Shown here: positions 1 through 64,000 of the stretch, in pieces | How positions within the stretch are numbered: the first letter of the stretch is position 1 | Layout of the letters: every line of letters starts with the position of its first letter | Assembly (NCBI GenBank): GCA_017304135.1 | Contig: JAFLBB010000016.1 | Location: 1-64,000 of the forward strand | Length of the DNA: 64,000 nucleotides | DNA from: Acidobacteriota bacterium | GTDB taxonomy: Bacteria; Acidobacteriota; Terriglobia; Bryobacterales; Bryobacteraceae | Reading direction: 5' to 3' | The notes under the pieces: generated by a model | Databases searched by the model: none | What the model saw: only the letters and a program-made list of their open reading frames with translations | What the model was told of the DNA's origin: nothing | Position numbers and translations under genes: made by a program

Positions 1-2
1 AC

Positions 3-98
3 CGCGCCGGAATCAGCAAATCCGCAATCGCCCGCCGCCTTGAGATCGGCCGCACCTCGGTGCGCCGGATTCTGGCGGCCGATTCCAACCAGAAATAG
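3..98 (+). CDS. Site-specific recombinase (resolvase), C-terminal end only
   Basis: The window opens inside a reading frame that ends with a TAG at 96-98. The 31 visible residues include GISKSAIARRLEIGRTSVRR, which is the helix-turn-helix (HTH_7 type) DNA-binding tail found at the C-terminus of serine resolvases/invertases. The catalytic N-terminal domain lies outside the window, so family and activity cannot be confirmed. A recombinase here suggests that mobile DNA lies to the left. An IS3/IS30-like helix-turn-helix protein would be an alternative, but the short terminal position of the HTH favours a resolvase. Confidence 0.6.
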   Translation, partial: RAGISKSAIARRLEIGRTSVRRILAADSNQK

Positions 99-204
99 GT
101 CCGCCCTGTGGTTCACGTAGCGCTCACTGCCTATCGACAACTACATGGGTGGATCCCTCCTCCACTGGTAATCCGCGCCATTGAGGCGCACTGAAATTCC
201 CGGG

Positions 205-1773
205 TTAGCGAAGAGTGAGGCCTCCCACGGAATTCCGCGCGGCCGGGAGTCCTCTTTTTTCGGGATCCTGCTCGGCCATCTCGGCAATGACGCGAAACTC
301 GACTCGTTCCCCGCTCCCCTTCATCCCGCGGACCAGAACGCGCCAGGAGCCACGCTCAGGCTCAGACAACCGGAACGAGACGCCTGCCGGATCAAATCCC
401 GCGGGATCGGCGTAGCTGGCATAATGATGGCCGCTTGGGCTCACCAGCGAGAGGTCCAAAGCCCCGGTTTCCGTCTGGCCTTCGAGCCGCACGACGAACG
501 AGCGCACACGCGGGCCGGCGGTTAGCAGTTGCGTCCACACCTCGGTCACCGCGACGCTGCCGGCGTAGGTCTGGCCGGAGGCACTGTTGCAGTCTCCCGT
601 GGCGGCGTTTGCCGACGACACGTCGAATTGCCCTCCTCGATAGCCGCGCCCTGGAAGGTCCTCGAAACGGAACGGAAGGCTCGGGGATGAGATAGAGGGC
701 GCCCGGGTCACGTGGACATGAACATGATGTCCGCCACCCTGCCCTACGGTATAGCCGCTGTTCCCGGCGGTTGCGAGCGGTTGGCCCTGGACGACGCGTT
801 CCCCTTCCTTTACCCGAAACGACCCTGTCCTCAGATGGGCGTAGTGGCTGTACTCGCCGTCATCGTGCTGTATCGTGATGTAATTGCCGAAGATTCGACG
901 GCTGGGCGTCTGGCCCAACTTGAGGTCGAAGGTATGTGCGACCCCCGCCCGCATCGCCACGATGCATGCGCCGGACTTTGGCGCAATGTCCCACGCATGG
1001 CGGCTTCGTCCAAAGTGCGAGAATCCGCCGTACGGCCCTTGTGTAATGGTCCACGTTTGGCCGGCCGGCGTGGGGAGCTTATATGCGGCAGGGCTGGAAA
1101 TCAGAAATCGCATGGGCGGACTTTGCCGGCCGTCCGGGTTCTTCACGATCACCAGATACTCGGCGGCGGGCAGCGTCGATAACCGGACTGTCATACGTTC
1201 ACCGTTCGAGCCAGTAGGAATCAGCATGGCAATGTATTTCCAGCCACCTTCCTTCGTATATTGCGCGACGTTGAGGATCGAGTCGCTGACGAAACCTTGA
1301 CCGCGAATATCGAGATCGGTATGCCGGCCCTCAATCTCGGCGCGATCGATACTGGTGATGCGTGGCGCGGAAGGATCGATCGATGCGGTGACTTCGAAGG
1401 TGCGCGTTGCGAGCACCGCGGCGCCGCTGGTGACTCGGACGGTCCAGACGCCGGGCAACCGCGAGGCTGGGAACCCACCCAGGGGCAGGCCGGTTACGAA
1501 GCACAGCGACGGGGCGGCGGGAAGCGAGTCATACGCGGATGACGTGTGGATCTGGCCGCCGGGTTCGAGCCACTCGACGGCGAGCCGGTCGCCGGTGCGC
1601 AGCCCTCGAGCAACGAAGCGGAGGTACACCTGATCGCTGGTGTTCTCAAATCGAGCGTAGCCGCCCGAGACCGCGCATGCCGATTCGTCGGCAGCGGCTC
1701 CCAGCCTTGTCTGGTCGACCGTCAACGCGGTTGCGGGAAGGGCTAGGAGGAAAACAACCAGCAGGCCGAGCAT
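205..1773 (-). CDS. Secreted M23 family metallopeptidase with IPT/TIG domain
   Basis: Probable exported cell-wall endopeptidase of about 522 residues. The start at 1773 (ATG) is chosen because it opens directly into a signal peptide (MLGLLVVFLLALPATA); a longer frame from 1833 would put 20 unconvincing residues in front. After an N-terminal beta-rich region comes an IPT/TIG-like segment (PRITSIDRAEIEG...), then the M23 zinc peptidase core with RHAWDIAP, a YITIQHDDGEYSHYAHL strand and the HVHVHV metal-binding motif. The C-terminal ~100 residues resemble a P/Homo-B-type beta sandwich (LDLSLVSPSGHHY). It is a lone minus-strand gene, separated from the next gene by about 470 bases. The first metal motif is shorter than the usual HxxxD spacing, so activity is likely rather than certain. 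Confidence 0.8.
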   Translation of the reverse strand: MLGLLVVFLLALPATALTVDQTRLGAAADESACAVSGGYARFENTSDQVYLRFVARGLRTGDRLAVEWLEPGGQIHTSSAYDSLPAAPSLCFVTGLPLGGFPASRLPGVWTVRVTSGAAVLATRTFEVTASIDPSAPRITSIDRAEIEGRHTDLDIRGQGFVSDSILNVAQYTKEGGWKYIAMLIPTGSNGERMTVRLSTLPAAEYLVIVKNPDGRQSPPMRFLISSPAAYKLPTPAGQTWTITQGPYGGFSHFGRSRHAWDIAPKSGACIVAMRAGVAHTFDLKLGQTPSRRIFGNYITIQHDDGEYSHYAHLRTGSFRVKEGERVVQGQPLATAGNSGYTVGQGGGHHVHVHVTRAPSISSPSLPFRFEDLPGRGYRGGQFDVSSANAATGDCNSASGQTYAGSVAVTEVWTQLLTAGPRVRSFVVRLEGQTETGALDLSLVSPSGHHYASYADPAGFDPAGVSFRLSEPERGSWRVLVRGMKGSGERVEFRVIAEMAEQDPEKRGLPAARNSVGGLTLR

Positions 1774-2242
1774 TGGGACTACATGCTCTATCGGCAGACA
1801 CGGCTGAGGGGTCCAGTGCAACCCAGGCGGCACGCAGGTTCAGAAAGAAGCGCCGATGAGCGAGGAATGCAACCTGGAGCGGCAAGTGCTTGTGATTACA
1901 ACGAAACCGATCGAAACGCATCCATCCGGGGTCCGAGGGAGCCAACCTTCCCTTCGCGTTGAAAACACAGAACATAATTTCGCGCCACTCTCCCTGGCAT
2001 TGATTCTAAACGGGTTATCTGTTGGAATCGATGCCGTCCTGAGTCGCCGTCTCAGGGGTTGGCAATGGTCACCAGATGGAAGCGAACCAGCCGCCGGTTC
2101 GAATGGACCGCCGGAGTTCCTGGTGCGGGAACTGGCTGACCACTCATGAATGTCCAGCCCGCGGTAGTGGAGCGTTCATGGTGGCTCTTCTGGTTGCGCT
2201 TTCAGCTGGTCCTGCGAGAATACGCTCTGGCCGGCGGGACTG
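1774..2242. other. Intergenic region without recognisable gene
   Basis: About 470 bases between the M23 peptidase and the symporter gene. Short open frames exist on both strands, for example 1856-2149 on the plus strand, but none has a convincing ribosome binding site, domain or export signal. No clear terminator hairpin or tRNA was seen. It presumably holds the promoter of the M23 gene and the 3' end of the operon transcript to the right. Confidence 0.4.
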
Positions 2243-3850
2243 TTAGCAGAACCAAATATAGAGAAGCGCAAGGAAAATGGCGAGGAGCAGGGCCAACACA
2301 CTGGGGTCGGCCAGGCGGGCTTGTTTTGGTTTCAGACTGTGGAGCGGATTGGACCACGTGAGTCCGGCAATTTGTTCGGCGGCAGGCGCAGGCGTGCACA
2401 GGCTGGTTACGAAGTAGATTGAGCTGCAGATGCAGAACAGCCACCACGCCTGCAGCATAAACGGAATGCCCCAGCCTTCGGTGATCAACTTGTGATTGCC
2501 CACAATGGGCAAATCAGCCAAGAACGCCGCGGCGCCGAGGAGGAATCCACAAATCAAGGTGGCCATAGCCGCCTGCCACGTGCCACGCTTCCAAAACACG
2601 CCCCAGAGAAACACTGTCGTGATCGGGGGTGCGAGGTCGGCGGCGATGGCGTTGATCGCCTCAAAGATGCTCGTGTAACGCCCCCCCTGCGTGGACCATA
2701 CCATTGCCAAGAGCATGACCACGACCGCGCTCAGGCGTCCGATGCGCACTTCGGTACGATCATCGATGTCCGGGCGAAGCCGGCGGGCGATATCGACCGC
2801 GACGAGGGTTCCACAACTATTGAGCGCCGAGGCGATTGTGCTCATGAGGGCCGCGAGAACACCGGCGCAGATGAGCCCGCGCAACCCTACGGGGACCAGT
2901 TGCAGGATGAGCACCGGGAGGGTCTGGTTGCTGTTCGACCCGATGAGGTCGCGGAAGAGCACGTATCCCAGAACGCCGGGCAAGACCATGAGGAAAACGG
3001 GGAGGATTTTGAGGAGTCCGGCAAACAGCGGTCCGAGCTGGGCGTCACGCTCGGTCTTAGCGCCGAGCACGCGCTGCACGATGGTCTGATCGGTGCACCA
3101 ATACCAGATGCCGAGGACCGGGTAGCCGAGGAGGACGGAGTACCAGGCAAGCCCGACGGAGTTGTCTGTCCGCAGCATGCTCAGTTGATCGGGCTTCACG
3201 GCGAGCCGGAGATCGGCAATTGAGTGAATGCCATGCGAGGGGAGTGCGAGCACAGCGAGTACGGTTACGATGACGGCGCCGGCGAGGAGGAGCACTGTCT
3301 GGATCGCTTCGGTAACGACCACGGCGCGGAGGCCGCCGGCGACGGTGTAAATGGAGGTAACGAAAGAGACCAGGACAATGGAGGTGACGACGTCGATGCC
3401 GAAGAACTGGTCAAATACGACAGCACCGGCATAGAGGCTCATGCCGATGTGGATGAACAGCGCTCCGATGATGCCCATGAAGGCGAGCATGCCGCGGGCG
3501 CCGCTGCAGTAGCGGCGTTCGAGGAATTCAGGCAGGGTGGCGATCCGGCTGCGGTAATAGAACGGAGCGAACACGAGGGACAGCAGGATGAGCGTGAGGG
3601 TGGCCATCCACTCGAAGTTGCCCCAGACGAGCCCCTCGTTATAGCCTGACGCCGCAAGCCCCACGAGGTGGATAGTCGAGATGTTCGAGGCAAACAGGGC
3701 CGAGCCGATCATGACCCAACCAAGCGACCGGCCGGCGAGAAAGTACTCGCTGCTGCTCTTCGAGGCGTGGCGCGAGGAGAGATATCCAGCGGCAACCACT
3801 GCGGTCAGATACAGCAGGACGATGGCAAGGTCGAGCGGGTGAATCGTCAT
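2243..3850 (-). CDS. Sodium:solute symporter (SSS family)
   Basis: Inner-membrane Na+-coupled transporter of 535 residues, the usual size for the PutP/SGLT (SLC5) superfamily. The first helix begins at once (LDLAIVLLYLTAVVAAGYL), followed by the SSS signature EYFLAGRSLGWVMIGSALFASNIS, which is typical of sugar and organic-acid members, and about 14 hydrophobic segments. It is the last gene of a minus-strand run: its ATG overlaps the stop of the DapA-family lyase by 4 bases (3847-3850), so the two are probably translationally coupled and the transporter likely brings in that enzyme's substrate or a precursor. The substrate cannot be read from sequence; proline or hydroxyproline, sialic-acid-like sugars or uronates are possible. 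Confidence 0.88.
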   Translation of the reverse strand: MTIHPLDLAIVLLYLTAVVAAGYLSSRHASKSSSEYFLAGRSLGWVMIGSALFASNISTIHLVGLAASGYNEGLVWGNFEWMATLTLILLSLVFAPFYYRSRIATLPEFLERRYCSGARGMLAFMGIIGALFIHIGMSLYAGAVVFDQFFGIDVVTSIVLVSFVTSIYTVAGGLRAVVVTEAIQTVLLLAGAVIVTVLAVLALPSHGIHSIADLRLAVKPDQLSMLRTDNSVGLAWYSVLLGYPVLGIWYWCTDQTIVQRVLGAKTERDAQLGPLFAGLLKILPVFLMVLPGVLGYVLFRDLIGSNSNQTLPVLILQLVPVGLRGLICAGVLAALMSTIASALNSCGTLVAVDIARRLRPDIDDRTEVRIGRLSAVVVMLLAMVWSTQGGRYTSIFEAINAIAADLAPPITTVFLWGVFWKRGTWQAAMATLICGFLLGAAAFLADLPIVGNHKLITEGWGIPFMLQAWWLFCICSSIYFVTSLCTPAPAAEQIAGLTWSNPLHSLKPKQARLADPSVLALLLAIFLALLYIWFC

Positions 3851-4743
3851 AAAGGCGGCCGGGTGGCGACTGCGTGGCGGATGGTGGCGAGAACCTGTTC
3901 GCGCTCTTCGCCGACGATGGGGAGGCGGGGAGCGCGGGTGGTTTCACTACCGAGGCCGGTCTCCACCATGGCGAGTTTGATGTACTGCACGAGCTTGATC
4001 TTCGTATCGAGGTGGAGGAGGGGCGTGTACCAGCGGTAGAGTTCGCGAGCTTCCTTCCATTTGCCGGACGTAGCGAGCTGCCACAGCGCCTGATTCTCGC
4101 GGGGGAAGGCATTTACGAGGCCGGAAACCCAGCCGGTGGCGCCGAGCAGGATGCTTTCGAGAACTAAGTCGTCCACGCCGCTGAAGAGGAGGAAGCGATC
4201 GCCATGGAGGTTGATGATGTCGGTGATGCGGCGAACATCATCGGAGGACTCCTTGATGGCGACGATGTTCTCTTCCACGGCGAGTTCGGCGAACTGGGGG
4301 GGCGTCACGTCGACGTAGTAGGCGACGGGATTGTTGTAAATCATGATCGGCAGAGAGGTGGACTGGGCCACGGCGCGGAAGTGAGCAATCGCTTCGCGGC
4401 TGTCGGCCTTGTAGATCATGGCGGGAAGCACCATGAGGCCGTCGATGCCGATCTTCTCCGCGTCCTGAGCAAAGCGGCAGGCAAGACGCGTGGTGTTCTC
4501 CGCAACGCCTGAGAGAACGGGTACGCGGCCATCGACGACTTCGCGCATGGCGCGGAGTACGGTGAGTTTCTCCTCGTACTCGAGGGCGGTGTTCTCGCCG
4601 ACGCTGCCCAGGAGAATGAGACCGGAGATACCGGCCTGAATCATGTAGTCGAGGTGGCGAGCGGTGGCGTCGAGGTCGAGTGAGCCGTCGGTGGCGAATT
4701 GGGTCGTGGCGGCTGGGTACACCCCGTTCCAGGTAACAGTCAT
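3847..4743 (-). CDS. Dihydrodipicolinate synthase (DapA)/N-acetylneuraminate lyase family protein
   Basis: Class I aldolase-type TIM barrel of 298 residues, full length for the family. The Schiff-base lysine is K164 (AIKESSDD) and the catalytic tyrosine is Y136 (IMIYNNP); the keto-acid binding loop is GSVGENTAL (from residue 46). These are the family's core catalytic residues. True DapA is unlikely, because the gene sits in a catabolic run between a LamG protein and a symporter, overlapping the latter. The sequence style matches the subgroup often found beside hydroxyproline catabolic genes (pyrroline-4-hydroxy-2-carboxylate deaminase-like). A 2-keto-3-deoxy sugar acid aldolase or dehydratase is the main alternative. 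The family call is firm; the substrate is inference. Confidence 0.85.
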   Translation of the reverse strand: MTVTWNGVYPAATTQFATDGSLDLDATARHLDYMIQAGISGLILLGSVGENTALEYEEKLTVLRAMREVVDGRVPVLSGVAENTTRLACRFAQDAEKIGIDGLMVLPAMIYKADSREAIAHFRAVAQSTSLPIMIYNNPVAYYVDVTPPQFAELAVEENIVAIKESSDDVRRITDIINLHGDRFLLFSGVDDLVLESILLGATGWVSGLVNAFPRENQALWQLATSGKWKEARELYRWYTPLLHLDTKIKLVQYIKLAMVETGLGSETTRAPRLPIVGEEREQVLATIRHAVATRPPL

Positions 4744-4759
4744 TGGTTCTCCTTATGAG

Positions 4760-6850
4760 CTAGTCTCGTGAGACGGTGATGCGAAGCGGAGTTTCCGAGG
4801 AGTGGCGCAGGAAAACGACGAGGCCGGCGCCGTCGATGTGGTGGGTGAGGCCGGTGCGCAGCGCGCTGCCCTCGGAGAGCAGGCGGCCATTGACCCGGAC
4901 CCTTGCTTGCGACGCGTTCCAATTCCGGATGAGCAGCGCGGGATTGACGAGGGGCGAACCCGGGTTGGCCTGGAGCGTTACGTCGAGTGCAGTTGCCGAG
5001 GCTTCGCGGCGCACAAGGACGAAGGCTCGTTCGAGGCGGTCGAATCCCTTCGATTCAAAGCCCGTGGAGTGTGCGCTGACGGGAGGCGGATTGAGCCAGG
5101 ATTTGGCTAGCGGCAACAGCTCCGTGACGCCTCCCGTGGTGAGTCCGTTGAGCATGACCATGGTGATGCCATCGGGGCGCTCCTGGTGCGGCATCCAGGA
5201 TTGAATGTGGGTGAGGGAGCTGTGGGAAACGCGGTCCGGGGCAACCGCCCAGCGGCCATTGGAGCGGATCTGCTGCGACACGGGCCAGTGGTTCCACCAG
5301 GGAAACATCGAGCGCTCGCGGATGATCTCGCCGGCGTAGCAATCGATGGCCACGTGGCGCGGGTCGACGACGACGAACGGGCTATAGCGGGCCTTCAGGT
5401 TCACGAGGTGAATATTGCCATGGGCCGGCTTGGTGAGCCACTTGTGGAGGTGAGTGTCCACGTCAGAGATGCGATGCATCACTTTGAGGGTTTCCGGGTC
5501 GAAGGTGGCCGGCTCACCGGGCGGTTCCTTTTCCCAGTTATATGTGTGGGTCTCGCCGTTCATGTTGCCGAGCGTGATTGCGCCGGCTTTGATGTTGTCC
5601 TCAGGGCGTGTACCTGGCGGATTGATGACGATGGACTCGTGGAACTGGCGGAAGTTGATTTCGCCGCGGCCTTGGCCCGGCACGACGTACGGACTGGAGG
5701 AAAAGGTCTGAATCTTACGGGAGCAGGAGCCGTCCGGGTAGACCGTATAGGTCTCTTCCACCCAGTCGCCCCAACCGGTTAGCGGATCGACGAAGACCGG
5801 CTCGTAGTGGACGCTCACGGGGGCATACCGCCACTGCACCACTACACGCGCGGGCGTGCTTTCCAGGATCTTCACTGTGGAATAGCGGGCCTGTTTATCG
5901 GCCATCGGTTCGGCGCTTGTGGGCATGCCCTCGCGTTGGTTTTCATAGAACTCGTTCGTGTACCAGATGCCGTTCTCCGTGACCCAGGCAGGCACATAGC
6001 TGGTGCCGCGCCAGAAGACGAGCCGCGTGGGGTTATCGTCGAAGCGGACGACGACATCGGGTTGTTCGCCAACACGCCACAGCCGCTCCCACTCCTCCGT
6101 ATAGCGGAGCCGGGTGTAGTAGGCGCCAAAGCGGCCAGGGCCTTTCGGACCGGCAGGGAGCACGGGAGGGCCAAGCGGGTTCTGAGCCGGCGGCTGGGGG
6201 GAGGAGAATTGGGACAGTGCTTGATCGTGGATGGCCACTTCATCGATCAGGCCGTCGAAGGAGTAGGCGACATCGGCCACGACCCGCACTTCTTCGCTGA
6301 GAGGACGCGGCGTGAGATTGCGGGCGATCCAGAGATCGGTGGCAGCGGCGGCTTCAAGCGGGCCTGTCACGGCGAGCGCACCGGCCGGCGCCCCATTCCA
6401 ATAGAGGCGGATGCCGCTGGCCGGATCAAAGGCCGCCGCAATGTGATTCCAACGGTACAGGGGCAGCGGCTTTTCCGAACGCGACTCGATCCACTTGCCG
6501 GCGACGGCGACGTGGAGCCCAAAGTGGCCGTTGGGGTCGATGGAGAAGGAGAAGCCGCGGCGGAGGTTCTGTTCCTGATTGACGATGGCGCACCATGTCC
6601 AGGGATAGGTCTGGATGGCCACCCAAGCTTCGATGGTGAACGCCCCGTTCAGGCGAGGGGCCTGCGCAGCGGGGCGGATGAGGTGCGTCGTCTGGCCGTC
6701 GGAGCGGAGCGATTGGCCGGAGATGCCTGGGGAGAAGCGGTGGAATCCCTGCCATTGATCACTGGCCTCGATTCGTTCAAACGACCAGGAGGCTACGGGT
6801 GCGGCGGAAGTGATTCCGGCAAGGAGTAGGGGGAAGAGGGCGAACTTCAT
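4760..6850 (-). CDS. Secreted LamG-domain protein, function unknown
   Basis: Exported protein of 696 residues with a signal peptide MKFALFPLLLAGITSA. The start at 6850 is supported by that signal and by an ATGA overlap with the upstream TauE/SafE gene. An open frame continues upstream to 7129 but is only a shadow of that gene. Residues about 20-220 form a concanavalin-like LamG jellyroll (AFTIEAWVAIQTYP, WNHIAAAFDPASGIRLYWNG, IDEVAIHDQALS). The remaining ~470 residues are a conserved-looking domain rich in W/Y (RLRYTEEWERLWRVGE, WGDWVEETYTVYPDG) that I cannot assign. LamG domains usually bind carbohydrate or sulfated glycans. Its place among peptidases, a sulfatase and a TonB receptor points to extracellular or periplasmic handling of an imported polymer. 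Confidence 0.72.
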   Translation of the reverse strand: MKFALFPLLLAGITSAAPVASWSFERIEASDQWQGFHRFSPGISGQSLRSDGQTTHLIRPAAQAPRLNGAFTIEAWVAIQTYPWTWCAIVNQEQNLRRGFSFSIDPNGHFGLHVAVAGKWIESRSEKPLPLYRWNHIAAAFDPASGIRLYWNGAPAGALAVTGPLEAAAATDLWIARNLTPRPLSEEVRVVADVAYSFDGLIDEVAIHDQALSQFSSPQPPAQNPLGPPVLPAGPKGPGRFGAYYTRLRYTEEWERLWRVGEQPDVVVRFDDNPTRLVFWRGTSYVPAWVTENGIWYTNEFYENQREGMPTSAEPMADKQARYSTVKILESTPARVVVQWRYAPVSVHYEPVFVDPLTGWGDWVEETYTVYPDGSCSRKIQTFSSSPYVVPGQGRGEINFRQFHESIVINPPGTRPEDNIKAGAITLGNMNGETHTYNWEKEPPGEPATFDPETLKVMHRISDVDTHLHKWLTKPAHGNIHLVNLKARYSPFVVVDPRHVAIDCYAGEIIRERSMFPWWNHWPVSQQIRSNGRWAVAPDRVSHSSLTHIQSWMPHQERPDGITMVMLNGLTTGGVTELLPLAKSWLNPPPVSAHSTGFESKGFDRLERAFVLVRREASATALDVTLQANPGSPLVNPALLIRNWNASQARVRVNGRLLSEGSALRTGLTHHIDGAGLVVFLRHSSETPLRITVSRD

Positions 6851-7683
6851 TTCGGATCTCCCGAGCGGAGCATGAGGATGGCGGCATAGAGTACGACGAC
6901 AATGACCAGCCAGCGCAGGCCCTCCAGCGGCAGCGACTTCACCACGAACGCCGCCAGAGGGACGCCGGCTAAACCGCCGAGGGCAAGGCCCAGGGCGACG
7001 GGCGCGGAGAAGGATTTGCGCCGCACAAACTGCGTGCTTGCCACGGGCATGAGGAAGGCCGAGGAGCCCATCATGATGGGGAAGGCGGCGGCGGGATTCA
7101 TGCCGAGCAGGCTCACCATGGTCATGCATGGAGCATAGAAGCCGATGCCGAGCGTGCTGATGGCTCCGAAGACAGCATTGCCAGCGACCGCGGCGAGCAG
7201 TTTCCAGCCAGAGAGCCCGAGCGCGTTGCCGCCGGCGGGAAATAGATCAAACTGGCGCATGAACAAGACCGCGGCGGCGAAGAGCAGGGCGCCGCCGACG
7301 CCTAACTGCACTGCGCGCAGGGGGAATCCGGCAACGGCGGCGGCGCCAAACCAGGCGCCCACGACAGCAGCGGCGATGAGGAGCAGAAGAGTGAGCGAGT
7401 CAACCTCGATGGCTGAGATGTAGATGACAGCCTGCAGCACCGTTGGCAGTGTGTGGCCCGCGTTCAATGTTCCCGGGATGAGTTGATCGGGCACCATCGA
7501 GCGGAACTTGAATATGGCCGTGGTGGTGGCGAAGGAGCCGATGCCGAGCGTATCGAAGAAGTTGGTGACGAAGCCGGTGAGGAGGTGGCCGGGCCCGGGG
7601 CGTGCGCCGGCGGAAGCGCGGAAGAAGAGCGAAGCATAGGCGACGGTGAAAACACCCAGGACGAGATAGATTGCGGTGACCAT
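6847..7683 (-). CDS. TauE/SafE (TSUP) family membrane transporter
   Basis: Integral membrane protein of 278 residues with about eight hydrophobic helices in two similar halves. It carries the TSUP hallmarks FFDTLGIGSFATTTAIFK in the first half and FGAISTLGIGFYAPCMTMVSLLG in the second. Family members export sulfite, sulfonates or related small anions. The gene lies 3 bases after the M1 aminopeptidase gene and overlaps the LamG gene by 4 bases, so it belongs to the same transcript. With a sulfatase upstream, export of sulfite or sulfate-related products is a reasonable guess, but nothing in the sequence fixes the substrate. Confidence 0.82.
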   Translation of the reverse strand: MVTAIYLVLGVFTVAYASLFFRASAGARPGPGHLLTGFVTNFFDTLGIGSFATTTAIFKFRSMVPDQLIPGTLNAGHTLPTVLQAVIYISAIEVDSLTLLLLIAAAVVGAWFGAAAVAGFPLRAVQLGVGGALLFAAAVLFMRQFDLFPAGGNALGLSGWKLLAAVAGNAVFGAISTLGIGFYAPCMTMVSLLGMNPAAAFPIMMGSSAFLMPVASTQFVRRKSFSAPVALGLALGGLAGVPLAAFVVKSLPLEGLRWLVIVVVLYAAILMLRSGDPK

Positions 7684-7686
7684 GGA

Positions 7687-9777
7687 TTAACGCGCCAGCG
7701 CCTCACGGGCGGCGATGGCCACCACATCGTGAGGAGACTTCATTGCCGCCGCCTTCCGCAGCAGGGCGTCATGGCCACCCAGTTTGCCCAGCGCGCGAAC
7801 GGCCTCCGCCTGAGCCAAGTAACTGTCGTCGACGCGGAAGCGCTCTTCGAAGAACGGAGCCAGGGAGGCGTCCTTGCGTTCGCCGAGCGCAGCCAAAGCG
7901 GCCACGCGGACGGCGGAGGAGCGGTCCTGTGCGGCGCGCGTGCGGAGGAATTCCGCTCGTCCTTGGAAAATGGCCTCACGCCGGACAGCCCAGAATGGAT
8001 CCTTCTCAGCCGTCCCGCGGAGGGCCGCGGCCACTTGTTCATCCGGGAGCAAAGATTTTAGGGCTGCGGCGGCATCGATCCGGCCGATGGCGTTGTCATG
8101 GGTGAGTTGATACAGCAGTTCCGGTTTGGACTTGGCAAAGGTGATCTCCTTCAGCAACACCTCTTCTTCGTCAAAGTGCACCAGCAATGGCCGCCCGGCG
8201 CTGGGTATGGAGAAGGTCTCGTCGCTCTTTCGGAGCCACAGGGGATGCAACTGTTTCCCTGCGGCCGTGGTGATGCCGATGGAGACCGGCATGGCGAAGG
8301 GCTGTGACTGCTTCTGGACCACGCGCAGTTCGATCGTCCCCGGCTGCCAGGTGTAGCTGACCTCGAGCACGGGATGCCCGGCGCGGAAGATCCATTGCTC
8401 GAAGAACCAATCGAGCACCTGGCCAGAAGCTTCGCGAATGGCGACTTGGAAATCGTGCGTGTCGACCGAACCGAAGGCGTGCTTCTTCAAGTAGTGCGTA
8501 ATGGAGCGGCGGTAGGGTTCGTCACCCATAAGCGAGCGGAGCATGGCCAACACGACGCCGCCCTTCTGATAGGTGTGGCGGTCAAAGTTGTCGTTCGGCC
8601 AATCCCAACGGTCAAGCACGATGGGCCGCATGTATCGCTTGCGCGCCTCGGTGAAATAGGCGAGCTTTTTCCCGAGAAGGTTGAACGCGCCCTCGTCTTC
8701 GCCCAGGAGATGCTTCATGTAGACGTACTCGTAGTAGGTAGCGAAGCTCTCGTTGAGCCAGGTGTGCGGCCAATCCCGCATGGTGACCAGATCGCCCCAC
8801 CATTGATGCGCTGCTTCGTGAGCGACCAGCCAGTGGGTGGGGAAATCCTGCTCGGCGCGGGCGTCGTGGATGGAGTTGTCGCCGATCACTGTGGCGTTGG
8901 TGCTCTCGGCGCCGCCGCCGAAATCCGGGATCGTGATCTGGTCATACTTCGGCCACGGATAGGTGTAGCCAAGCTCGCGATTGAAGAACTCGATGATGTC
9001 GCGGGTCTTGCCAAAGCTGCGTTCGGCGCCGGCCACATCCTTCGGATAGACCCAGTAGGAGATGGGCAGTGTTCCCTTGGTGTCGCGGACTTGCACGTAG
9101 GGTCCGGCGGCGAAGGCGAAGAGGTAAGTGGAGTGCGGCTGATTCTGCCGCCAGTGGAAGGTCTTTTCCCGCTTGGCGGAATCCTCCTGAACAGAGAGCA
9201 GCACACCGTTGGCGATCACCTGGTAGCGCGCATCGACGGTGGCGATGAGTTCGCTGGTGGCCTTGTCGTTGGGATGGTCGTAGCAAGGGAACCAATGCCG
9301 CGCGCCTTCAGGGAACGACAGCGTGTGAATAAGCCGAGGGTGGGTGGGAGTTTCGGATTTGAAGGAGATTCCCAAACCGTAGCCCTTCGGCATGCCGTAG
9401 CGCTCGGGGTCGATGGCCACCTGGTCAGCCTGGTAGGAGATGGTGACGGTGAGTTCCTCAGCGAAGCGGTAGGGCCTGTCGAGGTGAACGGTGAGTTTGC
9501 CTGGGGTCTGATCGAAACGCAGGGCTCCGGCCGAAGTGACGCGGAAGGTCTCGGCGTCCAGCACCAGGGTTTTGAAGCCATCGCGCAGGGGACGGAGCGT
9601 AATGGCGGCCTGGCCATGCAGTGATCGGGCGGATTCGTTGAACTCGAGTTGGATGCGATAGTGGAGCACGTCATAGTCGCGGCTGCGTTCGGCGCGGCGG
9701 GGACGCGCGTTCCTATCGACCTGAGCAGGGAGCGAGGCCGCGAGCGCGAGCAGCAAAATCAGACGCGGAAGGGTCAT
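7687..9777 (-). CDS. M1 family aminopeptidase with C-terminal HEAT-like repeats
   Basis: Exported zinc aminopeptidase of 696 residues, with signal peptide [18 protein letters not shown]. The M1 zinc site is complete: H320-E321-x-x-H324 in VAHEAAHQWWGD and the third ligand E343 in WLNESFATYYEY. The exopeptidase motif appears as GGGAESTN, a variant of GAMEN. After the catalytic domain the last ~130 residues (LKSLLPDEQVAAALRG onward) form alpha-helical HEAT-like repeats with repeated A-rich helices. It overlaps the aminopeptidase P gene by ATGA (9774-9777). Together the two would trim N-terminal residues from periplasmic or outer-membrane-imported peptides, including those blocked by proline. 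Confidence 0.9.
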   Translation of the reverse strand: MTLPRLILLLALAASLPAQVDRNARPRRAERSRDYDVLHYRIQLEFNESARSLHGQAAITLRPLRDGFKTLVLDAETFRVTSAGALRFDQTPGKLTVHLDRPYRFAEELTVTISYQADQVAIDPERYGMPKGYGLGISFKSETPTHPRLIHTLSFPEGARHWFPCYDHPNDKATSELIATVDARYQVIANGVLLSVQEDSAKREKTFHWRQNQPHSTYLFAFAAGPYVQVRDTKGTLPISYWVYPKDVAGAERSFGKTRDIIEFFNRELGYTYPWPKYDQITIPDFGGGAESTNATVIGDNSIHDARAEQDFPTHWLVAHEAAHQWWGDLVTMRDWPHTWLNESFATYYEYVYMKHLLGEDEGAFNLLGKKLAYFTEARKRYMRPIVLDRWDWPNDNFDRHTYQKGGVVLAMLRSLMGDEPYRRSITHYLKKHAFGSVDTHDFQVAIREASGQVLDWFFEQWIFRAGHPVLEVSYTWQPGTIELRVVQKQSQPFAMPVSIGITTAAGKQLHPLWLRKSDETFSIPSAGRPLLVHFDEEEVLLKEITFAKSKPELLYQLTHDNAIGRIDAAAALKSLLPDEQVAAALRGTAEKDPFWAVRREAIFQGRAEFLRTRAAQDRSSAVRVAALAALGERKDASLAPFFEERFRVDDSYLAQAEAVRALGKLGGHDALLRKAAAMKSPHDVVAIAAREALAR

Positions 9778-11186
9778 GGGTTGGTGGGTGCGCGCAACTG
9801 GAGGATGCCATCCTCGCGCATCAGCCTCTCGATGTCATCGAGCTTGGCAGGAAGGAAGTCAGTGAAGTTCTCGACGCCGGTGGGGGTGACGACGATGACA
9901 TCTTCCATGCGGACGTAAAGATTCTCTTCAGGAATCCAGAGCATTGGATCGATGGAGAAGACAAGACCGGAGACGAATTCCTTGCGCTGATAGCTGCCGA
10001 CGTCGTGCACGGTCATGCCAACGGGGTGGGAAAGGTGGCCGCGGAAGCGCAAGGCTTCCTCGGCGCCCTTGCGATAGATCTCCTTGGTGAAGGTGAGCGT
10101 CTTGAGAAATGGCTCCATCTCCTGGCGGGCGCCGTCGAGGACCTGGTCAGGTGTGACACCGGGCCGGATGCGCTTCAGGAGAGCTTCGCGGTAGGCAAGG
10201 ATGAAGCCGTAGAGAGCGCGCTGGTCGGGCGTGTATTTGCCATTGACCGGCCACATGCGGGTGACGTCGCTTGTGTAGTAGCGGTAGTCCGGCGCATAGT
10301 CCATGAGCACCAGGTCGCCGTCCTTCAGAATGCTGGAATTGCGGAAATAGTGGCCATACCAGGCGTTCTTGCCGCCGCCGATGATGGCGGGATAGCCTTC
10401 GTATTTGGCGCCGTTGAGCAGGTAGATATAGCGGGCAACGGCATCGAGTTGATACTCGTAGACGCCAGGCTGCGTGCTGCGGATGGCCTCAATGAGGGCG
10501 AGTCCGGCGATCTGGGACGCGCGGCGGATGAGTGTGATTTCGCGCGGACTCTTGATGAGGCGGATAGGATCGAGCACGGGGGACAGGTCGCGCAATGCGA
10601 AAGTGGGGAAGCGGTTGCGCAAGAGCGAGAGCAGGTGGCCATTGCGGGAAGGACGGCCATCCCAGGGGTCGGAGGCGGCTTCGGCCACTTGCCGCAGCAT
10701 TTCATCCCGGCTGCCCACCGAGCCCTCCTGCGGGCTGAAAGGCACATACAGCGCGGGGACGGGGTGGCGAATCTGAATGGGCGCAAGGTGGCGGGCGAGT
10801 GTTTCCACTGCGTGCACCTCATCCACGCCGGTGCGTTCCTTGATGAGATCGACGTCTTCGGCGCTGACCAAGGGACCGATCTGCCGCTCACGGGCGGGGT
10901 CACGATGCGGGAGATAGATGGTGGTCTTGCGGGTCCGGCCGTCGAGCAGGAGGTAACAATGAGGCGCTTCGATACCAGTGAGGTAGTAGAACTCGTTGGA
11001 CTGGCGGAAGACCTGCGGTGAGTCGGCGGCGGCGGCGCCGGGAATCAGAGCGAGAGCCTGGCCGCCGATAGCGTCGAAGATCTTGTTCCGGCGCTCTTGA
11101 AACTCCGAGGCGGGAAAATCAGTTTGGTGGATGCCCAAGGGCTGCGCGGCGGCGATGGCCGAGAGCAGGAAGAGTGCATACTTCAT
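9774..11186 (-). CDS. Aminopeptidase P family protein (Xaa-Pro aminopeptidase, M24)
   Basis: 470 residues with a signal peptide ([17 protein letters not shown]), so probably periplasmic, unlike the cytosolic E. coli PepP. The N-terminal creatinase-like domain is followed by a pita-bread fold with the dinuclear metal ligands visible as [16 protein letters not shown] (two Asp), [14 protein letters not shown] (His), and the terminal RMEDVIVVT (Glu). M24B enzymes release the N-terminal residue preceding proline. The gene is coupled by ATGA overlaps at both ends: with the enolase-superfamily gene (11183-11186) and with the M1 peptidase gene. That context supports breakdown of proline-rich peptides. 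Confidence 0.88.
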
Positions 11187-12283
11187 GATGCAAAGACCGC
11201 CTTTCCGAGAATGTCCATGCGTGGTGCAATGCCCAGTCCAGGGGCTTGCGGAGCAGCGAGTCGGCCTCCATCGCGCTGAGGCGCGCCATCGGCGATGCTC
11301 ACGGTGACGTAGCTGTTAAAGTCAGTGGCGGAGAAGAGCAGTGCGGGCGGTGTGCTATGCGCGAGGTGGGCGATGGCCGTGGTGACGATGTCGCCGCCCC
11401 AGGTGTCCTCGATCGTCATGGCGATGCCAAGGGAGACGCAGAGATCGCGGATCTGGCGGGCCTTGGTGAGGCCGCCGACCTTGGAAATCTTGAGATTGAT
11501 GATGTCCATGGCGCGGTCATGATGGCCTCGCAGCACCTGGCTGATGTCATCGATGACCTCGTCGAGGATGAAGGGCCGGTCAGTGTGGTTGCGGACGGCA
11601 AGACATTCCTCATAGTGCATGCACGGCTGCTCGATGTAGACGTCGACATCACGGACGGCGCAGGCAACGCGGATAGCCTGATGCTGAGTCCAACCCGTGT
11701 TGGCATCGGCGACTAGGACATCGCCGCGCCGCAATTGGGCCGAGGCGAGGCGGATGCGCTCAATGTCGGCGTCCGGATCACCGCCCACTTTGAGTTGAAA
11801 TTTGGTGTACCCCAGGCCGCGGTAGTGGCCCACCATCTCGGCCATCTTCTCCGGGGACTCCTGCGAGATGGCGCGGTAGAGGGCGAAGCTGGAATCGTAG
11901 CGGCCGCCGAGCAGCGAGACGACGGGCTGACCGCAGACCTTGCCGAGGATGTCCCAACAGGCGACATCGATGGCCGATTTCACGTAGGGGTGGCCGCGCA
12001 TGGCGCTGTCCATGGCGTGGTTGATGAGGGAGAGCTGAGTGGGATCGAGGCCGATGAGTTGAGGAGCGAGTTCGGCGATGCCCGCGCGCGCACCGGCGGC
12101 ATAGGCGGGCAGGTAGGCCGCGCCCAGCGGACAGACTTCGCCGTAGCCGGAGATGCCCTGGTCCGTGATCACCTCCACAACAGTGGAGTCGAACACCTCA
12201 ACGGAATTGCCCCCCGACCATTTGTAACTGCCCTCATGGAGGGGTAGGTCGACCTGATAGCACTTGATTTGTGTGATGACCAT
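11183..12283 (-). CDS. Enolase superfamily (MLE subgroup) enzyme, cis-3-hydroxy-L-proline dehydratase-like
   Basis: 366 residues, full length for mandelate racemase/muconate lactonizing enzymes. Metal ligands are D193 (VADANTG), E218 (YIEQP) and D241 (ILDEVID). The acid/base lysines are K165 (KFQLKVGGD) and K265/K268 ([10 protein letters not shown]), the pattern of the MLE subgroup rather than the His-Asp dyad of sugar-acid dehydratases. The N-terminus ([20 protein letters not shown]) and [18 protein letters not shown] match my memory of characterised cis-3-hydroxyproline dehydratases and hydroxyproline-betaine epimerases; no search was run. It directly abuts the sulfatase gene with no spacer and overlaps the aminopeptidase P gene. 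Cytoplasmic, no signal peptide. Confidence 0.78.
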
Positions 12284-14068
12284 TTACTTACCCAAATATC
12301 GAATCTCAAGAAAGAAAGGACTGATGGCGCGGCCGTCGGACCGTTGTCCGGTGAACGCCGCCTCAAGACGTGCGGGCCCCTTGTCCAACCGGGCGGCAAA
12401 CCGGACAGCATCGATGCCTGCGGCAATGGGAAGTTCCTCGTTCATACGGCCACAAGAGAGCTTCGCAACTCCCGCGCGAAGGTGGTGCGGCAGTGCGGGA
12501 GTGCCCAAGCGGGCGATCAATTCATAGCGGCCGTTGCGCGTCACTTCGACCTCCCAATAGCCGAAACCATCGGGCTCGGACTTCCAGTATGTCCTGGCGC
12601 GATCGAAATTCCAGGGCGCGGCGGGAGCGCCTGGGCCACGAAGCTCTTGCGGTGTCAGGATCACCGGATTCGAAGCCGGCGCTCCGAGCGGAATGCGAAC
12701 GGGGTTGCTCAGCGGAGCCGTGACATCGCGGTACCACGCCTCATATTCCCGTCTGAGCCGGCCTACCACGTCAGGATGATCCGGCGCGATGTTGGTCCGC
12801 TCTCCGGGATCGTGAGACATGTCGTAGAGTTCGGTTTCGCTTTCCGTGATGGCGCGCGTATAGGTTTGCTTCGGATCGGGCGCGGTCATCACGACTTTGT
12901 ATTGCTGCGTTCGCGCCGCGCAATGGGTGAAGAGCCTGGGCTCATCGATCCCGTTCGGGTCGGGGCGGCTTTGTTGAAAGAAGAGAGTGCGATCCGCCCA
13001 GTTGGTTGTGGAGCCTTGCAGTAGTGGCGCAAGGCTGCGGCCATCCAGCGCAGCTTTTACTGGTTTCACACCACACAATTCGAGGATGGTGGGCAGTACA
13101 TCGATGTGAGCGGCGATGCGATCGATGTCGACACCGGCGCGCAGACGGCCGGGCAGGCGCATGAAGAAGGGCACGCGAATGCCACCCTCGTAGACGCTGC
13201 CCTTCTGGTCACGCAATCCGGCGCTGTACCGGTTCAGCCCCCAGCCGCCGTTGTCGCTCATGAAGATGACCAGGGTGTTGTGTTCCAGATCCTGTTGTTT
13301 GAGGAACTGCAGCAGCCGGCCCACGTTTTCGTCCAGGTTTTCGATCATCCCGTAGACGCGGGCGGTTGAGTCATTCATGCCGGCCTTGCGGTAGTGCCCG
13401 CTATACTTTTCGTCGACCTGCAGCGGCCCGTGCGGCACATTGACCGGGAGGTAGACGAAGGCCGGCTTGCTGCTTTTCCGTTCCAGGAAGCGCATGGCTT
13501 CGGAGAAGAAGATATCGGTGCAATAGCCACGGGTCTGTTCGGGACGGCCATTGCGGAAGAAGACCGGATCGAAGTAGGTGTTGGGCGCCGGGTCACCGAT
13601 GCCGCCGATGGCGCCGTCGGTGAACACGAGCGTCTCCTCGAAACCCTGGTCCATGGCGCGCATGGGGAAGTGATCGCCCAGATGCCACTTCCCGAAGAGC
13701 GCGGTGCGGTAGCCGGCGGCGCGCAGCGCCTCGGCCATGGTGACTTCCTCCGGCCGCATTTGCGCCAGCCCGACCCAGGTATCGACGATGCCGGTGCGGT
13801 AGTTGTAGCGGCCCGTCATCAGGCTGGCGCGTGTGGGAGAGCACAGTGGGGAGGAATAGAAGTGGGTGAACCGTGTGCTCTGGCCATGCAACCGGTTGAG
13901 ATGGGGTGTGCGGATGACCTTGTTGCCGTGGCAGCCAAGGTCGCCGTAGCCCTGATCGTCGGTCAGGATGAGGACGACGTTGAGCCGCTCCTGTTTCGCC
14001 GTCAACGCGGATGCGCACGCCGCCGCGAGAAACGAGCGGCGAGTGGTTTGCGTCAACGGTGCGGACAT
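12284..14068 (-). CDS. Tat-exported sulfatase (arylsulfatase family S1)
   Basis: 594-residue sulfatase. The N-terminus has a twin-arginine signal (TTRRSFLAAACASALTA, RR at 10-11), indicating folded export. The formylglycine motif is C76-S-P-T-R80 in LCSPTRASLMTGR, so it is of the cysteine type and needs a formylglycine-generating enzyme, which is not in this window. Calcium ligands are present in LILTDDQGYGDLG, and later motifs GKWHLGD and MSDNGGWG fit. The C-terminal ~130 residues are an extra beta domain. The stop codon abuts the next gene, placing the sulfatase in the operon just after the TonB receptor, with 11 bases between them. It likely removes sulfate esters from the imported substrate. 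Confidence 0.92.
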   Translation of the reverse strand: MSAPLTQTTRRSFLAAACASALTAKQERLNVVLILTDDQGYGDLGCHGNKVIRTPHLNRLHGQSTRFTHFYSSPLCSPTRASLMTGRYNYRTGIVDTWVGLAQMRPEEVTMAEALRAAGYRTALFGKWHLGDHFPMRAMDQGFEETLVFTDGAIGGIGDPAPNTYFDPVFFRNGRPEQTRGYCTDIFFSEAMRFLERKSSKPAFVYLPVNVPHGPLQVDEKYSGHYRKAGMNDSTARVYGMIENLDENVGRLLQFLKQQDLEHNTLVIFMSDNGGWGLNRYSAGLRDQKGSVYEGGIRVPFFMRLPGRLRAGVDIDRIAAHIDVLPTILELCGVKPVKAALDGRSLAPLLQGSTTNWADRTLFFQQSRPDPNGIDEPRLFTHCAARTQQYKVVMTAPDPKQTYTRAITESETELYDMSHDPGERTNIAPDHPDVVGRLRREYEAWYRDVTAPLSNPVRIPLGAPASNPVILTPQELRGPGAPAAPWNFDRARTYWKSEPDGFGYWEVEVTRNGRYELIARLGTPALPHHLRAGVAKLSCGRMNEELPIAAGIDAVRFAARLDKGPARLEAAFTGQRSDGRAISPFFLEIRYLGK

Positions 14069-14079
14069 GGGTCGAATCC

Positions 14080-17000
14080 TCAGAAGATCAGTTTAAGGCC
14101 CAGCTGAATCTGGCGAGCTGTGCTGACGGTGGAGTTCACCCGGCCAAACTGCGGCGACGTGAACAGTGAGACGGGGGTGCCGAAGGTGGGGTGGTTGAAG
14201 GAGTTGAACAGTTCGGCGCGGAACTGCAGCCGCATGGATTCGCGGATGCGGTCTTCGCGGAAGAGCGAGAGGTCGAAGTTGGTGAGGCTGTCGGTGCTCA
14301 GGATGTTGCGGCCGGCCGAGCCGAATGTGAATTGCGCGGGGGAGGCAAAGGCGCTGCGGTCAAACCACGCCTCCGGGCGCGGGTTGGAGAGGTTTGGGGT
14401 GCCCACCAGGTTGGGGCGTGCGCGGACGGCCTGATTGATCGCACCGATGTTGGCGACGTCCACGTTCATGAACAGGGTGTAGGGCTGGCCGCTGCGCGCC
14501 TGCACGATCGCGTTCACCTGCCAGTTGCCGAGCACCTTGGAAGCGATGCCATCCGTCACCCAGCGCTGGCCGCGGCCGAAGGGGAGTTCGTAGACGGCGG
14601 CCGTGGAGAAGAGATGGGGCACATGGAATCCGGAGACGGAGCGGGATTCGTTCGGGTTGTACGGGTCCTGCAGCGAGAGATTCTCGCGGAACTGGGCCGA
14701 GGAGGCGACATCGATGGATTTGCTCCATGTGTAGGAGAAAAGATAGGAGAAGCCTCGCGCGAAGCGGCGCTCGGCCTTCACGAGCAGGCCGTGGTAGCTG
14801 CTCTGGCCGACGCTGCGGTCGTAGCCCGTGACGGGAGCGTGGGGCCAAAGCGCGCGCGGGCGATCGGCGCCCGGACCCGGCGTAAGGGCGGTGTTGTAAT
14901 CGCCGCCGATCGACAGGCGCAGGGTGTGGGATCCGACATAGGCTGTGGACAGTGTGAAATTGGGGGCGATTTCGCGCTGCACCTCAAAGTTCCACTGCTG
15001 CGAGTATGGACTCTGGAAGTTCGGGTCGTAATAGAAGGCGTTGAGGCGGGCCGGGGTCGGGTCGGGTGAAAGCGGGTCCTTCGAGCCGAATGGCGCATCG
15101 GCGTTGGCTTCCACGTGGTTGGCGTTCTGGATGAGCGTGGCGCCGCGATTGCCGGGCCAGTTGGCGTTGTTGATCGCGCCGTTCTGGGCCTGCTGGTTCA
15201 CGCCGGCCATGGTGTCATAGAAGATGCCGAAGGTGCCTCGCAGCACGGTGCGGGGGTTCATCTGGTAGGCAAGGCCGATGCGGGGCCCAAACATCTTGTA
15301 GTCGTTCCTGCGCAATTGAGAATTACCGGTGAACACAACCCACTGCTGCACGTAGGGGTCGTTGGGATTCTGCAGGCAGGGCGGGCGGGTGGAACTGCAA
15401 GCTCCGGGCCTGTTGATGCCGACCAGGTACTGGCCCGTGTTGAAGTCCCAGGTGGACTGGAAGTCGGTGTAGAAATTCGGCATGCGGACAAGGTCGTAGC
15501 GGAGCCCGTAGTTGAGGGTCAACTTGTTCGAGACGCGCCAAGTGTCCTGAATATAGCCGCTCCAGTTTTGCGACTCGAGGCCAAAGCCGACATCGAAGGT
15601 GGTGACGCTCTCCATGAGTCCGAGCATGTAGGAGGCAAGCGCATCGCCCGTGGTGCCGAGGGCGTTGAGGTCAGCCGACTGGCGTGTGTTGAAGGTGAGG
15701 GCTTGGGTGAGCTGGAAGTTTTCCCACGGCTGGCGGACTACCTCGGCCCCGAACTTGATGGTGTGGCGGCCGAAATTGTGTGACATGTCGCCCTTCACCT
15801 GCCAGCCACGCTGGGGCCCCAAACGGCGGTCGCGCATGCTCAGGGTGAAGTAGCCGGGGACGGTAACACCGGGCGCATTCGAGCGGGGGTCCACCTGGAA
15901 GCCCTTGAAGAGGCCGTCACTCAGGAGATTCTTGTTCGTGAAGAAGGGGTGATCGATGAGCGTGGAGCTGCTGAAGCCGAAGAGGCCCGTGAAGATCGTG
16001 TTCGGTCCGAAGGCGTGGGAATACTGGGCGCCGATGTTTTTGGGACCGATCGAGGTGACAGTGTTGGTACCGGCCAGCGCCTGGCCGGCCACGATGTCCT
16101 GGTCGCTCCAGGTTGAGCGGAACCACAGAGTGTCCTTCTCAGAGAGGTAGTGGTCCACGCGGATGCTGTAGCCATTGGCGGGAAAGCTCTGCGGGTCGCC
16201 GTTGCGGGCGTTGAAGCCGGAGACGCCGGTCTCGATCGGCGCCGGCACGATGGCCTGCGTGTAGGCGACGATAGAGCGATTCAGTTGCGAGGCGGGAATG
16301 CGGTTGTTCGGGTATGGATCGCGGAGGAACTGTGCGGGATTGGCGGGATTGGCGCGGGTGGAGTAGGGATCGTAGAGTCGGCGCGAGGTGCCGCTGAAGT
16401 CGCCCGCGAGTTGGGCCTGGGTCGGTACAAGAGAGAGGATATTGGCTCCGCTCTTTTGCCGGTAGCCTTCATAGGAGAAGAAGAAGAAGGTCTTGTTCTT
16501 GATGACGGGGCCGCCCAGGGCGGCGCCGAACTGGTTTTGGCGCAGGGCCGGTTTACCCGCGGTAAAGAACCCGCGCGCGTCGAGCTTGTCGTTTCTGAGG
16601 AATTCGAATAGTGAACCGTGAAAGCTGTTCGTCCCCGTCTTGGAGGCGATGTTGATGACGCCGCCGGTGACGCCGCCGAATTCAGCGAGATCGCTGTGGG
16701 ACTGCACCTTGAACTGGTCGAGGGCGTCGACGCTGGGCGCGACCGAGTAAGTTCCGGTAAAGTGACCATTGTTGTAGATGCCGTCCAGCGTGTAGGTGTT
16801 GCTGCGATTGGATTGGCCGTTCATCGCCGGCTGTATGCTGATGCCGATGCGCTGGTTCTGATCAGCCTGAGTGACGTTGATGGGTGAAGCGCCTGGCGTC
16901 AGGGTGAGCAACTGAGTGAAGTTGCGTGCGTTCAGGGGCAAATCGGAAATCTTCTCCGCGGTGACCACAGTGCCCAACTGTCCTGTTGTGGTTTCAATCA

Positions 17001-17367
17001 CCGGAACCTCTCCGGTGACCTCCACCGTCTGCTGCACATCGCCCACAGAGAGCGTGAAATCGAGTTTCAGCGACTGGTTGACATCCAGCCGGAATCCAGA
17101 GCGGGTGCTGGGTTGGAAGCCGGCCACCTGCACCTTCACTTGATACAGGCCCGGCACCAGGTTCGACACGGTGTACAGCCCCTGTTGGTTGGTGACAACC
17201 TGCCTGATTGTCTGCTTTTCAACGTTTGTCACCGTGACCGGCGCGGAAGCGACCACGGTGTCCGAAGAGTCTTTCACGACGCCGGAGATTTCGGCGGTCT
17301 GGGCAAAGCCGATCGTCACGCTGACGGCGGCCAGCGCGAAGACGCGAGCTACCACATTGAGAGCCAT
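14080..17367 (-). CDS. TonB-dependent receptor, Oar-like, with carboxypeptidase regulatory-like domain
   Basis: Outer-membrane transporter of 1095 residues from the ATG at 17367. That start is preferred because AAGGAG lies 7 bases upstream and it leads straight into a signal peptide (MALNVVARVFALAAVSVTIGFAQ); an in-frame ATG at 17394 and a longer frame to 17496 are less likely. After the signal comes a CarboxypepD_reg domain (AEISGVVKDSSDTVVASAPVTV), then a plug (PLNARNFTQLLTLTPG...) and a long beta barrel ending in a terminal aromatic strand (IQLGLKLIF). This is the abundant acidobacterial Oar-like type. It is the second gene of the operon and probably imports the substrate that the following enzymes process. 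Confidence 0.9.
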   Translation of the reverse strand: MALNVVARVFALAAVSVTIGFAQTAEISGVVKDSSDTVVASAPVTVTNVEKQTIRQVVTNQQGLYTVSNLVPGLYQVKVQVAGFQPSTRSGFRLDVNQSLKLDFTLSVGDVQQTVEVTGEVPVIETTTGQLGTVVTAEKISDLPLNARNFTQLLTLTPGASPINVTQADQNQRIGISIQPAMNGQSNRSNTYTLDGIYNNGHFTGTYSVAPSVDALDQFKVQSHSDLAEFGGVTGGVINIASKTGTNSFHGSLFEFLRNDKLDARGFFTAGKPALRQNQFGAALGGPVIKNKTFFFFSYEGYRQKSGANILSLVPTQAQLAGDFSGTSRRLYDPYSTRANPANPAQFLRDPYPNNRIPASQLNRSIVAYTQAIVPAPIETGVSGFNARNGDPQSFPANGYSIRVDHYLSEKDTLWFRSTWSDQDIVAGQALAGTNTVTSIGPKNIGAQYSHAFGPNTIFTGLFGFSSSTLIDHPFFTNKNLLSDGLFKGFQVDPRSNAPGVTVPGYFTLSMRDRRLGPQRGWQVKGDMSHNFGRHTIKFGAEVVRQPWENFQLTQALTFNTRQSADLNALGTTGDALASYMLGLMESVTTFDVGFGLESQNWSGYIQDTWRVSNKLTLNYGLRYDLVRMPNFYTDFQSTWDFNTGQYLVGINRPGACSSTRPPCLQNPNDPYVQQWVVFTGNSQLRRNDYKMFGPRIGLAYQMNPRTVLRGTFGIFYDTMAGVNQQAQNGAINNANWPGNRGATLIQNANHVEANADAPFGSKDPLSPDPTPARLNAFYYDPNFQSPYSQQWNFEVQREIAPNFTLSTAYVGSHTLRLSIGGDYNTALTPGPGADRPRALWPHAPVTGYDRSVGQSSYHGLLVKAERRFARGFSYLFSYTWSKSIDVASSAQFRENLSLQDPYNPNESRSVSGFHVPHLFSTAAVYELPFGRGQRWVTDGIASKVLGNWQVNAIVQARSGQPYTLFMNVDVANIGAINQAVRARPNLVGTPNLSNPRPEAWFDRSAFASPAQFTFGSAGRNILSTDSLTNFDLSLFREDRIRESMRLQFRAELFNSFNHPTFGTPVSLFTSPQFGRVNSTVSTARQIQLGLKLIF

Positions 17368-17374
17368 GGCTGTT

Positions 17375-17380
17375 CTCCTT
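17375..17380 (-). promoter_or_regulatory. Shine-Dalgarno sequence deciding the TonB receptor start
   Basis: AAGGAG on the minus strand, 7 bases before the ATG at 17367. No comparable site precedes the in-frame ATG at 17394, so this site fixes the shorter start. It lies beside the stop codon of the aldo/keto reductase gene (17387-17389), consistent with re-initiation in one transcript. Confidence 0.7.
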
Positions 17381-17386
17381 GCTTCC

Positions 17387-18349
17387 TTAGACATAGTTCC
17401 AATCCTGGTCGCGAACGGGGGCGAGGATTCGCTGGACTTCTTTGAGGAGCCCTTGATCGAGGGGCTGTTCGCTCCACCGAACGTTGTCGAAGACAAGGCC
17501 TGGGTCGGCGGAGCTAAAGAGAGTTGTGGGGATGGCGGGATTCTGGGTTGCGAATTGAATCGCCAGTTGACTCAACGAAGTGCCCGCGTTCCGGCAAAAG
17601 TCGGCGGCGGCACGAAAGCAGGCCCGGGCTTCCGGTGAGGCCGGATGCCATTCGGGCGCGCCGCGTTCGGTGAGAAGACCCGAGGCAAACGGGGAACCAT
17701 TGACCACACCCACGCCGTTGCGCTGGGCCACGGGCAGCAGTTCCAGTAGCCGCGTGTCGTGCAGGCAATGGTGATTGTGAATCAGAGCGACATCGATCGG
17801 GTAGGCGCTGAGCACATGACGCCAGAGATCAGCAGGGTAGAAACCGAATCCGAAGGCCCCGACGCGCCCCTCGCGCTTGAGTTCGAGAACGGTTTCGAGC
17901 CCCTCCTCCAGGGCCCATTTCGTATAGCGGCCGCCCTGATATTCGATGTCGTGAATGTAAAGGAAGTCGAGGCAATCCACACCCAGGCGCTCGAGGCTCT
18001 CCTCAAAGGCCTGGCGGATGCGCGGCCGGGAGTAGTCGAGCGTAGCCGGACCGTTGGGGCCATCCTCGAGGTACTTGCCGACCTTCGTGGAGAGGAAGTA
18101 GCGGTGACGCGGCGTGCCGCGCAGCGCTTTGCCCAGGCGGGTCTCAGCCAGTGTGGCGCCGTAGGCGGGGGCGACGTCGAAGTAGTTGATGCCGCATTCG
18201 AGGGCGGCCTCGACGGCCTCAATGGCTGCCCCTTCGTCCACGGGACCATAAACATCGCCCAGAGCGGATGCCCCGAAGCTCAGCCGAGAAACCGATCGTC
18301 CCGTCTTTCCCAGTTCGTTGTAGGTCACTTGACAGCATCCAGCGGGCAT
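17387..18349 (-). CDS. Aldo/keto reductase
   Basis: NADP-dependent oxidoreductase of about 320 residues (TIM barrel). The N-terminus YNELGKTGRSVSRLSFG is typical of the family. The catalytic tetrad is visible as Asp and Tyr in NYFDVAPAYG, Lys in STKVGKYLE and His in YIHDIEYQ. The subgroup resembles aldose (L-fucose/L-galactose/D-threo-aldose) 1-dehydrogenases. A GTG at 18328 is an alternative start closer to the conserved N-terminus; neither start has a strong ribosome binding site. It is the first gene of the minus-strand operon, about 20 bases before the TonB receptor, and faces the divergent AraC-type regulator. Its presence keeps a sugar-oxidation role for the operon open. Confidence 0.85.
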   Translation of the reverse strand: MPAGCCQVTYNELGKTGRSVSRLSFGASALGDVYGPVDEGAAIEAVEAALECGINYFDVAPAYGATLAETRLGKALRGTPRHRYFLSTKVGKYLEDGPNGPATLDYSRPRIRQAFEESLERLGVDCLDFLYIHDIEYQGGRYTKWALEEGLETVLELKREGRVGAFGFGFYPADLWRHVLSAYPIDVALIHNHHCLHDTRLLELLPVAQRNGVGVVNGSPFASGLLTERGAPEWHPASPEARACFRAAADFCRNAGTSLSQLAIQFATQNPAIPTTLFSSADPGLVFDNVRWSEQPLDQGLLKEVQRILAPVRDQDWNYV

Positions 18350-18495
18350 CGCTCAACCGTCGGCTGAAACGCCGGCGTGAATGAGAGATGAGCCCAGAGT
18401 GTCTGCGATTATTCCATTGGTTTCGCGCTCGAACAAGGACAGGATCGGCATCTTTTTCACCATTTTCGGCACAGGCCGTGCTAGTGTGGCCGGGT

Positions 18496-19716
18496 ATGAA
18501 GAAGCCGAAAGCCGTCATCCTCCTCATTCCCTCGGCGCGCGAATTCGATCGTGGTTTGCGGCGCGGCATCATCGAGTACGCGCACACGCACGGCCCGTGG
18601 ATTTTTCACGAGGAGGCTCCGCCGTACCTGCAGAGGCTGTCGCCGAAGCAACGGATGCAGAATATGCGGGCGTGGCATGCAGACGGGATGATTGTGATTC
18701 AGAGCCGGTATGCCGAAGTGCGCTCCTTGGACGTGCCCACCGTGGTGGCGGTGGGAAGCCGGACGCTCAAGCCTTCGTTTTCGCAGGTGGTGTGTGCCGA
18801 CGAGGAGATCGGCCGTGAAGGGGCGCGGGTGGTGCTGAGCCTGGGCTTGCGGAACTTCGCCTACTGCGGCCTGAATGGGCTGGAATTTTCCGACAATCGA
18901 GGAAAGGGCTTCCAGGGGGCCATCCTTGCGGCCGGATTTCGCGCCGACTTCTATAGCCCCTCCACGGAGCACCTGGGCCAATCCTGGTACAGAGAGCAGA
19001 AACTGCTTGGCCGCTGGCTCATGCAACTGCGAAAGCCAGTAGGATTGTTGGCCTGCAACGACGACCGCGCGCGTGTGATCACGGAAATCTGCCGGCTGCG
19101 GGGAATTCGGGTTCCTGACGATGTTGCCATCCTTGGTGTAGACAACGATGAGCAGGTATGTCGCAGCTCAAATCCTCCCATTTCGAGCATCGCCCTGGCC
19201 ACGGAACGAGGGGGGTATGAAGCGGCGGCTCTACTGGCCAAGCTGATGTCCGGCAGGACGCCGGCCCGCGGGACCATCACGGTGCATCCGACACAGGTGG
19301 TCAGACGGCAATCGACGGATATTCTCGCCATCCAGGATCAGCATATGGTGAGAGCCCTGCGATTCATCCGCGACCACAGTCACCGCAACCTTCGCGTCTC
19401 CGACGTGCTGCTGGAGGCGGGACTCTCGCGGCGCGCACTGCAGGATAAGTTCACGCGGGAAGTGGGCCGCTCGCCCATAGAGGAGATCCACCAGTGCCGT
19501 GTTGACCGGATCTGCCGACTCCTGCTCGGAACCAACATGACCATTCGTGAGATCGCTCTGGCCTGTGGATTCGAAATTGACGCGCACGTAGCCCGGTTCT
19601 TTTCCAGACGTATGGGAATGACGCCTTTGGCATACCGCAAGAAATTACGCCTGGGCCCGTATGAGCCGGGCCTCCGAAGCGATGGAACCGGTTCGGACCT
19701 GAACTTCACTGGATGA
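18496..19716 (+). CDS. XylR-type AraC family transcriptional regulator
   Basis: 406 residues from the ATG at 18496. The first ~280 residues form a LacI/periplasmic-binding-like sensor (KAVILLIPSAREFDRGLRRGI, LLACNDDRARVITEICRLRGIRVPDDVAILGVDNDE). The last ~100 are an AraC helix-turn-helix pair (HRNLRVSDVLLEAGLSRRALQDKF, NMTIREIALACGFE, FSRRMGMTPLAYRK). This arrangement is that of E. coli XylR and relatives, which bind a sugar and activate catabolic genes. It is divergent from the ten-gene operon that starts at 18349, so it probably controls that operon from the 146-bp space between them. The ligand is unknown. Confidence 0.88.
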   Translation: MKKPKAVILLIPSAREFDRGLRRGIIEYAHTHGPWIFHEEAPPYLQRLSPKQRMQNMRAWHADGMIVIQSRYAEVRSLDVPTVVAVGSRTLKPSFSQVVCADEEIGREGARVVLSLGLRNFAYCGLNGLEFSDNRGKGFQGAILAAGFRADFYSPSTEHLGQSWYREQKLLGRWLMQLRKPVGLLACNDDRARVITEICRLRGIRVPDDVAILGVDNDEQVCRSSNPPISSIALATERGGYEAAALLAKLMSGRTPARGTITVHPTQVVRRQSTDILAIQDQHMVRALRFIRDHSHRNLRVSDVLLEAGLSRRALQDKFTREVGRSPIEEIHQCRVDRICRLLLGTNMTIREIALACGFEIDAHVARFFSRRMGMTPLAYRKKLRLGPYEPGLRSDGTGSDLNFTG

Positions 19717-21519
19717 AGTATGGAGCCGGAAGAAGGCGCCTGCGGCAGTGCAGTGGGCGTGCTGAGTGCAGGTGTCACCGCAGTTGGTCACATGCGCCCG
19801 TCCCGATAGCGGGTGAAAACCCCATCCGATTGGTCGATTTGAGGTTACTGACCGAACGAGAGGAGATTCCCCGAGTTGTTGAACACAAGCAAATCAGGAT
19901 CGCGCCGGTGGGAGGGGTGGAGCCGGCGCGTACTCCTGGCAATCAGCAGGTCGCCGGTTTACTTCCGACAGGTGGCTCCCGGGATCTTTCGAGAATGGGC
20001 ACGATCCCCTCGCACAGAGGCGACCGCGACAGGTAGCTGAACAGCGATCAAAATTAGTTGACGAGACTGGGGAGGCGGAGGTGGAGGCTGGAGCCTGCGG
20101 GTGCTTGTGTTTGGAGAAAGGCAGTTGGAACGGTATCCACCATGGGGAGCCGGCTTTTTGGCTCTACGCCCATTGCGGGGACAAACCTAATTCCATTCAC
20201 CCAGCTTACCCACGCAGCACGGCCCCTGCTTCCAGACGGCTTCCTCCCCAAGAGTTCCAGCAGTTTCCGCCTCTCTCGCACATTCTGGCGTTCGCATTCA
20301 CGGCAAGCGATGCTGGTTAGCCGCATCACCTAAGACGTAGGTGGCACATTGGGGCCGAAGGGGTTCTCCAGGGGCGGCAGAGTTTATACCTCCAATCCGC
20401 TTTACCCGAGGTCATGATTCGTGCAGTTGACCGGCCAGAAGGCGTGGTCGACTTCCCTGATGGTGGCGGCCTGTCCGGCCGAGGATTGGCTGGGGTTGAT
20501 CTTCATGCGGTGCAGGCAGAGGCGGCCGCAGGTGGTGACCCTGGTGGTCTTGTCATGGAACGGGTAGCGCGGCTTAGGGACGCGGTGCGTTCAGCGCACC
20601 ACTCTCTCCGCACAAAGCAACCAGGTGTGTGATGTCCGAACAGGCAAGGACGCGCTGCTCGCGACCGGCGAACAACGGTTCGGCCTGTTTCTGCGTGACA
20701 AGAATATGCACGGGATGCCCCCCGGCACGCCGCCCAAGCGCACGATGGCCGGCGCCAGCTGCCCGCGCAATGGCGCCGTGTCCACGGTGCAGGGATGTTG
20801 GCTCGGCGAGGCGGGAGGGATGCCGGCCGGTGGAGGTTGGCGGCGCAGCCGGCATGGTATCCGCAGAGCCAGCCCGCCGCCCACGGCAGTATCCAGGGAA
20901 GAGGAGCTTGCCGGGAGGCGGATCCTCTTCCCATAATGCCGTGAGCGAACCCAACGTCTCGAACGCACCTACGACTGGGACGGGTGGCTCGGACTGGAGA
21001 TGGTGCGGACTGAGACGGCTTACCCGCCTCCAGACGTACGGGCGGCTCAGCCGGATCTATCGCAGAATTCGAAGCACAACCTCCACGACGCCGGATGTGC
21101 CGGCGCCGGCCCTGAGGGAACTGGCGGGCGAGGCGATTCGTTGCGATTGAGAGGAGCCGAGTTGCGGCCGGTGTAGCGAAGTGGCAGGGGAGGTGAGGAG
21201 ATCCGGCGCATCTTTGGGTCACGGGCGGGGAGTGATCCGGCGGGGGCGGGCGCGAAGCCGGATCTCAGTTGCGGGTCATGCGATTCGAGCCAGGTGGCAA
21301 GTACCAGGTCTGCTCTCAAGGCGGGAGGCGCTTTTATGTGCCGGCATTTAGATGGCAACTTATTCATCCAGCGGAGGAGCGACTTAGTCACGAACTCTCT
21401 GCCCGATATGAGGGAGTTATGCGTCCGGCGGCGGCGATTCATGGAGATCAGAGGCGGCTTGGATTCGCCCACCGGCAGCGGGTTTTGTGATTATGAGTAC
21501 TAGTCCCCGCCTTCACGCA
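19717..21519. other. Gene-poor stretch with insertion-sequence debris
   Basis: About 1.8 kb between the AraC regulator and the exopolysaccharide leader. Many short open frames occur on both strands, but their predicted proteins are Arg/Pro/Ala-rich and mutually overlapping, as expected of noncoding GC-rich DNA. The only recognisable piece is a decayed IS481-type transposase C-terminus at 20330-20575. No tRNA was seen. Confidence 0.5.
20330..20575 (-). pseudogene. Decayed IS481-family transposase, C-terminal fragment
   Basis: Reading the minus strand in one frame gives PRYPFHDKTTRVTTCGRLCL, then MKINPSQSSAGQAATIREVD and FWPVNCTNHDLG, and finally PLENPFGPNVPPTS before a TAG at 20330-20332. These blocks correspond to the well-known C-terminal tail of IS481/integrase-core transposases (YPFHDR..RVT.CGRICL, ..STVLAGQ..GIKEVDDG.W.VSF..YDLG, and a terminal ..NPFG..). 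In-frame TAA codons at 20402-20404 and 20384-20386 break it, and no catalytic DDE domain was found upstream. It is a relic of an old insertion. Confidence 0.72.
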
Positions 21520-21548
21520 TTGACAACCAGGAAGAGTTGGAGTATACG
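21520..21548 (+). promoter_or_regulatory. Sigma-70-like promoter of the exopolysaccharide operon
   Basis: TTGACA (21520-21525), a 17-base spacer, and TATACG (21543-21548). A perfect -35 box with ideal spacing is rare in this GC-rich DNA. It points toward the NusG-like gene at 22007 and would give a leader of about 450 bases. No other good promoter was seen before the polysaccharide genes. Confidence 0.6.
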
Positions 21549-21648
21549 TGACACGGTAGCTATTCTTCCACGGCACATGCCCTTGATGAGGCAGAAGCAG
21601 CGGGGCTAATTTTCCCGAGGCGGGCCGTGAGCAGGGCGACCGTATGAG

Positions 21649-21659
21649 GGCGGTAGCTT
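21649..21659 (+). promoter_or_regulatory. ops-like element in the leader of the exopolysaccharide operon
   Basis: GGCGGTAGCTT matches the enterobacterial ops element (GGCGGTAGCGT) at ten of eleven positions. ops is the DNA signal at which RfaH, a NusG paralogue, loads on paused polymerase. Here it lies about 100 bases after the promoter and about 350 bases ahead of a gene for a NusG/RfaH/UpxY-type protein. Chance occurrence of a 10-base match in 64 kb is not negligible, so position is the main support. Confidence 0.4.
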
Positions 21660-22006
21660 CTCAAGCCGAGCCGCTTTCACCGGCACATCGAAGCATGCGC
21701 GGTGGGGGCAAAGGTGAGGCTGGTCGCAAAGCCGTATGAGGGAAGATACAACCAATTTGATTCTGGCTTGGGCACACGAGACACGGCTCACGGATGAAGG
21801 AGTTATGTTCGCTGAGCCTCGAGGGAAAGAATTCATCGTGCCCAGCCGTCCAGCCATGAGGATCGCGGCACTCCCAGAGGGCGGAGGCCATGCCTCCGAG
21901 GGGCCCGGTAAGGCTCAGACCGGCGCGGGCGAATAGTCGCCAGACCGGCGCCGGAGAGCCGCGGCAATTCCTGCCGAGCGTGCGGGAGACATCCAGAGGT
22001 GTCATT

Positions 22007-22594
22007 GTGTGGTCCGAGGAGGAGTTCCCCTGGTTTGCGGTGCAAGTCAGGGCACGGCATGAGAAGGTGGTGGCACTTGCGGTGCGGTGCAAGGGATTTG
22101 TAGCGTTCTTACCCACATATGAGCACCAGCATCGATCGTGCGGGCACTGGCGCACTGCGGATTTACCGCTGTTTCCAGGTTATGTGCTATGCCGGTTCGA
22201 TCCTCAGAAGCGGTTGCCGATTCTGACGATACCGGGAGTCTTCTCGATCGTATCGACGGGTAAAGCGCCGGCTCCACTGGAAGAGCGCGAGGTGCTGGCG
22301 ATCCAAAACGTAATAGAGCATGGGTTGCGAGCATCACCCATTGCGTACCTGGAGGCGGGGGATCGCGTCCGGATGGTGGGTGGTCCGCTGTTGGGAGTAG
22401 AGGGCCTATATCAGGGGCAGAACGAGAAGCACCGGCTGATCATTTCGGTGACGCTGCTGCAGCGCTCCATTGTGGTGGAGGTGGATCCGAAATGGGTGTG
22501 CGCCGCCGAGCCGGAACATCCGGTGGAGCGGGCGCTGCGGCAGGCGCGCGAGATGGACGGCGGGCGGATGGCGGGGCGTCCGGCGGGGCTGTAG
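22007..22594 (+). CDS. NusG/RfaH/UpxY-type transcription antitermination protein
   Basis: About 195 residues from a GTG at 22007 preceded by AGAGG at suitable spacing. The N-terminal NGN domain is recognisable by WFAVQVRARHEKVVALAVRCKGFVAFLPTY and LPLFPGYVLCRF. The C-terminal part has a KOW motif (YLEAGDRVRMVGGPLLGVEGLYQGQ). Specialised NusG paralogues of this kind head capsule and exopolysaccharide operons and let polymerase read through long clusters. This one is the first gene of a ~40-kb polysaccharide locus, which fits exactly. The upstream frame to 21890 has no start signal and was not used. A housekeeping NusG is excluded by context and divergent sequence. Confidence 0.85.
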   Translation: MWSEEEFPWFAVQVRARHEKVVALAVRCKGFVAFLPTYEHQHRSCGHWRTADLPLFPGYVLCRFDPQKRLPILTIPGVFSIVSTGKAPAPLEEREVLAIQNVIEHGLRASPIAYLEAGDRVRMVGGPLLGVEGLYQGQNEKHRLIISVTLLQRSIVVEVDPKWVCAAEPEHPVERALRQAREMDGGRMAGRPAGL

Positions 22595-22649
22595 AAACTC
22601 GTGTAGCTAAGAAAAGCGAGCGCGGGAGGAAAGACAAGAGGTCGGGGAC

Positions 22650-23105
22650 ATGAGGACCCTCACGGTGTCAAAAGAAGGGACATGCGATGTGGCTGTTGGC
22701 GGCAAGGTGAGAGCGGTGGATGCGCTTGATTGCGGAGAGAACATGCGTGACCGCCGCAAGGCGCGGAGATATCCGCTCCGCCTGCGAGGGCGAGTGTGGC
22801 ATCCAAGAGACTGTTCGTTCATGGCCAAGGCGAGGACGAGGGACCTGAGTTCGAGCGGGTTGTATTTACTGGTGGAGGCCACGCCTTCGCCGCCGGTGAA
22901 CCACGGGGAATGGCTGGAGCTGGAGATCAGCCTGATGACACACCCGTTGGAGCCTTTTGAGGTTGTGCTGAAGGGCATTGGCCAAGTTGTACGGACGGAG
23001 CAAACGAGCATGAAGAGCGCGCCGCTGGGGGTGGCGGTCGAGTTGGCGCGGCACGAGTTGATCCGGAGGCCGACGGAGGGTTTTCCGCACAGCGGGCAGA
23101 CGTAG
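22650..23105 (+). CDS. PilZ domain protein
   Basis: Up to 151 residues; an in-frame ATG at 22743 (MRDRRKARRYPLRLR) could be the true start because the domain begins there. The c-di-GMP binding signature is present: DRRKARRYPLRLRGRVW gives the RxxxR part and DLSSSGLYL the D/NxSxxG part. PilZ proteins transmit c-di-GMP levels, often to polysaccharide export. Lying second in the locus, 55 bases after the antiterminator gene, it suggests that synthesis or export is under c-di-GMP control. No catalytic domain is attached. Confidence 0.8.
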   Translation: MRTLTVSKEGTCDVAVGGKVRAVDALDCGENMRDRRKARRYPLRLRGRVWHPRDCSFMAKARTRDLSSSGLYLLVEATPSPPVNHGEWLELEISLMTHPLEPFEVVLKGIGQVVRTEQTSMKSAPLGVAVELARHELIRRPTEGFPHSGQT

Positions 23106-23156
23106 CTTTGGGGGGAGGCGGCGGAGGCGGAACTGAGTCAGCGGGAGGGTCAGCGC

Positions 23157-23768
23157 ATGCGGAGACGGAACGATAGATTGCGAATGGTCATGGGGCTGGT
23201 TCTGACGGGACTGATGGAGAGCGCGTGGGCGGCCGAGAAGGCGAAGGCGGTGGAGAATCCGGCTGAGCCGGCGACGACGCTGGACTACCGCATCGGTCCG
23301 GGCGACGTCCTGGCGGTGGAGGTATGGAGGGAACCGGAGAGTTCCATGCCGGGGGTGTTGGTGCGGCCGGACGGCAGGATCTCATTGTCGATGATCGGTG
23401 AGCTGGTGGTGGCGGGGATGTCGACGGCGGAATTGGAACGAGTACTGGTGGAGAAATACAAAGAGTTCATCCATGACGTGCGGCTGACGGTCATCGTCAA
23501 GGAGATCCATAGCCAGAAGGTGTACGTGATGGGTGAAGTCAAGAAGCCGGGAGCGATCCAATTGCAGGCATCGATCACGATTGTACAGGCACTGGCCGAG
23601 GCGGGGGGATTCACTGAGTACGCCAACCGCAAGAAGATCTACATCCTGCGTGCGCGGCGGAGCGAAAAAACGGGCGAGGTATTCAACTACGAGGAATTGG
23701 AGCGCGGCCAGGGCGGGCGGAGCAACGTAATGCTGGCCCCCGGAGACACGGTCGTGGTGCCGCGCTAG
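23157..23768 (+). CDS. Polysaccharide export protein (Wza/poly_export-SLBB family)
   Basis: 203 residues with a signal peptide (VMGLVLTGLMESAWAAE). Domain 1 is the poly_export domain (LDYRIGPGDVLAVEVWREPE, VRPDGRISLSMIGELVVAGMS) and domain 2 a single SLBB (KVYVMGEVKKPGAIQLQ). It ends with a terminal LAPGDTVVVPR strand. It lacks the C-terminal transmembrane helix ring of Wza and no lipobox cysteine was found, so it is the short type common in Acidobacteria. It should form the periplasmic/outer-membrane exit channel together with the chain-length protein encoded next. Confidence 0.9.
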   Translation: MRRRNDRLRMVMGLVLTGLMESAWAAEKAKAVENPAEPATTLDYRIGPGDVLAVEVWREPESSMPGVLVRPDGRISLSMIGELVVAGMSTAELERVLVEKYKEFIHDVRLTVIVKEIHSQKVYVMGEVKKPGAIQLQASITIVQALAEAGGFTEYANRKKIYILRARRSEKTGEVFNYEELERGQGGRSNVMLAPGDTVVVPR

Positions 23769-23804
23769 GCGTGTGGCTGGGGAGCGAGTGGAGTAAGAAG
23801 CGCC

Positions 23805-25361
23805 ATGTTGGATGTATCCCTTTCTGATTCTTGCCGGCAGGCGATGCAGCCGCGATCGGTGGCTCGCGCGCTGTGGAAGTGGAAGGGGATGATCCTGTTG
23901 GCGTGGGTAACAGGAACAGTAGCGACCGTGGCTGTGGTGATGTCGTTGCAGCCGGTGTACCGGGCCGAGGCGCTCGTTCTTGTCGAATCGCAGAAGATAC
24001 CGGAGAACTTCGTCGCACCGACAGTGCAGACCGCGCTGGAGGTACGGCTGGACCGCCTCAAGCAGCAGGTGTTGAGCCGGGAGCGGCTGTGGGGCCTGGT
24101 GGAGGAGTATGACCTCTACCGGGCGTTACGGGGCACGAAGACCCGGGAGGAACTCGTAGACACGATGCGCGGCGATGTGACGATCCGGCTGGAGCGCGGC
24201 TGGAGCGCAAGCCGGCCGGGCGCCTTCCGCATCTCGTATGAGACGTGGGACCCGGCGACCGCGGCGAGCGTGAGCAACCGGATCGCGTCCTTCTTCATCA
24301 CGGAGAACCTGCGTGAACGCTCCGTGGAGGCAGCGGGTACGTCGGCTTTTCTGGATAGTCAATTGCGGTCAGCCGAGGAGAAGCTGCGGGAACAAGAGGC
24401 GCGACTGAGCCAGTTCAAGCTCGCCAACAACGGCGAGTTGCCACAGCAGGAGACGACCTTGCTGGCGCAGTTTGGCCAGTTAAAGGCCGACTTGTTGGGG
24501 ATTCAAGATGCACTAGCTCGTGCACGGCAGAACAAGCTGATCCTGGACAACACGCTATCTGCTCATGAATCGGATATGAGGCGGTTGAAGGAGCTGACGC
24601 GGCTGCGCGACGTGGTGAAGGGCGGCCGCCAGGAGAACCGGGAGGAGGCGCCGGCCGCGCCGCAGCTAACGGAGTTGCAGCGGGCCGAGCAGGACTTGCA
24701 GTCGGCGCGGGTGCGGTATTCCGAGCGTCATCCGGAGATCGGACGGCTGCTGACACGCGTGCAGCAGTTGCGTGAGGAGGAAGCGCGGACCAGGAGCCGG
24801 ACAAAGAGCGAGGCGCCGGCGGCGCGCAGCGCTCCGGCGGAGGTCGGGGCGGACAAGACGTTTGAGGAAATTCTCGCTGTTGACCAGGAGCGGACCGAGT
24901 TGCTGCAATCACAGTCGGGGCTTGCCGACCGTGAAATCGAGGCCCTGGAACAACGGCGCTCCGCGGTATTGAACGAAGCCGAACGCCTTCAGGGCCGGAT
25001 CCGGAACCTGCCGATACGCGAACAACAACTGGCGGTGGTCACTCGGGACTACGAAACCTCGCGGGTAAACTATCGTTCGCTGCTGGACAAGAAGCTCGCT
25101 TCCGACATCGCGGCGGACATGGAGCGTTGGGAGAAGGCGGAGAAATTTGTGATGCTCGAGCAGGCGCGTCCGCCGGAGAAGCCGGTATGGCCGAGGCGCG
25201 GGATGCTCTCGGCGGCCGGGTCGGCCGGCTTCCTGTTGATGGCGGCGCTGGCGGCGTTTGTGTTCGAATTGCGGCGCGACGCACTATTGGGCGAGTGGGA
25301 GTTGCCACAAGGCACGGTTGTGCTGGGGCGGCTGCCGCGGATGCAGGTGGAGCGACCGTGA
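23805..25361 (+). CDS. Polysaccharide chain-length determinant (Wzz/GumC family)
   Basis: 518 residues with two membrane helices flanking a long periplasmic part. TM1 is GMILLAWVTGTVATVAVVMSL and TM2 is near residue 475 (SAGFLLMAALAAFVFE). Between them lie the Wzz domain (PVYRAEALVLVESQKIPENF) and an extended coiled coil (LRSAEEKLREQEARLSQFK, LNEAERLQGRIRNLPIREQQL), followed by the family tail (NYRSLLDKKLASDIAADMERW). It controls chain length and links polymerase to the export channel. No kinase domain is fused; a separate BY-kinase is encoded at 26535. An ATG at 23844 is an alternative start. Confidence 0.9.
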   Translation: MLDVSLSDSCRQAMQPRSVARALWKWKGMILLAWVTGTVATVAVVMSLQPVYRAEALVLVESQKIPENFVAPTVQTALEVRLDRLKQQVLSRERLWGLVEEYDLYRALRGTKTREELVDTMRGDVTIRLERGWSASRPGAFRISYETWDPATAASVSNRIASFFITENLRERSVEAAGTSAFLDSQLRSAEEKLREQEARLSQFKLANNGELPQQETTLLAQFGQLKADLLGIQDALARARQNKLILDNTLSAHESDMRRLKELTRLRDVVKGGRQENREEAPAAPQLTELQRAEQDLQSARVRYSERHPEIGRLLTRVQQLREEEARTRSRTKSEAPAARSAPAEVGADKTFEEILAVDQERTELLQSQSGLADREIEALEQRRSAVLNEAERLQGRIRNLPIREQQLAVVTRDYETSRVNYRSLLDKKLASDIAADMERWEKAEKFVMLEQARPPEKPVWPRRGMLSAAGSAGFLLMAALAAFVFELRRDALLGEWELPQGTVVLGRLPRMQVERP

Positions 25362-25374
25362 GGGCGGCGGGGCA

Positions 25375-26541
25375 ATGGTGAGCCGGGGAGCCATGCCGCT
25401 CGAAGAGACAGCCGCGGCAGTGAGGCGGGTGACGATCCGCCAGCAGCCGTGGACGGAGTGGGAGCAGGTGGAGCCGGTGTGGCGCGCCCTTGCCGAGGCG
25501 CGGCAGGACTCCTCGATCTTCCTGAGTGCGGACTGGGCGGGCGCCTGGCTGCAGACGTTCGGTGCGGAGTTGGATCCGGTGCTGTCCGTGTTCACGTGCG
25601 CCGGGGAGGATGTGGGGGTGTGCGTTCTGTCGCGGTCGCGGCGGCGCATCCTGCTGGTTCCGGTTACGCGCTGCTCACTGAATTGCACGGGGGAAGCGTG
25701 CGATGAGACGCCCTACCTCGAATTCAACACGCTTCTGTGCCGGGCCGGTTGGGAAGAGACGGTGGCCGAGGCGCTCGGGGATCAACTGGCCACGGAGCAG
25801 TGGGACGAGTTTGCGGTGGATGGCTGTTCGCCCGGCCTGGCGTATGAGGCGCTGCGGCGATCTCTGCAACGGCTCGACGTGGAGACAGAGGAGGACTGGC
25901 GCCGCTCCTATCACATCGACCTGGCGGCGCTGCGGAGGACCGGAACCAGGTATGAGGCAGTGTTGAGCGGCAACATGCGAGGGCAGCTTCGACGCAAGGC
26001 GAAGGCCTTCTCGAGAAATGGGGATCTGACGATCCGGGCGGCGGGAAGTGAGGAAGAGGCGCTGGAGGATTGGGAGCATCTCGCTGCGCTGGCGAAGGCG
26101 CGATGGACCGGTCGGGGGCGCGCAACGCCGTTTCACTCGCACAGGTTTCTGCTGTTTCACCGAACGCTGCTGCGGTCCTGCTTCGGGCAGGGCGAGGCGC
26201 AGGTGCTGCGCGTGATGGCGGGCCCAGTGTTGCTGGGATTCCTCTACTGCCTGGTGCACAGGCGCAAGGTCTACCTATACCAAAGCGGCATGCAGTATGC
26301 GGGGGATAGTTCGCAAAGTCCGGGAATGGTCGCCATCGGACAGGCTGTGACGCATTACCTGGAAGCGGGAATGGACGACTTCGATTTCCTCGCCGGCGAG
26401 GAGCGGTACAAACGGTGCCTGGCGACAGGGGCGCGCCCGCTGGTGTGGGCGGTATTCCGGAGGCGAAGTGTGACCCAGCGGCTGTTCGGGTTGTGCCGCG
26501 AGGTGCGGAGCCGGATGTGGGAGCGAGGAGGCACATGTTGA
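25375..26541 (+). CDS. GNAT/BioF2-like acyltransferase (FemAB-type fold), first copy
   Basis: 388 residues from ATG 25375, 13 bases after the chain-length gene. The pattern is that of the BioF2/CelD-like acetyltransferase family found in polysaccharide and exosortase loci: SIFLSADWAGAWLQTFG near the N-terminus, MRGQLRRKAKAFSRNGDL in the middle and GFLYCLVHRRKVYLYQSGM...DFDFLAGEERYKR in the second GNAT half. Such proteins acylate or aminoacylate sugars or lipid carriers; the donor here is not known. It overlaps the BY-kinase gene by 7 bases. A related copy occurs at 55220. Confidence 0.8.
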   Translation: MVSRGAMPLEETAAAVRRVTIRQQPWTEWEQVEPVWRALAEARQDSSIFLSADWAGAWLQTFGAELDPVLSVFTCAGEDVGVCVLSRSRRRILLVPVTRCSLNCTGEACDETPYLEFNTLLCRAGWEETVAEALGDQLATEQWDEFAVDGCSPGLAYEALRRSLQRLDVETEEDWRRSYHIDLAALRRTGTRYEAVLSGNMRGQLRRKAKAFSRNGDLTIRAAGSEEEALEDWEHLAALAKARWTGRGRATPFHSHRFLLFHRTLLRSCFGQGEAQVLRVMAGPVLLGFLYCLVHRRKVYLYQSGMQYAGDSSQSPGMVAIGQAVTHYLEAGMDDFDFLAGEERYKRCLATGARPLVWAVFRRRSVTQRLFGLCREVRSRMWERGGTC

Positions 26542-27386
26542 TTCAGACGTTGTTCAAGCCGGACGGACATGTGGCTTCGCCGCTGGAGCGCAGGCTGGAG
26601 GAGAGCGGCGGGGGCGAGGTGATTGGCGGCGCCGCGAATGGCTCGGCGGGACGACCGAGCGAAGTTTCGATGTGGAGAGGGACTGCCGAGGCGGCACCGC
26701 TCTTGTCGCGAAGCGAGGACAACCGCGCCGCCGAAGAGTACCGCATCCTGCGTACGAGAATTCTGCAGCATCCCGCGAAGCCACGTGTGATCCTCATTTC
26801 GAGTCCGGGGATAGGCGATGGGAAAACGCTGACGGCCGTGAATCTGGCGGCCACGCTGTCCTACAAGCGCGAGGGGTCCGTTCTGCTGGTGGACGCGGAT
26901 TTGAGGCGCCCGCGAGTGAACGAGTGCCTTCGGATTCAGGGAACTCCAGGGCTGGCGCAAGTTCTGTTGGGAGAAGTTTCGGCGGCGGATGCGATCGTGC
27001 ATTTCAAGGAGTGGCCCGCGCTGCACGTGCTGCCGTCGGGTGGACCGGCGGACGACCCGACCGAACTGTTGGGTTCCGCCGCCGCGCGCGAGTTGTTCCC
27101 GAGGTTGCGACAGAAGTTCGGGTTGATCCTGGTGGACAGTCCGCCGATCGGTCCGTTGGCGGATTACGAGGAGCTGAGCACTTTGTGCGACGCGACGTTG
27201 TTGGTGGCCAGGCCCGACACGACCAGCCGCGCGCTGTTGCGCGAAAGCTTGAGGAAAGTGGGCACGCGCCTGCTGGGTGTTGTGCTCAACGGGGTGGAGG
27301 ACTGGTTCTTATGGACGCGGTACAAGCCCGACTACTATCGCCGATACTATCGCGCCTCCCGGCACGATCATGGCGATCCAGAGTGA
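26535..27386 (+). CDS. BY-kinase / CpsD-CapB family tyrosine autokinase
   Basis: 283 residues from ATG 26535 after a GAGGAG site. It has EEYRILRTRI, the Walker A P-loop SSPGIGDGKTLTAVNLA, Walker A' LLVDADLRRPR and Walker B LILVDSPPIG, all standard for bacterial tyrosine kinases that phosphorylate a C-terminal tyrosine cluster. Such a cluster is visible near the C-terminus (YKPDYYRRYYRAS). Cycles of phosphorylation regulate polymer length through the Wzz partner, encoded two genes upstream. The stop codon overlaps the GTG start of the deacetylase gene. Confidence 0.9.
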   Translation: MLIQTLFKPDGHVASPLERRLEESGGGEVIGGAANGSAGRPSEVSMWRGTAEAAPLLSRSEDNRAAEEYRILRTRILQHPAKPRVILISSPGIGDGKTLTAVNLAATLSYKREGSVLLVDADLRRPRVNECLRIQGTPGLAQVLLGEVSAADAIVHFKEWPALHVLPSGGPADDPTELLGSAAARELFPRLRQKFGLILVDSPPIGPLADYEELSTLCDATLLVARPDTTSRALLRESLRKVGTRLLGVVLNGVEDWFLWTRYKPDYYRRYYRASRHDHGDPE

Positions 27387-28402
27387 CCAGTGTGCCATCC
27401 CGGTTGAGGGCTGTGCTGAGGTGGATGTGGGCGGGTGCCCTGCTGGCGTGCGGCGGGCTGTGGTGGGCGAAGCGGCGATTGCGGAAGCAAGGGGCCGTGG
27501 TGGTGCTCACATTTCATCGTTTGTTGGATGAGGATGACTATGGGCAATGCACCTCATTGCGCAGCATTGTGATGCGGCGCCGGACATTCGAGAGCCTGGT
27601 GTCGTATGTGGCGCGGCGGTATGAAGCAGTGGATCTGCTCGAGGCATTCGCGGCACCAAGCTCGGGCAGGTTGAGGATTGCCTTCACTTTCGACGATGGA
27701 TGGCGGGACGCGTGGCGGGCGTGCGTTCCCCTGGCAGAGCGCTGGGGGATCCCCTGCACCTTCTTTGTTTGCCCGGGGCTGACGGGGCAACAGTGGCCGT
27801 TCTGGCCGGAGAAGGTGATTGCGGCACGCAGGGCGGCGGGAGTGTCCGGCGACGACCCGTCGACGGAAGCGGTAATCGAACAGATGAAGAGGCAATCGCC
27901 GGAGGAGATCGAGGAGTGGCTACGCGAGTACTGGGGCAGCGGGCAACCGGGGGAGGGGCAGGGTCCGGCGAACGCTTCGTGGCGCGAACTCCGGGACATG
28001 GGGGAGGCGCGGATGCGGTTGGGCTGCCACTCGGCCACGCACCAGATTCTGACGAATGTGCCGGTGGATTTAGCGAGGAGCGAGGTGGCGGGCGGGCGGC
28101 GGCAGGTGGAAGAGGCGAGCGGGAGGCCGTGCGAGGTGTTCAGTTATCCGAACGGGGATTGGAATCCAGCGGTGCGCGAACTGGTGGGGGAGGCGGGCTA
28201 CCGGTTCGCGTTTACGACACGCCAAGGCGCATGGACAGAGGAGTCGGACCGGTTGACGATTCCGCGGATGAATGCCTGCGAGTCGCATGTAGGGTTCTGG
28301 CGCGGGTCATTCTCGCCGATTCTGTTTGACTACGCGTTTCTGTGGAAGGCCTGGCGGGCAATGGCGGCGCAGCCGGAGAGGGCAGCAGCCGGGGCGGAGT
28401 AG
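27383..28402 (+). CDS. Polysaccharide deacetylase family protein, first copy
   Basis: 339 residues from a GTG at 27383 that overlaps the kinase stop by 4 bases; the open frame further upstream is a shadow of the kinase gene. A membrane segment near the N-terminus (MWAGALLACGGLWWA) likely anchors it. The NodB/CE4 domain shows motif 1 FTFDDGW, motif 2 GCHSATHQIL and motif 3-like VFSYPNGDWNP. Carbohydrate esterases of this type remove N-acetyl groups from polymer sugars. Two further members and one distant relative lie in the locus, suggesting a partly deacetylated, cationic polymer. Confidence 0.85.
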   Translation: MTSVPSRLRAVLRWMWAGALLACGGLWWAKRRLRKQGAVVVLTFHRLLDEDDYGQCTSLRSIVMRRRTFESLVSYVARRYEAVDLLEAFAAPSSGRLRIAFTFDDGWRDAWRACVPLAERWGIPCTFFVCPGLTGQQWPFWPEKVIAARRAAGVSGDDPSTEAVIEQMKRQSPEEIEEWLREYWGSGQPGEGQGPANASWRELRDMGEARMRLGCHSATHQILTNVPVDLARSEVAGGRRQVEEASGRPCEVFSYPNGDWNPAVRELVGEAGYRFAFTTRQGAWTEESDRLTIPRMNACESHVGFWRGSFSPILFDYAFLWKAWRAMAAQPERAAAGAE

Positions 28403-28412
28403 CGGTATCCCA

Positions 28413-29774
28413 GTGTTGTCGCGATTCGGTGTCGATCTTGCCTTCGTTTTGTATGCCACGGGCATGCTCTGCCTGGTGTTGAGCATCGTGTGGCGACCCG
28501 TTGCAGGGGTATTTGCGCTGATCGTGCTCTGTCCGCTGCAGACGGTACGTTACCGCATGTTCGAGTACCCGCTGGGGCAGAGCATCGTGGGGTGGCTGCT
28601 CCTGGGAGTCGTGGTGGGGCTGGTGATCCGGCAGGGTTGGCCGTTTGGGCCGACGCCGTGGAGCGGGCTGGTGTGGGGCTACCTGTTGTTCACGTTCCTC
28701 TCGCTGTGTCTTGGATCGTTTTCGTTGGATCAGCCGCTGCCGTTCACCACAAGCAATGACCGGCGGTTGTCGGAATGGGGCGACTACGTTCAGATGCCGT
28801 TGTTGCTACTGGCCGTATCGGCCGCGGTGAAGCGGCGGTGGGAAATCCAAGTGGCCGTGCTGCTGATGTGCGGGACGGTGATGATGATGGACCTGCGGCT
28901 CTGGAACATGATTGTGGGGAGAGACTTCACAACGTATACGCACGAACTGCGGGACCAGGGAACGATGGGGTACGCGGGGGCGAACGGACTTGCGGCGTTT
29001 CAGGCGCAGTTTGCCTGTTTCGCACTGGCTCTGGCAGCCGTGGAGAAGAGGTTTGCCGCAAAGTGCGGTTTCTATGCGCTGGCGGGGTTCACGGCGCTGT
29101 GCCTGCTCTACAGCCTGTCGCGATCCGGATACCTGGCGTTTGCCGGGGGCTGCGCGTTTGTGGGCTTGGTGAAAGAGCGGAAGTTGCTTGTGGTATTGCT
29201 ACTGCTGGCGCTGGGTTGGGGCATAGTGGCGCCGGAAGCGGTGCGGACGCGTATATCCAGTACTTACGACAGCCGCGCGGGGACATTCGATCATTCCTCG
29301 GAGTTACGGCTGCAGTTATGGGAAGAGGCGCTGCCGCTGTTCCTCTCGGATCCTGTGCTGGGCAAGGGGTTTCAGACCTACGCGCACATGGAGAATTTGG
29401 GCGGCTACTGGGATACTCACAATCTTTATCTGAAAACCCTGGTGGAAACAGGGCTGCTTGGCCTGTTGTTACTGCTTGGCCTGGGGTTGCGGATTGGGTG
29501 GACGGGATTGAGGTTGTTCGGAGAGTCGCGGGACGGGTTGAACGCCTCGATCGGCCTGGGCATCGCGGCATGGCTGGTGTGTGCGGGGCTGGCCAATCTG
29601 TTCGGTGACCGGTGGATGTACTTCCAGGTGCAGGGCTACTTCTGGATGCTGGCCGGATTGCTGGCGCGCGCCGGCGAACTGGAACGCGGAGGGCGGGGGC
29701 ACATGGTGGAGGCGGGCGAGGAGGAGGCGGCGGCGTGTGGGACGGAAGACGGGCGCGAGCCCCTGCCGGCGTGA
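28413..29774 (+). CDS. O-antigen ligase/polymerase (Wzy-like) membrane protein
   Basis: About 453 residues with 10-12 hydrophobic segments, for example FVLYATGMLCLVLSIVW and LLVVLLLLALGWGIV. The O-antigen ligase signature region is visible: SRSGYLAFAGG, the periplasmic loop SSELRLQLWEEALPLFLSDPVLGKGF, and THNLYLKTLVETGLLGLLLLL, whose His is the conserved one. In a Wzx/Wzy locus without other polymerase candidates, this is likely the polymerase. The start is uncertain: GTG 28413 is used, and a later ATG near residue 18 is possible. The last ~35 residues are Glu/Gly-rich and cytoplasmic. Confidence 0.82.
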   Translation: MLSRFGVDLAFVLYATGMLCLVLSIVWRPVAGVFALIVLCPLQTVRYRMFEYPLGQSIVGWLLLGVVVGLVIRQGWPFGPTPWSGLVWGYLLFTFLSLCLGSFSLDQPLPFTTSNDRRLSEWGDYVQMPLLLLAVSAAVKRRWEIQVAVLLMCGTVMMMDLRLWNMIVGRDFTTYTHELRDQGTMGYAGANGLAAFQAQFACFALALAAVEKRFAAKCGFYALAGFTALCLLYSLSRSGYLAFAGGCAFVGLVKERKLLVVLLLLALGWGIVAPEAVRTRISSTYDSRAGTFDHSSELRLQLWEEALPLFLSDPVLGKGFQTYAHMENLGGYWDTHNLYLKTLVETGLLGLLLLLGLGLRIGWTGLRLFGESRDGLNASIGLGIAAWLVCAGLANLFGDRWMYFQVQGYFWMLAGLLARAGELERGGRGHMVEAGEEEAAACGTEDGREPLPA

Positions 29775-29781
29775 GAAGCCG

Positions 29782-30927
29782 ATGACGGTACTGCAACTGA
29801 TCAGCAGTTCGGGATACTACGGCGCGGAGTCGATGCTGGTGGCGTTGTCGGCGGCATTGAGGCGGCAGGGTTGCCAGTGCATTGTGGGCGCGTTTTTCGA
29901 TGGACGTTCGCCCCACATGGAAGTGATCGCGGCAGCGGAGCGAGAGGGGCTACCGGTGGAGGCGATCCCATGCGCGGGGCGGTGGGAGTGGAAGACGGTT
30001 CAGAGGATCCGAAACGTGGCGATGCGGCATGGGATTCAACTGCTGCACACGCATGGTTACAAGGCCGACGTGTACGGCTACCTTGCGGCGGCAGGGAAAG
30101 GAAGCGAGTTTGGCCTCGTCGCCACCTGCCACAACTGGCCTGGGCGCAAGCTTGGAATGCGGTTCTATGCGGCGCTGGACCGGCTTTGCCTGCGGGGATT
30201 CGATCATGTCGTGGCGGCATCGAAGCCGGTTCAGGAAAGGCTGAGCGCGAGGATCGAGGCGGCGAGATTGAGCCTGATCGGCAACGGCGTTTCGCTGGAA
30301 CGGTTCCGGAATGCCGCGCCTGTGCTGAAGCGCGCACTCGGGTGTGAGGATGCTCCGCTGGTGGGATTTGTGGGGCGGCATGTCGCCGGCAAGGGCGGAG
30401 ATCTATTGCTGGCAGCGGCACGACGCGTGCTGGCAGATGCTCCGACAGCCCGGTTCGTGTTTGTGGGGGACGGGGAGGCGCGCGAGGAGTGGCGCGCGCT
30501 GGCGAGGAGGCTGTGCATTGAGAAGAACGTGCACTTCGCCGGGATCCGGGACGACATGCCGGAGGTGTATGCGTCGTTCGACCTGATGGTTCTGCCCTCG
30601 TTCGAGGAAGCAACACCGATGTGCCTGCTGGAGGGGATGGCCTCGGGCATACCCGTGGTGGCGACCCGGGTAGGCTCGGTGGCCGATGTGGTGATGCCGG
30701 AGAAGACGGGAATTCTTGTGGAACCGGGTGATGTGGACGGCCTCGCGGCTGGAATCGCGCGGCTATTGTCGAGGCCGGAGGAGGCGCGGCGGCTGGCGCG
30801 GGGCGGGTGTGAGCATGTGCGGCGGCACTACTCGGCGGAGTCGATGGCGGAACGGTATCTCCATCTCTACGAGTGCGCGGCAGGCAGGCGCGGTGTCCTG
30901 GTGGGAAGGGCGGCGTGTGTCCACTGA
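29782..30927 (+). CDS. Glycosyltransferase family 4 protein, first copy
   Basis: 381 residues from ATG 29782, 7 bases after the polymerase gene. A GT-B fold is recognised by the N-terminal LISSSGYYGAESMLVALSAAL (glycine-rich acceptor loop) and the C-terminal donor half with GFVGRHVAGKGGDLLLAA, FVFVGDGEAREEW, and the E-x7-E motif in FEEATPMCLLEGMASGIPVVAT. It probably adds one sugar to the lipid-linked repeat unit at the inner face of the cytoplasmic membrane. Donor and acceptor are unknown. Confidence 0.88.
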   Translation: MTVLQLISSSGYYGAESMLVALSAALRRQGCQCIVGAFFDGRSPHMEVIAAAEREGLPVEAIPCAGRWEWKTVQRIRNVAMRHGIQLLHTHGYKADVYGYLAAAGKGSEFGLVATCHNWPGRKLGMRFYAALDRLCLRGFDHVVAASKPVQERLSARIEAARLSLIGNGVSLERFRNAAPVLKRALGCEDAPLVGFVGRHVAGKGGDLLLAAARRVLADAPTARFVFVGDGEAREEWRALARRLCIEKNVHFAGIRDDMPEVYASFDLMVLPSFEEATPMCLLEGMASGIPVVATRVGSVADVVMPEKTGILVEPGDVDGLAAGIARLLSRPEEARRLARGGCEHVRRHYSAESMAERYLHLYECAAGRRGVLVGRAACVH

Positions 30928-30937
30928 AGCGGGAGCC

Positions 30938-32002
30938 ATGGAACCGAAAAGGGCGACAGCCTCGATCGTGGTCGCCTGCCGTAACGAGGCAGGGGCGATT
31001 GCAGATCTACTGCGGTCGATCTCAGCGCAACGCATGGAAGGATGGGAGTGGGACGTGATCGTGGCGGATGGCAGGAGCGAGGACGGTACGCAAGAGATCC
31101 TGGCGGAGTTCTGCGCGTGCCATTCACGCTTTCGCATGGTGGACAACGAAGGTCTCCTGGTTTCGACCGGGCTGAACCGGGCGATCCGGAAGGCGCGCGG
31201 GGAATACATTTTGCGAATGGACGCGCGCACGGAGTACGATTCCACCTACTGCCGCACATGTCTGGAAGAATTGACACGGCATGAGGCGGACAACGCCGGA
31301 GGTCCGGCGCGCGCGGTGGCGCGAACGCGTTTTGGGCGCGCGGTAGCGGCGGCCTATCATTCGCGATTCTCCACGGGGGGCGCGTGCTTTCACGACGTGG
31401 ACTACGAAGGGTGGGCGGAGACGGTGCCCTATGGCTGCTGGCGGAAGTCGACGCTGGAAGAGCTGGGGCTGTTTGATGAGGCTCTAGTCCGCAACCAGGA
31501 TGATGAGTTGAATCTCCGCCTGGTACGGGCGGGCGGGCGGATATGGCAGAGTCCGCGCATCGTGTCCTGGTATCATCCGCGCGAAACGTTGCGAGGGTTG
31601 TGCGCGCAGTATTTTCAGTACGGTTTCTGGAAGGTGGCGGTGATGCGCAAGCATCGGATGCCGGCGTCGTGGCGTCATGTGGTGGCGCCGCTGTTTGTGC
31701 TGTCGACGGTGTGCGCGATTGTCGCGGCGGGCGTGGCCGCCTGGCTGGGGCAGCGGGAACTGCTGTTGCTGGCGACGGCCGGGCTGGGGCTGCAATGGTT
31801 GGCCTATCTCGTGGCGTTGGTGGCCGCCGCCGTGCTGACGGCCGCGCGGTCGGGATGGGAACATCTGCCTGTTTTGCCGGTGGTGTTTGCGGTCTACCAT
31901 CTGTCGTGGGGCACGGGGTTTTTGCTGGGTTGCTGGTGGCTGTTGGGCAGACCGGCGCGCCTGAACTACAAGACATCGAAGTTCACCGAGGTGAACCATT
32001 GA
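30938..32002 (+). CDS. Glycosyltransferase family 2 protein with C-terminal membrane helices
   Basis: 354 residues. The GT-A domain begins SIVVACRNEAGAIADLLRS, with the DxD-like VADGRSEDGT and LRMDARTEYD and the acid/base region YGCWRKSTLEELGLFDEALVRNQDDELNLRL. The last ~110 residues hold about three membrane helices (LFVLSTVCAIVAAGVAAWL, VVFAVYHLSWGTGFLLG). The layout resembles succinoglycan glycosyltransferase ExoA. A GTG about 20 bases upstream that would overlap the previous gene is an alternative start. It should elongate the repeat unit at the membrane. Confidence 0.87.
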   Translation: MEPKRATASIVVACRNEAGAIADLLRSISAQRMEGWEWDVIVADGRSEDGTQEILAEFCACHSRFRMVDNEGLLVSTGLNRAIRKARGEYILRMDARTEYDSTYCRTCLEELTRHEADNAGGPARAVARTRFGRAVAAAYHSRFSTGGACFHDVDYEGWAETVPYGCWRKSTLEELGLFDEALVRNQDDELNLRLVRAGGRIWQSPRIVSWYHPRETLRGLCAQYFQYGFWKVAVMRKHRMPASWRHVVAPLFVLSTVCAIVAAGVAAWLGQRELLLLATAGLGLQWLAYLVALVAAAVLTAARSGWEHLPVLPVVFAVYHLSWGTGFLLGCWWLLGRPARLNYKTSKFTEVNH

Positions 32003-32016
32003 CGGGGGCAAGCGGT

Positions 32017-32664
32017 ATGGGAAGGGTGATCGAGGTGGTGTTCTCGCTGGCAGCCTTGATCGTGGCGGCACCACTGCTTCTGGCGGCAATGGCGGCGGTC
32101 TCACTCGAATCCGCGGGCGGCCCATTTTACAGAGCCCGCAGGGTGGGACTGCGCGGGCGGGAGTTCCGCATGTGGAAACTGCGCACGATGCGGACCGCGG
32201 CGCAGGGGATGGGTCCCATTACGGGGCATCGCGATGCGAGAGTGACGCGGCTGGGGGGTGTGCTGAGGAAATGCAAGGTGGACGAACTTCCGCAGTTCCT
32301 CAACGTTCTGGCGGGCGAGATGACGCTGGTGGGTCCACGGCCTGAGTCGCCGGAGATTGTGGCGCGGTACACGGCGGAGCAGCGGCGGATTCTCGACGTG
32401 AAGCCTGGCATCACGGGCAAGGCGCAACTGATCTCCGACGACGAGTCGGAGACGATTCCCGAGCAGGTGGATCCGCTCGAGTACTACATCGAACATCTGA
32501 TGCCGCGGAAGGTCAGCGTGGATCTTGAGTATCTATCACGGCGGACGGCGTGGACGGACGTGCAGATCCTTTGGGGCACCGCGGGTCTGCTGTTGCGAGC
32601 GTTGCGACGAGGAGGAGAGAGGCCCGGGGTGAGGGCTTCGGCGATCGAGGGAGGTGCGAGATGA
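32017..32664 (+). CDS. Initiating sugar transferase (monotopic phosphoglycosyl transferase)
   Basis: 215 residues, the small core form of the WbaP/WcaJ/PglC class. It has an N-terminal hydrophobic re-entrant helix (VVFSLAALIVAAPLLLAAMA), FRMWKLRTM, CKVDELPQFLNVLAGEMTLVGPRPE (with the catalytic Asp-Glu pair) and KPGITGKAQLIS. It transfers a sugar-1-phosphate to undecaprenyl phosphate and so starts each repeat unit. No other enzyme of this type was found in the window. It overlaps the aminotransferase gene by ATGA (32661-32664), which may reflect synthesis of an amino-sugar starter. Confidence 0.92.
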   Translation: MGRVIEVVFSLAALIVAAPLLLAAMAAVSLESAGGPFYRARRVGLRGREFRMWKLRTMRTAAQGMGPITGHRDARVTRLGGVLRKCKVDELPQFLNVLAGEMTLVGPRPESPEIVARYTAEQRRILDVKPGITGKAQLISDDESETIPEQVDPLEYYIEHLMPRKVSVDLEYLSRRTAWTDVQILWGTAGLLLRALRRGGERPGVRASAIEGGAR

Positions 32665-33878
32665 GTTCCTCTTTAGTGGTGCCGTTCCACCGGCCCAGTG
32701 TGGGCGAAGAAGAGATCGCGGCGATCGCCGACACGCTTCGTTCGGGGTGGCTGACGACGGGGCCGCGCGTGGCGGAGTTTGAAACGGCTTTTTGCGCCTA
32801 CACCGAGGCGCGGTTCGCAGTGGCGGTAAATTCCTGCACGGCGGGACTGCACCTTGCGCTGGCCGCTTTGCGCATCGGCGAGGGCGATGAGGTGATCACG
32901 ACGCCGCTGACGTTTTGCTCCACGGTGAATGTGATTCTGCATGCGAGGGCGACGCCGGTGCTGGCCGATGTCGGCGCTGACGGCAACATCAACCCGCAGC
33001 GAATCGCCGAATGCATCACGAGGCGGACGAAGGCCATTCTTCCGGTGCATCTCGCCGGACTGCCGTGCGATATGAGGGCCATCCGGGAACTGGCCGGCCG
33101 TCACGGGATCGCGGTGGTGGAAGACTGCGCGCATGCGGTGGGAGCGCAGGTGGACGGACAACGGATAGGCAGTTTCCCTCCGGATCAGGCGGGGCGAAAG
33201 GGGATGGCGGCATTCAGCTTCTATGCGACCAAGAACATGACAACCGGAGAAGGAGGAATGGTGACCACCGCGGACCAAGAGGCCGCCGAACGGGTGAGAC
33301 TGCTTAGCCTGCACGGCATCTCGAAGGGCGCCTGGAACCGGTATGCGGACCGCGGCCACTGGTACTACGAGGTGTTGGAGCCGGGCTTCAAGTACAACAT
33401 GATGGACATCCAGGCAGCCATTGGGATTCACCAATTAAGGAAACTGGAGCGGTTCCTCGAGTTGCGCGCGCGATACGCGCATTTGTATGGGGAGTTGCTG
33501 CGAGGAGTGGAGGAAGTGGAGCTACCGCCGACGAAGCTGGACTGCCGGCACGCCTGGCACCTGTACATGCTGCGGCTGCACCTGGATCGGCTCACGATCA
33601 GCCGCGAACAGTTCATCGAGCAACTCCGGGAGCGGGGCGTGGGAACCAGTGTGCACTTCATTCCGATACCCTTGCATCCTTATTACGCCGGTTTTCCGGG
33701 AGAGGCACGAGGATCGTGTCCGGCGGCGCTCTCACTGTATCCCCGGCTGGTTTCGCTTCCCCTGTATCCAGCGATGACGGAGGCACAGGTGGAATATGTC
33801 GCCCACGCGGTGCGCGCGGTGGTCCGCGCGTCGCGCCGGCAGACGCGGGTGAGTGTGGCAGCGTGCGCGGCCACGTGA
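32661..33878 (+). CDS. DegT/DnrJ/EryC1/StrS aminotransferase, first copy
   Basis: 405 residues, PLP-dependent sugar aminotransferase. The internal aldimine lysine is K191 (FYATKNMTTGEGG); the PLP-ring contacts are D155 and H158 (VVEDCAHAVGA). The N-terminus FHRPSVGEEEIAAIADTLRSGWLTTGP is the classical start of this family. It converts a 3- or 4-keto nucleotide sugar to an amino sugar such as a 4-amino-4,6-dideoxy hexose. The gene overlaps the initiating transferase gene, and the epimerase/dehydratase that follows could supply the keto sugar. The substrate cannot be named from sequence. Confidence 0.92.
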   Translation: MSSSLVVPFHRPSVGEEEIAAIADTLRSGWLTTGPRVAEFETAFCAYTEARFAVAVNSCTAGLHLALAALRIGEGDEVITTPLTFCSTVNVILHARATPVLADVGADGNINPQRIAECITRRTKAILPVHLAGLPCDMRAIRELAGRHGIAVVEDCAHAVGAQVDGQRIGSFPPDQAGRKGMAAFSFYATKNMTTGEGGMVTTADQEAAERVRLLSLHGISKGAWNRYADRGHWYYEVLEPGFKYNMMDIQAAIGIHQLRKLERFLELRARYAHLYGELLRGVEEVELPPTKLDCRHAWHLYMLRLHLDRLTISREQFIEQLRERGVGTSVHFIPIPLHPYYAGFPGEARGSCPAALSLYPRLVSLPLYPAMTEAQVEYVAHAVRAVVRASRRQTRVSVAACAAT

Positions 33879-33932
33879 GGTGGCGCGGGTTGGAAGAGGA
33901 GCGAACGGCACTCCTGGAAACGAGGCCTAACG

Positions 33933-35453
33933 ATGAGAGCAAGCAGTCGGGAGAGTGGTCAGTGGCTGGCTGTGGCCCTTCGTGTCGCGAGCGACATGGC
34001 GGTGGTGCAGGCAGCGATGCTGTGCTCGGTGGCGAGCGCCGCGCTGCTGTTGACTGAGAGCGACAGTCCACATCTACTACAGAGACTTACTGGTTTGCGC
34101 CAGGATTACCTGACGGTATTTTTGCCGCTCGCGGCATTGTTTCCGGTTCTGTACGCCGCGGCTGGGCTGTACACAACGCAGCGCCACCTGCACTTGCGCG
34201 AGAAAGTGAAGAGGTCAGCGCTGGCAGCGGCGGCGGGGGCGGCGGGCCTGTGGGCGATCACAGTGGGAGCGAGAGGCATGGATGGACGCACGAGCTTTCA
34301 GCTCGGGCTCTTCAGCGTCCTGGTGATCATGGGCACGCCGGCCATCCGCTGGTTGAAGCACATCCTGTTCACCTCGGAGGATGCCACGCGGTATTCCACA
34401 GCCGAGCTGGACAAGGGGCCTGTTCTGGTGTTGGGCGGCGCGGGTTACATCGGTTCGATTCTGGTCCGAAAGCTGCTGGAGCGAGGCTATTCGGTGAGGG
34501 TGTTGGACAGCCTGGTGTATGGCATTTCTCCGATCGATGAGCTGCTGGTGCATCCGCGGCTGGAGTTCACCAAGGGTGATTGCCGGTGCATGCGGGATGT
34601 CGTGCGAGCGCTGGAAGGGGTTGTGTCCGTGGTCGACCTGGCGGCGATCGTGGGAGATCCAGCCTGTGAGCAGGACCACGCGGTGAGCAGGGAGATCAAC
34701 TACGCGGCGACACGCATGCTGATCGAGTTGTCGAAAGGGGAGCACGTGGCGCGATTCATTTTCGCGTCCAGTTGCAGCGTGTACGGTTCATCGGAGGAGT
34801 GGATGACCGAAGAGGGGACGGTGCGGCCGATCTCGGTGTATGCGGAGACGAAGCTCGACTCCGAGCGTGTGTTGCGCGAAGCGAACGATGAGCGGTTTCA
34901 CCCGACAATCCTGCGGTTTTCGACGATCTTCGGTTTGTCGCCCCGGCCGCGATTCGACCTGGTTGTGAATCTCTTGACGGCGAAGGCGATGCAGGAGCAA
35001 GTGGTGACGATCTTCAACGGGGAGCAATGGCGGCCCTTCCTGCATGTGGCGGACGTGGCCGAGTGCATCGTGCGGACGCTGGAGGCGCCGGTGTCCGCGG
35101 TCGGCGGGCAGGTGTTCAACGTGGGCGACGATGAGATGAACTTCACGCTGAGCCAGGTGGCCGAGATCATCCAGCGGGCGATTCCCGGGACTCGGGTTGA
35201 GTTTCGCGAAAACACCGACCGGCGCAACTACCGGGTTTCGTTCGGCAAGGTCCGGGAGGTGCTGGGCTTTCGCAAGTCGGTGACATTGGAGGCGGGCGTG
35301 CTTGAGATGAAGGACGCCATTGAGCGGGGCCAGATCCTCAACTATCATGCGCCGTTTTACAGCAATGCCCATTTCCTGCAGGTATACGGCAGCCCGACGC
35401 AAGGAGACACGGTGGATTCGCGAGTCATGGCGGCTCTGGCATTGAAGCCGTAG
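33933..35453 (+). CDS. Membrane-anchored NAD-dependent epimerase/dehydratase
   Basis: 506 residues in two parts. Residues 1-150 carry about four hydrophobic helices (VVQAAMLCSVASAALLL, LTVFLPLAALFPVLYAAAG, ALAAAAGAAGLWAITVG) like those in front of CapD-type or PGT enzymes. From about residue 167 comes an extended short-chain dehydrogenase with the Rossmann motif GGAGYIGS, SSCSVYGSS and the catalytic YAETK. Most epimerases of this sort (WcaG/GalE-like) are soluble, so the fusion to a four-helix anchor is unusual. Unlike CapD there is no duplicated CoA-binding domain. It probably modifies a UDP-sugar beside the membrane enzymes encoded nearby. Confidence 0.82.
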   Translation: MRASSRESGQWLAVALRVASDMAVVQAAMLCSVASAALLLTESDSPHLLQRLTGLRQDYLTVFLPLAALFPVLYAAAGLYTTQRHLHLREKVKRSALAAAAGAAGLWAITVGARGMDGRTSFQLGLFSVLVIMGTPAIRWLKHILFTSEDATRYSTAELDKGPVLVLGGAGYIGSILVRKLLERGYSVRVLDSLVYGISPIDELLVHPRLEFTKGDCRCMRDVVRALEGVVSVVDLAAIVGDPACEQDHAVSREINYAATRMLIELSKGEHVARFIFASSCSVYGSSEEWMTEEGTVRPISVYAETKLDSERVLREANDERFHPTILRFSTIFGLSPRPRFDLVVNLLTAKAMQEQVVTIFNGEQWRPFLHVADVAECIVRTLEAPVSAVGGQVFNVGDDEMNFTLSQVAEIIQRAIPGTRVEFRENTDRRNYRVSFGKVREVLGFRKSVTLEAGVLEMKDAIERGQILNYHAPFYSNAHFLQVYGSPTQGDTVDSRVMAALALKP

Positions 35454-35468
35454 AGGCGCGGGGACGGG

Positions 35469-37268
35469 ATGAAGACGTTTCGGCGAGCGATGTGGCGGAT
35501 GGGCGAGTGGCTGGAGCATCTGATTCTGCCGGGCTTTCTGCCGGCAGAGTACGTGTACGCGGAGTACGTGGCGAGTCTCGGGGGAGGGGCTCGGCGGTGG
35601 CTTGAGGCGGGTTGCGGGCGTTCCGTGCTGCCGGGTTGGATGAGGGGTGTGGGAGCGCTGGGGTGCGATGGCGCACGTATGGTGGTTGGGCTGGATGCGA
35701 GTGAGGAGAGCCTTCGAGAGAACCGGCAGGTGACAGCGCGCGTGGCAGGCAGTGTGGAGGCGTTGCCGTTCCGTGCGGGGTGGTTTGACCTGGTGACGGC
35801 CCGCTTTGTGATGGAGCATGTGGAGGATCCGAATCGGGCGCTGGCTGAAGTGGAGCGGGTCCTGGCTCCGGGAGGGGTGTTTCTGGCACACACTCCAAAC
35901 CGGAGGAACTACATGGTTCGCCTGGCGTACCGGGTGCCGCAGAGATGGAAGAACTGGATCATCGCCAGATTGGAAGGACGGGCGAGCGAGGATGTGTTCC
36001 CGGTTTGCTACCGGTTCAACACGCGGCGGCAGGTGGAGAGCGCGGCCGCGGCTCATGGGTTGGAGGTGGAGGAGATGCGGTTCCACGATGGGGCGGTGGA
36101 GACCCTGGCGCTTGGTCCGCTGGCGATTTTTGAGCTGCTCCTCATGAGGATGACGTGTTGGATGGGGTTGGAGGAGTGGCGGAGCACGATGGTTGTCCAA
36201 TTGCGAAAGCCGCAACTGGGGGAGGAGGGGGAGCGGTCTCCGGCGGAGCAACTGAACCAACCGCGGATTTCCGTCGTGATTCCGGCGCTGAATGAAGGGG
36301 CTGTGATCGGGGCGTGTCTGGAATCGCTCGCGGCACAGAGCATGCCGCGCGAACAGTTCGAAGTGATCGTGGTCGACAATGGCTCGACCGACGACACAGA
36401 GGACGTGGCGAGGAGCTATCAGGGCAGGCTCACACTGAGTGTGTTGCGGAAGGTGGGAGCGGCGGTGGGGGCGGTGAGAAACCGGGGGGCAGCGGTGGCG
36501 AGGGGCAAGCACCTGGCGTTTCTCGATGCGGACTGTGTGGCCGAGCGCGAGTGGGTGAGAAAAGCGTGCCAGGCGCTTGATCGAGAGCCGAACTCGGTGT
36601 TGGGTGCGTTCTACCGTGTGCCTGAAGCCAGTTCGTGGGCGGCACGCGTCTGGTATGGGGATCAACACTGGCTGCGGAACGGGACGGTCTCCTACATTCC
36701 GGGTTCGGACCTGCTGATCCGGCGGAGCGCCTTCCAGGCGCTGGGGGGCTTTGATGAAAGCATTTCGACCAGCGAAGACTGCGAGTTCTGCCATCGCGCG
36801 GGCCAAGCGGGGATGCGGATCGTGGCGGAGCCGGGACTCAGCGTCGTGCACCTGGGTTGCCCGCGAACCCTGCGTGATTTCTTCTGGAAGCAGCTTTGGC
36901 AGGGCGGCGACGTGCCGACCGTATGGAAGCGGGATGTCCGGCGCGGACCTGGGCTGAGAACCGTGATGTTCTCCGGGTGGATCGTGCTTGCGATGATGCT
37001 GGCGTTGGCGGGCCTGCCGGCGTGGGTGATCAGCAGCGATGCCCGGGTTTTCCTCGCCGGGGCTACCGCCGTGCTCGTTCCTTGTGTTGTGTTGGCCGCA
37101 CGGGCGAGCTTCCGGCGCCGAAAGCCGCGCCTGCTGCCGCCGCTTGTGCCGCTCTATTTCCTTTACGGATTGGCGCGCGGACTGACACTGCTGGGGATTC
37201 GATGCCCGCGGGGTTCCACGCGACTGGATGCCGGCGCGGCTGCCCGCGCGGCTCGTCCCGGAGGCTAG
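35469..37268 (+). CDS. Fusion protein: SAM methyltransferase plus family 2 glycosyltransferase
   Basis: 599 residues. Residues 1 to ~255 are a class I methyltransferase (type 11) with WLEAGCGRSVLP, VVGLDASEESL, VEALPFRAGWFDLVTARFVMEH and a type-11 tail. From ~268 a GT2 domain starts (SVVIPALNEGAVIGACLES, VIVVDNGSTDDTEDVA, LAFLDADCVAEREW, GGFDESISTSEDCEFCHR), ending in two membrane helices and a terminal cytoplasmic segment. A single uninterrupted frame, starting 16 bases after the epimerase gene, supports a true fusion. It could add and methylate a sugar in one step. An even longer open frame on the other strand (34788-37400) is composition-driven and not a gene. Confidence 0.87.
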   Translation: MKTFRRAMWRMGEWLEHLILPGFLPAEYVYAEYVASLGGGARRWLEAGCGRSVLPGWMRGVGALGCDGARMVVGLDASEESLRENRQVTARVAGSVEALPFRAGWFDLVTARFVMEHVEDPNRALAEVERVLAPGGVFLAHTPNRRNYMVRLAYRVPQRWKNWIIARLEGRASEDVFPVCYRFNTRRQVESAAAAHGLEVEEMRFHDGAVETLALGPLAIFELLLMRMTCWMGLEEWRSTMVVQLRKPQLGEEGERSPAEQLNQPRISVVIPALNEGAVIGACLESLAAQSMPREQFEVIVVDNGSTDDTEDVARSYQGRLTLSVLRKVGAAVGAVRNRGAAVARGKHLAFLDADCVAEREWVRKACQALDREPNSVLGAFYRVPEASSWAARVWYGDQHWLRNGTVSYIPGSDLLIRRSAFQALGGFDESISTSEDCEFCHRAGQAGMRIVAEPGLSVVHLGCPRTLRDFFWKQLWQGGDVPTVWKRDVRRGPGLRTVMFSGWIVLAMMLALAGLPAWVISSDARVFLAGATAVLVPCVVLAARASFRRRKPRLLPPLVPLYFLYGLARGLTLLGIRCPRGSTRLDAGAAARAARPGG

Positions 37269-37291
37269 CTCCGGGTTAGGTTGCAACGACT

Positions 37292-38887
37292 TTGGCGACC
37301 ACGATGATGCCCGAGAGACCCACTGCTCTGAGTGCAGGGTGTGCCACGGCCGGCGTGGAGACGCGGACAGTGCCGGCAGAGCCGGGGGGCATGGGTCCAA
37401 CGCAGGAGTTGCAGGCCTTGTTCCAGCAGTCGTTTCACTATCTTCTGGGGATGGCAGCGACGGCGGGTTTGGGCTTTATATCACTTCCGATCTTCACGCG
37501 CGTTTTCACGGTGAGCGACTACGGCACGATCGACCTTGTGCAGAGGATCGGGTTGTTCGCGGTTTCGCTCTCCAAGGGCGGGTTGCAGCATGCGGCGTTG
37601 CGATTCCACGATGGCGTTCTATTCCGCGCGTCGCCGGAGATGGAGAGGAGACACTATTCAACCTTTCTGCTCTCGGCGGCGGCCATCTCGGCGGGCGTGG
37701 CGCTCGTCTACAGCCTTGTCACGCTGATGGGATCGGGCCGGTGGTTCGGTGTGGAGTTGACGTCGCTATTGCTGCTCGGCGGCCTACTGGTCGGTATCCG
37801 GCCGGTTCAGTCGATTCTGACGAGCTTTCTGCGCGCGGAGGAGCGGACGCTGGAGTTCGTCGGTGTGCTGCTGAGCAACAAAGCGGCCACCATCCTGGCC
37901 GCCTGCGCCCTGCTGCTGCTGTTTGGGGCGCATCCCGCGGCGTACTTTGCCGGGGCGGCGATTGCCGAGGGCGTTGTGGCCGGCGTGCTGCTGCACAGGG
38001 TCACCCGCCGGTCACTCGTTCACTGGGACAGCCACGACACCGATTTGATGCGTGCGGGATTGTTGTTCGGGCTGCCGCTCATCAGCTATGAGATGGCCTT
38101 CGTTGTGCTGAGTTCGGCGGACCGGTTCCTGGTGCGCAGTTTGCTGGATGCGCAATCGTTGGGTTACTACTCGCTGGCTTGCGGGCTCTCGCAGGAGCTC
38201 AACGCGCTGCTGATCGGGCCGCTGCAACTGGCGATTGTGCCGATCTACCTCCGGCTGTGGTCGACGCGCGGGCGGGAAGAGACGGCGGCGTTTCTCAGCG
38301 CGGGGCTGGACGCATACTGGGCGGTGGCGGCCGGCATCTGTTGCCTGGTGGCGCTGTGCGCCCGGCATGCGGTGGTGGTGATCTCCTCGGCGAAGTTCGA
38401 GCCGGCGGCGGCCCTGATACCGCTGCTGGTGTTTGGCATGTTGGTGTTCACGGGACATGTCATCATGTGCGCCGGACTCTTCATTGAGAAGCGCACGGGT
38501 GTGATCGCTCTGATTGTGCTGGGCGGGGCGGCGTTGGATATCGCGTTGAACGTGCTTCTGCTGCCGCGGCTTGGACTTCAGGCGGCGGCGATCTCCTCGG
38601 CCGCGAGCGGTATCGCCTGCACTGGCGGGATGTGGTTTGCCTCGGCGAAGTATCTGCGGCTGCGGCTCAACTTTGAGGCTTTGGCCATGTACGGCGGCGC
38701 GGCCGCGGCGACGTGGTTCGCGCTTCACCGCATCGACGCGGGCAGCGCACTGGTGACGCTGTTGGCGCGAGGCGCTGGGGGAGCCATTCTGTATGGCGGC
38801 CTGCTCTGGATGATGGATCGCCGGGTGCGCAGGGTGTGGGGAGAACTGGCGCGGTGGTGTTCCTGGAGGTTTTCCGATGAGAGGTAG
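37292..38887 (+). CDS. Oligosaccharide flippase (Wzx, MATE/MOP superfamily)
   Basis: About 531 residues, or about 498 if translation starts at the ATG of MGPTQELQALFQ near 37391, where homology-like sequence begins. Twelve or more hydrophobic helices are seen. The family start is clear in FHYLLGMAATAGLGFISLPIFTRVFTVSDYG and DLVQRIGLFAVSLSKGGLQHAALR, and the middle carries FGLPLISYEMAFVVLSSADRFLV. It would flip lipid-linked repeat units across the inner membrane and, with the Wzy-like and Wzz-like proteins, defines this as a Wzx/Wzy-dependent locus. It overlaps the start of the ATP-grasp gene by 11 bases. Confidence 0.87.
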   Translation: MATTMMPERPTALSAGCATAGVETRTVPAEPGGMGPTQELQALFQQSFHYLLGMAATAGLGFISLPIFTRVFTVSDYGTIDLVQRIGLFAVSLSKGGLQHAALRFHDGVLFRASPEMERRHYSTFLLSAAAISAGVALVYSLVTLMGSGRWFGVELTSLLLLGGLLVGIRPVQSILTSFLRAEERTLEFVGVLLSNKAATILAACALLLLFGAHPAAYFAGAAIAEGVVAGVLLHRVTRRSLVHWDSHDTDLMRAGLLFGLPLISYEMAFVVLSSADRFLVRSLLDAQSLGYYSLACGLSQELNALLIGPLQLAIVPIYLRLWSTRGREETAAFLSAGLDAYWAVAAGICCLVALCARHAVVVISSAKFEPAAALIPLLVFGMLVFTGHVIMCAGLFIEKRTGVIALIVLGGAALDIALNVLLLPRLGLQAAAISSAASGIACTGGMWFASAKYLRLRLNFEALAMYGGAAAATWFALHRIDAGSALVTLLARGAGGAILYGGLLWMMDRRVRRVWGELARWCSWRFSDER

Positions 38888-40226
38888 CCCGGCAGGGGAG
38901 CGCGATCGCAGCACCCTCGGCGCGGCGTTGAGGGGGCGGCCGGCGGCTCCGCGAACGAGGTGTTCCTACGCCGTTCCCGCTATCGTCTGTGATGCGGAGA
39001 AGCTGTCGCAAATCGCGATCATTCAGGAATTGGGGCGCCTTCGTATTCCCGTGATGGCGCTATCACCGGACCCGCATGCCGCGGGGTTGGCGTCGAAGTT
39101 TGCTACGCAAGCGCTGACCCTGCCGCTGATGTCGCATGAGGAGGAGCATGTTGGAGTCCTCCTAGAAAAGGCGCCGCGCGGGGTCATCTTCCCCTCCAAC
39201 GACGCGAATGTGCAGAACCTGGCCCGCCACGCGGAGATTCTGGCGGAGGCAGGATTCCATTTCTATGCCCCCTCGAGCGCCGCCCTCGACGGGCTGATCA
39301 ACAAGGACAGCTTGTGCGCGACTTGCGCGGAGTGTGGCGTGAGGACGCCCAGGAGCACGCTGGTGCGCACAGAGGACGACCTGGCGCACGCGGCCGAGCG
39401 CTTCGCGTATCCTCTCTTGCTGAAGCCGACCAATCTTGCGGGAGGCGTGTACCGGTTGGTGCCGGAACGGTCCAAATTGAGGGAGCAGTACCAAGAGTTG
39501 CGGTCACTGCTGTTGACCGCGCCGTACCGCCACCGCAAGGCGGGGATTATGGTGCAGGAGTGGATTCCACAGGAAAGCGCAGAGCTTTGGAACATAACAG
39601 GATGCGTGGCCGATGGGGAGATTACGTGCGCGGCGATGGGCAGGCGGTTGCGTACCGAGCGCAGGCGCGACGGCACCACCGGCAGCGCCCTACTGCACGG
39701 CGTGAGCGCGTACGATGAGGAGATCTACGGCCTGACGCAGAAGCTGCTGCGGCATGTGCGATACCGGGGGCTGGTTGAGTGCGAATGGTCGAAGAGCATC
39801 GCCGATGGCGGAGGCACAGTTCTCTACGACGTGAATCCGAGGCCGAGCGGCAACATCCGCTGGGCACTGGGCAGCGGGGCGCCGTTGGTGGAGCACTACT
39901 ACCGGCTGGCGCTCGGGCTGGAACCGAGCAGGGGGCCCGTGATGCAGGAAGGGATCGAGTACTTCAAAGTCATCTGGGCACAGACGGATATCGGTGGTGC
40001 GCTGGAGAACCCGGCGTATTCCCCTCTGGACGTCGTTCGGGTGGGCTTGCAGAACGTCCGGGCGATGTTGCCCTTCAGCCGGGCGGTGGTGGATGTATGG
40101 GACACGCGAGATGCGGGACCCACGTGGAGTATCGTCAGGCAGCAGTCCGGGCGATTGCTGCGTGGGGCGTTGCGCAAGCTGAGGCCGCACAGGCGATGGG
40201 ACCCGGCGCAGGCCGGGAGAGCGTAG
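38877..40226 (+). CDS. ATP-grasp domain protein, carbamoyl-phosphate-synthetase-like ligase
   Basis: 449 residues. After an N-terminal Rossmann-like region (IVCDAEKLSQIAIIQELGRLRIPVMALS) comes the ATP-grasp fold: FPSNDANVQNLARH, INKDSLCATCAECGVRTPRS, YPLLLKPTNLAGGVYRLVPE, MVQEWIPQES and the metal site LVECEWSKSIADGGGTVLYDVNPRPSGN. Such enzymes join a carboxylate to an amine or thiol at the expense of ATP. In a polysaccharide locus, attachment of an amino acid or other acid to an amino sugar is plausible, but this is inference. It is the first of a tight group (ATP-grasp, deacetylase-like, aminotransferase, deacetylase) in which the genes touch or overlap. Confidence 0.82.
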   Translation: MRGSPAGERDRSTLGAALRGRPAAPRTRCSYAVPAIVCDAEKLSQIAIIQELGRLRIPVMALSPDPHAAGLASKFATQALTLPLMSHEEEHVGVLLEKAPRGVIFPSNDANVQNLARHAEILAEAGFHFYAPSSAALDGLINKDSLCATCAECGVRTPRSTLVRTEDDLAHAAERFAYPLLLKPTNLAGGVYRLVPERSKLREQYQELRSLLLTAPYRHRKAGIMVQEWIPQESAELWNITGCVADGEITCAAMGRRLRTERRRDGTTGSALLHGVSAYDEEIYGLTQKLLRHVRYRGLVECEWSKSIADGGGTVLYDVNPRPSGNIRWALGSGAPLVEHYYRLALGLEPSRGPVMQEGIEYFKVIWAQTDIGGALENPAYSPLDVVRVGLQNVRAMLPFSRAVVDVWDTRDAGPTWSIVRQQSGRLLRGALRKLRPHRRWDPAQAGRA

Positions 40227-40230
40227 CGGG

Positions 40231-41496
40231 ATGTTTCTTCTACCGTATCCGGCAGGAAAGCGGTTTGCGTTCACGATTGTGGATGACACGGATGGCGCGA
40301 CGCTTGAGAATGTCGGGCCAGTGTATGAATGCCTGCGCGAGTTAGGCTTCCGGACGACGAAGACGGTGTGGATTGAGCCGCCGCGAGTTGGAGAGGCGTC
40401 CTCCGGCTCGCTGGGCGACACACTGCAGCGCCGGGACTATAGCGAGTTCGTGGAGTCGCTGCACGAGTGGGGATTCGAGATCGCCCTACACAATGTCACG
40501 GGTGACAGCAACCGGCGCGAACAGGTTCTGGGGGGACTCGAGGCATTCCGCGCGCAGTTTGGACGCTACCCGAGGATGAACATCCAGCATGAGAAGAACA
40601 GGGAGAACCTGTACTTCGACTTCGCCCAGGATAGCGGCCGACTTCGCGCGGAGTTCTCGACCCGGGCCGCACGGTGGATTCAGAGAGCGGTGGACCGCAC
40701 CAACGGCCGCACCGTGGAGAGAGCGAAGCCTCACCCCTGTTGCGGGGAGGATCCTGACTCACCGTACTTCTGGGGCGACCTGTGCCGGTCACGGATTCAA
40801 TACGTGAGGACGAACGTGTTCCTGTGCGAGCTCGACACGATCCGGACGAGCCCTCACATTCCCTTTCACCATGACGACACGCCGTGGGTGAACTACTGGT
40901 TCGATTGTTCGAACGGCGCCGACCGCGAGCGGTTCACGGAACTGCTGAGGGAGAGGCAGGTAAGAAGGCTGATTGACGGCTGTGGGTGCGCGCTTGTCTA
41001 CACGCACTTCGGAAAGGGATTCTGCGAGGCTGGGCCGCGGGGGTTCCAGTTGAATCCCCACGTGCGGCGGCGCCTGGAGCGGATCGCATCGCGGCGGGAC
41101 GGGTGGTTTGCACCAGCAAGTGAGGTTCTGGACCGCTTGCTCGCATTTCACAAGGTCCTGTTGGGCGGCTTTCCGGGCGGCATGCTGGTTGAGAATGGGA
41201 ATCCCTATCCGCTGAGGTCAGTCACGATCTGGGATGCGCCGCGCCGCAGGTACTGGCTGGTGGGTGGCAGCGAGATCGAGGCGGATGAGGAAGGCAGAAT
41301 CGTACTCCCCACTCTTTCCGCCGGAAGCCGGATGGCGCTCGTCGGCAGGGACGTGTGCAGGCAAGCGAGCCGCTGGAATGAGGACTCACCGCCGGGTTGG
41401 CGGAAGGACATCGGAATGCTGGCGAATAAGGCCTTTGAGCGCCTGTACGCGAAGCTGTGTCACCGGCGCGCGTGGCGAGTACGGGAGGAGAGCTGA
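40231..41496 (+). CDS. Polysaccharide deacetylase-like protein of unknown specificity
   Basis: 421 residues with no signal peptide. The N-terminal part has a NodB-like first strand (RFAFTIVDDTDGATLENV) and LHEWGFEIALHNVTGDS, resembling a CE4/TIM-barrel start, and later HIPFHHDDTPWVNYW and ALVYTHFGKGF. However, the classical HxxxH motif 2 is not obvious, so catalysis may differ. The C-terminal ~80 residues form a separate beta-rich part. I place it as a distant deacetylase relative often seen in exopolysaccharide loci. It lies 4 bases after the ATP-grasp gene, and its stop shares one base with the next start. Confidence 0.6.
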   Translation: MFLLPYPAGKRFAFTIVDDTDGATLENVGPVYECLRELGFRTTKTVWIEPPRVGEASSGSLGDTLQRRDYSEFVESLHEWGFEIALHNVTGDSNRREQVLGGLEAFRAQFGRYPRMNIQHEKNRENLYFDFAQDSGRLRAEFSTRAARWIQRAVDRTNGRTVERAKPHPCCGEDPDSPYFWGDLCRSRIQYVRTNVFLCELDTIRTSPHIPFHHDDTPWVNYWFDCSNGADRERFTELLRERQVRRLIDGCGCALVYTHFGKGFCEAGPRGFQLNPHVRRRLERIASRRDGWFAPASEVLDRLLAFHKVLLGGFPGGMLVENGNPYPLRSVTIWDAPRRRYWLVGGSEIEADEEGRIVLPTLSAGSRMALVGRDVCRQASRWNEDSPPGWRKDIGMLANKAFERLYAKLCHRRAWRVREES

Positions 41497-42680
41497 TGCC
41501 GGCGGGCGCTGGATGGGGGATGCCGAGGAACGAGGTGAAGGAGATCCTGCACGAGTACAGCAGATCTTCCCTGCCCTACACGGTGCTGGTTCCTAGTGCC
41601 CGCTACGGGCTCTATGCACTGGCGAAGCTGCTCCTGCGGCCTGGCGATGTTGTGGCGCTGTCGCCCCTAACGTGCCGCACGGTGGTGCACTCGTTTCTCC
41701 GCGCCGGTGTGCGTCCGTGCTTTCTGGATGTGGAAGCCGAAAGCGGCAATCTGGATGTGGAGTGTCTGGCGCTCCGGCGGCTGGAGAGGGTGAGGGCGAT
41801 CGTAACGACGAACCTGTACGGAAATCCGGACCGTACTCCGGAAATCCGGCGTATTGCGCGCGACCGCGGCTGGTTGCTCATCGAGGACTGCGCGCACGTT
41901 TTGCGCACGGGCATCGGCGGCAGGTGGATCGGCACGATGGGCGATGCGGCGGTGTTCAGTTTCCGGAAGTACTTTGGGGTCACGGGCGGTGTGGTGGCGA
42001 CGGCCGATGCACGAATGGGCGAGGAGGTGACCAAGCTGGTTGCCGCGGAGTGCACTCGTCCAGCAGGAATGCGTGACACGGGGAAGAGATTGCAGTACTG
42101 GCTCGAACTTCATGCACCGGAACGCGTGGCACGGGTGGCAGGCCGATGGGGAAGGTGTGTGTCGCGAATTGCCGCGCCGCGAGGGGCAGCGCCTGAAACC
42201 GGGGTCAGCGTGGGAGACGGAGACCCGCGGTTTTTCGCACTGCCAGACAGCGCAAGCATACTCCGCGCGGCAGCATCCCTGCGGACGCTGCCACGGCTCG
42301 TGGAGGAGAGGGCGCGTCAAGCGCAGACCTTGCTGGATAGGTGCGGGCTGCGTGCCGGCGTGAGCAGCGCCGCCGATTGCGCGACCTATTTCGCACTACC
42401 ATTCTTGACGCCGGAACGGGATCAAGGGCTGCGCCGACTTGCCGAGGCCGGCGTGCAGACGAACTATTTGTACCCGCCGCTGCATTCCGTGTTTTCCGAG
42501 GAGGCAGCTGGGATGCCATTGGACGAGGGCCGAGTCGCGCACTGGAGCCGGCACGTGTTACCGGTTCGGTTGGGTTACCGGCCGGAAATGGAATCGAGAC
42601 TCATCGCATGTCTAGAGGGACTAGCTTCCGATCAACCGTCAAGCGAATTGGCGCCCGTACGGGATTGCTCCATCTTCTGA
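41496..42680 (+). CDS. DegT/DnrJ/EryC1/StrS-type aminotransferase, second copy (divergent)
   Basis: 394 residues from ATG 41496 (TGATG overlap with the gene before, after a GGAGGAG site). PLP features are retained: D131/H134 in LLIEDCAHVLRTGIGG and the likely Schiff-base K158 in FSFRKYFGVTGGVVAT. The sequence is clearly more divergent than the copy at 32661. The N-terminal RSSLPYTVLVPSARYGLYALAKLLLRPGD lacks the usual family start, and the C-terminal portion is shorter in motif content. Its substrate may be unlike a normal nucleotide sugar, perhaps linked to the adjacent ATP-grasp and deacetylase-like enzymes. The gene overlaps the next by about 73 bases. Confidence 0.8.
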   Translation: MPAGAGWGMPRNEVKEILHEYSRSSLPYTVLVPSARYGLYALAKLLLRPGDVVALSPLTCRTVVHSFLRAGVRPCFLDVEAESGNLDVECLALRRLERVRAIVTTNLYGNPDRTPEIRRIARDRGWLLIEDCAHVLRTGIGGRWIGTMGDAAVFSFRKYFGVTGGVVATADARMGEEVTKLVAAECTRPAGMRDTGKRLQYWLELHAPERVARVAGRWGRCVSRIAAPRGAAPETGVSVGDGDPRFFALPDSASILRAAASLRTLPRLVEERARQAQTLLDRCGLRAGVSSAADCATYFALPFLTPERDQGLRRLAEAGVQTNYLYPPLHSVFSEEAAGMPLDEGRVAHWSRHVLPVRLGYRPEMESRLIACLEGLASDQPSSELAPVRDCSIF

Positions 42681-43657
42681 GCGGAGTTTTGCCGGCGCGT
42701 GTCTGCGTGATGCTCTACCACGGCGTGTGCGATGCGGGCGAGCGGAACGCGCACACATGCCGGAGGTTCATTCCGGCGCCACTGTTTGAGCAGCATGTGA
42801 AACTTTACCAGCAGTACGGGACGATCACGTCACCGGCGGAGGCATTCGGATTGCCCCGAAGTGCAAGGAACCCGGTTGTGATCACGTTCGACGATGGGTA
42901 TGCCAACAACTACTCGCTTGCGTTTCCGATCCTGCAACGATATCGAGCGAAGGCGACGGTGTTTCTGACAACCGGCTTTGTCGACCGGAGGATACATCTT
43001 GGGACGGACAGACTGGACTACCTGGTCCACAACGCGCCTGGGGATATCCACGAATTTGTGTGGAGGGGCCAGCGCATCCGGCTGCGAGAGAACGCGGACG
43101 GACCCGGCGAAGAGGCTCCCGGCGCGAGGGAGTTCCTCAAGCGCCTGCCCTTTGAAGAGACTCATGCGTTTCTGCAGGGGCTGCAGGAGCGGATTGGCAT
43201 CCACTACGATTGGGACGCCGTGCCACCGGCGCTGCTTCCGCTGCATTGGCACGAGATCCGCAAGATGCACGAGAGCGGGCTCGTCGTGTTCGGGGCGCAC
43301 ACGTTTTCGCATCCCATCCTGTCTCATTGCCCAGTGGATGTGCAGGAGTTTGAGATCGGCGAGTCGAAGCGCCGGGTGGAGGGCGAATTGGGTGTGGAAT
43401 GCACGTTGTTTGCCTATCCCAACGGGATGAGAGAAGACTACACGCAAGAGACGAAGACACTGCTGACCGCGGCCGGGTTCACCTATGCGTTCACGGCCGA
43501 GGGGGGCCATAACGCGGCTGAGCCGCAGGACCCCTATGAACTCAAACGGTGGGGCACGGAGATGAACCAGGCAGACCTGATCTATCTGCTTGCGGGAGGC
43601 GCATCAGCGATGGCGCAGCTCACCCGCCTGACTTCATCCGCGCCGCCAGCACAGTAG
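42608..43657 (+). CDS. Polysaccharide deacetylase family protein, second copy
   Basis: 349 residues from ATG 42608, inside the 3' end of the aminotransferase gene. CE4/NodB motifs are VVITFDDGYANNYSLAF (motif 1, catalytic Asp pair), FGAHTFSHPILSHC (motif 2, His pair) and LFAYPNGMREDY (motif 3). The layout YHGVCD...FIPAPLFEQHVKLY at the N-terminus fits extracytoplasmic or lipid-linked sugar deacetylases of exopolysaccharide loci. It has no clear signal peptide, so it may act on the cytoplasmic face on lipid-linked intermediates. It closes the tight gene group that starts at 38877. Confidence 0.87.
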   Translation: MSRGTSFRSTVKRIGARTGLLHLLSGVLPARVCVMLYHGVCDAGERNAHTCRRFIPAPLFEQHVKLYQQYGTITSPAEAFGLPRSARNPVVITFDDGYANNYSLAFPILQRYRAKATVFLTTGFVDRRIHLGTDRLDYLVHNAPGDIHEFVWRGQRIRLRENADGPGEEAPGAREFLKRLPFEETHAFLQGLQERIGIHYDWDAVPPALLPLHWHEIRKMHESGLVVFGAHTFSHPILSHCPVDVQEFEIGESKRRVEGELGVECTLFAYPNGMREDYTQETKTLLTAAGFTYAFTAEGGHNAAEPQDPYELKRWGTEMNQADLIYLLAGGASAMAQLTRLTSSAPPAQ

Positions 43658-43761
43658 CTTGGCTATAGCCACCCCTCCACATGCCGCATGCACAGCCTAG
43701 CGGGGCGGAGACGCGGGCAGCGCCGGACGCCGCGATCTCCGAAGCCCAGCGAGCACCAGTG

Positions 43762-44898
43762 ATGCACAAGATTCTGATTCTGATCGATTGCCTCTCGAGC
43801 CTGGATGGCGGGGCGGAGAAATGCCTATTGCGCACGAGCGAGACCCTGGACCGGCGGCACTACGAAATGCAGATCGTCTCCTTCCGCGAGCCGCCGGAGC
43901 GCACGCATCTGCAGCGCTTCGGCTGCCCGGTGAAGGTGATTCACCTGCGCTCCTGTTTCGGCTTCGAGGCTATGCGGGCGGCGATCCAGCTACGCGGGCT
44001 GATCAAGCGGGAACCGATTTCAGTGGTGCACACTTTTTTTCCGACTTCGGATCTGTGGGGCGGCCTGGTGGCGCGGCTGAGCGGATGCCGGATTCTGATC
44101 TCCAGCCGCCGCGACATGGGGATTCTGAGGAGGCGGTTCCACCGGATTCTGTATCGCTTGTTGGGCGGGATGTTCGACCAGGTGCAGACGGTTTCCAGCG
44201 CGGTGCGTGCCGCCACCATTCGGGACGACCACCTGGATCCGGAACGGGTGATTGTGATTGCGAATGGGGTCCCCCTGCAACAGGTTTGGGCGCCCCAAGA
44301 GAAGAGCCAGTTGCGGGCACGGTACGGGTTTGGCGGCGACTCGCCGCTGCTGGTGTCGATCGGCAGCATCAAGCCCGTGAAGGGACTCGACATCCTGGTG
44401 CGTGCCGCGGCGCGGGTGTGCCGGGAGTTTCCCACGGCAACCTTTTTGATCCTCGGCCGCGTCGCCGAAACGGTGTACTTCGCTCAGGTCCAGGCACTCA
44501 TCGACGAGTTGGGCTTGCGCGGACATTTCCGGTTCCCGGGCGTGGCTGAGGACGTGTTTCCCATGCTTCGAATGTGCGATGTGTTTTGCCATCTGTCACG
44601 GAGTGAGGGATTTTCGAACGCCGTGCTGGAGGCGATGGCGTGCGGTTTGCCTTGCGTGGTGAGCGATGCGGGCGGCAATCCGGAGGCAGTGTCGGATGGA
44701 TGGAACGGATTCGTCGTTCCTCGCGAAGACGCCGACCAGGCCGCGGCGCGGATGATCGAGCTGCTCCGGTCGCCGAAGCGGGCCCTGGAGATGGGCACGA
44801 GGGGGAGTGAGTTTGTGCGAAGGCGGTTTACCACGGAAGGCATGGTCCGGCAGTTGACCGAGCAGTATGACCGATTACTGGCGGCGAAGGGAATGTGA
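43762..44898 (+). CDS. Glycosyltransferase family 4 protein, second copy
   Basis: 378 residues from ATG 43762, where the conserved sequence begins (MHKILILIDCLSSLDGGAEKCLLR). An in-frame ATG at 43681 would add 27 residues rich in Ala and Pro and is less likely; neither has a strong ribosome binding site. The GT-B donor domain shows LLVSIGSIKPVKGLDILVRAA, FLILGRVAE and the E-x7-E motif in RSEGFSNAVLEAMACGLPCVVSDAGGNPE. It likely adds a further residue to the repeat unit. About 100 bases separate it from the preceding deacetylase. Confidence 0.87.
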   Translation: MHKILILIDCLSSLDGGAEKCLLRTSETLDRRHYEMQIVSFREPPERTHLQRFGCPVKVIHLRSCFGFEAMRAAIQLRGLIKREPISVVHTFFPTSDLWGGLVARLSGCRILISSRRDMGILRRRFHRILYRLLGGMFDQVQTVSSAVRAATIRDDHLDPERVIVIANGVPLQQVWAPQEKSQLRARYGFGGDSPLLVSIGSIKPVKGLDILVRAAARVCREFPTATFLILGRVAETVYFAQVQALIDELGLRGHFRFPGVAEDVFPMLRMCDVFCHLSRSEGFSNAVLEAMACGLPCVVSDAGGNPEAVSDGWNGFVVPREDADQAAARMIELLRSPKRALEMGTRGSEFVRRRFTTEGMVRQLTEQYDRLLAAKGM

Positions 44899-44908
44899 GG
44901 GCCACAAG

Positions 44909-47527
44909 ATGGACCGTGCATGGCTATTCCTGGCGTTTCTGATGAGCACCGGCGTGCCGGCGTTAGCGGGCACGGCGCCGGTCCTCTATTTCTCCGATCT
45001 GGAGGGCGGACCCAACACCGGGGGAGAGAACAATCGGGGCGTATGGGTGACGGTGTATGGGAACCGGTTTGGCGCGAGCCGCGGTGACGCCTACGTCACG
45101 ATAGGAATGGGGCGGGCCGCGGCGTACGCTTCCTGGGCGGAGACAAAGGTCGTCTTCCAGATTGGAGCGGCGGCGACAAGCGGAAACATTGTCCTCACCC
45201 GAGGAGCGGCGGCTTCGAACGGCATCCCGTTCCAGGTGCGCGGGGGCAAGATTTATTTCGTGGCTGTGGACGGCTCGGACGGCAACAAGGGATCGTTCGA
45301 GTCGCCATGGCGGTCGCTCATCCAGGCGCGCAACCAGATGCAGCCGGGAGATGTGACCTATGCCAGAAACGGAGTCAGCCAGACGGAGACGGACGACTGG
45401 GCGGCTTCGATGCTGTTGCGGACGCAGTGGTGCAGCAGCGGGCTGCCGCGAGCCATTGTGGCTTACCCTGGCGCGACGGTCACGCTTGGCTCTGCACAGG
45501 GCGCCTATTATGGACTGCGGGGCGCGGACACCAGCGGAGGAGCGTGCCAGGGAGGGTGGGTGTTCGCGGGACTTCGCATGCGGGGCAGCGTGGGGGCGGC
45601 GACGATCATGGGTCCTTCCACGAACTGGCGGTTCGTGGGCAACGACATGAGTTGTCCGAATGGCGACGGGCCTACGGCGTGCTTTGCGGCAAGCCTCGCT
45701 TCGAACGTGAAGTTCCTCGGCAATCACGTGCACGAGGCCGGGAAGGCTACGGCCTCTGCGTTGTATCACGGCGTGTATTTCTCAACGGACAGCAACCATG
45801 TCGAGATGGGTTGGAACACGATCGAGAACATACGGGGATGCCGGGGCGTGCAGATCCACTCGACGCGGCTGCTGCCGGATACCGGCTACAACCAGTACGA
45901 CATCAGCATCCATGACAACGTGATTCACGACACGCAGTGCGACGGGGTGGTGGTGGCGACGGTGGATCCGTCCAAGGGCAGGGTGATCCTGTTCAACAAT
46001 GTGATCTACAACGCGGGCAAGGGACCGAACAATCCGGAGCGGACGGGCAACTGGTCGTGCGTGTACGTATCCGGGATGACGAACGCGGGAACGCCGGGAA
46101 GCGGTTTCGTGGAGTTGGACAGCAACACCATGTACAACTGCGGGTCGTTCGCCACGCCCCCCTACGACGGGGCCAACAGTGCGGTGAAGTATTCCGGGGG
46201 CAACGAGGCGTTGCGGCTCCGGCTGCGCAACAACCTTGTGTATCAGGTAAGCGGGGCGCCGTATTACCTGGGGCCCGCGGCCTCGCTCACCGGTTCGAAC
46301 AACCTGTTCCACGGCAGTGGAGCGGCGCCGGCGTCGTTGAGCGAATCGGTTAGCGGCGACCCCAAGCTGGCTGGTCCGGCACTGGGCGATTTCCATCTCA
46401 CGGCGGGGAGTCCGGCACGGCGGGCGGGCGTGGCGGCGGGTGTGGCCCAGGACCGCGAGGGGAATCCGCGCGCGCCGGGCGCCTACGACATCGGCGCGCA
46501 TCAGTATACCCCCCCGAGTGTCGCCGCGCTACGCTGTCTCCCCGAAATCATCTACACGCCGGGGGAGGCGGCCTGCACGATCACGCTGAGCGAGGCCGCG
46601 CCTGAGGCCGGGGCGGAGATCCCCCTGGTTTCAAGCGATGCGCGGTTGACGGTGCCGAGCACGGTTGCGTTTGCGCCGGGAAGCCAGGAAGCCATCATCC
46701 GGGCGCAAGCGCCCGCGGTGACGGCACGCGCCTCGGCGACGGTAGCCTCTGGTACGGAAGGAACGAGCCAGGAGTGCCGGCTGTGGCTGTTGCCGCCGGG
46801 TTCCCATACGCCAGTGTTGCTCGCGGTGATGCATGGGGCAAGTTATACGGCAGGGGCGGTGGCGCCGGGCGAAGTGGTGTCGCTGTTTGGCGACAACCTC
46901 GGGCCGAGTGAAGGGGCTGGCGCCCATTTGGGAACGGACGGCCGTGTGTCCACGGAGTTGCAGGGGACGCGTGTGTGGATGAACGGCATCACGGCTCCGC
47001 TGTTGTACGTGCAGGGCAGGCAGGTAAACGCGGTAGCGCCTTTTGCCTTGGAGAGCGCGGCGCTGGCGAGTGTGGAGGTGCAGTGGGGCGGTGAACGCTC
47101 CAACACGGTGACGCTGCCCGTGGCGACGGCAGCACCAGGCGTCTTCACGGGAGACTCCTCGGGCTTCGGCCAGGCGCTGGCGTGGCATGAGACGGGGACA
47201 CTCAACACGCCCTCGCATCCGGCGACACGAGCGGGCCTCCTGGCGTTCTACGCGACCGGATTGGGGCAGACCGAACCCGCGGGCATGGATGGCTGGCCAG
47301 GGCGCGAGCCCTACCCACAGCCGGTGGCGCAAGTCTCGGTGAGCATCGGTGGTTATGCATGTGAGGTTCTGTATGCGGGCGCCGCGCCGGGAATTGTGGC
47401 GGGTGTGCTGCAAGTGAATGTGCGCGTTCCGTCGATGGTCGAGCCCGGGCCGGCGGTGCCGCTGGTCATATACGCAGGCGAGGCAGCCTCGCGGGCAGGA
47501 GTGACCATCGCCGTGGAGTCTCCATGA
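44909..47527 (+). CDS. Secreted right-handed beta-helix protein with Solibacter-type C-terminal domain
   Basis: 872 residues from ATG 44909, opening with a signal peptide (MDRAWLFLAFLMSTGVPALAG). Residues ~20-105 form an IPT/TIG-like domain (LYFSDLEGGPNTGGENNRGV, VTVYGNRFGASRGDA). Residues ~110-540 form a parallel beta-helix of the pectate-lyase type, starting GKIYFVAVDGSDGNKGSFE and rich in N/G turn repeats (NHVEMGWNTIENIRG, NNVIYNAGKG). After a beta linker, residues ~634-870 are the acidobacterial TIGR03437-type domain (VMHGASYTAGAVAPGEVVSLFGDNL ... YAGAAPGIVAGVLQVNVRVP). It may bind or trim the polysaccharide. Its N-terminal half is paralogous to the inverted gene that follows. Confidence 0.82.
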   Translation: MDRAWLFLAFLMSTGVPALAGTAPVLYFSDLEGGPNTGGENNRGVWVTVYGNRFGASRGDAYVTIGMGRAAAYASWAETKVVFQIGAAATSGNIVLTRGAAASNGIPFQVRGGKIYFVAVDGSDGNKGSFESPWRSLIQARNQMQPGDVTYARNGVSQTETDDWAASMLLRTQWCSSGLPRAIVAYPGATVTLGSAQGAYYGLRGADTSGGACQGGWVFAGLRMRGSVGAATIMGPSTNWRFVGNDMSCPNGDGPTACFAASLASNVKFLGNHVHEAGKATASALYHGVYFSTDSNHVEMGWNTIENIRGCRGVQIHSTRLLPDTGYNQYDISIHDNVIHDTQCDGVVVATVDPSKGRVILFNNVIYNAGKGPNNPERTGNWSCVYVSGMTNAGTPGSGFVELDSNTMYNCGSFATPPYDGANSAVKYSGGNEALRLRLRNNLVYQVSGAPYYLGPAASLTGSNNLFHGSGAAPASLSESVSGDPKLAGPALGDFHLTAGSPARRAGVAAGVAQDREGNPRAPGAYDIGAHQYTPPSVAALRCLPEIIYTPGEAACTITLSEAAPEAGAEIPLVSSDARLTVPSTVAFAPGSQEAIIRAQAPAVTARASATVASGTEGTSQECRLWLLPPGSHTPVLLAVMHGASYTAGAVAPGEVVSLFGDNLGPSEGAGAHLGTDGRVSTELQGTRVWMNGITAPLLYVQGRQVNAVAPFALESAALASVEVQWGGERSNTVTLPVATAAPGVFTGDSSGFGQALAWHETGTLNTPSHPATRAGLLAFYATGLGQTEPAGMDGWPGREPYPQPVAQVSVSIGGYACEVLYAGAAPGIVAGVLQVNVRVPSMVEPGPAVPLVIYAGEAASRAGVTIAVESP

Positions 47528-47587
47528 TCCGGCAAGAGCAGGCCGCGAACATGCGAATGGCTTGGGAAACAGCGAAGCGCCGCTTCA

Positions 47588-47631
47588 GGGCGCGGGGCGG
47601 ACGCCCGGCTATCATGCCGGACTCCGCGCCC
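47588..47631. terminator. Possible bidirectional terminator hairpin
   Basis: In the 150-base space between the convergent beta-helix genes, GGGCGCGG (47588-47595) pairs with CCGCGCCC (47624-47631), with an inner CCGGC-loop-GCCGG stem. The hairpin is imperfect between the two stems and has no strong T-run, so it may be weak or factor-assisted. Its place exactly where two transcripts meet is the main support. Confidence 0.35.
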
Positions 47632-47679
47632 CTTACCCCTTGGCGGCGCTGGCCGTTCCGATTCGTGGCGGCTGTCGTT

Positions 47680-50600
47680 CTATTTCACGGTGAACGGCGC
47701 GCTATAGGCAGCGGATGCGTAGCCAGAGTTGGTGACATAGCGCAATTCGTAAGTGCCCGGAGTGGAGGGAGCCTTGAGCGACATGGCGCCGCTGTTCTTC
47801 CAGAGGTAGCCATGCAGCAGCGCCTTGTCGGTGGGGGCGCCCACGAGATAGAGGCCGACCCAGTCACCGCTCCAGCCGGTGGGGCGTCCGCTCGGAGCTG
47901 TCCAGGAGACGTTGAACTGCTGGCCGGCGGCAACTGTGGTGACCGCGGACTGCACGCTGAATCCGGTTGTTCGCACGGCGAGGAGGGCGCTCCGCGCTGC
48001 CGCGCCGGTAACCCCGCCGCGGTAGTAGCGGAACTCGTACAGGCCGAGGTTGGCAGGCGTTTTGAAGGTTGCGGTTCCGGTGGTGGCGTATTTTGTCGAA
48101 ACCAGATTTACATACCACCAGTCGGGCGCGCCCACGGCGGTGAAGGTGATGTAGTCGCTCGGCGTATAGCTGGCGGACTTTGTCACGGAAGCAGACCAGG
48201 TCATGGTGATGGTTCCGTCTGCGGAGACCGTATAGGAGATGGTGGGCCCCAAACCGGTGGAGGCGGACGGATTCACCGTGAGGGTCGCACTGGCAGATTT
48301 TGTGGCGTCCGCCTTGGACGTGGCGGTCACGGTGACGGATTGCCTGGCGGACACGGTGGAGGGCGCGGTGTAGAGGCCAGTGGCGGAGATGGCCCCGACG
48401 GCCGCGCTGAGCTTCCAAGTGACTCCGGTGTCGGAGGCTCCGTTGACCTGAGCCAGGAATTGGAGGGTCTTGGCGGCCTCCACCGTCCCCACGGAGGGGC
48501 TCACCGAGATGCTCACGGCAACCACGGGCGGATTGATGGTGACGGTGGCGAGGGCCGACTTGGTGGGATCGGCGACCGAAGTGGCGATCACGGAAACCAC
48601 CTGCCTCACGGCCGTCGAAGCCGTAGCCGTATACAGCCCCGTGGAGGAGACGGAGCCGATCGCGGCGCTCAGTTTCCAGGTGACGGCTGTGTTGGCCGCC
48701 CCGCTGACCTGAGCGGTGAACTTGAAGGTCTGGCCGGGGGACAAAGACACCGAGGTGGGCTGAACGCTCACGCTGAGGGGCACCGCCGGGGGATTCAAAG
48801 TGATGACGGCGCTGGCCGACTTCGATGGATCGGCGGCCGAGGTTGCGGTGACAGTGACCGCCTGAGCGGCGCTGATCGTGGAGGGTGCGATGTAGAGGCC
48901 TGTCGAGGTGATCGTCCCCACGGCGGAACCGAGCTTCCAGGTGACAGCGGTGTTGGCACTGCCGGAGACGGCAGCGGTGAACTGCCGGGTTTGTCCCTGG
49001 TTGAGCGAGGCGGAGACCGGGTTGACGGTGATGCTCACCGGAACCGCGACGGGCTGGACGGTGACCTGAGCGGTCGCCGACTTCGTGGCATCGGCGCGCG
49101 AGGTGGCCGTGATCAGCACCGTTTGCGCAGCGGAAAGGGAAGACGGAGCCGTATAGAGGCCGGTATCAGAGATGGTTCCGAGTTGAGGACTCAGCGACCA
49201 GTCAACGGAGGCGTCCAGCGCGCCGCTGAGGGAAGCATTCAGTTGGATGGACTCTCCGGCTTCGACACTGCCGGTAGAGGGTGTCAGCGAGATGGAAATC
49301 TCTGGCGGCGCGACAACGCCGCCAATGGTGAACGCTCCCACGGGAATGCCCAGGGCCGGAGAAATCGCGGCTCCGTCGTAGTCCCAGGTGTGCGGCACCG
49401 AAGCGCCGGCGCCGAGGGCGGGGCTACCGTCCTGCAGGCGGAAGTCCTCTTGTGCCGCATCGACGAACAGGGGATTGCCTTGCAGGGAGCCGGTGCGGGT
49501 GATGGCGCCACCCGAGGTTGGCGCCGCTCCGCTCGGCGAATAGTAGAGATCGTTACTGGACTGAAGAGTGCCGCCGTAGTAAGAGGAGGCCCAAAAGAAC
49601 GGTTGTCCGCTGCGCGCGTAGAGGATGTTGTTGGTCAGAACCATCTTGCACTTGCAGTACTCCTGCACGAGAGGGACAGAGGCCGCGGCGGCTTGGTAGA
49701 AGGTGTTGTTGTAGAGGTAGCCCTCGGAGGCGCCGACGTTCATGAGCACGGCGCCGACGGTGGCGTCGGTGCTGTTGGCAAAGATGTTGTTGAAGACGTC
49801 GACGCGGCCGATGGGGTCGCTGTCGGCCATATAGATGAAGTTGGAGTTGCCGCCATGGAAGTAGTTGTCGTGAATGCGGATGTCCTTGGTGATGTTCGGC
49901 GAGGTCCCATGGGAGGAAACGAAGAGGGACGCGCCACGGTCCTTGGATGTCGGGCTGTCGATCTCATTCCAGCCGATGTCGATGTTTTGTGAGGGAGCGC
50001 CGAAGCCATCGAGCGTCTGGATGTAGAGGTCGTGCTTCATGCTGTCGTAGCCATTACGTGCGAAGAGGTTGCCGTAGATCACGTTCTCAGTGGAGTTTAC
50101 GGGTGTGAGCACACCGGCCCATAGTTGGGTGAGGTAGTCGTGCAGATGAAGGCCAACGTAGCGGTTGTAGTCACCCCACTGGGTGGTGAAGGCGCCCGAG
50201 CCTCCGGTTCCGGTCAATTTGGAGAAAGTGAAGTAGCTATTGCGGGCGAGGTTGGTCTGGAAGCCGTTGTGCCAGATGCGAGCGTTGCTGAGCACGGGCG
50301 TCTCACCGGGATAGGCGATCAGCGCTTTGCGCTTGGACGGTCCGCCGGCTCCTTTGGAGGAGGTGAAGGCGCCGTCGGAGTTGGTGTTGGTGTAGACGCC
50401 GCCGCGAACGTAAATGATGTACTGGCCATCGCCAGAGGTGTTTCGCGTGGGATCGAACATGAAGATGTCTTTGAACGGTCCGTTGGCGCCGGCGTCCTGG
50501 TTGGCGGAAAGCCCTGAGTTGGCGTTGTTGCCGTCATTGCCGGAGACGAAGTAGATCCTGCCGCTGGTGATGGTGAAGGGCAGTTCGTTAGAGGACACGC

Positions 50601-50955
50601 CGTCGACGTTCACCGAGATGCGGCAACTGCCGTCGGTCATGGAGCTATTCAGCCAGAACGTGATGCGTTCGAGTCCGCGGGCGGGGCCGAGGATGCCCCA
50701 CTCGGCATAGTCGGAGTCAGTGTTCAGTTGCACGCCACAGGCGGAAACGAAGTTAGCGCCCCGGCTGGCTCCGAGGTTCTTTCCCCAGATGGTGACGGCG
50801 GCACCCTGAGTGCTGGATTGCTCCCAACCCGCTTTCGGACCCCAGTCGAGGTCGGAAAAGAAGAGCCGCGGCGGCGGCGCTTGCGCGGAGAGCATGAGGG
50901 GAAGAGCGGCAGCGAGAGCGAGCCGCGCTGGCAGCGCCTGCAAGAGACTTGGCAT
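47680..50955 (-). CDS. Secreted beta-helix protein with four Ig-like repeats (inverted gene)
   Basis: 1091 residues, the only minus-strand gene in the polysaccharide locus. It has a signal peptide (LALAAALPLMLSAQA) and AAGGAG upstream of the ATG. The N-terminus (RLFFSDLDWGPKAGWEQSS, IWGKNLGASRGANFVSACG) mirrors the protein at 44909. Residues ~130-540 are a parallel beta-helix (GRIYFVSGNDGNNANSG onward, NIDIGWNEIDSP, IRIHDNYFHGGNS). Residues ~550-900 hold four Ig-like repeats of about 86 residues, and the rest a pair of similar domains (GLYEFRYYRGG, GTYELRYVTNSG). It is probably a large surface or extracellular protein acting on, or anchoring, the polymer. An 822-residue open frame on the other strand is a shadow. 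Confidence 0.85.
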   Translation of the reverse strand: MPSLLQALPARLALAAALPLMLSAQAPPPRLFFSDLDWGPKAGWEQSSTQGAAVTIWGKNLGASRGANFVSACGVQLNTDSDYAEWGILGPARGLERITFWLNSSMTDGSCRISVNVDGVSSNELPFTITSGRIYFVSGNDGNNANSGLSANQDAGANGPFKDIFMFDPTRNTSGDGQYIIYVRGGVYTNTNSDGAFTSSKGAGGPSKRKALIAYPGETPVLSNARIWHNGFQTNLARNSYFTFSKLTGTGGSGAFTTQWGDYNRYVGLHLHDYLTQLWAGVLTPVNSTENVIYGNLFARNGYDSMKHDLYIQTLDGFGAPSQNIDIGWNEIDSPTSKDRGASLFVSSHGTSPNITKDIRIHDNYFHGGNSNFIYMADSDPIGRVDVFNNIFANSTDATVGAVLMNVGASEGYLYNNTFYQAAAASVPLVQEYCKCKMVLTNNILYARSGQPFFWASSYYGGTLQSSNDLYYSPSGAAPTSGGAITRTGSLQGNPLFVDAAQEDFRLQDGSPALGAGASVPHTWDYDGAAISPALGIPVGAFTIGGVVAPPEISISLTPSTGSVEAGESIQLNASLSGALDASVDWSLSPQLGTISDTGLYTAPSSLSAAQTVLITATSRADATKSATAQVTVQPVAVPVSITVNPVSASLNQGQTRQFTAAVSGSANTAVTWKLGSAVGTITSTGLYIAPSTISAAQAVTVTATSAADPSKSASAVITLNPPAVPLSVSVQPTSVSLSPGQTFKFTAQVSGAANTAVTWKLSAAIGSVSSTGLYTATASTAVRQVVSVIATSVADPTKSALATVTINPPVVAVSISVSPSVGTVEAAKTLQFLAQVNGASDTGVTWKLSAAVGAISATGLYTAPSTVSARQSVTVTATSKADATKSASATLTVNPSASTGLGPTISYTVSADGTITMTWSASVTKSASYTPSDYITFTAVGAPDWWYVNLVSTKYATTGTATFKTPANLGLYEFRYYRGGVTGAAARSALLAVRTTGFSVQSAVTTVAAGQQFNVSWTAPSGRPTGWSGDWVGLYLVGAPTDKALLHGYLWKNSGAMSLKAPSTPGTYELRYVTNSGYASAAYSAPFTVK
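48256..49307 (-). repeat. Four tandem Ig-like repeats inside the inverted beta-helix gene
   Basis: Four imperfect units of about 86 residues (about 260 bases) follow one another. Each has the pattern VSVSP..G.VE/SL..GQT..F.A.VSG..NTAVTWKL, GTI/V.STGLYTAPS and TVTATS.AD.TKSASA.VT. Middle copies share the exact phrase NTAVTWKL. They are Big_2-like bacterial Ig folds used as rigid spacers in surface proteins. DNA identity between units makes this a likely site for copy-number change. Confidence 0.75.
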
Positions 50956-51056
50956 GGTCGATTCTCCTTGGAAACTTCGGACGTCGAAACGTGTCCCTCT
51001 GAGAGCCGTGAACTGGAAGGTACCGGAAGTACTACTGGGCCCTCGCCCGAAGTCTG

Positions 51057-51086
51057 AGAGTACGGGATCGAGTTCTGGGGTGTCAA
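51057..51086 (-). promoter_or_regulatory. Possible sigma-70 promoter of the inverted beta-helix gene
   Basis: On the minus strand TTGACA (51081-51086) is followed after 18 bases by TACTCT (51057-51062). The -35 box is perfect and the -10 box weak. It would start a transcript about 95 bases ahead of the ATG at 50955, so the inverted gene could be expressed independently of the surrounding locus. Confidence 0.35.
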
Positions 51087-51208
51087 TTGGAAAATATTAC
51101 CTAAGTCTTTGGTAATGAATGACATACGTGTTCATGAGGCAACGCGGGCACGTATTCTCGCGCTGAAAAAATGAGGGTTAGGGAAGTGAGAGAAACCGGA
51201 GCCGCTGA

Positions 51209-51532
51209 GTGCCGAGGCGAAGTCCATACGAGATTGTGTTGAGCGAGGAAGAGGCGCGGGAGTTGTCGCGCCGCGCCACGAGATTCTCGCTTTCCTACTG
51301 GCATGTGGTGAGGGCGAAGATGATTCTGTTCGCCGCCCGTGGGATGAACAATGACGAGATCGCCGCCAGGCTGGACACACGAAGGGAAGTGGTCAGCCGT
51401 TGGCGAAAGCGTTTCTATCAGCTCCGCCTGGCGGGTCTGGACGAGCCCTATCGAAGGGGGCAGGCGCGCAAAGAAGAGGACCAGGAACCGCTCGCGAAAA
51501 GGGGAGCGAACCATGGTCCCCACACGGGGTGA
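51209..51532 (+). pseudogene. Truncated IS630-family transposase, N-terminal helix-turn-helix only
   Basis: 107 residues from a GTG start. Residues 1-80 match the N-terminal part of IS630-type transposases (PRRSPYEIVLSEEEARELSRR, YWHVVRAKMILFAARGMNNDEIAARLD, VVSRWRKRFYQLRLAGLDEPYR). The frame then runs into unrelated Lys/Glu-rich residues and stops; the DDE catalytic domain is absent. It is a remnant of an insertion, located exactly between the inverted beta-helix gene and the following deacetylase, so it marks a rearrangement point. The fragment may be translated, but transposition by itself is impossible. Confidence 0.75.
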
Positions 51533-51718
51533 ACCGTGAGCGGGCGGCGGGGCGCGATCACGCGGCCCACGCAGGCGCGGGAGGATGCCAGGGCGAGAAG
51601 GAGCGCGGGTGTCTATTCCCGGACGAATACGTGAGCACGCGGGTGGCTAGACGGTCGAAGAGCCTAGGTCCAACCCCTGAAATCGGGAAGCACCCGGTAA
51701 TTCTTACATCGGTGTGAG

Positions 51719-52525
51719 ATGACCATGCGGGCGGAAAGAAGCAGCGGCGAGGCGTTCCAGGAGGTGGTATGCCTCGAGTATCACGATGTCTCCGACCAGG
51801 CCGGGCCGCCGGGAGGAGCCCGGCTGTACCGTTTGGCGAGTCTGGAGTTCGAAGCCCATCTGCGATCGATTCAGGAGCGCCATTGCCACATCTGCCACCT
51901 GGGAGGCGGGTTGCCTGAGGCCAACGCCCGGCCGGTGTTGTTGACCTTCGACGATGGATTCCGTAGCGCTCTGGATACGATTGCCGGGGTGCTTGAGCGC
52001 TTCGGATGGCGCGGCCATTTCTTCATCGTGACGGATTGGATTGGGAAGGCAGGGTATCTGGACCGGAGCCAGATCCGGGAGTTGGCCGGAAGGGGGCACG
52101 TGATCGGCACTCACTCCTGCTCGCACCCGGAGAGGATGCCGGGCCTGGATGCGTCGCGCCTGGTGCGGGAGTGGTCAGAGAGCCGCGAGGTGCTGGCCGA
52201 GATCACCCGAGACGGTGTGAGAACGGGATCGGTGCCGAACGGCTACTATGACCGCGCGGTGGCGGAGGCGGCGGCGGAGGCCGGTCTGGAGACACTGTTC
52301 ACCTCGGAGCCGACGATGGCGGTGCGGAATGTGAATGGCTGCCTGGTGCGGGGGCGGTACACGCTAAAGCGCGGCATGAAGGCCGAAGTTTCGGGCGCGA
52401 TTGCATGTGGAGCGGGATGGCCCAGGGCGCGACAGTCCATCGCGTGGGGCGCCAGAAAGGTGCTGAAGGGCCTGCTCGGAGAAACATATATCAGCGTCAG
52501 GAAGCGCATCCTGCAGCACTACTGA
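51719..52525 (+). CDS. Polysaccharide deacetylase family protein, third copy
   Basis: 268 residues. CE4/NodB signals: CLEYHDVSD at the N-terminus, motif 1 VLLTFDDGFRSALDT, a GWRGHFFIVTDWIGKAGYLD strand, motif 2 GTHSCSHPERM and motif 3-like TGSVPNGYYDRAVAEAA. It has no signal peptide. It stands first in the 3' part of the locus, after the insertion-sequence remnant, and about 55 bases ahead of the HprK-like kinase gene. Likely role: removal of acetyl from an amino sugar of the polymer or of its lipid-linked precursor. Confidence 0.86.
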   Translation: MTMRAERSSGEAFQEVVCLEYHDVSDQAGPPGGARLYRLASLEFEAHLRSIQERHCHICHLGGGLPEANARPVLLTFDDGFRSALDTIAGVLERFGWRGHFFIVTDWIGKAGYLDRSQIRELAGRGHVIGTHSCSHPERMPGLDASRLVREWSESREVLAEITRDGVRTGSVPNGYYDRAVAEAAAEAGLETLFTSEPTMAVRNVNGCLVRGRYTLKRGMKAEVSGAIACGAGWPRARQSIAWGARKVLKGLLGETYISVRKRILQHY

Positions 52526-52579
52526 CCGGCTGCCCGCGGGAGAGGGGGAGGCGCGGAAGTCATCGAAGGAGGGATCGTG

Positions 52580-53524
52580 ATGAACGAGGCGAGACGAGCA
52601 TCGAACCTGAGCGTGGCAAGAGAGTTTCGGGACAGCTCCCAGGGCCGTATCGGAGCGTGGCGGAGGGTGTTCCGCGGCCACGGGTTGAACATCGCCGTCC
52701 AATCGAATGACCGGACAGTATTGGATGCGCTGGCGCTGGACACCGTGCCCGGGCTTGTGCCGGCGGATGGGGAGTCACCAGACCTCAAATACACCGTACA
52801 GGTGAGTTGTTCCGGCGGCTGGCCGCGATGCGATGTGTACTTGGGGACGCGCAAGATCGCGGAGGGGATGGAGGTCCTGCAAACGCCTGGTTTTGTGCAG
52901 TCGCATGTGGAGTCGACCGTGGCGAGCGCTGCGCCAACCGAAGTATTTGTGCACGCTGGAGCAGTGGCGTGGAATGGAAGACTGATCCTGCTGCCGGGTA
53001 GGAGTTATTCGGGCAAGACCACGCTGGTGAGGGAGTTCCTCAGCCGCGGCGCAACCTATTACTCCGACGAATTCGCGGTCGTCGATTTCAGCGGGCGGAT
53101 TCATGCCTACCCGAGGCCGTTGAACCTGCGGAGCGGGGACTGGTTGACAGACCCCGAACGCGCCGCGGGAGGCGAAGTGGCGTCCAGCCGAGCCGGGCAC
53201 CGGGCGATGGAGTCCGGGTGTGCCTGCGACAAGCGGGTGTGGAAGATGGGGGTGCATCCGGTGCGGCCCGACTTGGTGGTGTTTGCGAGCTATCAGCCGG
53301 CGGGACGCTGGCGTGCCGAACGTCTTACGCCGGGATGCACGGCGCTGGAACTGATGGCCAACACGGTGGCTGCCCGGAGCCGTACGAAGTTTGCCTTGCA
53401 TTGCCTTAAGGAGATTGCACAGCGGGTCACGGCCTACAGGACGGTCCGAGGCGAGGCCGTCACGGCGGCCGATCACGTTCTGAGTCTCCTTGCAGGCGTT
53501 CACGATTCCAAACCGAACAATTGA
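52580..53524 (+). CDS. HprK-related serine kinase (HPr kinase/phosphorylase-like)
   Basis: 314 residues from ATG 52580, preceded by AAGGAGGG at good spacing (a GTG at 52577 is in frame). The core is VFVHAGAVAWNGRLILLPGR followed by the P-loop GRSYSGKTTLV, then YYSDEFAVVDFSGRIHAYPRPLNLR, the arrangement of HprK-related kinases linked with PqqD proteins. True HprK has an N-terminal DRTGG-type domain, which is not recognised here. Related kinases phosphorylate lasso peptides. It is followed within 9 bases by a PqqD-type gene and then a nucleotidyltransferase gene, so the three probably act together. The substrate is unknown. Confidence 0.82.
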   Translation: MNEARRASNLSVAREFRDSSQGRIGAWRRVFRGHGLNIAVQSNDRTVLDALALDTVPGLVPADGESPDLKYTVQVSCSGGWPRCDVYLGTRKIAEGMEVLQTPGFVQSHVESTVASAAPTEVFVHAGAVAWNGRLILLPGRSYSGKTTLVREFLSRGATYYSDEFAVVDFSGRIHAYPRPLNLRSGDWLTDPERAAGGEVASSRAGHRAMESGCACDKRVWKMGVHPVRPDLVVFASYQPAGRWRAERLTPGCTALELMANTVAARSRTKFALHCLKEIAQRVTAYRTVRGEAVTAADHVLSLLAGVHDSKPNN

Positions 53525-53533
53525 AGGAGGACT

Positions 53534-53989
53534 ATGAACCCGATTGCACGAAGGGACGACTTATCGATCGAGACGTTTCCGCAGGAGACGGTGGTGTACG
53601 ATCACCGGACTCACAAGGTGCACTGCCTGAGTCTGGCAGCGGCGACCGTGTGGCATTGTTGCGATGGGGAGACGCCGCTTCAGGAGATCCCGCACCGCTT
53701 GGCCTCCCATTTCGACTTGCCGCCTGACGAGGCGGTGACTAGAGCGGCTCTGATGCAATTGTACGCCGCGGATCTGTTGGAGCCGAATACATTTGAGCCG
53801 GACGGACGGCCGCTACCCTCACGGCGGGAACTGGCCCGGAGACTGCAGACGGCCGCAGCGGTCATGCTGCCGTTTGTCATGACGATGACGGCCCCGACAC
53901 CGGCGGCGGCACAGTCAAACAACAATCGCCCACCGCCGCCCCAGCCGAAGCCGCCACGGTACGGCAAGCCGCCGCGCAGAGGGCGCTGA
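53534..53989 (+). CDS. PqqD/RRE-domain protein with Tat-like segment and proline-rich C-terminal tail
   Basis: 151 residues, ATG after GGAGG at 53526-53530. Residues ~5-90 form a PqqD-like peptide-recognition domain (VVYDHRTHKVHCLSLAAATVW, CDGETPLQEI, LMQLYAADLLE). Unusually, the protein continues with SRRELARRL (96-104), a hydrophobic stretch (105-120) and an A-x-A site (PAAAQS, cut point about 126/127), which together look like an internal Tat signal. The final ~25 residues are proline- and Arg/Lys-rich (RPPPPQPKPPRYGKPPRRGR). The peptide-binding domain and its possible peptide cargo would thus be one polypeptide. PqqD proteins normally bind a separate precursor peptide. Function unknown. 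Confidence 0.82.
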   Translation: MNPIARRDDLSIETFPQETVVYDHRTHKVHCLSLAAATVWHCCDGETPLQEIPHRLASHFDLPPDEAVTRAALMQLYAADLLEPNTFEPDGRPLPSRRELARRLQTAAAVMLPFVMTMTAPTPAAAQSNNNRPPPPQPKPPRYGKPPRRGR

Positions 53990-54018
53990 GGACGATCCCG
54001 CATACGAGGTGGAGCGGG

Positions 54019-55242
54019 ATGAGCAAAACCCTACTTTTGCGGCTGGTCCGCGAAAGCGCCCCTGGTCCGACGGGTCGATTCCATAGCGAATACGGCTGGC
54101 CCCCGGAGGAGAGGGAGTGTGTGCTTGAGGAGGCTCTGCGGCATGGTGTTCTCGGCAGGATCTGGAAACAGCAGGGGGATCGACTGAGGACGGTGTTCTC
54201 ACCTTCGACAACCCGGCGGTGGCGGCACGCAATGCGCTGCCTGGCGGCTCGTAATCTTGCATCCTGCGATGAACTTCTCCGCGTCGTCCAGACGTTGCGG
54301 CACGAGGGCATCCGGGCCCTTCCCGTAAAGGGCCCGGCGCTGGCGGTGGCCCTCAGCGGCTCACCTTGCTCGCGAGACTATGCCGACGTCGATCTGCTCG
54401 TGGACCGTGCCGAAGCCACACCGGCGCTGGAGATCCTCCGCGCCGCGGGCTACAGGGACGCACAGACGGGCGCCTGCACGGCAGCCGGCGATCAGGTGGC
54501 GCTCACGCACCCGGACGGGACCATGGTGCTTGAGCTGCAGTGGGATCTGGGTCGGCGCTGGAATCTGCGGTCGTGTGCCGGGGAGCCGCCGTTTGTCTTT
54601 GGAGAGCTGTGGCAGAGACGGACGGCCGTGCCGTTCGGGAGTGCGGAGCTGCCCTCGCTGGCTGGAGAGGACCAGTTCCTTCTCCTTTCGGTGCACGGGG
54701 CAAGGCATTGTTGGAGAAGGCTGCTCTGGGTGTGCGACGCGGCCGATGCGGTGTCGGCGTGGCCGCAGATGGATTGGGACTTCGTGTTCGTTCAGGCCGA
54801 ACGCCTTCGATGCATTCGCCGGGTTTGCCTTGCGTTTCAGCTGAGCTCCGATGTGCTGGGAGCGCCGATCCCCGAGTTCGCTCAGCGAAGGATCAGCCGG
54901 GACGCGCGCATACCGCGCATCGCCCGCGGCATCGTCCGCCGTTGGGATGAACCCGCTCCACCGGAATGGCGCGCCGATCTCAGCGACCTCGGCTTCACAC
55001 TCTCCTCACTGGATGAGTGGCGCGACCGAGCAGGATTGGGAGGCCGGGCGTTGTGGGCATGGTTCCGGCCGAATGGGCGCGACCATGCCTTGGTGGCACT
55101 GCCGGCGTGGGCAGCGCCTGTCTACTATGCAATCCGGCCATTCCGGCTGGCCTGGCGCTACGGCCCGGAGGCGATGCAGGCATGGTTGGGATTCGCTTCA
55201 AGGGCGGAGGAGGACTCTGGTGACACAGCAATTCGCTTCTGA
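54019..55242 (+). CDS. Nucleotidyltransferase family protein of the HprK/PqqD cassette
   Basis: 407 residues. It resembles the uncharacterised nucleotidyltransferases (NTP_transf_5) found with HprK-like kinases and PqqD proteins: GIRALPVKGPALAVALSG, RDYADVDLLVDRAEATPALEIL (metal-binding DvDlLv), HPDGTMVLELQWDL and LLSVHGARHCWRRLLWVCDAADAV. In lasso-peptide clusters a nucleotidyltransferase works with the kinase on the peptide; here no lasso cyclase or leader protease is present. Starts 30 bases after the PqqD gene; its 3' end overlaps the next gene by 23 bases. Confidence 0.8.
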   Translation: MSKTLLLRLVRESAPGPTGRFHSEYGWPPEERECVLEEALRHGVLGRIWKQQGDRLRTVFSPSTTRRWRHAMRCLAARNLASCDELLRVVQTLRHEGIRALPVKGPALAVALSGSPCSRDYADVDLLVDRAEATPALEILRAAGYRDAQTGACTAAGDQVALTHPDGTMVLELQWDLGRRWNLRSCAGEPPFVFGELWQRRTAVPFGSAELPSLAGEDQFLLLSVHGARHCWRRLLWVCDAADAVSAWPQMDWDFVFVQAERLRCIRRVCLAFQLSSDVLGAPIPEFAQRRISRDARIPRIARGIVRRWDEPAPPEWRADLSDLGFTLSSLDEWRDRAGLGGRALWAWFRPNGRDHALVALPAWAAPVYYAIRPFRLAWRYGPEAMQAWLGFASRAEEDSGDTAIRF

Positions 55243-56527
55243 GGACGTCACCTGCCTGGCCGCGCGCGACATGGGCGAGTTACTGCCGTATGTCGAAGCG
55301 CTGGAAGATCTGGCGGCCCATGCCATCGAGCCTAATGTGTACTACGAGCCGTGGATGCTGATTCCCGCGGCGAAGTGGCTCGGGCACGAGGGCGAGTTGC
55401 GCTTCGTCGTGGCGCTTTCGCCGGGCGTAGACCACCGGGCCGGGGCGCCGGGCGTGATCGGGTTCTTTCCGGTGGAGACGAGCCGCCACTACGATCGGTT
55501 TCCCCTCCGTACGTTGCGATTGTGGAAGCACGAGAAGTGCTTTTTGTGTGTCCCCCTGCTGCGCGCGGGATGGGAGTACGAGGCTCTCCAGGCGTTCCTC
55601 GATTGGACGCGCGCCCGTCCGAGTGGGGGCGCCCTGATCGAGTTTGACCAGATCACGACGGGCGGCCCCTTTCATCGCGCGCTGGTCGAGGTGCTGGCCA
55701 GGAGGCGGCAACCAAGCCTGGTCGATGAAGTGTACGTCCGGTCCGTTCTCACTCGCGCGAATTCGTGCGAGGCGTTCCTGCAACAGGCCGTCAGCAGCCG
55801 GCACCGGCGGGACATGGAGAGAAAAGAGCGGAAACTGGCCAGGCTGGGCCGGCTGGAGTACGCGGCGCTGGAGCGTGAGGAGGACTTGGCGGAATGGGTA
55901 GGGCGATTCCTCGAGATCGAGTCGGGTGGGTGGAAGGGTGAGGCGGGAACAGCTTTGACACAGGTTCCTGGAGACGCCCAGTTCTTTCGCGAGGTGATCG
56001 CCGGCGCACATCGCAGGGGGCGGCTGACGATGTTGGGGTTGCGGCTGGAGGGGCGGCTGATCGCGATCAAGTGCAACCTGCGCAGCGGGCCCGTGGGCTA
56101 TGCGTTCATGATCGCCTTCGACGATCAGTATTCGGCTCACTCGCCCGGCTTGCTGCTGGAAATGGAGAACATCCGCCAGGTGCACCGGGATCCGGAAGTG
56201 TCGCGCATGGACTCGTGCGCCGATCCGGGCAACACCATGTTCTCGCGCATCTGGAACGACAAGATGCTGATCCAACGGCTGATCGCCTCCGACGGAACAG
56301 CGTTCGGCAATCTCCGCGTGGCGTCGATACCGTTGCTGCGGTGCCTCATCCGGGTAGCGCGCGCCGTCTCGCGGCCGCCTGGCGCGCGGCCGGCAGGCAA
56401 CGTCGTGGCTATGATGCCGGCAGCGGGCAAGAGGCTGGCGTCAGGCCTTGGCGATACCGGTGGAATTGCGGAGGCTGAACGGGACGGAGAAGCGGGCAAG
56501 GATGTGCCCGTAGAGAGCGTGCGATGA
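55220..56527 (+). CDS. GNAT/BioF2-like acyltransferase (FemAB-type fold), second copy
   Basis: 435 residues from a GTG at 55220 preceded by GGAGGAGG; an ATG-led longer frame lies inside the preceding gene and was rejected. The family pattern is visible: PNVYYEPWMLIPAAKWLG, VIGFFPVETSRHYDRFP, SRHRRDMERKERKLARLG and MLGLRLEGRLIAIKCNLRSG...AFDDQYSAHSPGLLLEMENI. It is a distant relative of the copy at 25375. Members act in cellulose, exopolysaccharide and exosortase loci as acyltransferases. The C-terminal ~70 residues are variable. Overlaps the next gene by ATGA. Confidence 0.78.
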   Translation: MTQQFASEDVTCLAARDMGELLPYVEALEDLAAHAIEPNVYYEPWMLIPAAKWLGHEGELRFVVALSPGVDHRAGAPGVIGFFPVETSRHYDRFPLRTLRLWKHEKCFLCVPLLRAGWEYEALQAFLDWTRARPSGGALIEFDQITTGGPFHRALVEVLARRRQPSLVDEVYVRSVLTRANSCEAFLQQAVSSRHRRDMERKERKLARLGRLEYAALEREEDLAEWVGRFLEIESGGWKGEAGTALTQVPGDAQFFREVIAGAHRRGRLTMLGLRLEGRLIAIKCNLRSGPVGYAFMIAFDDQYSAHSPGLLLEMENIRQVHRDPEVSRMDSCADPGNTMFSRIWNDKMLIQRLIASDGTAFGNLRVASIPLLRCLIRVARAVSRPPGARPAGNVVAMMPAAGKRLASGLGDTGGIAEAERDGEAGKDVPVESVR

Positions 56528-57114
56528 GGACTGTAACCACCGTTTGCCAAGCGCACGAGCAAGAAGGCTTCAGCCGGGCCAGGATCTGGCCGTGGCTATG
56601 GGGACCGAATGGCGCAATGCGGCGCCTCCTGCCCGTAGGTTTCCTTGAAACCTGTCTGCTGTGCCTACGCACGGAAGGCTGGGCTGTGGCCTTCACACGG
56701 GGATACCGGCTGCTCATGCGTCCCTTTTCGGGCGATGGGCAACGGCACCGTCCAACGCCAGAAATCCCGCGTGTTCTCGGATTGCAGCCGGGCGAGCGGG
56801 TGGAGGTGCGGGCGTTGGAGGAGATCGAGAGCACGCTCGATGAGAACGGGAAATTGGGGGGGCTGGCTTTCACATCGGAGATGAGAGCGTATTGCGGACG
56901 CCGCTTTCGCGTCTTTGAACGTCTGGAACTTCTGTATAACGAGTACACGCATCAGCACAGGACGGTGAAGAACACTGTGCTGCTCCAGAATGTCTATTGC
57001 CACGGGGTAGGATTCGGCTGCCACCGGCGCTGCTTTCATTTCTGGCGCGAAGCCTGGCTAAAGCGCGCGGCGGAGGGGGCACGGGAGGAATCGACCGGCA
57101 AGGAAGGATCCTGA
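56524..57114 (+). CDS. Conserved small protein with C-terminal Cys/His motif, unknown function
   Basis: 196 residues. A basic aromatic N-terminus is followed by a compact domain: LQPGERVEVRALEEIESTLDENGKLGGL, SEMRAYCGRRFRVFERLE, then NTVLLQNVYCHGVGFGCHRRCFHFWREAWLKR. The Cys/His spacing (YCG ... YCHGVGFGCHRRCFHFW) suggests a bound metal. I recall similar proteins beside glycosyltransferases in several phyla, without a known function. The LQPGERVEVR strand is SH3-like. It overlaps its neighbours on both sides (ATGA and one shared base), tying it to the acyltransferase before it and the MBOAT after it. Confidence 0.72.
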   Translation: MRTVTTVCQAHEQEGFSRARIWPWLWGPNGAMRRLLPVGFLETCLLCLRTEGWAVAFTRGYRLLMRPFSGDGQRHRPTPEIPRVLGLQPGERVEVRALEEIESTLDENGKLGGLAFTSEMRAYCGRRFRVFERLELLYNEYTHQHRTVKNTVLLQNVYCHGVGFGCHRRCFHFWREAWLKRAAEGAREESTGKEGS

Positions 57115-58292
57115 TGGGCCTGAGCCTGCTGGATCTCCACTTCGTTCTGTTGATGGGGCTGCTCGCGCTGGCGCGCGCGTGGGCACCCGCGCGGTACACC
57201 CTGTATGTGGGCCTGGCTGGGAGCATGCTGCTGGTGGGCCTTGCGTCGATTTCGACGCTGGGATCGATTGGACTGATCTCGCTGCTTTATCTCTATCCGG
57301 CGCACAGACTGTGGGTACGGCTGCGGCGGGGCGGCTCGACGAGACGCGCACGGTGGTTCCTCGGCCTGAGCATGGCAGGACTCATCCTCATGCTCGTGGT
57401 GTTCAAGATTCACAGACACTTCGAGGCGGCGTTTCTGGGGGGCCTGTGGCTGCACAACCAGATTCTCACGTGGGTTGGATTCTCCTACTTCATCTTTCGG
57501 GCCATCCAGTTTTTGCACATCCAGTCGGTGACACCGATCGACGAGCAGCGCCCGTGGCCGCTGCTGTACTTTATGCTGTTCCCGCCAACGCTGACCAGCG
57601 GCCCCATTCAGAAATTCCAAGACTTCCGCGAGCAGGCTGCTTCGCCGGCGCGGCTGGACGGCGCCAGCGTGGGCGAGGCGTGCTACCGCATCACGCGGGG
57701 CTACTTCCGGAAAGCGGTTTTGGCGTTTGGGTGCGACGCCATTGTCAAAGCGATGCTGAGTGCGGAGACGCCCCGCGTCTATAGCAGCGCACTGGTGATC
57801 ATTTTTCTTTACCTCTATTTCTATTTCGACTTCGCGGGATATTCGGACGTGGCGATCGGTTTTGGGTCGCTCATGGGCGTGCGTGTGCCGGAGAATTTCC
57901 GCAAGCCCTTCCTGGCCACCTCGGTAACAGAGTTCTGGCGCAACTGGCACATCACCCTGGTCGACTGGTTCCGTGACAACGTCTACATCCCGATGGGGGG
58001 CATGCGAGCGGGACGGAAGGAGGCCGCCGGCCTGGCATTCCTGATCATGGTGTTGTGCGGATTCTGGCACGGACTGACGCTCGGTTTTCTTGCCTGGGGG
58101 TGCTGGCATGGCATGTTGCTGGCGACGGAAAGCCTGACAGGCTCGCGGCCGATGCCGCCGTCGCGGAGGCAGGGTTGGTTCTATTGGGGGCGAGTGGGCT
58201 GGACGAACGCGCGAGTCGCCTTGGGAACGCTGTTTTTCCTGCCTGACCCGCAATCGGTATCCTCGGTGCTGTCGGGGTTTGCGCGATGGTAG
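57114..58292 (+). CDS. MBOAT family O-acyltransferase (DltB/AlgI-like)
   Basis: 392 residues with about ten membrane helices. The MBOAT pattern is clear: YFMLFPPTLTSGPIQKFQDF, FDFAGYSDVAIGFGSLMGV, the conserved TEFWRNWHITLVDWFRDNVYIP (His about residue 276) and the catalytic CGFWHGLTLGFLAWGCWHG (His about 317). DltB, AlgI and PatA move an acyl group from a cytoplasmic donor to an extracytoplasmic acceptor. Here the following overlapping genes encode a short single-TM protein, an SGNH protein, an acyl carrier protein and an amino acid:carrier-protein ligase-like protein. That makes a DltB-like role, with aminoacyl-carrier-protein as donor, the best reading. Confidence 0.9.
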   Translation: MGLSLLDLHFVLLMGLLALARAWAPARYTLYVGLAGSMLLVGLASISTLGSIGLISLLYLYPAHRLWVRLRRGGSTRRARWFLGLSMAGLILMLVVFKIHRHFEAAFLGGLWLHNQILTWVGFSYFIFRAIQFLHIQSVTPIDEQRPWPLLYFMLFPPTLTSGPIQKFQDFREQAASPARLDGASVGEACYRITRGYFRKAVLAFGCDAIVKAMLSAETPRVYSSALVIIFLYLYFYFDFAGYSDVAIGFGSLMGVRVPENFRKPFLATSVTEFWRNWHITLVDWFRDNVYIPMGGMRAGRKEAAGLAFLIMVLCGFWHGLTLGFLAWGCWHGMLLATESLTGSRPMPPSRRQGWFYWGRVGWTNARVALGTLFFLPDPQSVSSVLSGFARW

Positions 58293-58441
58293 ACGGCGGG
58301 CGCATCGAGCCGCTGTGGGGGGGCCATGCCGGCAAACTGCTGCGCTGGTCACTCATGTCGGCGGCGCTGTTCTGGATGCTGGTTTACCGTCTCAGTTCCG
58401 CCGCCAGTGCCTTCCCGGACTTCGTGTATGTCCATTTTTGA
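58286..58441 (+). CDS. DltX-like 51-residue single-TM protein
   Basis: Too short for routine gene calling, but start and stop fit its neighbours: it begins 7 bases inside the MBOAT gene and ends 14 bases inside the SGNH gene. The sequence has a basic N-terminal part (GGHAGKLLRW), one membrane helix (~19-40, MSAALFWMLVYRL) and a C-terminus ending FVYVHF (46-51). DltX, the small partner of DltB in D-alanylation, also is ~50 residues, has one helix and ends in an F-x-Y-x-x-F motif (FIYNEF) whose tyrosine carries the acyl group. Tyr48 here sits in the same position. No other function is apparent. Confidence 0.72.
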   Translation: MVDGGRIEPLWGGHAGKLLRWSLMSAALFWMLVYRLSSAASAFPDFVYVHF

Positions 58442-59624
58442 TAGCTGGTGGAGTGCTTCGCGTTGGAACTTCGCGATCATCCCGGCGGGCGTGTGGCTGC
58501 TCTCCCTACCGGCGGCAGAGTTGGCCTTCCGGCTCGCAGGCGACAGGCCCACCACGGAACTGGAGGGCCTCTACGAGGAGTTCGGCTCGCTCAGTTACAA
58601 GCACAGGGCGCACGTGGTGGCCGACGCCGACTGGATCGAGGGGCGGTTCTCGGTGGCCACCGACGCTTACGGACTCCGTTGCTCAAGGGGGGAGGCGGGC
58701 CCCGCGCTGACGCTGAGGAACCTGGATCTGCTCCTACTGGGCGACTCCCAAGGCTATGGACAGGGGCTGGAATTCGAGCAGACGATTTCCGGCGTGCTTT
58801 CCAGACTGGCCGCGCGACGGGCGATGAGCGTGGGGAACGCATCCGTGGGCGGGCACTATCTCGAGAACCAGTTCGAGTTGTTGCGCTGGTTGTACACCCG
58901 CGGGGTGCGGCCGAGGTCGGTGCTGATCCTGATGACGCCCTATCTGGTTGCGAGCAGCGGGCGGTTGAATCGGGCGCACGTGGACGCCCGCGGCAGACTC
59001 ACGAATGGAGCGGGTGGCCGGCGCGAGCGCATGACGTTGTGGCTGAAGACGCACACGGTCGTCTACACACGACTCCGCAACAGCGTGCGGGGACTGATTC
59101 CGCTGGACCGCGACCGGGAGGCGCCGCTTCTCATCCGGTTTTACTCGAAGCAATTCGAACCGGATTATCGCGCGCGGCTGATCAGTTTCCTTGACGGGCT
59201 GGCGCGGTGGACAACCGAGCGCGGAATGGATCTGGTTCTGGTCTACACGCCCCTGGCCGCGGAGATGGAGTTCGCGATGATCGCCCGCGCCGCACGGGAG
59301 CGCGGCATCGAGACGGATTCGGACATGCTGTATCGCACGACGGCATGGGCCGCCGGGGAACTGGGGGTCCCGGTGCTGGATCTTCGTCCGGTACTGGAGC
59401 GGGCGCGCGCCTCTGGCCAGCCGCTGACCCTGCTCAAGGACCCCCACTACAATGCCGCCGTTTCGGCCGCGTGCGCCGAGGCGATCTGGTCGTCGATCGA
59501 CGGTGAACGAGCACGCCCCAGGCGGGGAGAGACGCCCGCATCCAGGAGGAGATATGGAGTTAGAGCAGGCATCCGCCACGCTGCGCGATTACGTCCGGAC
59601 GAGTTTCCAGATTCCCGACAGTGA
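58428..59624 (+). CDS. SGNH-hydrolase-like protein with N-terminal anchor (DltD/AlgX-like)
   Basis: 398 residues. One N-terminal helix (NFAIIPAGVWLLSLPAAELAF) places the rest outside the membrane. The SGNH blocks are LLLLGDSQGYGQG (block I; the serine of GDSQ about residue 106), GNASVGGHYLENQFE (block II/III) and LLKDPHYNAAVS (D-x-H, about 337), the layout of AlgX/AlgJ and DltD-type proteins that finish acyl transfer to a polymer. The gene overlaps the 51-residue protein by 14 bases and the carrier-protein gene by 71. It should transfer the acyl group, possibly aminoacyl, from the membrane complex to the polysaccharide. Confidence 0.83.
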   Translation: MSIFDSWWSASRWNFAIIPAGVWLLSLPAAELAFRLAGDRPTTELEGLYEEFGSLSYKHRAHVVADADWIEGRFSVATDAYGLRCSRGEAGPALTLRNLDLLLLGDSQGYGQGLEFEQTISGVLSRLAARRAMSVGNASVGGHYLENQFELLRWLYTRGVRPRSVLILMTPYLVASSGRLNRAHVDARGRLTNGAGGRRERMTLWLKTHTVVYTRLRNSVRGLIPLDRDREAPLLIRFYSKQFEPDYRARLISFLDGLARWTTERGMDLVLVYTPLAAEMEFAMIARAARERGIETDSDMLYRTTAWAAGELGVPVLDLRPVLERARASGQPLTLLKDPHYNAAVSAACAEAIWSSIDGERARPRRGETPASRRRYGVRAGIRHAARLRPDEFPDSRQ

Positions 59625-59817
59625 TCCAGACTTCAATGACGACGTGCACCTTTTCGATTACGGATACGTGGATTCCTTCGGCGCCGTCGGCCTATTGCAC
59701 TTTGTGGAATCCGCCTTTGGCGTGGAGATCCGCGAGGCCGACCTGGTTGCATACCCGCTGAACACCATCCACCAGATCACCAGATTCGCGATGCGGCGCA
59801 AGAACGGAGAGCTATGA
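59554..59817 (+). CDS. Acyl carrier protein (DltC-like)
   Basis: 87 residues from ATG 59554 after a strong AGGAGG site, starting 71 bases inside the SGNH gene. The carrier-protein signature is DYGYVDSFGAVGLLHFVESAFGVEI; S41 in VDSFG is the expected phosphopantetheine site. The length and acidic nature fit an ACP/PCP. It is next to an aaRS-like ligase gene (ATGA overlap), so it most likely receives an amino acid, not a fatty acid. A PCP for a nonribosomal peptide is unlikely because no condensation or adenylation modules are near. Confidence 0.9.
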   Translation: MELEQASATLRDYVRTSFQIPDSDPDFNDDVHLFDYGYVDSFGAVGLLHFVESAFGVEIREADLVAYPLNTIHQITRFAMRRKNGEL

Positions 59818-61007
59818 ACATGACGGAGCTCAGTGTTGAACTGGCCAACCTCGAAGACAGCTACCTCAACCAGGTTCAGTACGCGTTGACGTTTGCTTCG
59901 GAATCCGTCGAGGGCTATTGCATTGACCGTGACGCGAAGAGCGTGCGGCTTCGCTTGAGGCCCGGCGCGGACCAGGAAGAGGTCTCGGCGCGGGTGCGGC
60001 AACTACTGGGCCGGTTTGAGTCCGGCGAGTTCGGATTCAAATCGGTAGTCCATATGGACCGGAGGCGTGAGCTACCGAAGCGAGACACTTGGGCCGAATT
60101 GCTCGATCGGCGCTGGGTCACGCAGGTGGGCGAAGGTCAGGTGATCCTGAGAGGGCCGGCGGCGGAACTCGCGCGGGTGATCGACCACAAAGTGGAATCG
60201 GAGTTCGTGCGCGAGTTCCAGGCCGAACACGAGATCTACCCGCCGACGATCAACTGCCGGACGCTGGACCGCTGCGGCCACTTCACCTCGTTTCCTGAGC
60301 ATGTGGATTTCGTCGCGCATCTGCGGCCGGACCTGGAACATCTGAGGTCGTTCGCCGAGAGATGCCGGGAGCGTGGCTGGCAGCCTGATCACCATGAAGG
60401 AAAGATGCATGTGGTGGAACTAGCCATCAGCCCGTCGTGTTGTTATCACTGCTACGAGGGGATGTCGGAGTGGCGCCTGCCTCCGCCGGGGCGGTGCGTG
60501 ACAGCGACGCTGAGCTGCCACCGTTACGAGGGGGCCAACCATCAGAGTCTTGCCCGGCTGCGCTCGTTCACCATGCGGGAGGTGATCTGGGTTGGCCAGC
60601 CGGCGTTTGTTCTGGCAGCCAGGGCGAGGGCGGAGGAACTGATCCAGCGCTGGGCCGGCGACTGGGAGTTGTCCTGCACCTTTGAGACGGCGAACGACAT
60701 GTTCTTCACAGACGATTTTGCGGTGAAGGCGTCGTTCCAACGGCAGCAGGAAGCCAAGCGCGAGTTGCGCGCTGACCTTCCGTTCGAGGGGCAATCGTTG
60801 AGCCTGTTTTCATCAAACTTCCACTCGGCTACGTTCGGAAAGGCGTTTCACATCCAGGTGAGCGAACGGCCGGCCACGAGCGGCTGCATCGGCTGGGGTT
60901 ATGAGCGGTGGGTGTACGCGGTGTTCTGTCAGTTCGGCTGTGACTGGAGGCAATGGCCGGATGGGCTGCGCCGCGACTGGGATGCGGCTGGAGGCAGGTT
61001 GTGGTGA
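59814..61007 (+). CDS. Seryl-tRNA-synthetase-like amino acid:[carrier protein] ligase
   Basis: 397 residues, a class II aminoacyl-tRNA synthetase-like core. It shows motif 2 RSFTMREVIWVGQPAFVLAAR (about residue 250) and motif 3 SGCIGWGYERWVYAVFCQFG (about 355), with Cys-rich segments CRTLDRCGHF and SPSCCYHCYEG that could carry the zinc found in archaeal-type SerRS paralogues. These paralogues charge an amino acid (Gly or Ala in known cases) onto a carrier protein, not tRNA; their cellular role is not established. The first ~110 residues form an extra domain that is not the tRNA-binding coiled coil of SerRS. The start overlaps the carrier-protein stop by ATGA. Confidence 0.82.
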   Translation: MNMTELSVELANLEDSYLNQVQYALTFASESVEGYCIDRDAKSVRLRLRPGADQEEVSARVRQLLGRFESGEFGFKSVVHMDRRRELPKRDTWAELLDRRWVTQVGEGQVILRGPAAELARVIDHKVESEFVREFQAEHEIYPPTINCRTLDRCGHFTSFPEHVDFVAHLRPDLEHLRSFAERCRERGWQPDHHEGKMHVVELAISPSCCYHCYEGMSEWRLPPPGRCVTATLSCHRYEGANHQSLARLRSFTMREVIWVGQPAFVLAARARAEELIQRWAGDWELSCTFETANDMFFTDDFAVKASFQRQQEAKRELRADLPFEGQSLSLFSSNFHSATFGKAFHIQVSERPATSGCIGWGYERWVYAVFCQFGCDWRQWPDGLRRDWDAAGGRLW

Positions 61008-61519
61008 CCGCCAGGCCCAGCCTCGAGCGGCTTGCGCCACAGCAGTACGCACTTGCCGCGCAGTGGCTTTCCGACCCGGCTATCAACCGCTGGCTGACAA
61101 GCGAATGGCGCGGCAGGAGAGTGGATGCGATGACGATGGGGATCCTGATGCGCGACCGCAGGAATGCCGTCTATCTGGTACGGCAGGAAAACGTGCCGTG
61201 CGGACTGGCAGCGTTGGCGGAAATCGACATGTCGGACCGGGTGGCGATGGTGTGGTATCTCCTCGGGGATCCTCGCTACGCGGGAGGAGGAGTGACAGCG
61301 CGGGCCGTTGCAGAGCTGGTTGCGATTGCTTTTCAGGAACTGAAGCTTGCCTCGCTGTACGCGTGGATCATGGAGGACAACGCGCGTTCGCGTCGAGTTC
61401 TTGAAAGGTGCGGGTTTCGCGAGGCCGGGCGCATCCGGAGGGCAACGTATTCTGGCGGCAGGCAACTGGACCGGATTTACTTCGATATCGTCTCCCCCGA
61501 CGTGGAGAATGTCGCATAA
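61004..61519 (+). CDS. GNAT family N-acetyltransferase
   Basis: 171 residues from a GTG at 61004 that overlaps the ligase stop (GTGA). The RimJ/RimL-like GNAT fold is evident: LERLAPQQYALAAQWLSDPAINRWL, WYLLGDPRYAGGGVTARAV (acetyl-CoA loop) and LASLYAWIMEDNARSRRVLERCGFREAGRIR. It may acetylate an amino group of a sugar or of the aminoacyl product, or use an acyl carrier donor. It is the last gene of the compact acylation module. Confidence 0.85.
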   Translation: MTARPSLERLAPQQYALAAQWLSDPAINRWLTSEWRGRRVDAMTMGILMRDRRNAVYLVRQENVPCGLAALAEIDMSDRVAMVWYLLGDPRYAGGGVTARAVAELVAIAFQELKLASLYAWIMEDNARSRRVLERCGFREAGRIRRATYSGGRQLDRIYFDIVSPDVENVA

Positions 61520-61522
61520 CCG

Positions 61523-61963
61523 GTGCGGAAGCGGGACATAACGGAGATTCTCGAACGGGAGGATCACCTGGCATTGGGGGATTCCCGCGGACGCCGGTTG
61601 CACGCTGCTCTGCGCGCGGCATGGTGCGCTCTTGTGCTGCTCGTTGTAGCCGGATCGCTCATTCCGGGTTCCACAGTGCTGATCCGGGCTGTGGACTCCC
61701 TCCAAGTGGACGACCAGTGGATTCACCTCTCAGCGTATTTCCTTTTGTCCCTCCTGCCGGCAGTCCATGAGCGTCCCGCGGTAGCCCTGAACATGGGTGC
61801 GCTTGCCGTACTGCTCGGCTTCGCCATCGAGTGCGGGCAGATCTTCGTGGCCGACCGCACCTTCCAGTGGGCCGACGCAGCGGCGAACGCGGCGGGCGTT
61901 GTAATGGGCGCATCCTCCGGACGCGCGCTTTGCCGCTTAGCGGAGCGCCTGGCCGCGAGATGA
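61523..61963 (+). CDS. VanZ-like family membrane protein
   Basis: 146 residues from a GTG 3 bases after the GNAT stop. Three to four hydrophobic helices with the VanZ-like pattern: SLIPGSTVLIRAVDSLQVDDQWIHLSAYFLLSLL, LLGFAIECGQIFVADRTFQWADAAANAAGVVMG (E..Q....R...D...N..G). VanZ-like proteins lie at the ends of many exopolysaccharide loci, but their biochemical role is not settled. It is the last plus-strand gene of the locus before ilvD. Confidence 0.8.
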   Translation: MRKRDITEILEREDHLALGDSRGRRLHAALRAAWCALVLLVVAGSLIPGSTVLIRAVDSLQVDDQWIHLSAYFLLSLLPAVHERPAVALNMGALAVLLGFAIECGQIFVADRTFQWADAAANAAGVVMGASSGRALCRLAERLAAR

Positions 61964-62182
61964 GCCGGCCAGCTCCGACTCCTCTCGCGGCAACGTCCCC
62001 GCCCTCCCTTCCGGCGCCAGCGGCCCCAATCGGCTTAGTGATTTCAGGGCGCGCGTGTCTCCGGATTCCAGCAAACAGGTGAGATCTTCGTCGTCCTCAT
62101 CACGCAGGGAGGGCGCGCAAAGTGGGTAGTCGGAACGCGGGGCGGGGCCCAGGCGATGGAGTAAGACGGCCCTCCAGTCCAT
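61937..62182 (-). CDS. Small acidic protein, possible gene
   Basis: 81-residue frame on the minus strand, overlapping the 3' end of the VanZ-like gene by 27 bases. The product is acidic in the middle (RDEDDEDLTCLLESGDTRALKSLSRLG) with an amphipathic pattern, which is unlike the Arg/Pro-rich shadows elsewhere. There is no recognised domain and no strong ribosome binding site. It may be a real small protein gene or just noncoding DNA. Confidence 0.3.
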   Translation of the reverse strand: MDWRAVLLHRLGPAPRSDYPLCAPSLRDEDDEDLTCLLESGDTRALKSLSRLGPLAPEGRAGTLPREESELAGSSRGQALR

Positions 62183-62362
62183 GGCTTGCTACAAGAGGCG
62201 GGGAGTGGCACACCCCCACGGCGAATCACTGTAGGAGCCAATGGCCGGTTTGCACGGCGGTTGAGCGGACTCCTCCGCTTTCCGCCTCCGAGATAGGCCT
62301 GAGTCCCAATTCGTTCAAGGGCGGGTATAGTGGAAGTTCGCATTCCAGCGAATGACACAGAT
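61964..62362. other. Intergenic region between the polysaccharide locus and ilvD
   Basis: About 400 bases. Apart from the possible minus-strand 81-residue frame nothing recognisable is present: no clear terminator hairpin, tRNA or riboswitch. TATAGT near 62327 could be a -10 box for ilvD, but no matching -35 box was found. No attenuator-like leader peptide with runs of branched-chain codons was seen. Confidence 0.35.

Positions 62363-64000
<1,638 letters not shown>

Follow-up and report, generated by a model that had tools for sequence, protein, structure and literature searches.

PqqD-type domains (RREs), which grip the leaders of precursor peptides, are described as discrete proteins or parts of modifying enzymes and usually act in trans, according to the part of the RRE-Finder report used here (PMC7470986). 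The window analysed here, a stretch of 64,000 nucleotides on contig C57 of a 6.49 Mb acidobacterial genome (97% complete), holds a gene in which such a domain continues in the same chain into a Tat-like segment and a cationic tail, and it raises the question whether this protein serves other substrates or is itself the precursor of a modified and secreted peptide. A sequence-only reading of the window had proposed the latter, with the tail being modified by the neighbouring kinase and nucleotidyltransferase and then exported. In a search of the full-text literature, in which few preprints and subscription journals were covered, we found no title or abstract describing a Tat-type precursor joined in one chain to its own RRE. 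Here, we follow up the proposal by homologue searches, gene neighbourhoods, structure prediction and comparison with known systems, and we lean towards a precursor resembling those of the linear polyphosphorylated peptides of Bacillota (LPPs; as covered in the part of PMC13381572 used here), with its RRE fused in cis, export by Tat and an ordinary signal-peptidase cut.

Layout of the window protein and its homologues

The gene lies at 53534..53989 on the forward strand, with an aaggagg ribosome-binding site immediately 5' of its ATG, and its translation agrees with the layout first proposed, i.e. a single chain of 151 residues with a PqqD domain, an SRR, hydrophobic and AxA element and a terminal tail. 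Residues 1-90 (53534..53803, +) make up the PqqD/RRE domain, of which PF05402 spans residues 18-80 (29.1 bits, cut-off 23.4). These are followed by S96-R97-R98 (53819..53827, +), a leader-like segment with P113 and V115 at residues 110-119 (53861..53890, +), and A124-A126 (AAA; 53903..53911, +), a predicted signal-peptidase site with its cut at 126/127. The tail Q127-R151 (53912..53986, +), QSNNNRPPPPQPKPPRYGKPPRRGR, is the predicted mature peptide of 25 residues, rich in Pro, Arg and Lys; it matched no Pfam family, and an Rfam scan of the window gave no match. The twin Arg, A124-A126 and the tail were confirmed by residue position.

A single-sequence search gave a match in eight of 61 near genomes, its own genome counted, and found no relative on the named genome contigs. 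With alignment A1, 19 of the 237 genomes from the family and 67 of 396 sampled from the phylum gave a match, weak and discrete PqqDs included. The named genome contigs were scanned with alignment A3, as A2 proved too diverse as a query, using peptide patterns that sit within the PqqD domain. This yielded 61 loci, mostly from Acidobacteriota (Blastocatellia, Pyrinomonadaceae, Bryobacteraceae, Vicinamibacteria), and also from metagenome-assembled genomes labelled Gemmatimonadetes, Methylomirabilota, Chloroflexi and Actinomycetota; genes were called as the longest open frame, with no gene finder. A1 and A3 include the C-terminal half and therefore bias the searches toward fused relatives; in the named-contig scan, 60 of the 61 loci had a PqqD open reading frame (ORF) by model, and an intact PqqD ORF lacking RR occurred in none.

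Of the 125 distinct homologues pooled, 114 combine RR with a hydrophobic stretch, and all but two of these (112) also have an AxA-like site, so the layout exceeds chance. The 11 left aside comprise seven discrete short PqqDs, one long fusion of another kind and three damaged or contig-edge copies, in two of which SRR is still visible. R97 and R98 are invariant across the 63 rows of alignment A4. Because the homologues share descent and their counts are not independent, clustered counts were used (72 clusters at 60% identity and 29 at 45%). The architecture is real and widespread, extending over Acidobacteriota and other phyla.

The expectation that SRR, the hydrophobic stretch and AxA would be kept beside HprK-like kinases while the tails vary was borne out by the homologue comparison. 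In a sample of 70 sequences out of the 114, pairs at 60-69% domain identity had leaders that were on average 0.70 identical and tails that were 0.38 identical, and on the same measure tail identity was 0.31-0.32 in the most distant pairs. The homologue tails are mostly Cys-rich and sometimes Pro/basic, the latter, window-like kind being found also in L059, L061, L062 and L185. Over the 72 tail clusters (60% domain identity), the number of Cys was even and nonzero in 55, odd in 6 and zero in 11; an even count in 55 of the 61 Cys-containing clustered tails is as expected of exported disulfide peptides. The C-C-CC-C-C framework of cystine knots (knottins) occurs in 16 of 95 tails with at least four Cys, and a few weak Pfam matches link Cys-rich homologues to cystine-knot families; the window tail has no Cys. 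Tails of about 95-150 residues are carried by the fused PqqD proteins of L007, L018, L019, L022 and L027. Those of L022 and L027 include a long stretch of Thr, several of the five begin with a sequence like GAGSG or AGSG directly behind AxA, and some long tails resemble Ig/IPT-type domains by eye.

The conserved extension also bears on the reading that the protein is an ordinary HPr-rel-A PqqD chaperone with a meaningless C-terminal addition. In HPr-rel-A systems (TIGR04353/TIGR04352), PqqD-like and HprK-like genes adjoin, as they do here, the neighbours resemble that system, and the window protein scores best with TIGR04353 among the NCBIfam models. The 28.8 bits reached nevertheless fall short of the cut-off of 35, the flanking kinase reaches 54 bits against the HprK_rel_A (TIGR04352) cut-off of 200, and the 74 positions of the TIGR04353 model include no tail. 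With the layout of the extension being conserved, this reading is largely contradicted and we regard it as highly improbable.

The kinase and nucleotidyltransferase cassette

Directly upstream, with a gap of 9 nt between its stop and the precursor gene, lies an HprK-like kinase (52577..53524, +), which keeps H126, K147, D164 and D170 and whose best PDB relative by sequence is HPr kinase 1ko7 (E 0.0067). The kinases of the family retain His126, Lys147 of the P-loop and Asp164, and mostly Asp170. Downstream, a nucleotidyltransferase-like protein of the NTP_transf_5 type (NT; 54019..55242, +; PF14907, 145 bits), which begins 29 nt past the precursor stop, keeps K104, G105, R119, D123 and D125. 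The next gene upstream of the kinase encodes a polysaccharide deacetylase (51719..52525, +; PF01522) and belongs to a polysaccharide locus surrounding the cassette, with Poly_export, Wzz, Wzy_C, a DegT aminotransferase and a glycosyltransferase farther upstream, and with deacetylases, GNAT, MBOAT and an AlgX-like protein. Shortly upstream of the cassette, opposite strands encode two large proteins in which beta-helix/TIG and Ig-like domains occur (44867-47527, +; 47680-50955, -), and a second, weaker HprK-like match is present in the window's own genome (G000:C344:14129-14953, E 4.3e-13). In homologous loci, a Glycos_transf_4 protein (PF00953; 13 of 89 neighbour ORFs, e.g. L074 8273-9286) is often encoded next to the cassette, immediately ahead of the kinase, while the downstream TsaD-like (11 of 89) and GNAT-like (9 of 89) ORFs look like housekeeping synteny.

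Of 61 loci picked from the A1 matches in family and phylum, some of which share one genome, 40 have the fused protein along with both kinase and NT; seven have only the NT, seven only the kinase and seven neither. All three genes were likewise present at 41 of the 61 named loci, whose contigs overlap partly with the former set. The order kinase-precursor-NT on one strand was found for 32 of 40 precursors.

Nine loci carry two or three fused copies. The tandem copies of L077 share 0.89 identity in the domain and 0.42 in the tail, and L072 has three tandem copies that differ in their tails; its 14 kb include no kinase, the single kinase match of its genome (G456) being on another contig. Among the nine multi-precursor genomes of those searched, G335, G269, G518, G640, G463 and G191 likewise have one kinase match, G448 has two and G502 three; in G518 and G640, as in G456, the kinase and the precursors are on different contigs. 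A kinase match was found in 15 of the 16 genomes searched, even where it is not adjacent, with none in G184, a genome with a split system. That tandem copies differ in their tails, and that several precursors often come with a single kinase, favours a precursor over a chaperone acting in trans, and the protein is in our judgement very probably a precursor.

LPP systems share this organisation in several respects, as described in the sections of PMC13381572 used here: an RRE, an HprK-like kinase and an NTP transferase stand within polysaccharide loci, the precursors are conserved in their N-terminal part and variable at the C terminus, and a cluster holds up to three of them. The LPP RRE is the discrete LppB in those sections, whereas 114 of the 125 homologues have an RRE that forms one chain with the precursor, and discrete RREs are confined to distant relatives. 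Among the latter are two loci where the RRE and a Tat-like peptide seem to be encoded by separate genes. In L098, a discrete PqqD is followed by a gene for a Tat-like Cys/Pro-rich peptide, the locus reaching the contig end, and in L179 a discrete PqqD is divergent from a Tat-like Thr/Pro-rich frame; L179 is the less certain case, as an antisense frame of similar length overlaps its Tat-like frame. Counted by eye, the distance from RR to Pro is 16 in both, which is also the commonest among the fused proteins (71 of 114).

A different cassette is present in the same phylum at L182 (6009-11295), L184 (7231-11057) and L194 (10048-11510), where a discrete PqqD accompanies a radical SAM/SPASM protein, joined in L182 and L184 by the NT and by a protein with weak resemblance to HprK or PEPCK, and in L182 by an S24-like peptidase. 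This type has the appearance of a radical-SAM RiPP cluster with phosphorylation.

The middle segment as a probable leader and the candidate phosphosite

As modelled with AlphaFold (mean pLDDT 86.6, pTM 0.73), the window protein has strands at 10-14, 18-23 and 28-33 in the PqqD domain and an additional one at 115-119 (block mean pLDDT 85), and the model of the Cys-tailed L118 protein has a strand at 114-118. The nearest folds by VIA-align are the lasso RREs TbiB1 5v1v (Z 9.8, rmsd 2.1, 86 aligned) and 6jx3 (Z 9.2, rmsd 2.3, 83 aligned), both crystallised with their leaders, and 5v1v is also the top Foldseek match (E 3.6e-3). VIA-align further lists 4wd9_A (NisB with the NisA leader), given by its range ends only (1..122 on the model, up to 1020 on the chain); the high residue numbers, if they are the leader, would presumably fit an extra strand on a bound leader, and we do not count them as evidence. 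The RRE fold and the extra strand are thus model predictions, by which the middle segment looks like an RRE-binding leader as well. That this leader docks in cis on its own RRE appears fairly likely, given the predicted strand and the LPP-like spacing described below. The earlier view of the middle as a Tat-like element holds for its conserved layout of RR, hydrophobic stretch and AxA, but the segment is not solely Tat-like, having also the spacing of an RRE leader and a predicted strand.

An alternative is that the protein is a membrane-anchored RRE scaffold, with the hydrophobic stretch as its C-terminal anchor, the tail staying attached outside and the PqqD domain presenting some other, unlinked substrate to kinase and NT. 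The usual action of PqqD domains in trans (in the part of RRE-Finder used here) would suit this, as would the hydrophobicity of the middle stretch, where the 15-residue hydropathy is mostly near 2. Both models, however, give a strand and not a long helix, nearly all homologues keep an AxA-like site (112 of 114), tails differ between tandem copies, several precursors often share a kinase, and at two loci the Tat-like peptide is its own gene next to a discrete RRE, all of which makes an anchored scaffold unlikely.

For the precursor reading, positions were counted from the first Pro lying 10 or more residues beyond RR, which is Pro113 in the window protein. In the 114 homologues, Pro+2 is V/I in 106, Pro+5 is L/I in 100, Pro+8 is Pro in 100 and Pro+13 is Ala in 82, and Pro-3 is V/I/A/L/M in 109, where LPP and lasso leaders have Tyr/Trp. 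Ser or Thr occupies Pro+15 in 79 of the 114 (Ser 45, Thr 34, neither 35), with Ser128 (53915..53917, +) in the window. By clusters, Ser/Thr is found there in 55 of 72 against a background of 0.196, and in 22 of 29 against 0.203. In the sections of PMC13381572 used here, the LPP precursor consensus is YxxPxVLxHQxIxFETxxS, of which the residues just after Pro pair with the RRE; LppK, an HprK-like enzyme, phosphorylates residue 3 of a core that starts with AQS, and this S3 falls at Pro+15 when counted along the consensus. The PxV leader core and the Ser at Pro+15 are thereby shared with LPPs, and A126-Q127-S128 of the window aligns with AQS, its predicted cut being one residue later than that of LPPs. 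We do not file the family as LPP, because the Tyr of YxxP is missing (YxxPxV itself is not found, though Pro and V/I are present) and because Thr, which LppK does not accept in place of Ser in the same sections, is common at Pro+15. LPPs are in addition described there from Bacillota, whereas the window family resides in other phyla.

Other candidate sites were weighed. Conservation of Ser/Thr is higher at Pro+4 (99 of 114), a rival phosphosite; Pro+15 was preferred since Pro+4 would be lost on cleavage. When anchored on AxA, Ser/Thr at +2 was counted in 65 of 114, where shuffled tails predict 23.0 +/- 4.2, and in 21 of 68 ordinary predicted signal peptides from the same loci (Fisher p 7e-4 against the homologues), so part of this signal is generic; the count was replaced by the Pro-anchored one as the AxA caller had misplaced some sites. 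A C-terminal Ser, the site in phosphorylated lasso peptides, was rejected, as only 2 of 64 rows have tails ending in Ser and the window tail ends in Arg. Of the proposed modification of the tail by kinase and NT, what emerges is a changed location, the best-placed candidate being Ser128 just after AxA and not the Pro/Arg/Lys run. By analogy with LPPs, we give Ser128 an even chance of being the phosphorylated residue.

Lasso peptides of the paeninodin/pseudomycoidin type also come with an HprK-like kinase with a His-Lys-Asp-Asp set and with a nucleotidyltransferase homologue that is linked to a hexose on the phosphate, as stated in the part of PMC9266682 used here. There, the phosphate is on the C-terminal Ser, as opposed to the predicted Ser128, and a macrolactam synthetase makes the lasso after B2 cleavage; neither a lasso cyclase (macrolactam synthetase) nor a B2 protease was found among the listed neighbour families of the present cassettes (25 of the 103 families matched by 89 neighbour ORFs drawn from 306, each unlisted family matching at most one ORF).

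Proposed export and mechanism, and significance

Tat signals consist of (S/T)RR, a moderately hydrophobic stretch and AxA, and are normally N-terminal. The window protein and its homologues show the same twin Arg, hydrophobic stretch and AxA internally, after a folded domain of 90 residues; for comparison, a frame at 12284-14068 (-) of the window has the ordinary form, a classical N-terminal Tat-like start (TTRRSFLAAACASALTA). Models of TAT signals match the family weakly (TIGR01409 in 7 of 46 members and TIGR02811 in 10 of 46, E <= 0.1) and did not match the window protein at E <= 1. TatC, part of a common system, was found in 48 of 49 carrier genomes, with no match in G096. LPP clusters include a pump, LppD, and a SipW-like peptidase, LppS, that makes the cut, and twin Arg and AxA have no mention for LPP leaders in the sections of PMC13381572 used here. 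Among the same listed neighbour families (25 of 103) we found no pump (ABC, MsbA-like) and no S26/SipW-like peptidase, and with RR and AxA kept, the simplest reading is that Tat and an ordinary signal peptidase stand in for LppD and LppS. Judging by these motifs, export of the predicted precursor by Tat is likely, a route that would suit a chain needing modification in the cytoplasm first.

The same observations could be explained by a Tat-exported disulfide or Pro-rich mini-protein for which the PqqD domain is a proofreading chaperone in cis, with the kinase and NT acting elsewhere in the polysaccharide locus. This is consistent with the invariant RR, the presence of TatC in nearly all carrier genomes and the seven of 61 loci where kinase and NT are both missing from the fetched stretch. 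Against this, the two enzymes accompany the precursor across phyla, the kinase is matched in nearly all genomes tested even when non-adjacent, and Ser/Thr at Pro+15 has the spacing of the LPP phosphosite; we consider such a mini-protein quite unlikely.

The LPP-like precursor reading, to which we give somewhat better than even credence, would work as follows. The N-terminal PqqD domain would serve as an RRE and grip the leader of its own chain at residues ~110-120, with the motif hydrophobic-xxPx[VI]x[ST][IL], which would add a fourth strand. With the leader so docked, Ser128, 15 residues past the anchor Pro113, would be presented for (poly)phosphorylation to the HprK-like kinase encoded next door, and the NTP_transf_5 protein would then attach a sugar or a nucleotide-linked group to the phosphate, a chemistry that we propose tentatively and hold at rather less than even. 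R97-R98 and the same hydrophobic stretch would next be read by Tat and the chain exported, whereupon signal peptidase would cut after A126 and release a phosphorylated, cationic, Pro-rich peptide of 25 residues. Once released, the peptide would probably have its role within, or together with, the surface polysaccharide produced by the surrounding locus.

An RRE fused to its own substrate and joined to Tat export would, if true, represent a minimal logic for producing modified secreted peptides, and could explain LPP-like products in soil phyla without the pump and peptidase of Bacillota. The reading singles out one residue (S128) and one cut (126/127), and the analysis provides a search motif that is independent of the variable tail. 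Further, a separate class of ribosomal peptides, to which we assign slightly less than an even chance, may be represented here, with the recognition domain being the N-terminus of the precursor and any tail, be it Pro/Arg-rich, cystine-knot-like, made of Thr repeats or an entire small domain, being phosphorylated, decorated and exported by Tat. If this is true, the family would constitute a three-gene cassette for modification followed by export, spread over Acidobacteriota and other phyla.

Follow-up and report, generated by a model that had tools for sequence, protein, structure and literature searches.

The window analysed here, a stretch of 64,000 nucleotides from a soil bacterium, carries within an exopolysaccharide cluster six adjoining genes at positions 57114-61519 (Table 1). 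An earlier note on this DNA had proposed an overlapping set running from an MBOAT through a microprotein, an SGNH protein, an acyl carrier protein (ACP) and a ligase to a GNAT, and the corresponding ORFs open at, or close to, the positions it had assigned. Every junction overlaps, by 7, 14, 71, 4 and 4 nt in the direction from MBOAT to GNAT, and an AGGAGG sequence lies just upstream of the ACP start codon. These overlaps had been taken as an argument for one complex; the overlaps stand, but they point to co-translation and not to a physical complex. A further overlapping ORF upstream of the MBOAT gene (56524-57114, 196 aa) gave no family match and was not observed beside the module in the relatives.

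Table 1. Genes of the module in the window, with the evidence for each assignment
Feature	Position	Strand	Evidence
MBOAT (DltB-like), 392 aa	57114..58292	+	PF03062, TIGR04091, PDB 6bug
DltX-like microprotein of 51 aa with a single TM segment, ending in FVYVHF	58286..58441	+	sequence, conserved tail
SGNH-type acyltransferase, 398 aa, N-terminal membrane segment (DltD/AlgX role)	58428..59624	+	PF16822
Acyl/aminoacyl carrier protein, 87 aa (DltC role)	59554..59817	+	PF00550, TIGR01688
Amino acid:[carrier protein] ligase of 397 aa, class II synthetase-like	59814..61007	+	NF005479, PDB, model fold
GNAT-family N-acetyltransferase, 171 aa, GTG start	61004..61519	+	PF13302

Profile searches with the window MBOAT returned PF03062 (2.7e-24) and the DltB model TIGR04091 (1.5e-54, under that model's equivalog cut-off), and its top match in the PDB was DltB (6bug, 3.2e-35). 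Two of its histidines, H279 and H319 (FWHG), are kept in all 77 aligned MBOATs. The window MBOAT itself has no C-terminal FXYXXF motif. This motif, which adds to what the earlier note had described, is found at the tail of the microprotein (FVYVHF), whose TM segment was read from the sequence, and fits the acyl-shuttle motif of DltX and PatA; transfer through an acyl-Tyr at FXYXXF in these two proteins provides the precedent for the mechanism (PMC12148441). The motif is rare at C-termini: it ends one of 778 window ORFs (ORFs of at least 25 aa) and 80 of 18,019 ORFs in 80 related loci, these 80 being exactly the 78 microproteins, across which the tail is conserved, and two MBOATs with a fused motif. 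The SGNH protein of the window matches PF16822 (ALGX, 2.9e-8), carries GDS (Ser107) and DPHY motifs and is 43% identical to its homologue in a second acidobacterium. Among the Paenibacillaceae the SGNH Ser and His are kept in 77/77 proteins, and a structure model resembles DltD and PatB (match to DltD 6o93 with an E of 1.5e-4); sequence profiles with Paenibacillaceae or acidobacterial SGNH proteins found no SGNH entries in the PDB. The proposal that the first four genes mirror DltB, DltX, DltD and DltC is thus borne out by family matches and by the FXYXXF tail, but it does not extend to a Pfam DltX match: no Pfam family, DltX included, was matched by the window microprotein at E<=1, and none by the microprotein of locus L026 at E<=0.01.

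The window ACP matches PF00550 (2.2e-7) and, below cut-off, the DltC model TIGR01688 (1e-5). Its phosphopantetheine serine is S41 in GYVDSFG, with the DS pair invariant in 81/81 module loci. The adjoining ligase matches the amino acid--[ACP] ligase model NF005479 (5.1e-38; 130.8 bits, below the cut-off of 357) and the Gly:[carrier protein] ligase structure 3mey (1.1e-25). Since their scores lie under the NF005479 and TIGR04091 cut-offs, the ligase and the MBOAT are not equivalogs of the proteins that these models describe. Residues C210, E256 and C358 of the ligase align to C151, E196 and C299 of the 3mey chain, in agreement, at a constant offset of 20 residues, with the published zinc ligands (C131/E176/C279). 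These three residues and the class II motif arginines R237 and R365 are invariant in 81/81 ligases; as far as these residues go, the refutation by missing ATP or amino-acid pocket residues that the earlier note had allowed for is not borne out. In the tree, the module ligases form one clade (99/94).

The structure comparison suggested earlier for the 59814-61007 product gave Z values of 25-28 to Gly:[carrier protein] ligase and also to type-2 SerRS. The latter match is consistent with a ligase that is a divergent type-2 SerRS charging tRNA, aminoacyl-tRNA then being the donor, as is an N-terminal domain of about 90 aa that in the model aligns to part of the tRNA-binding N-terminal domain of SerRS. 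The alignment starts only at residue 98 of the SerRS chain, so that the domain looks truncated, in a part of the model of moderate confidence. By sequence, however, the Gly:[carrier protein] ligase is the better PDB match (2e-37), ahead of the SerRS entries (7e-31 and 3.4e-16). The ACP adjoins it in all 81 module loci, from two phyla, which speaks against tRNA charging, and characterised relatives no longer aminoacylate tRNA (PMC9437257). Altogether, we consider a tRNA-charging enzyme highly improbable. The biological role of amino acid:[carrier protein] ligases was given as unknown in a 2022 review.

The earlier note had placed the synthetase paralogue where DltA would be expected. In agreement with this, the operon encodes no DltA-like protein, none was detected in the window genome at E<=1e-30, and the ligase is of the amino acid:[carrier protein] type. 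DltA is also nearly absent from one Paenibacillales family, with the ligase in 96 of 104 genomes and DltA in four. All four DltA genomes also carry the ligase, and the eight ligase-negative genomes have no DltA, so that a strict one-for-one replacement within the family is not supported.

A survey of other genomes showed that the gene order recurs. In the second acidobacterium (locus L024) it is identical to that of the window. The 77 Paenibacillaceae loci all show the rearranged order ACP-ligase-SGNH-microprotein-MBOAT, with the MBOAT lost to a contig end in three of them and displaced in one, and three further Bacilli loci carry the module, one of them reordered with every part kept. In two further acidobacteria (L023 and L025), whose ligases fall in the window ligase's own clade (100/100), an ACP-ligase-GNAT set lies divergent from a different MBOAT, with FXYXXF fused at its C-terminus (FVYFAF), and a putative SGNH protein. 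These two loci are a natural replacement of the MBOAT-SGNH pair beside a retained ACP-ligase-GNAT set.

This exchange also bears on whether the module is an ordinary polysaccharide O-acyltransferase whose ACP is loaded with fatty acyl or other acyl groups, the ligase gene then belonging to another pathway. Transfer of acetyl or other acyl groups is common for MBOAT and SGNH proteins, and the ACP matches several ACP families, all weakly. Nevertheless, the invariable pairing of ACP and ligase, the persistence of their linkage to an MBOAT-SGNH pair even where that pair has been replaced, and the fact that acetyl-type MBOAT/SGNH systems have neither carrier protein nor microprotein (PMC12148441) make an acyl-carrying ACP very unlikely.

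A first scan of the phylum found ligase homologues in 11 of 396 acidobacterial genomes. Several lie outside the module clade, in neighbourhoods labelled from sequence: beside AurF-like diiron proteins, a reductase-like protein and acyl-CoA ligases (L013, L015, L016 and L118), beside very large synthase-like proteins and an acyl-CoA dehydrogenase (L117 and L121), and beside an ACP and a nucleotidyltransferase (L014). Since most acidobacterial homologues are found in such unrelated contexts and outside the clade, the ligase alone is no marker of the module. The nearest non-module ligase (L012) is paired with a different GNAT in an acidobacterial polysaccharide cluster, on a contig that begins inside the ligase gene; a search of that genome found a single MBOAT, on another contig and without an adjacent ACP, and we therefore leave L012 unassigned.

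The GNAT of the window matches PF13302 (7.2e-17). Homologues with 50-52% identity to it follow the ligase in L023, L024 and L025, so that the GNAT is linked to the ACP-ligase pair in 4/4 acidobacterial module loci. Such an enzyme could acetylate the amine, leaving a product without the positive charge that the earlier note had suggested. A possible, though rather unlikely, extension is that the acidobacterial GNAT acetylates the aminoacyl-ACP, so that a neutral N-acetyl-aminoacyl ester is formed, and that the GNAT-less Paenibacillaceae version delivers the free amino acid. The GNAT stays with the ACP-ligase pair even after the exchange of MBOAT and SGNH, and the ligase-GNAT pair of L012 also belongs to a polysaccharide locus. 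On the other hand, no GNAT homologue was found in the Paenibacillaceae module loci, and the top-scoring family for the window GNAT was PseH, a sugar-nucleotide N-acetyltransferase (8e-12, below cut-off), suggesting that its substrate may instead be one of the polymer's sugars.

As regards the acceptor, the Bacilli loci, with the rearranged one among them, encode a 1,060-residue FG-GAP/DUF4159-like protein beside the module, and in the annotated Bacilli loci no polysaccharide genes were seen around the module, which in the Paenibacillaceae stands alone. Both observations would fit an acceptor other than a polysaccharide, for example a surface protein such as the FG-GAP protein, or else a lipid or part of the peptidoglycan. 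We regard this as unlikely: the FG-GAP protein has no homologue in the acidobacterial module loci, the window module lies inside an exopolysaccharide cluster, and the acceptors of characterised MBOAT-SGNH systems are glycans or teichoic acids.

Our preferred reading, which we hold to be probable from sequence and gene context, is that the module carries out a Dlt-like O-aminoacylation of a cell-envelope polymer, with a class II, type-2-SerRS-like amino acid:[carrier protein] ligase replacing DltA. By homology to the characterised enzyme, the zinc-dependent ligase would use ATP to load a small amino acid, most likely glycine or alanine and possibly serine, onto the phosphopantetheine of the neighbouring ACP. 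As in DltB and DltX, the MBOAT would then carry the aminoacyl group through the membrane to the tyrosine in the microprotein's FXYXXF motif, and the catalytic serine of the SGNH protein, by analogy with DltD and PatB, would take it up and form an ester on the envelope polymer. In the window the acceptor is probably the polymer made by the exopolysaccharide cluster around the module, and in the Paenibacillaceae it would be some envelope polymer. With slightly less assurance, we think it likely that a Dlt-like machine of this kind, supplied by a class II synthetase homologue in place of DltA, attaches amino acids to an envelope polymer throughout the Gram-positive Paenibacillales family and in scattered acidobacteria.

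The module ligases share common ancestry, conserved catalytic residues and linkage to the relay genes, and this linkage gives one clade of amino acid:[carrier protein] ligases a specific, testable job. If the preferred reading is correct, it would be a first physiological role for these enzymes and a second, independent route feeding amino acids into the MBOAT-SGNH acyl relay. The linkage also breaks the assumption (PMC12148441) that a carrier protein and a microprotein accompany this relay only in DltA-fed Dlt systems, and indicates that the activating enzyme and the relay are each exchangeable. It further leads us to expect that, in a large group of Paenibacillaceae, the envelope bears an amino acid ester that has gone unrecognised and could affect surface charge, cation binding and sensitivity to cationic peptides.

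The Dlt system (dltXABCD) is responsible for the D-alanylation of teichoic acids in Gram-positive cell walls. The module resembles it in having a DltB-like MBOAT, a single-TM FXYXXF microprotein, an SGNH protein, a small carrier protein and a dedicated amino-acid-activating enzyme. For this last enzyme, however, the module has a class II synthetase homologue where the Dlt system has the ANL-type DltA; the gene order is different, the microproteins have no Pfam DltX match, the window module is part of an exopolysaccharide cluster in a Gram-negative bacterium, and the acidobacterial modules add a GNAT. With the known amino acid:[carrier protein] ligases (Bradyrhizobium Bll0957; PDB 3mey/4h2s) the module ligases share the catalytic core, zinc ligands, class II motifs and an adjacent carrier protein, but they have an extra N-terminal domain and form a separate, well-supported clade, and in the open literature we found no description of linkage to MBOAT, microprotein and SGNH genes for this enzyme class. 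The O-acetylation systems PatA/PatB and AlgI/AlgJ/AlgX likewise combine an MBOAT with SGNH proteins and an FXYXXF acyl-Tyr shuttle, the motif being fused to the MBOAT in PatA as in L023 and L025, whereas they use acyl-CoA and have neither carrier protein nor amino acid ligase. Finally, AlmEFG, which glycylates lipid A in Vibrio cholerae, also activates an amino acid, loads it on a carrier and moves it to an envelope molecule; unlike the module, it has no MBOAT or SGNH protein and relies on a DltA-type adenylation enzyme (AlmE) and an LPLAT-type transferase (AlmG).

The overlapping gene run described in the earlier note was recovered as six plus-strand genes, each sharing 4 to 71 nt with the next. 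The 71-nt overlap between the SGNH and ACP genes is credible because a strong AGGAGG precedes the ACP start codon. Profile searches backed the assignments of MBOAT, SGNH, ACP, ligase and GNAT, and returned no family match for the microprotein. DltB and the glycine:[carrier protein] ligase Bll0957 were the nearest solved structures to the MBOAT and the ligase, respectively. A 196-aa ORF (56524-57114), with no Pfam or NCBIfam match and absent beside related modules, abuts the module upstream, overlapping the MBOAT start, and a VanZ-like gene abuts it downstream; both lie outside the recurring unit.

Genes of the Dlt-like module in the window
Gene	Position	Strand	Basis
MBOAT	57114-58292	+	reading frame checked, profile search
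Membrane microprotein, 51 aa	58286-58441	+	reading frame checked
SGNH	58428-59624	+	reading frame checked, profile search
ACP	59554-59817	+	reading frame checked, profile search
Ligase	59814-61007	+	reading frame checked, profile search
GNAT	61004-61519	+	reading frame checked, profile search

The C-terminus of the microprotein reads FVYVHF. The literature on Dlt and PatA systems describes FXYXXF at the very C-terminus as the acyl-shuttle motif, which becomes acylated on its tyrosine; in Dlt the microprotein DltX carries it, and in PatA-type systems the MBOAT itself ends in it (PMC12148441). The window MBOAT lacks FXYXXF, and the next gene, encoding the microprotein, provides it. Of the 778 ORFs in the window that reach 25 aa, the microprotein alone has this ending, and in the 80 related loci the ending was found in exactly 80 of 18,019 ORFs, corresponding to 78 microproteins and two MBOATs (acidobacterial loci L023 and L025).

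When 84,980 species genomes were scanned with a ligase alignment, the best 80 loci, which were retained, came from three acidobacterial metagenome-assembled genomes (about 61-63% identity) and 77 Paenibacillaceae (38-42%). The gene order on which the earlier note had built its reading does recur: the acidobacterial locus L024 matches the window gene for gene (MBOAT-microprotein-SGNH-ACP-ligase-GNAT), and the set is found rearranged in the 77 Paenibacillaceae loci and in three loci (L119, L130, L131) from Bacilli outside that family. The Paenibacillaceae loci run FG-GAP protein, ACP, ligase, SGNH, microprotein (usually of 36 aa, with the C-terminus FIYE-x-F) and MBOAT, the last missing at contig ends in 3/77 loci and displaced in one. 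The conserved FG-GAP protein, of about 1,060 residues and with a weak DUF4159 match (L026:6529-9714 and Paenibacillaceae homologues, L119:12880-16104, L130, L131), lies upstream of most Bacilli modules and is shifted to the opposite, downstream end in L119; it could be the module's partner or acceptor. A highly conserved PF01261 TIM-barrel isomerase-like protein usually follows the Paenibacillaceae module (L026:13456-14460 and homologues) and may simply be a chromosomal neighbour. The loci L023 and L025 have the ACP-ligase-GNAT trio divergent from an MBOAT-SGNH pair; the MBOAT is longer and itself ends in FVYFAF, and the putative SGNH partners, without Pfam match, are so labelled from position and sequence reading. 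Since both ligases sit in the window's clade (100/100), the relay was exchanged and the ligase-ACP input kept.

The key residues of the ligase were intact, C210, E256, C358, R237, R255 and R365 being invariant in 81 aligned module ligases. The first three align to C151, E196 and C299 of the Bll0957 chain (PDB 3mey), which correspond to the zinc ligands C131/E176/C279, offset by a 20-residue tag. The structure model of the ligase (mean pLDDT 75) matched the Gly:CP ligase (Z about 26) and, with a Z of about 28, type-2 seryl-tRNA synthetases; its 90 additional residues at the N-terminus could be aligned to a portion of the SerRS N-terminal domain. By sequence profile the protein is closer to the Gly:CP ligase (2e-37) than to SerRS (7e-31). 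Maximum-likelihood analysis placed the 22 module ligases that were included in one clade (99/94), adjoined by a ligase from another acidobacterial polysaccharide cluster (L012), with ligases from other contexts branching outside. Its fold, its zinc site and the ACP next to it place the enzyme among the amino acid:[carrier protein] ligases, its score falling under the NCBIfam cut-off for that family.

Among the partners, the ACP serine was invariant in 81 aligned sequences and the MBOAT histidines in 77. The serine and histidine of the Paenibacillaceae SGNH were invariant in 77, and its structure model (pLDDT 82) matched SGNH enzymes, DltD and PatB among them.

In the mechanism that we propose, the ligase would use ATP and a small amino acid to form aminoacyl-ACP, as judged from homology with an enzyme whose biochemistry has been studied (PMC9437257); glycine or alanine would be the preferred candidates, since these are the substrates of the closest characterised enzymes. 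Following the DltB-DltX-DltD precedent, the MBOAT would move the aminoacyl group onto the tyrosine of the microprotein, on the outer face, and the SGNH would hand it to a polymer hydroxyl. The window module is surrounded by polysaccharide export, chain-length, tyrosine kinase, O-antigen-ligase-type, sugar transferase, flippase and HPr-rel-A genes, and the acceptor in the window is probably the product of this cluster. The GNAT, linked to the ligase in all four acidobacterial loci, could acetylate the amine of the amino acid or act on a sugar; judgement on the positive charge suggested for the polymer has to wait.

Related genes were also observed in other contexts. A second MBOAT of the window genome (contig C146, L129:3054-7644), AlgI-type and with a fused FIYFQF end, has as neighbours an SGNH-like protein and an ORF of 573 aa that resembles an AMP-forming acyl ligase; this may be a further unusual donor system. 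A different clade of the ligase family (L013, L015, L016, L118) recurs in a cluster together with AurF-like diiron proteins, a reductase-like protein and an acyl-CoA ligase, which suggests a second, different biological use of the family. Related ligases at L117:8316-9815 and L121:8275-9504 adjoin acyl-CoA dehydrogenase and synthase-like genes; one belongs to an acidobacterium from the same family as the window, the other to a Paenibacillales genome. The window's exopolysaccharide cluster contains, at 52577-55242, an HprK-related kinase A and a PqqD-like protein (HPr-rel-A system) with a nucleotidyltransferase (NTP_transf_5); at L014 a related ligase and an ACP accompany an NTP_transf_5-like gene.

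The absence of DltA held for the window's own genome, with no match at 1e-30. Of the 104 genomes in the GTDB family that includes Paenibacillus athensensis, 96 had the ligase and 4 a DltA-like match at 1e-110, a cut-off at which a control search recovered the Bacillus subtilis and Lactococcus lactis enzymes; DltA counts are lower bounds, because an initial filter assessed only a subset of the candidates in each genome. A wider order sample gave the ligase in 98/395 genomes, 96 of them from this family. In a class sample of 300 genomes the ligase was rare (three matches, two full length) and at least 49 carried DltA, none shared with the two full-length cases. Only one of 15 module-bearing genomes, Gordonibacillus kamchatkensis (L103), had a DltA over the cut-off; this copy contains an in-frame TAG, which may reflect decay of a dlt system or a fault in the assembly. 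Strict replacement of DltA by the ligase was considered and is unsupported, because the few DltA-bearing genomes also possess the ligase.

No description of the gene set was found in 5.4 million open papers (subscription papers and preprints were outside the scope), nor any open paper joining at least three of MBOAT, seryl-tRNA synthetase, acyl carrier protein and SGNH. The module offers a specific, testable function for an enzyme class whose biological role is unknown, in a large culturable bacterial group. Parts, relatives and residues agree with the earlier proposal of a Dlt-like module with a ligase at DltA's place. The module would work like Dlt, but strictly speaking it does not qualify as a Dlt operon, because DltA is absent and the microproteins fall outside the DltX family.
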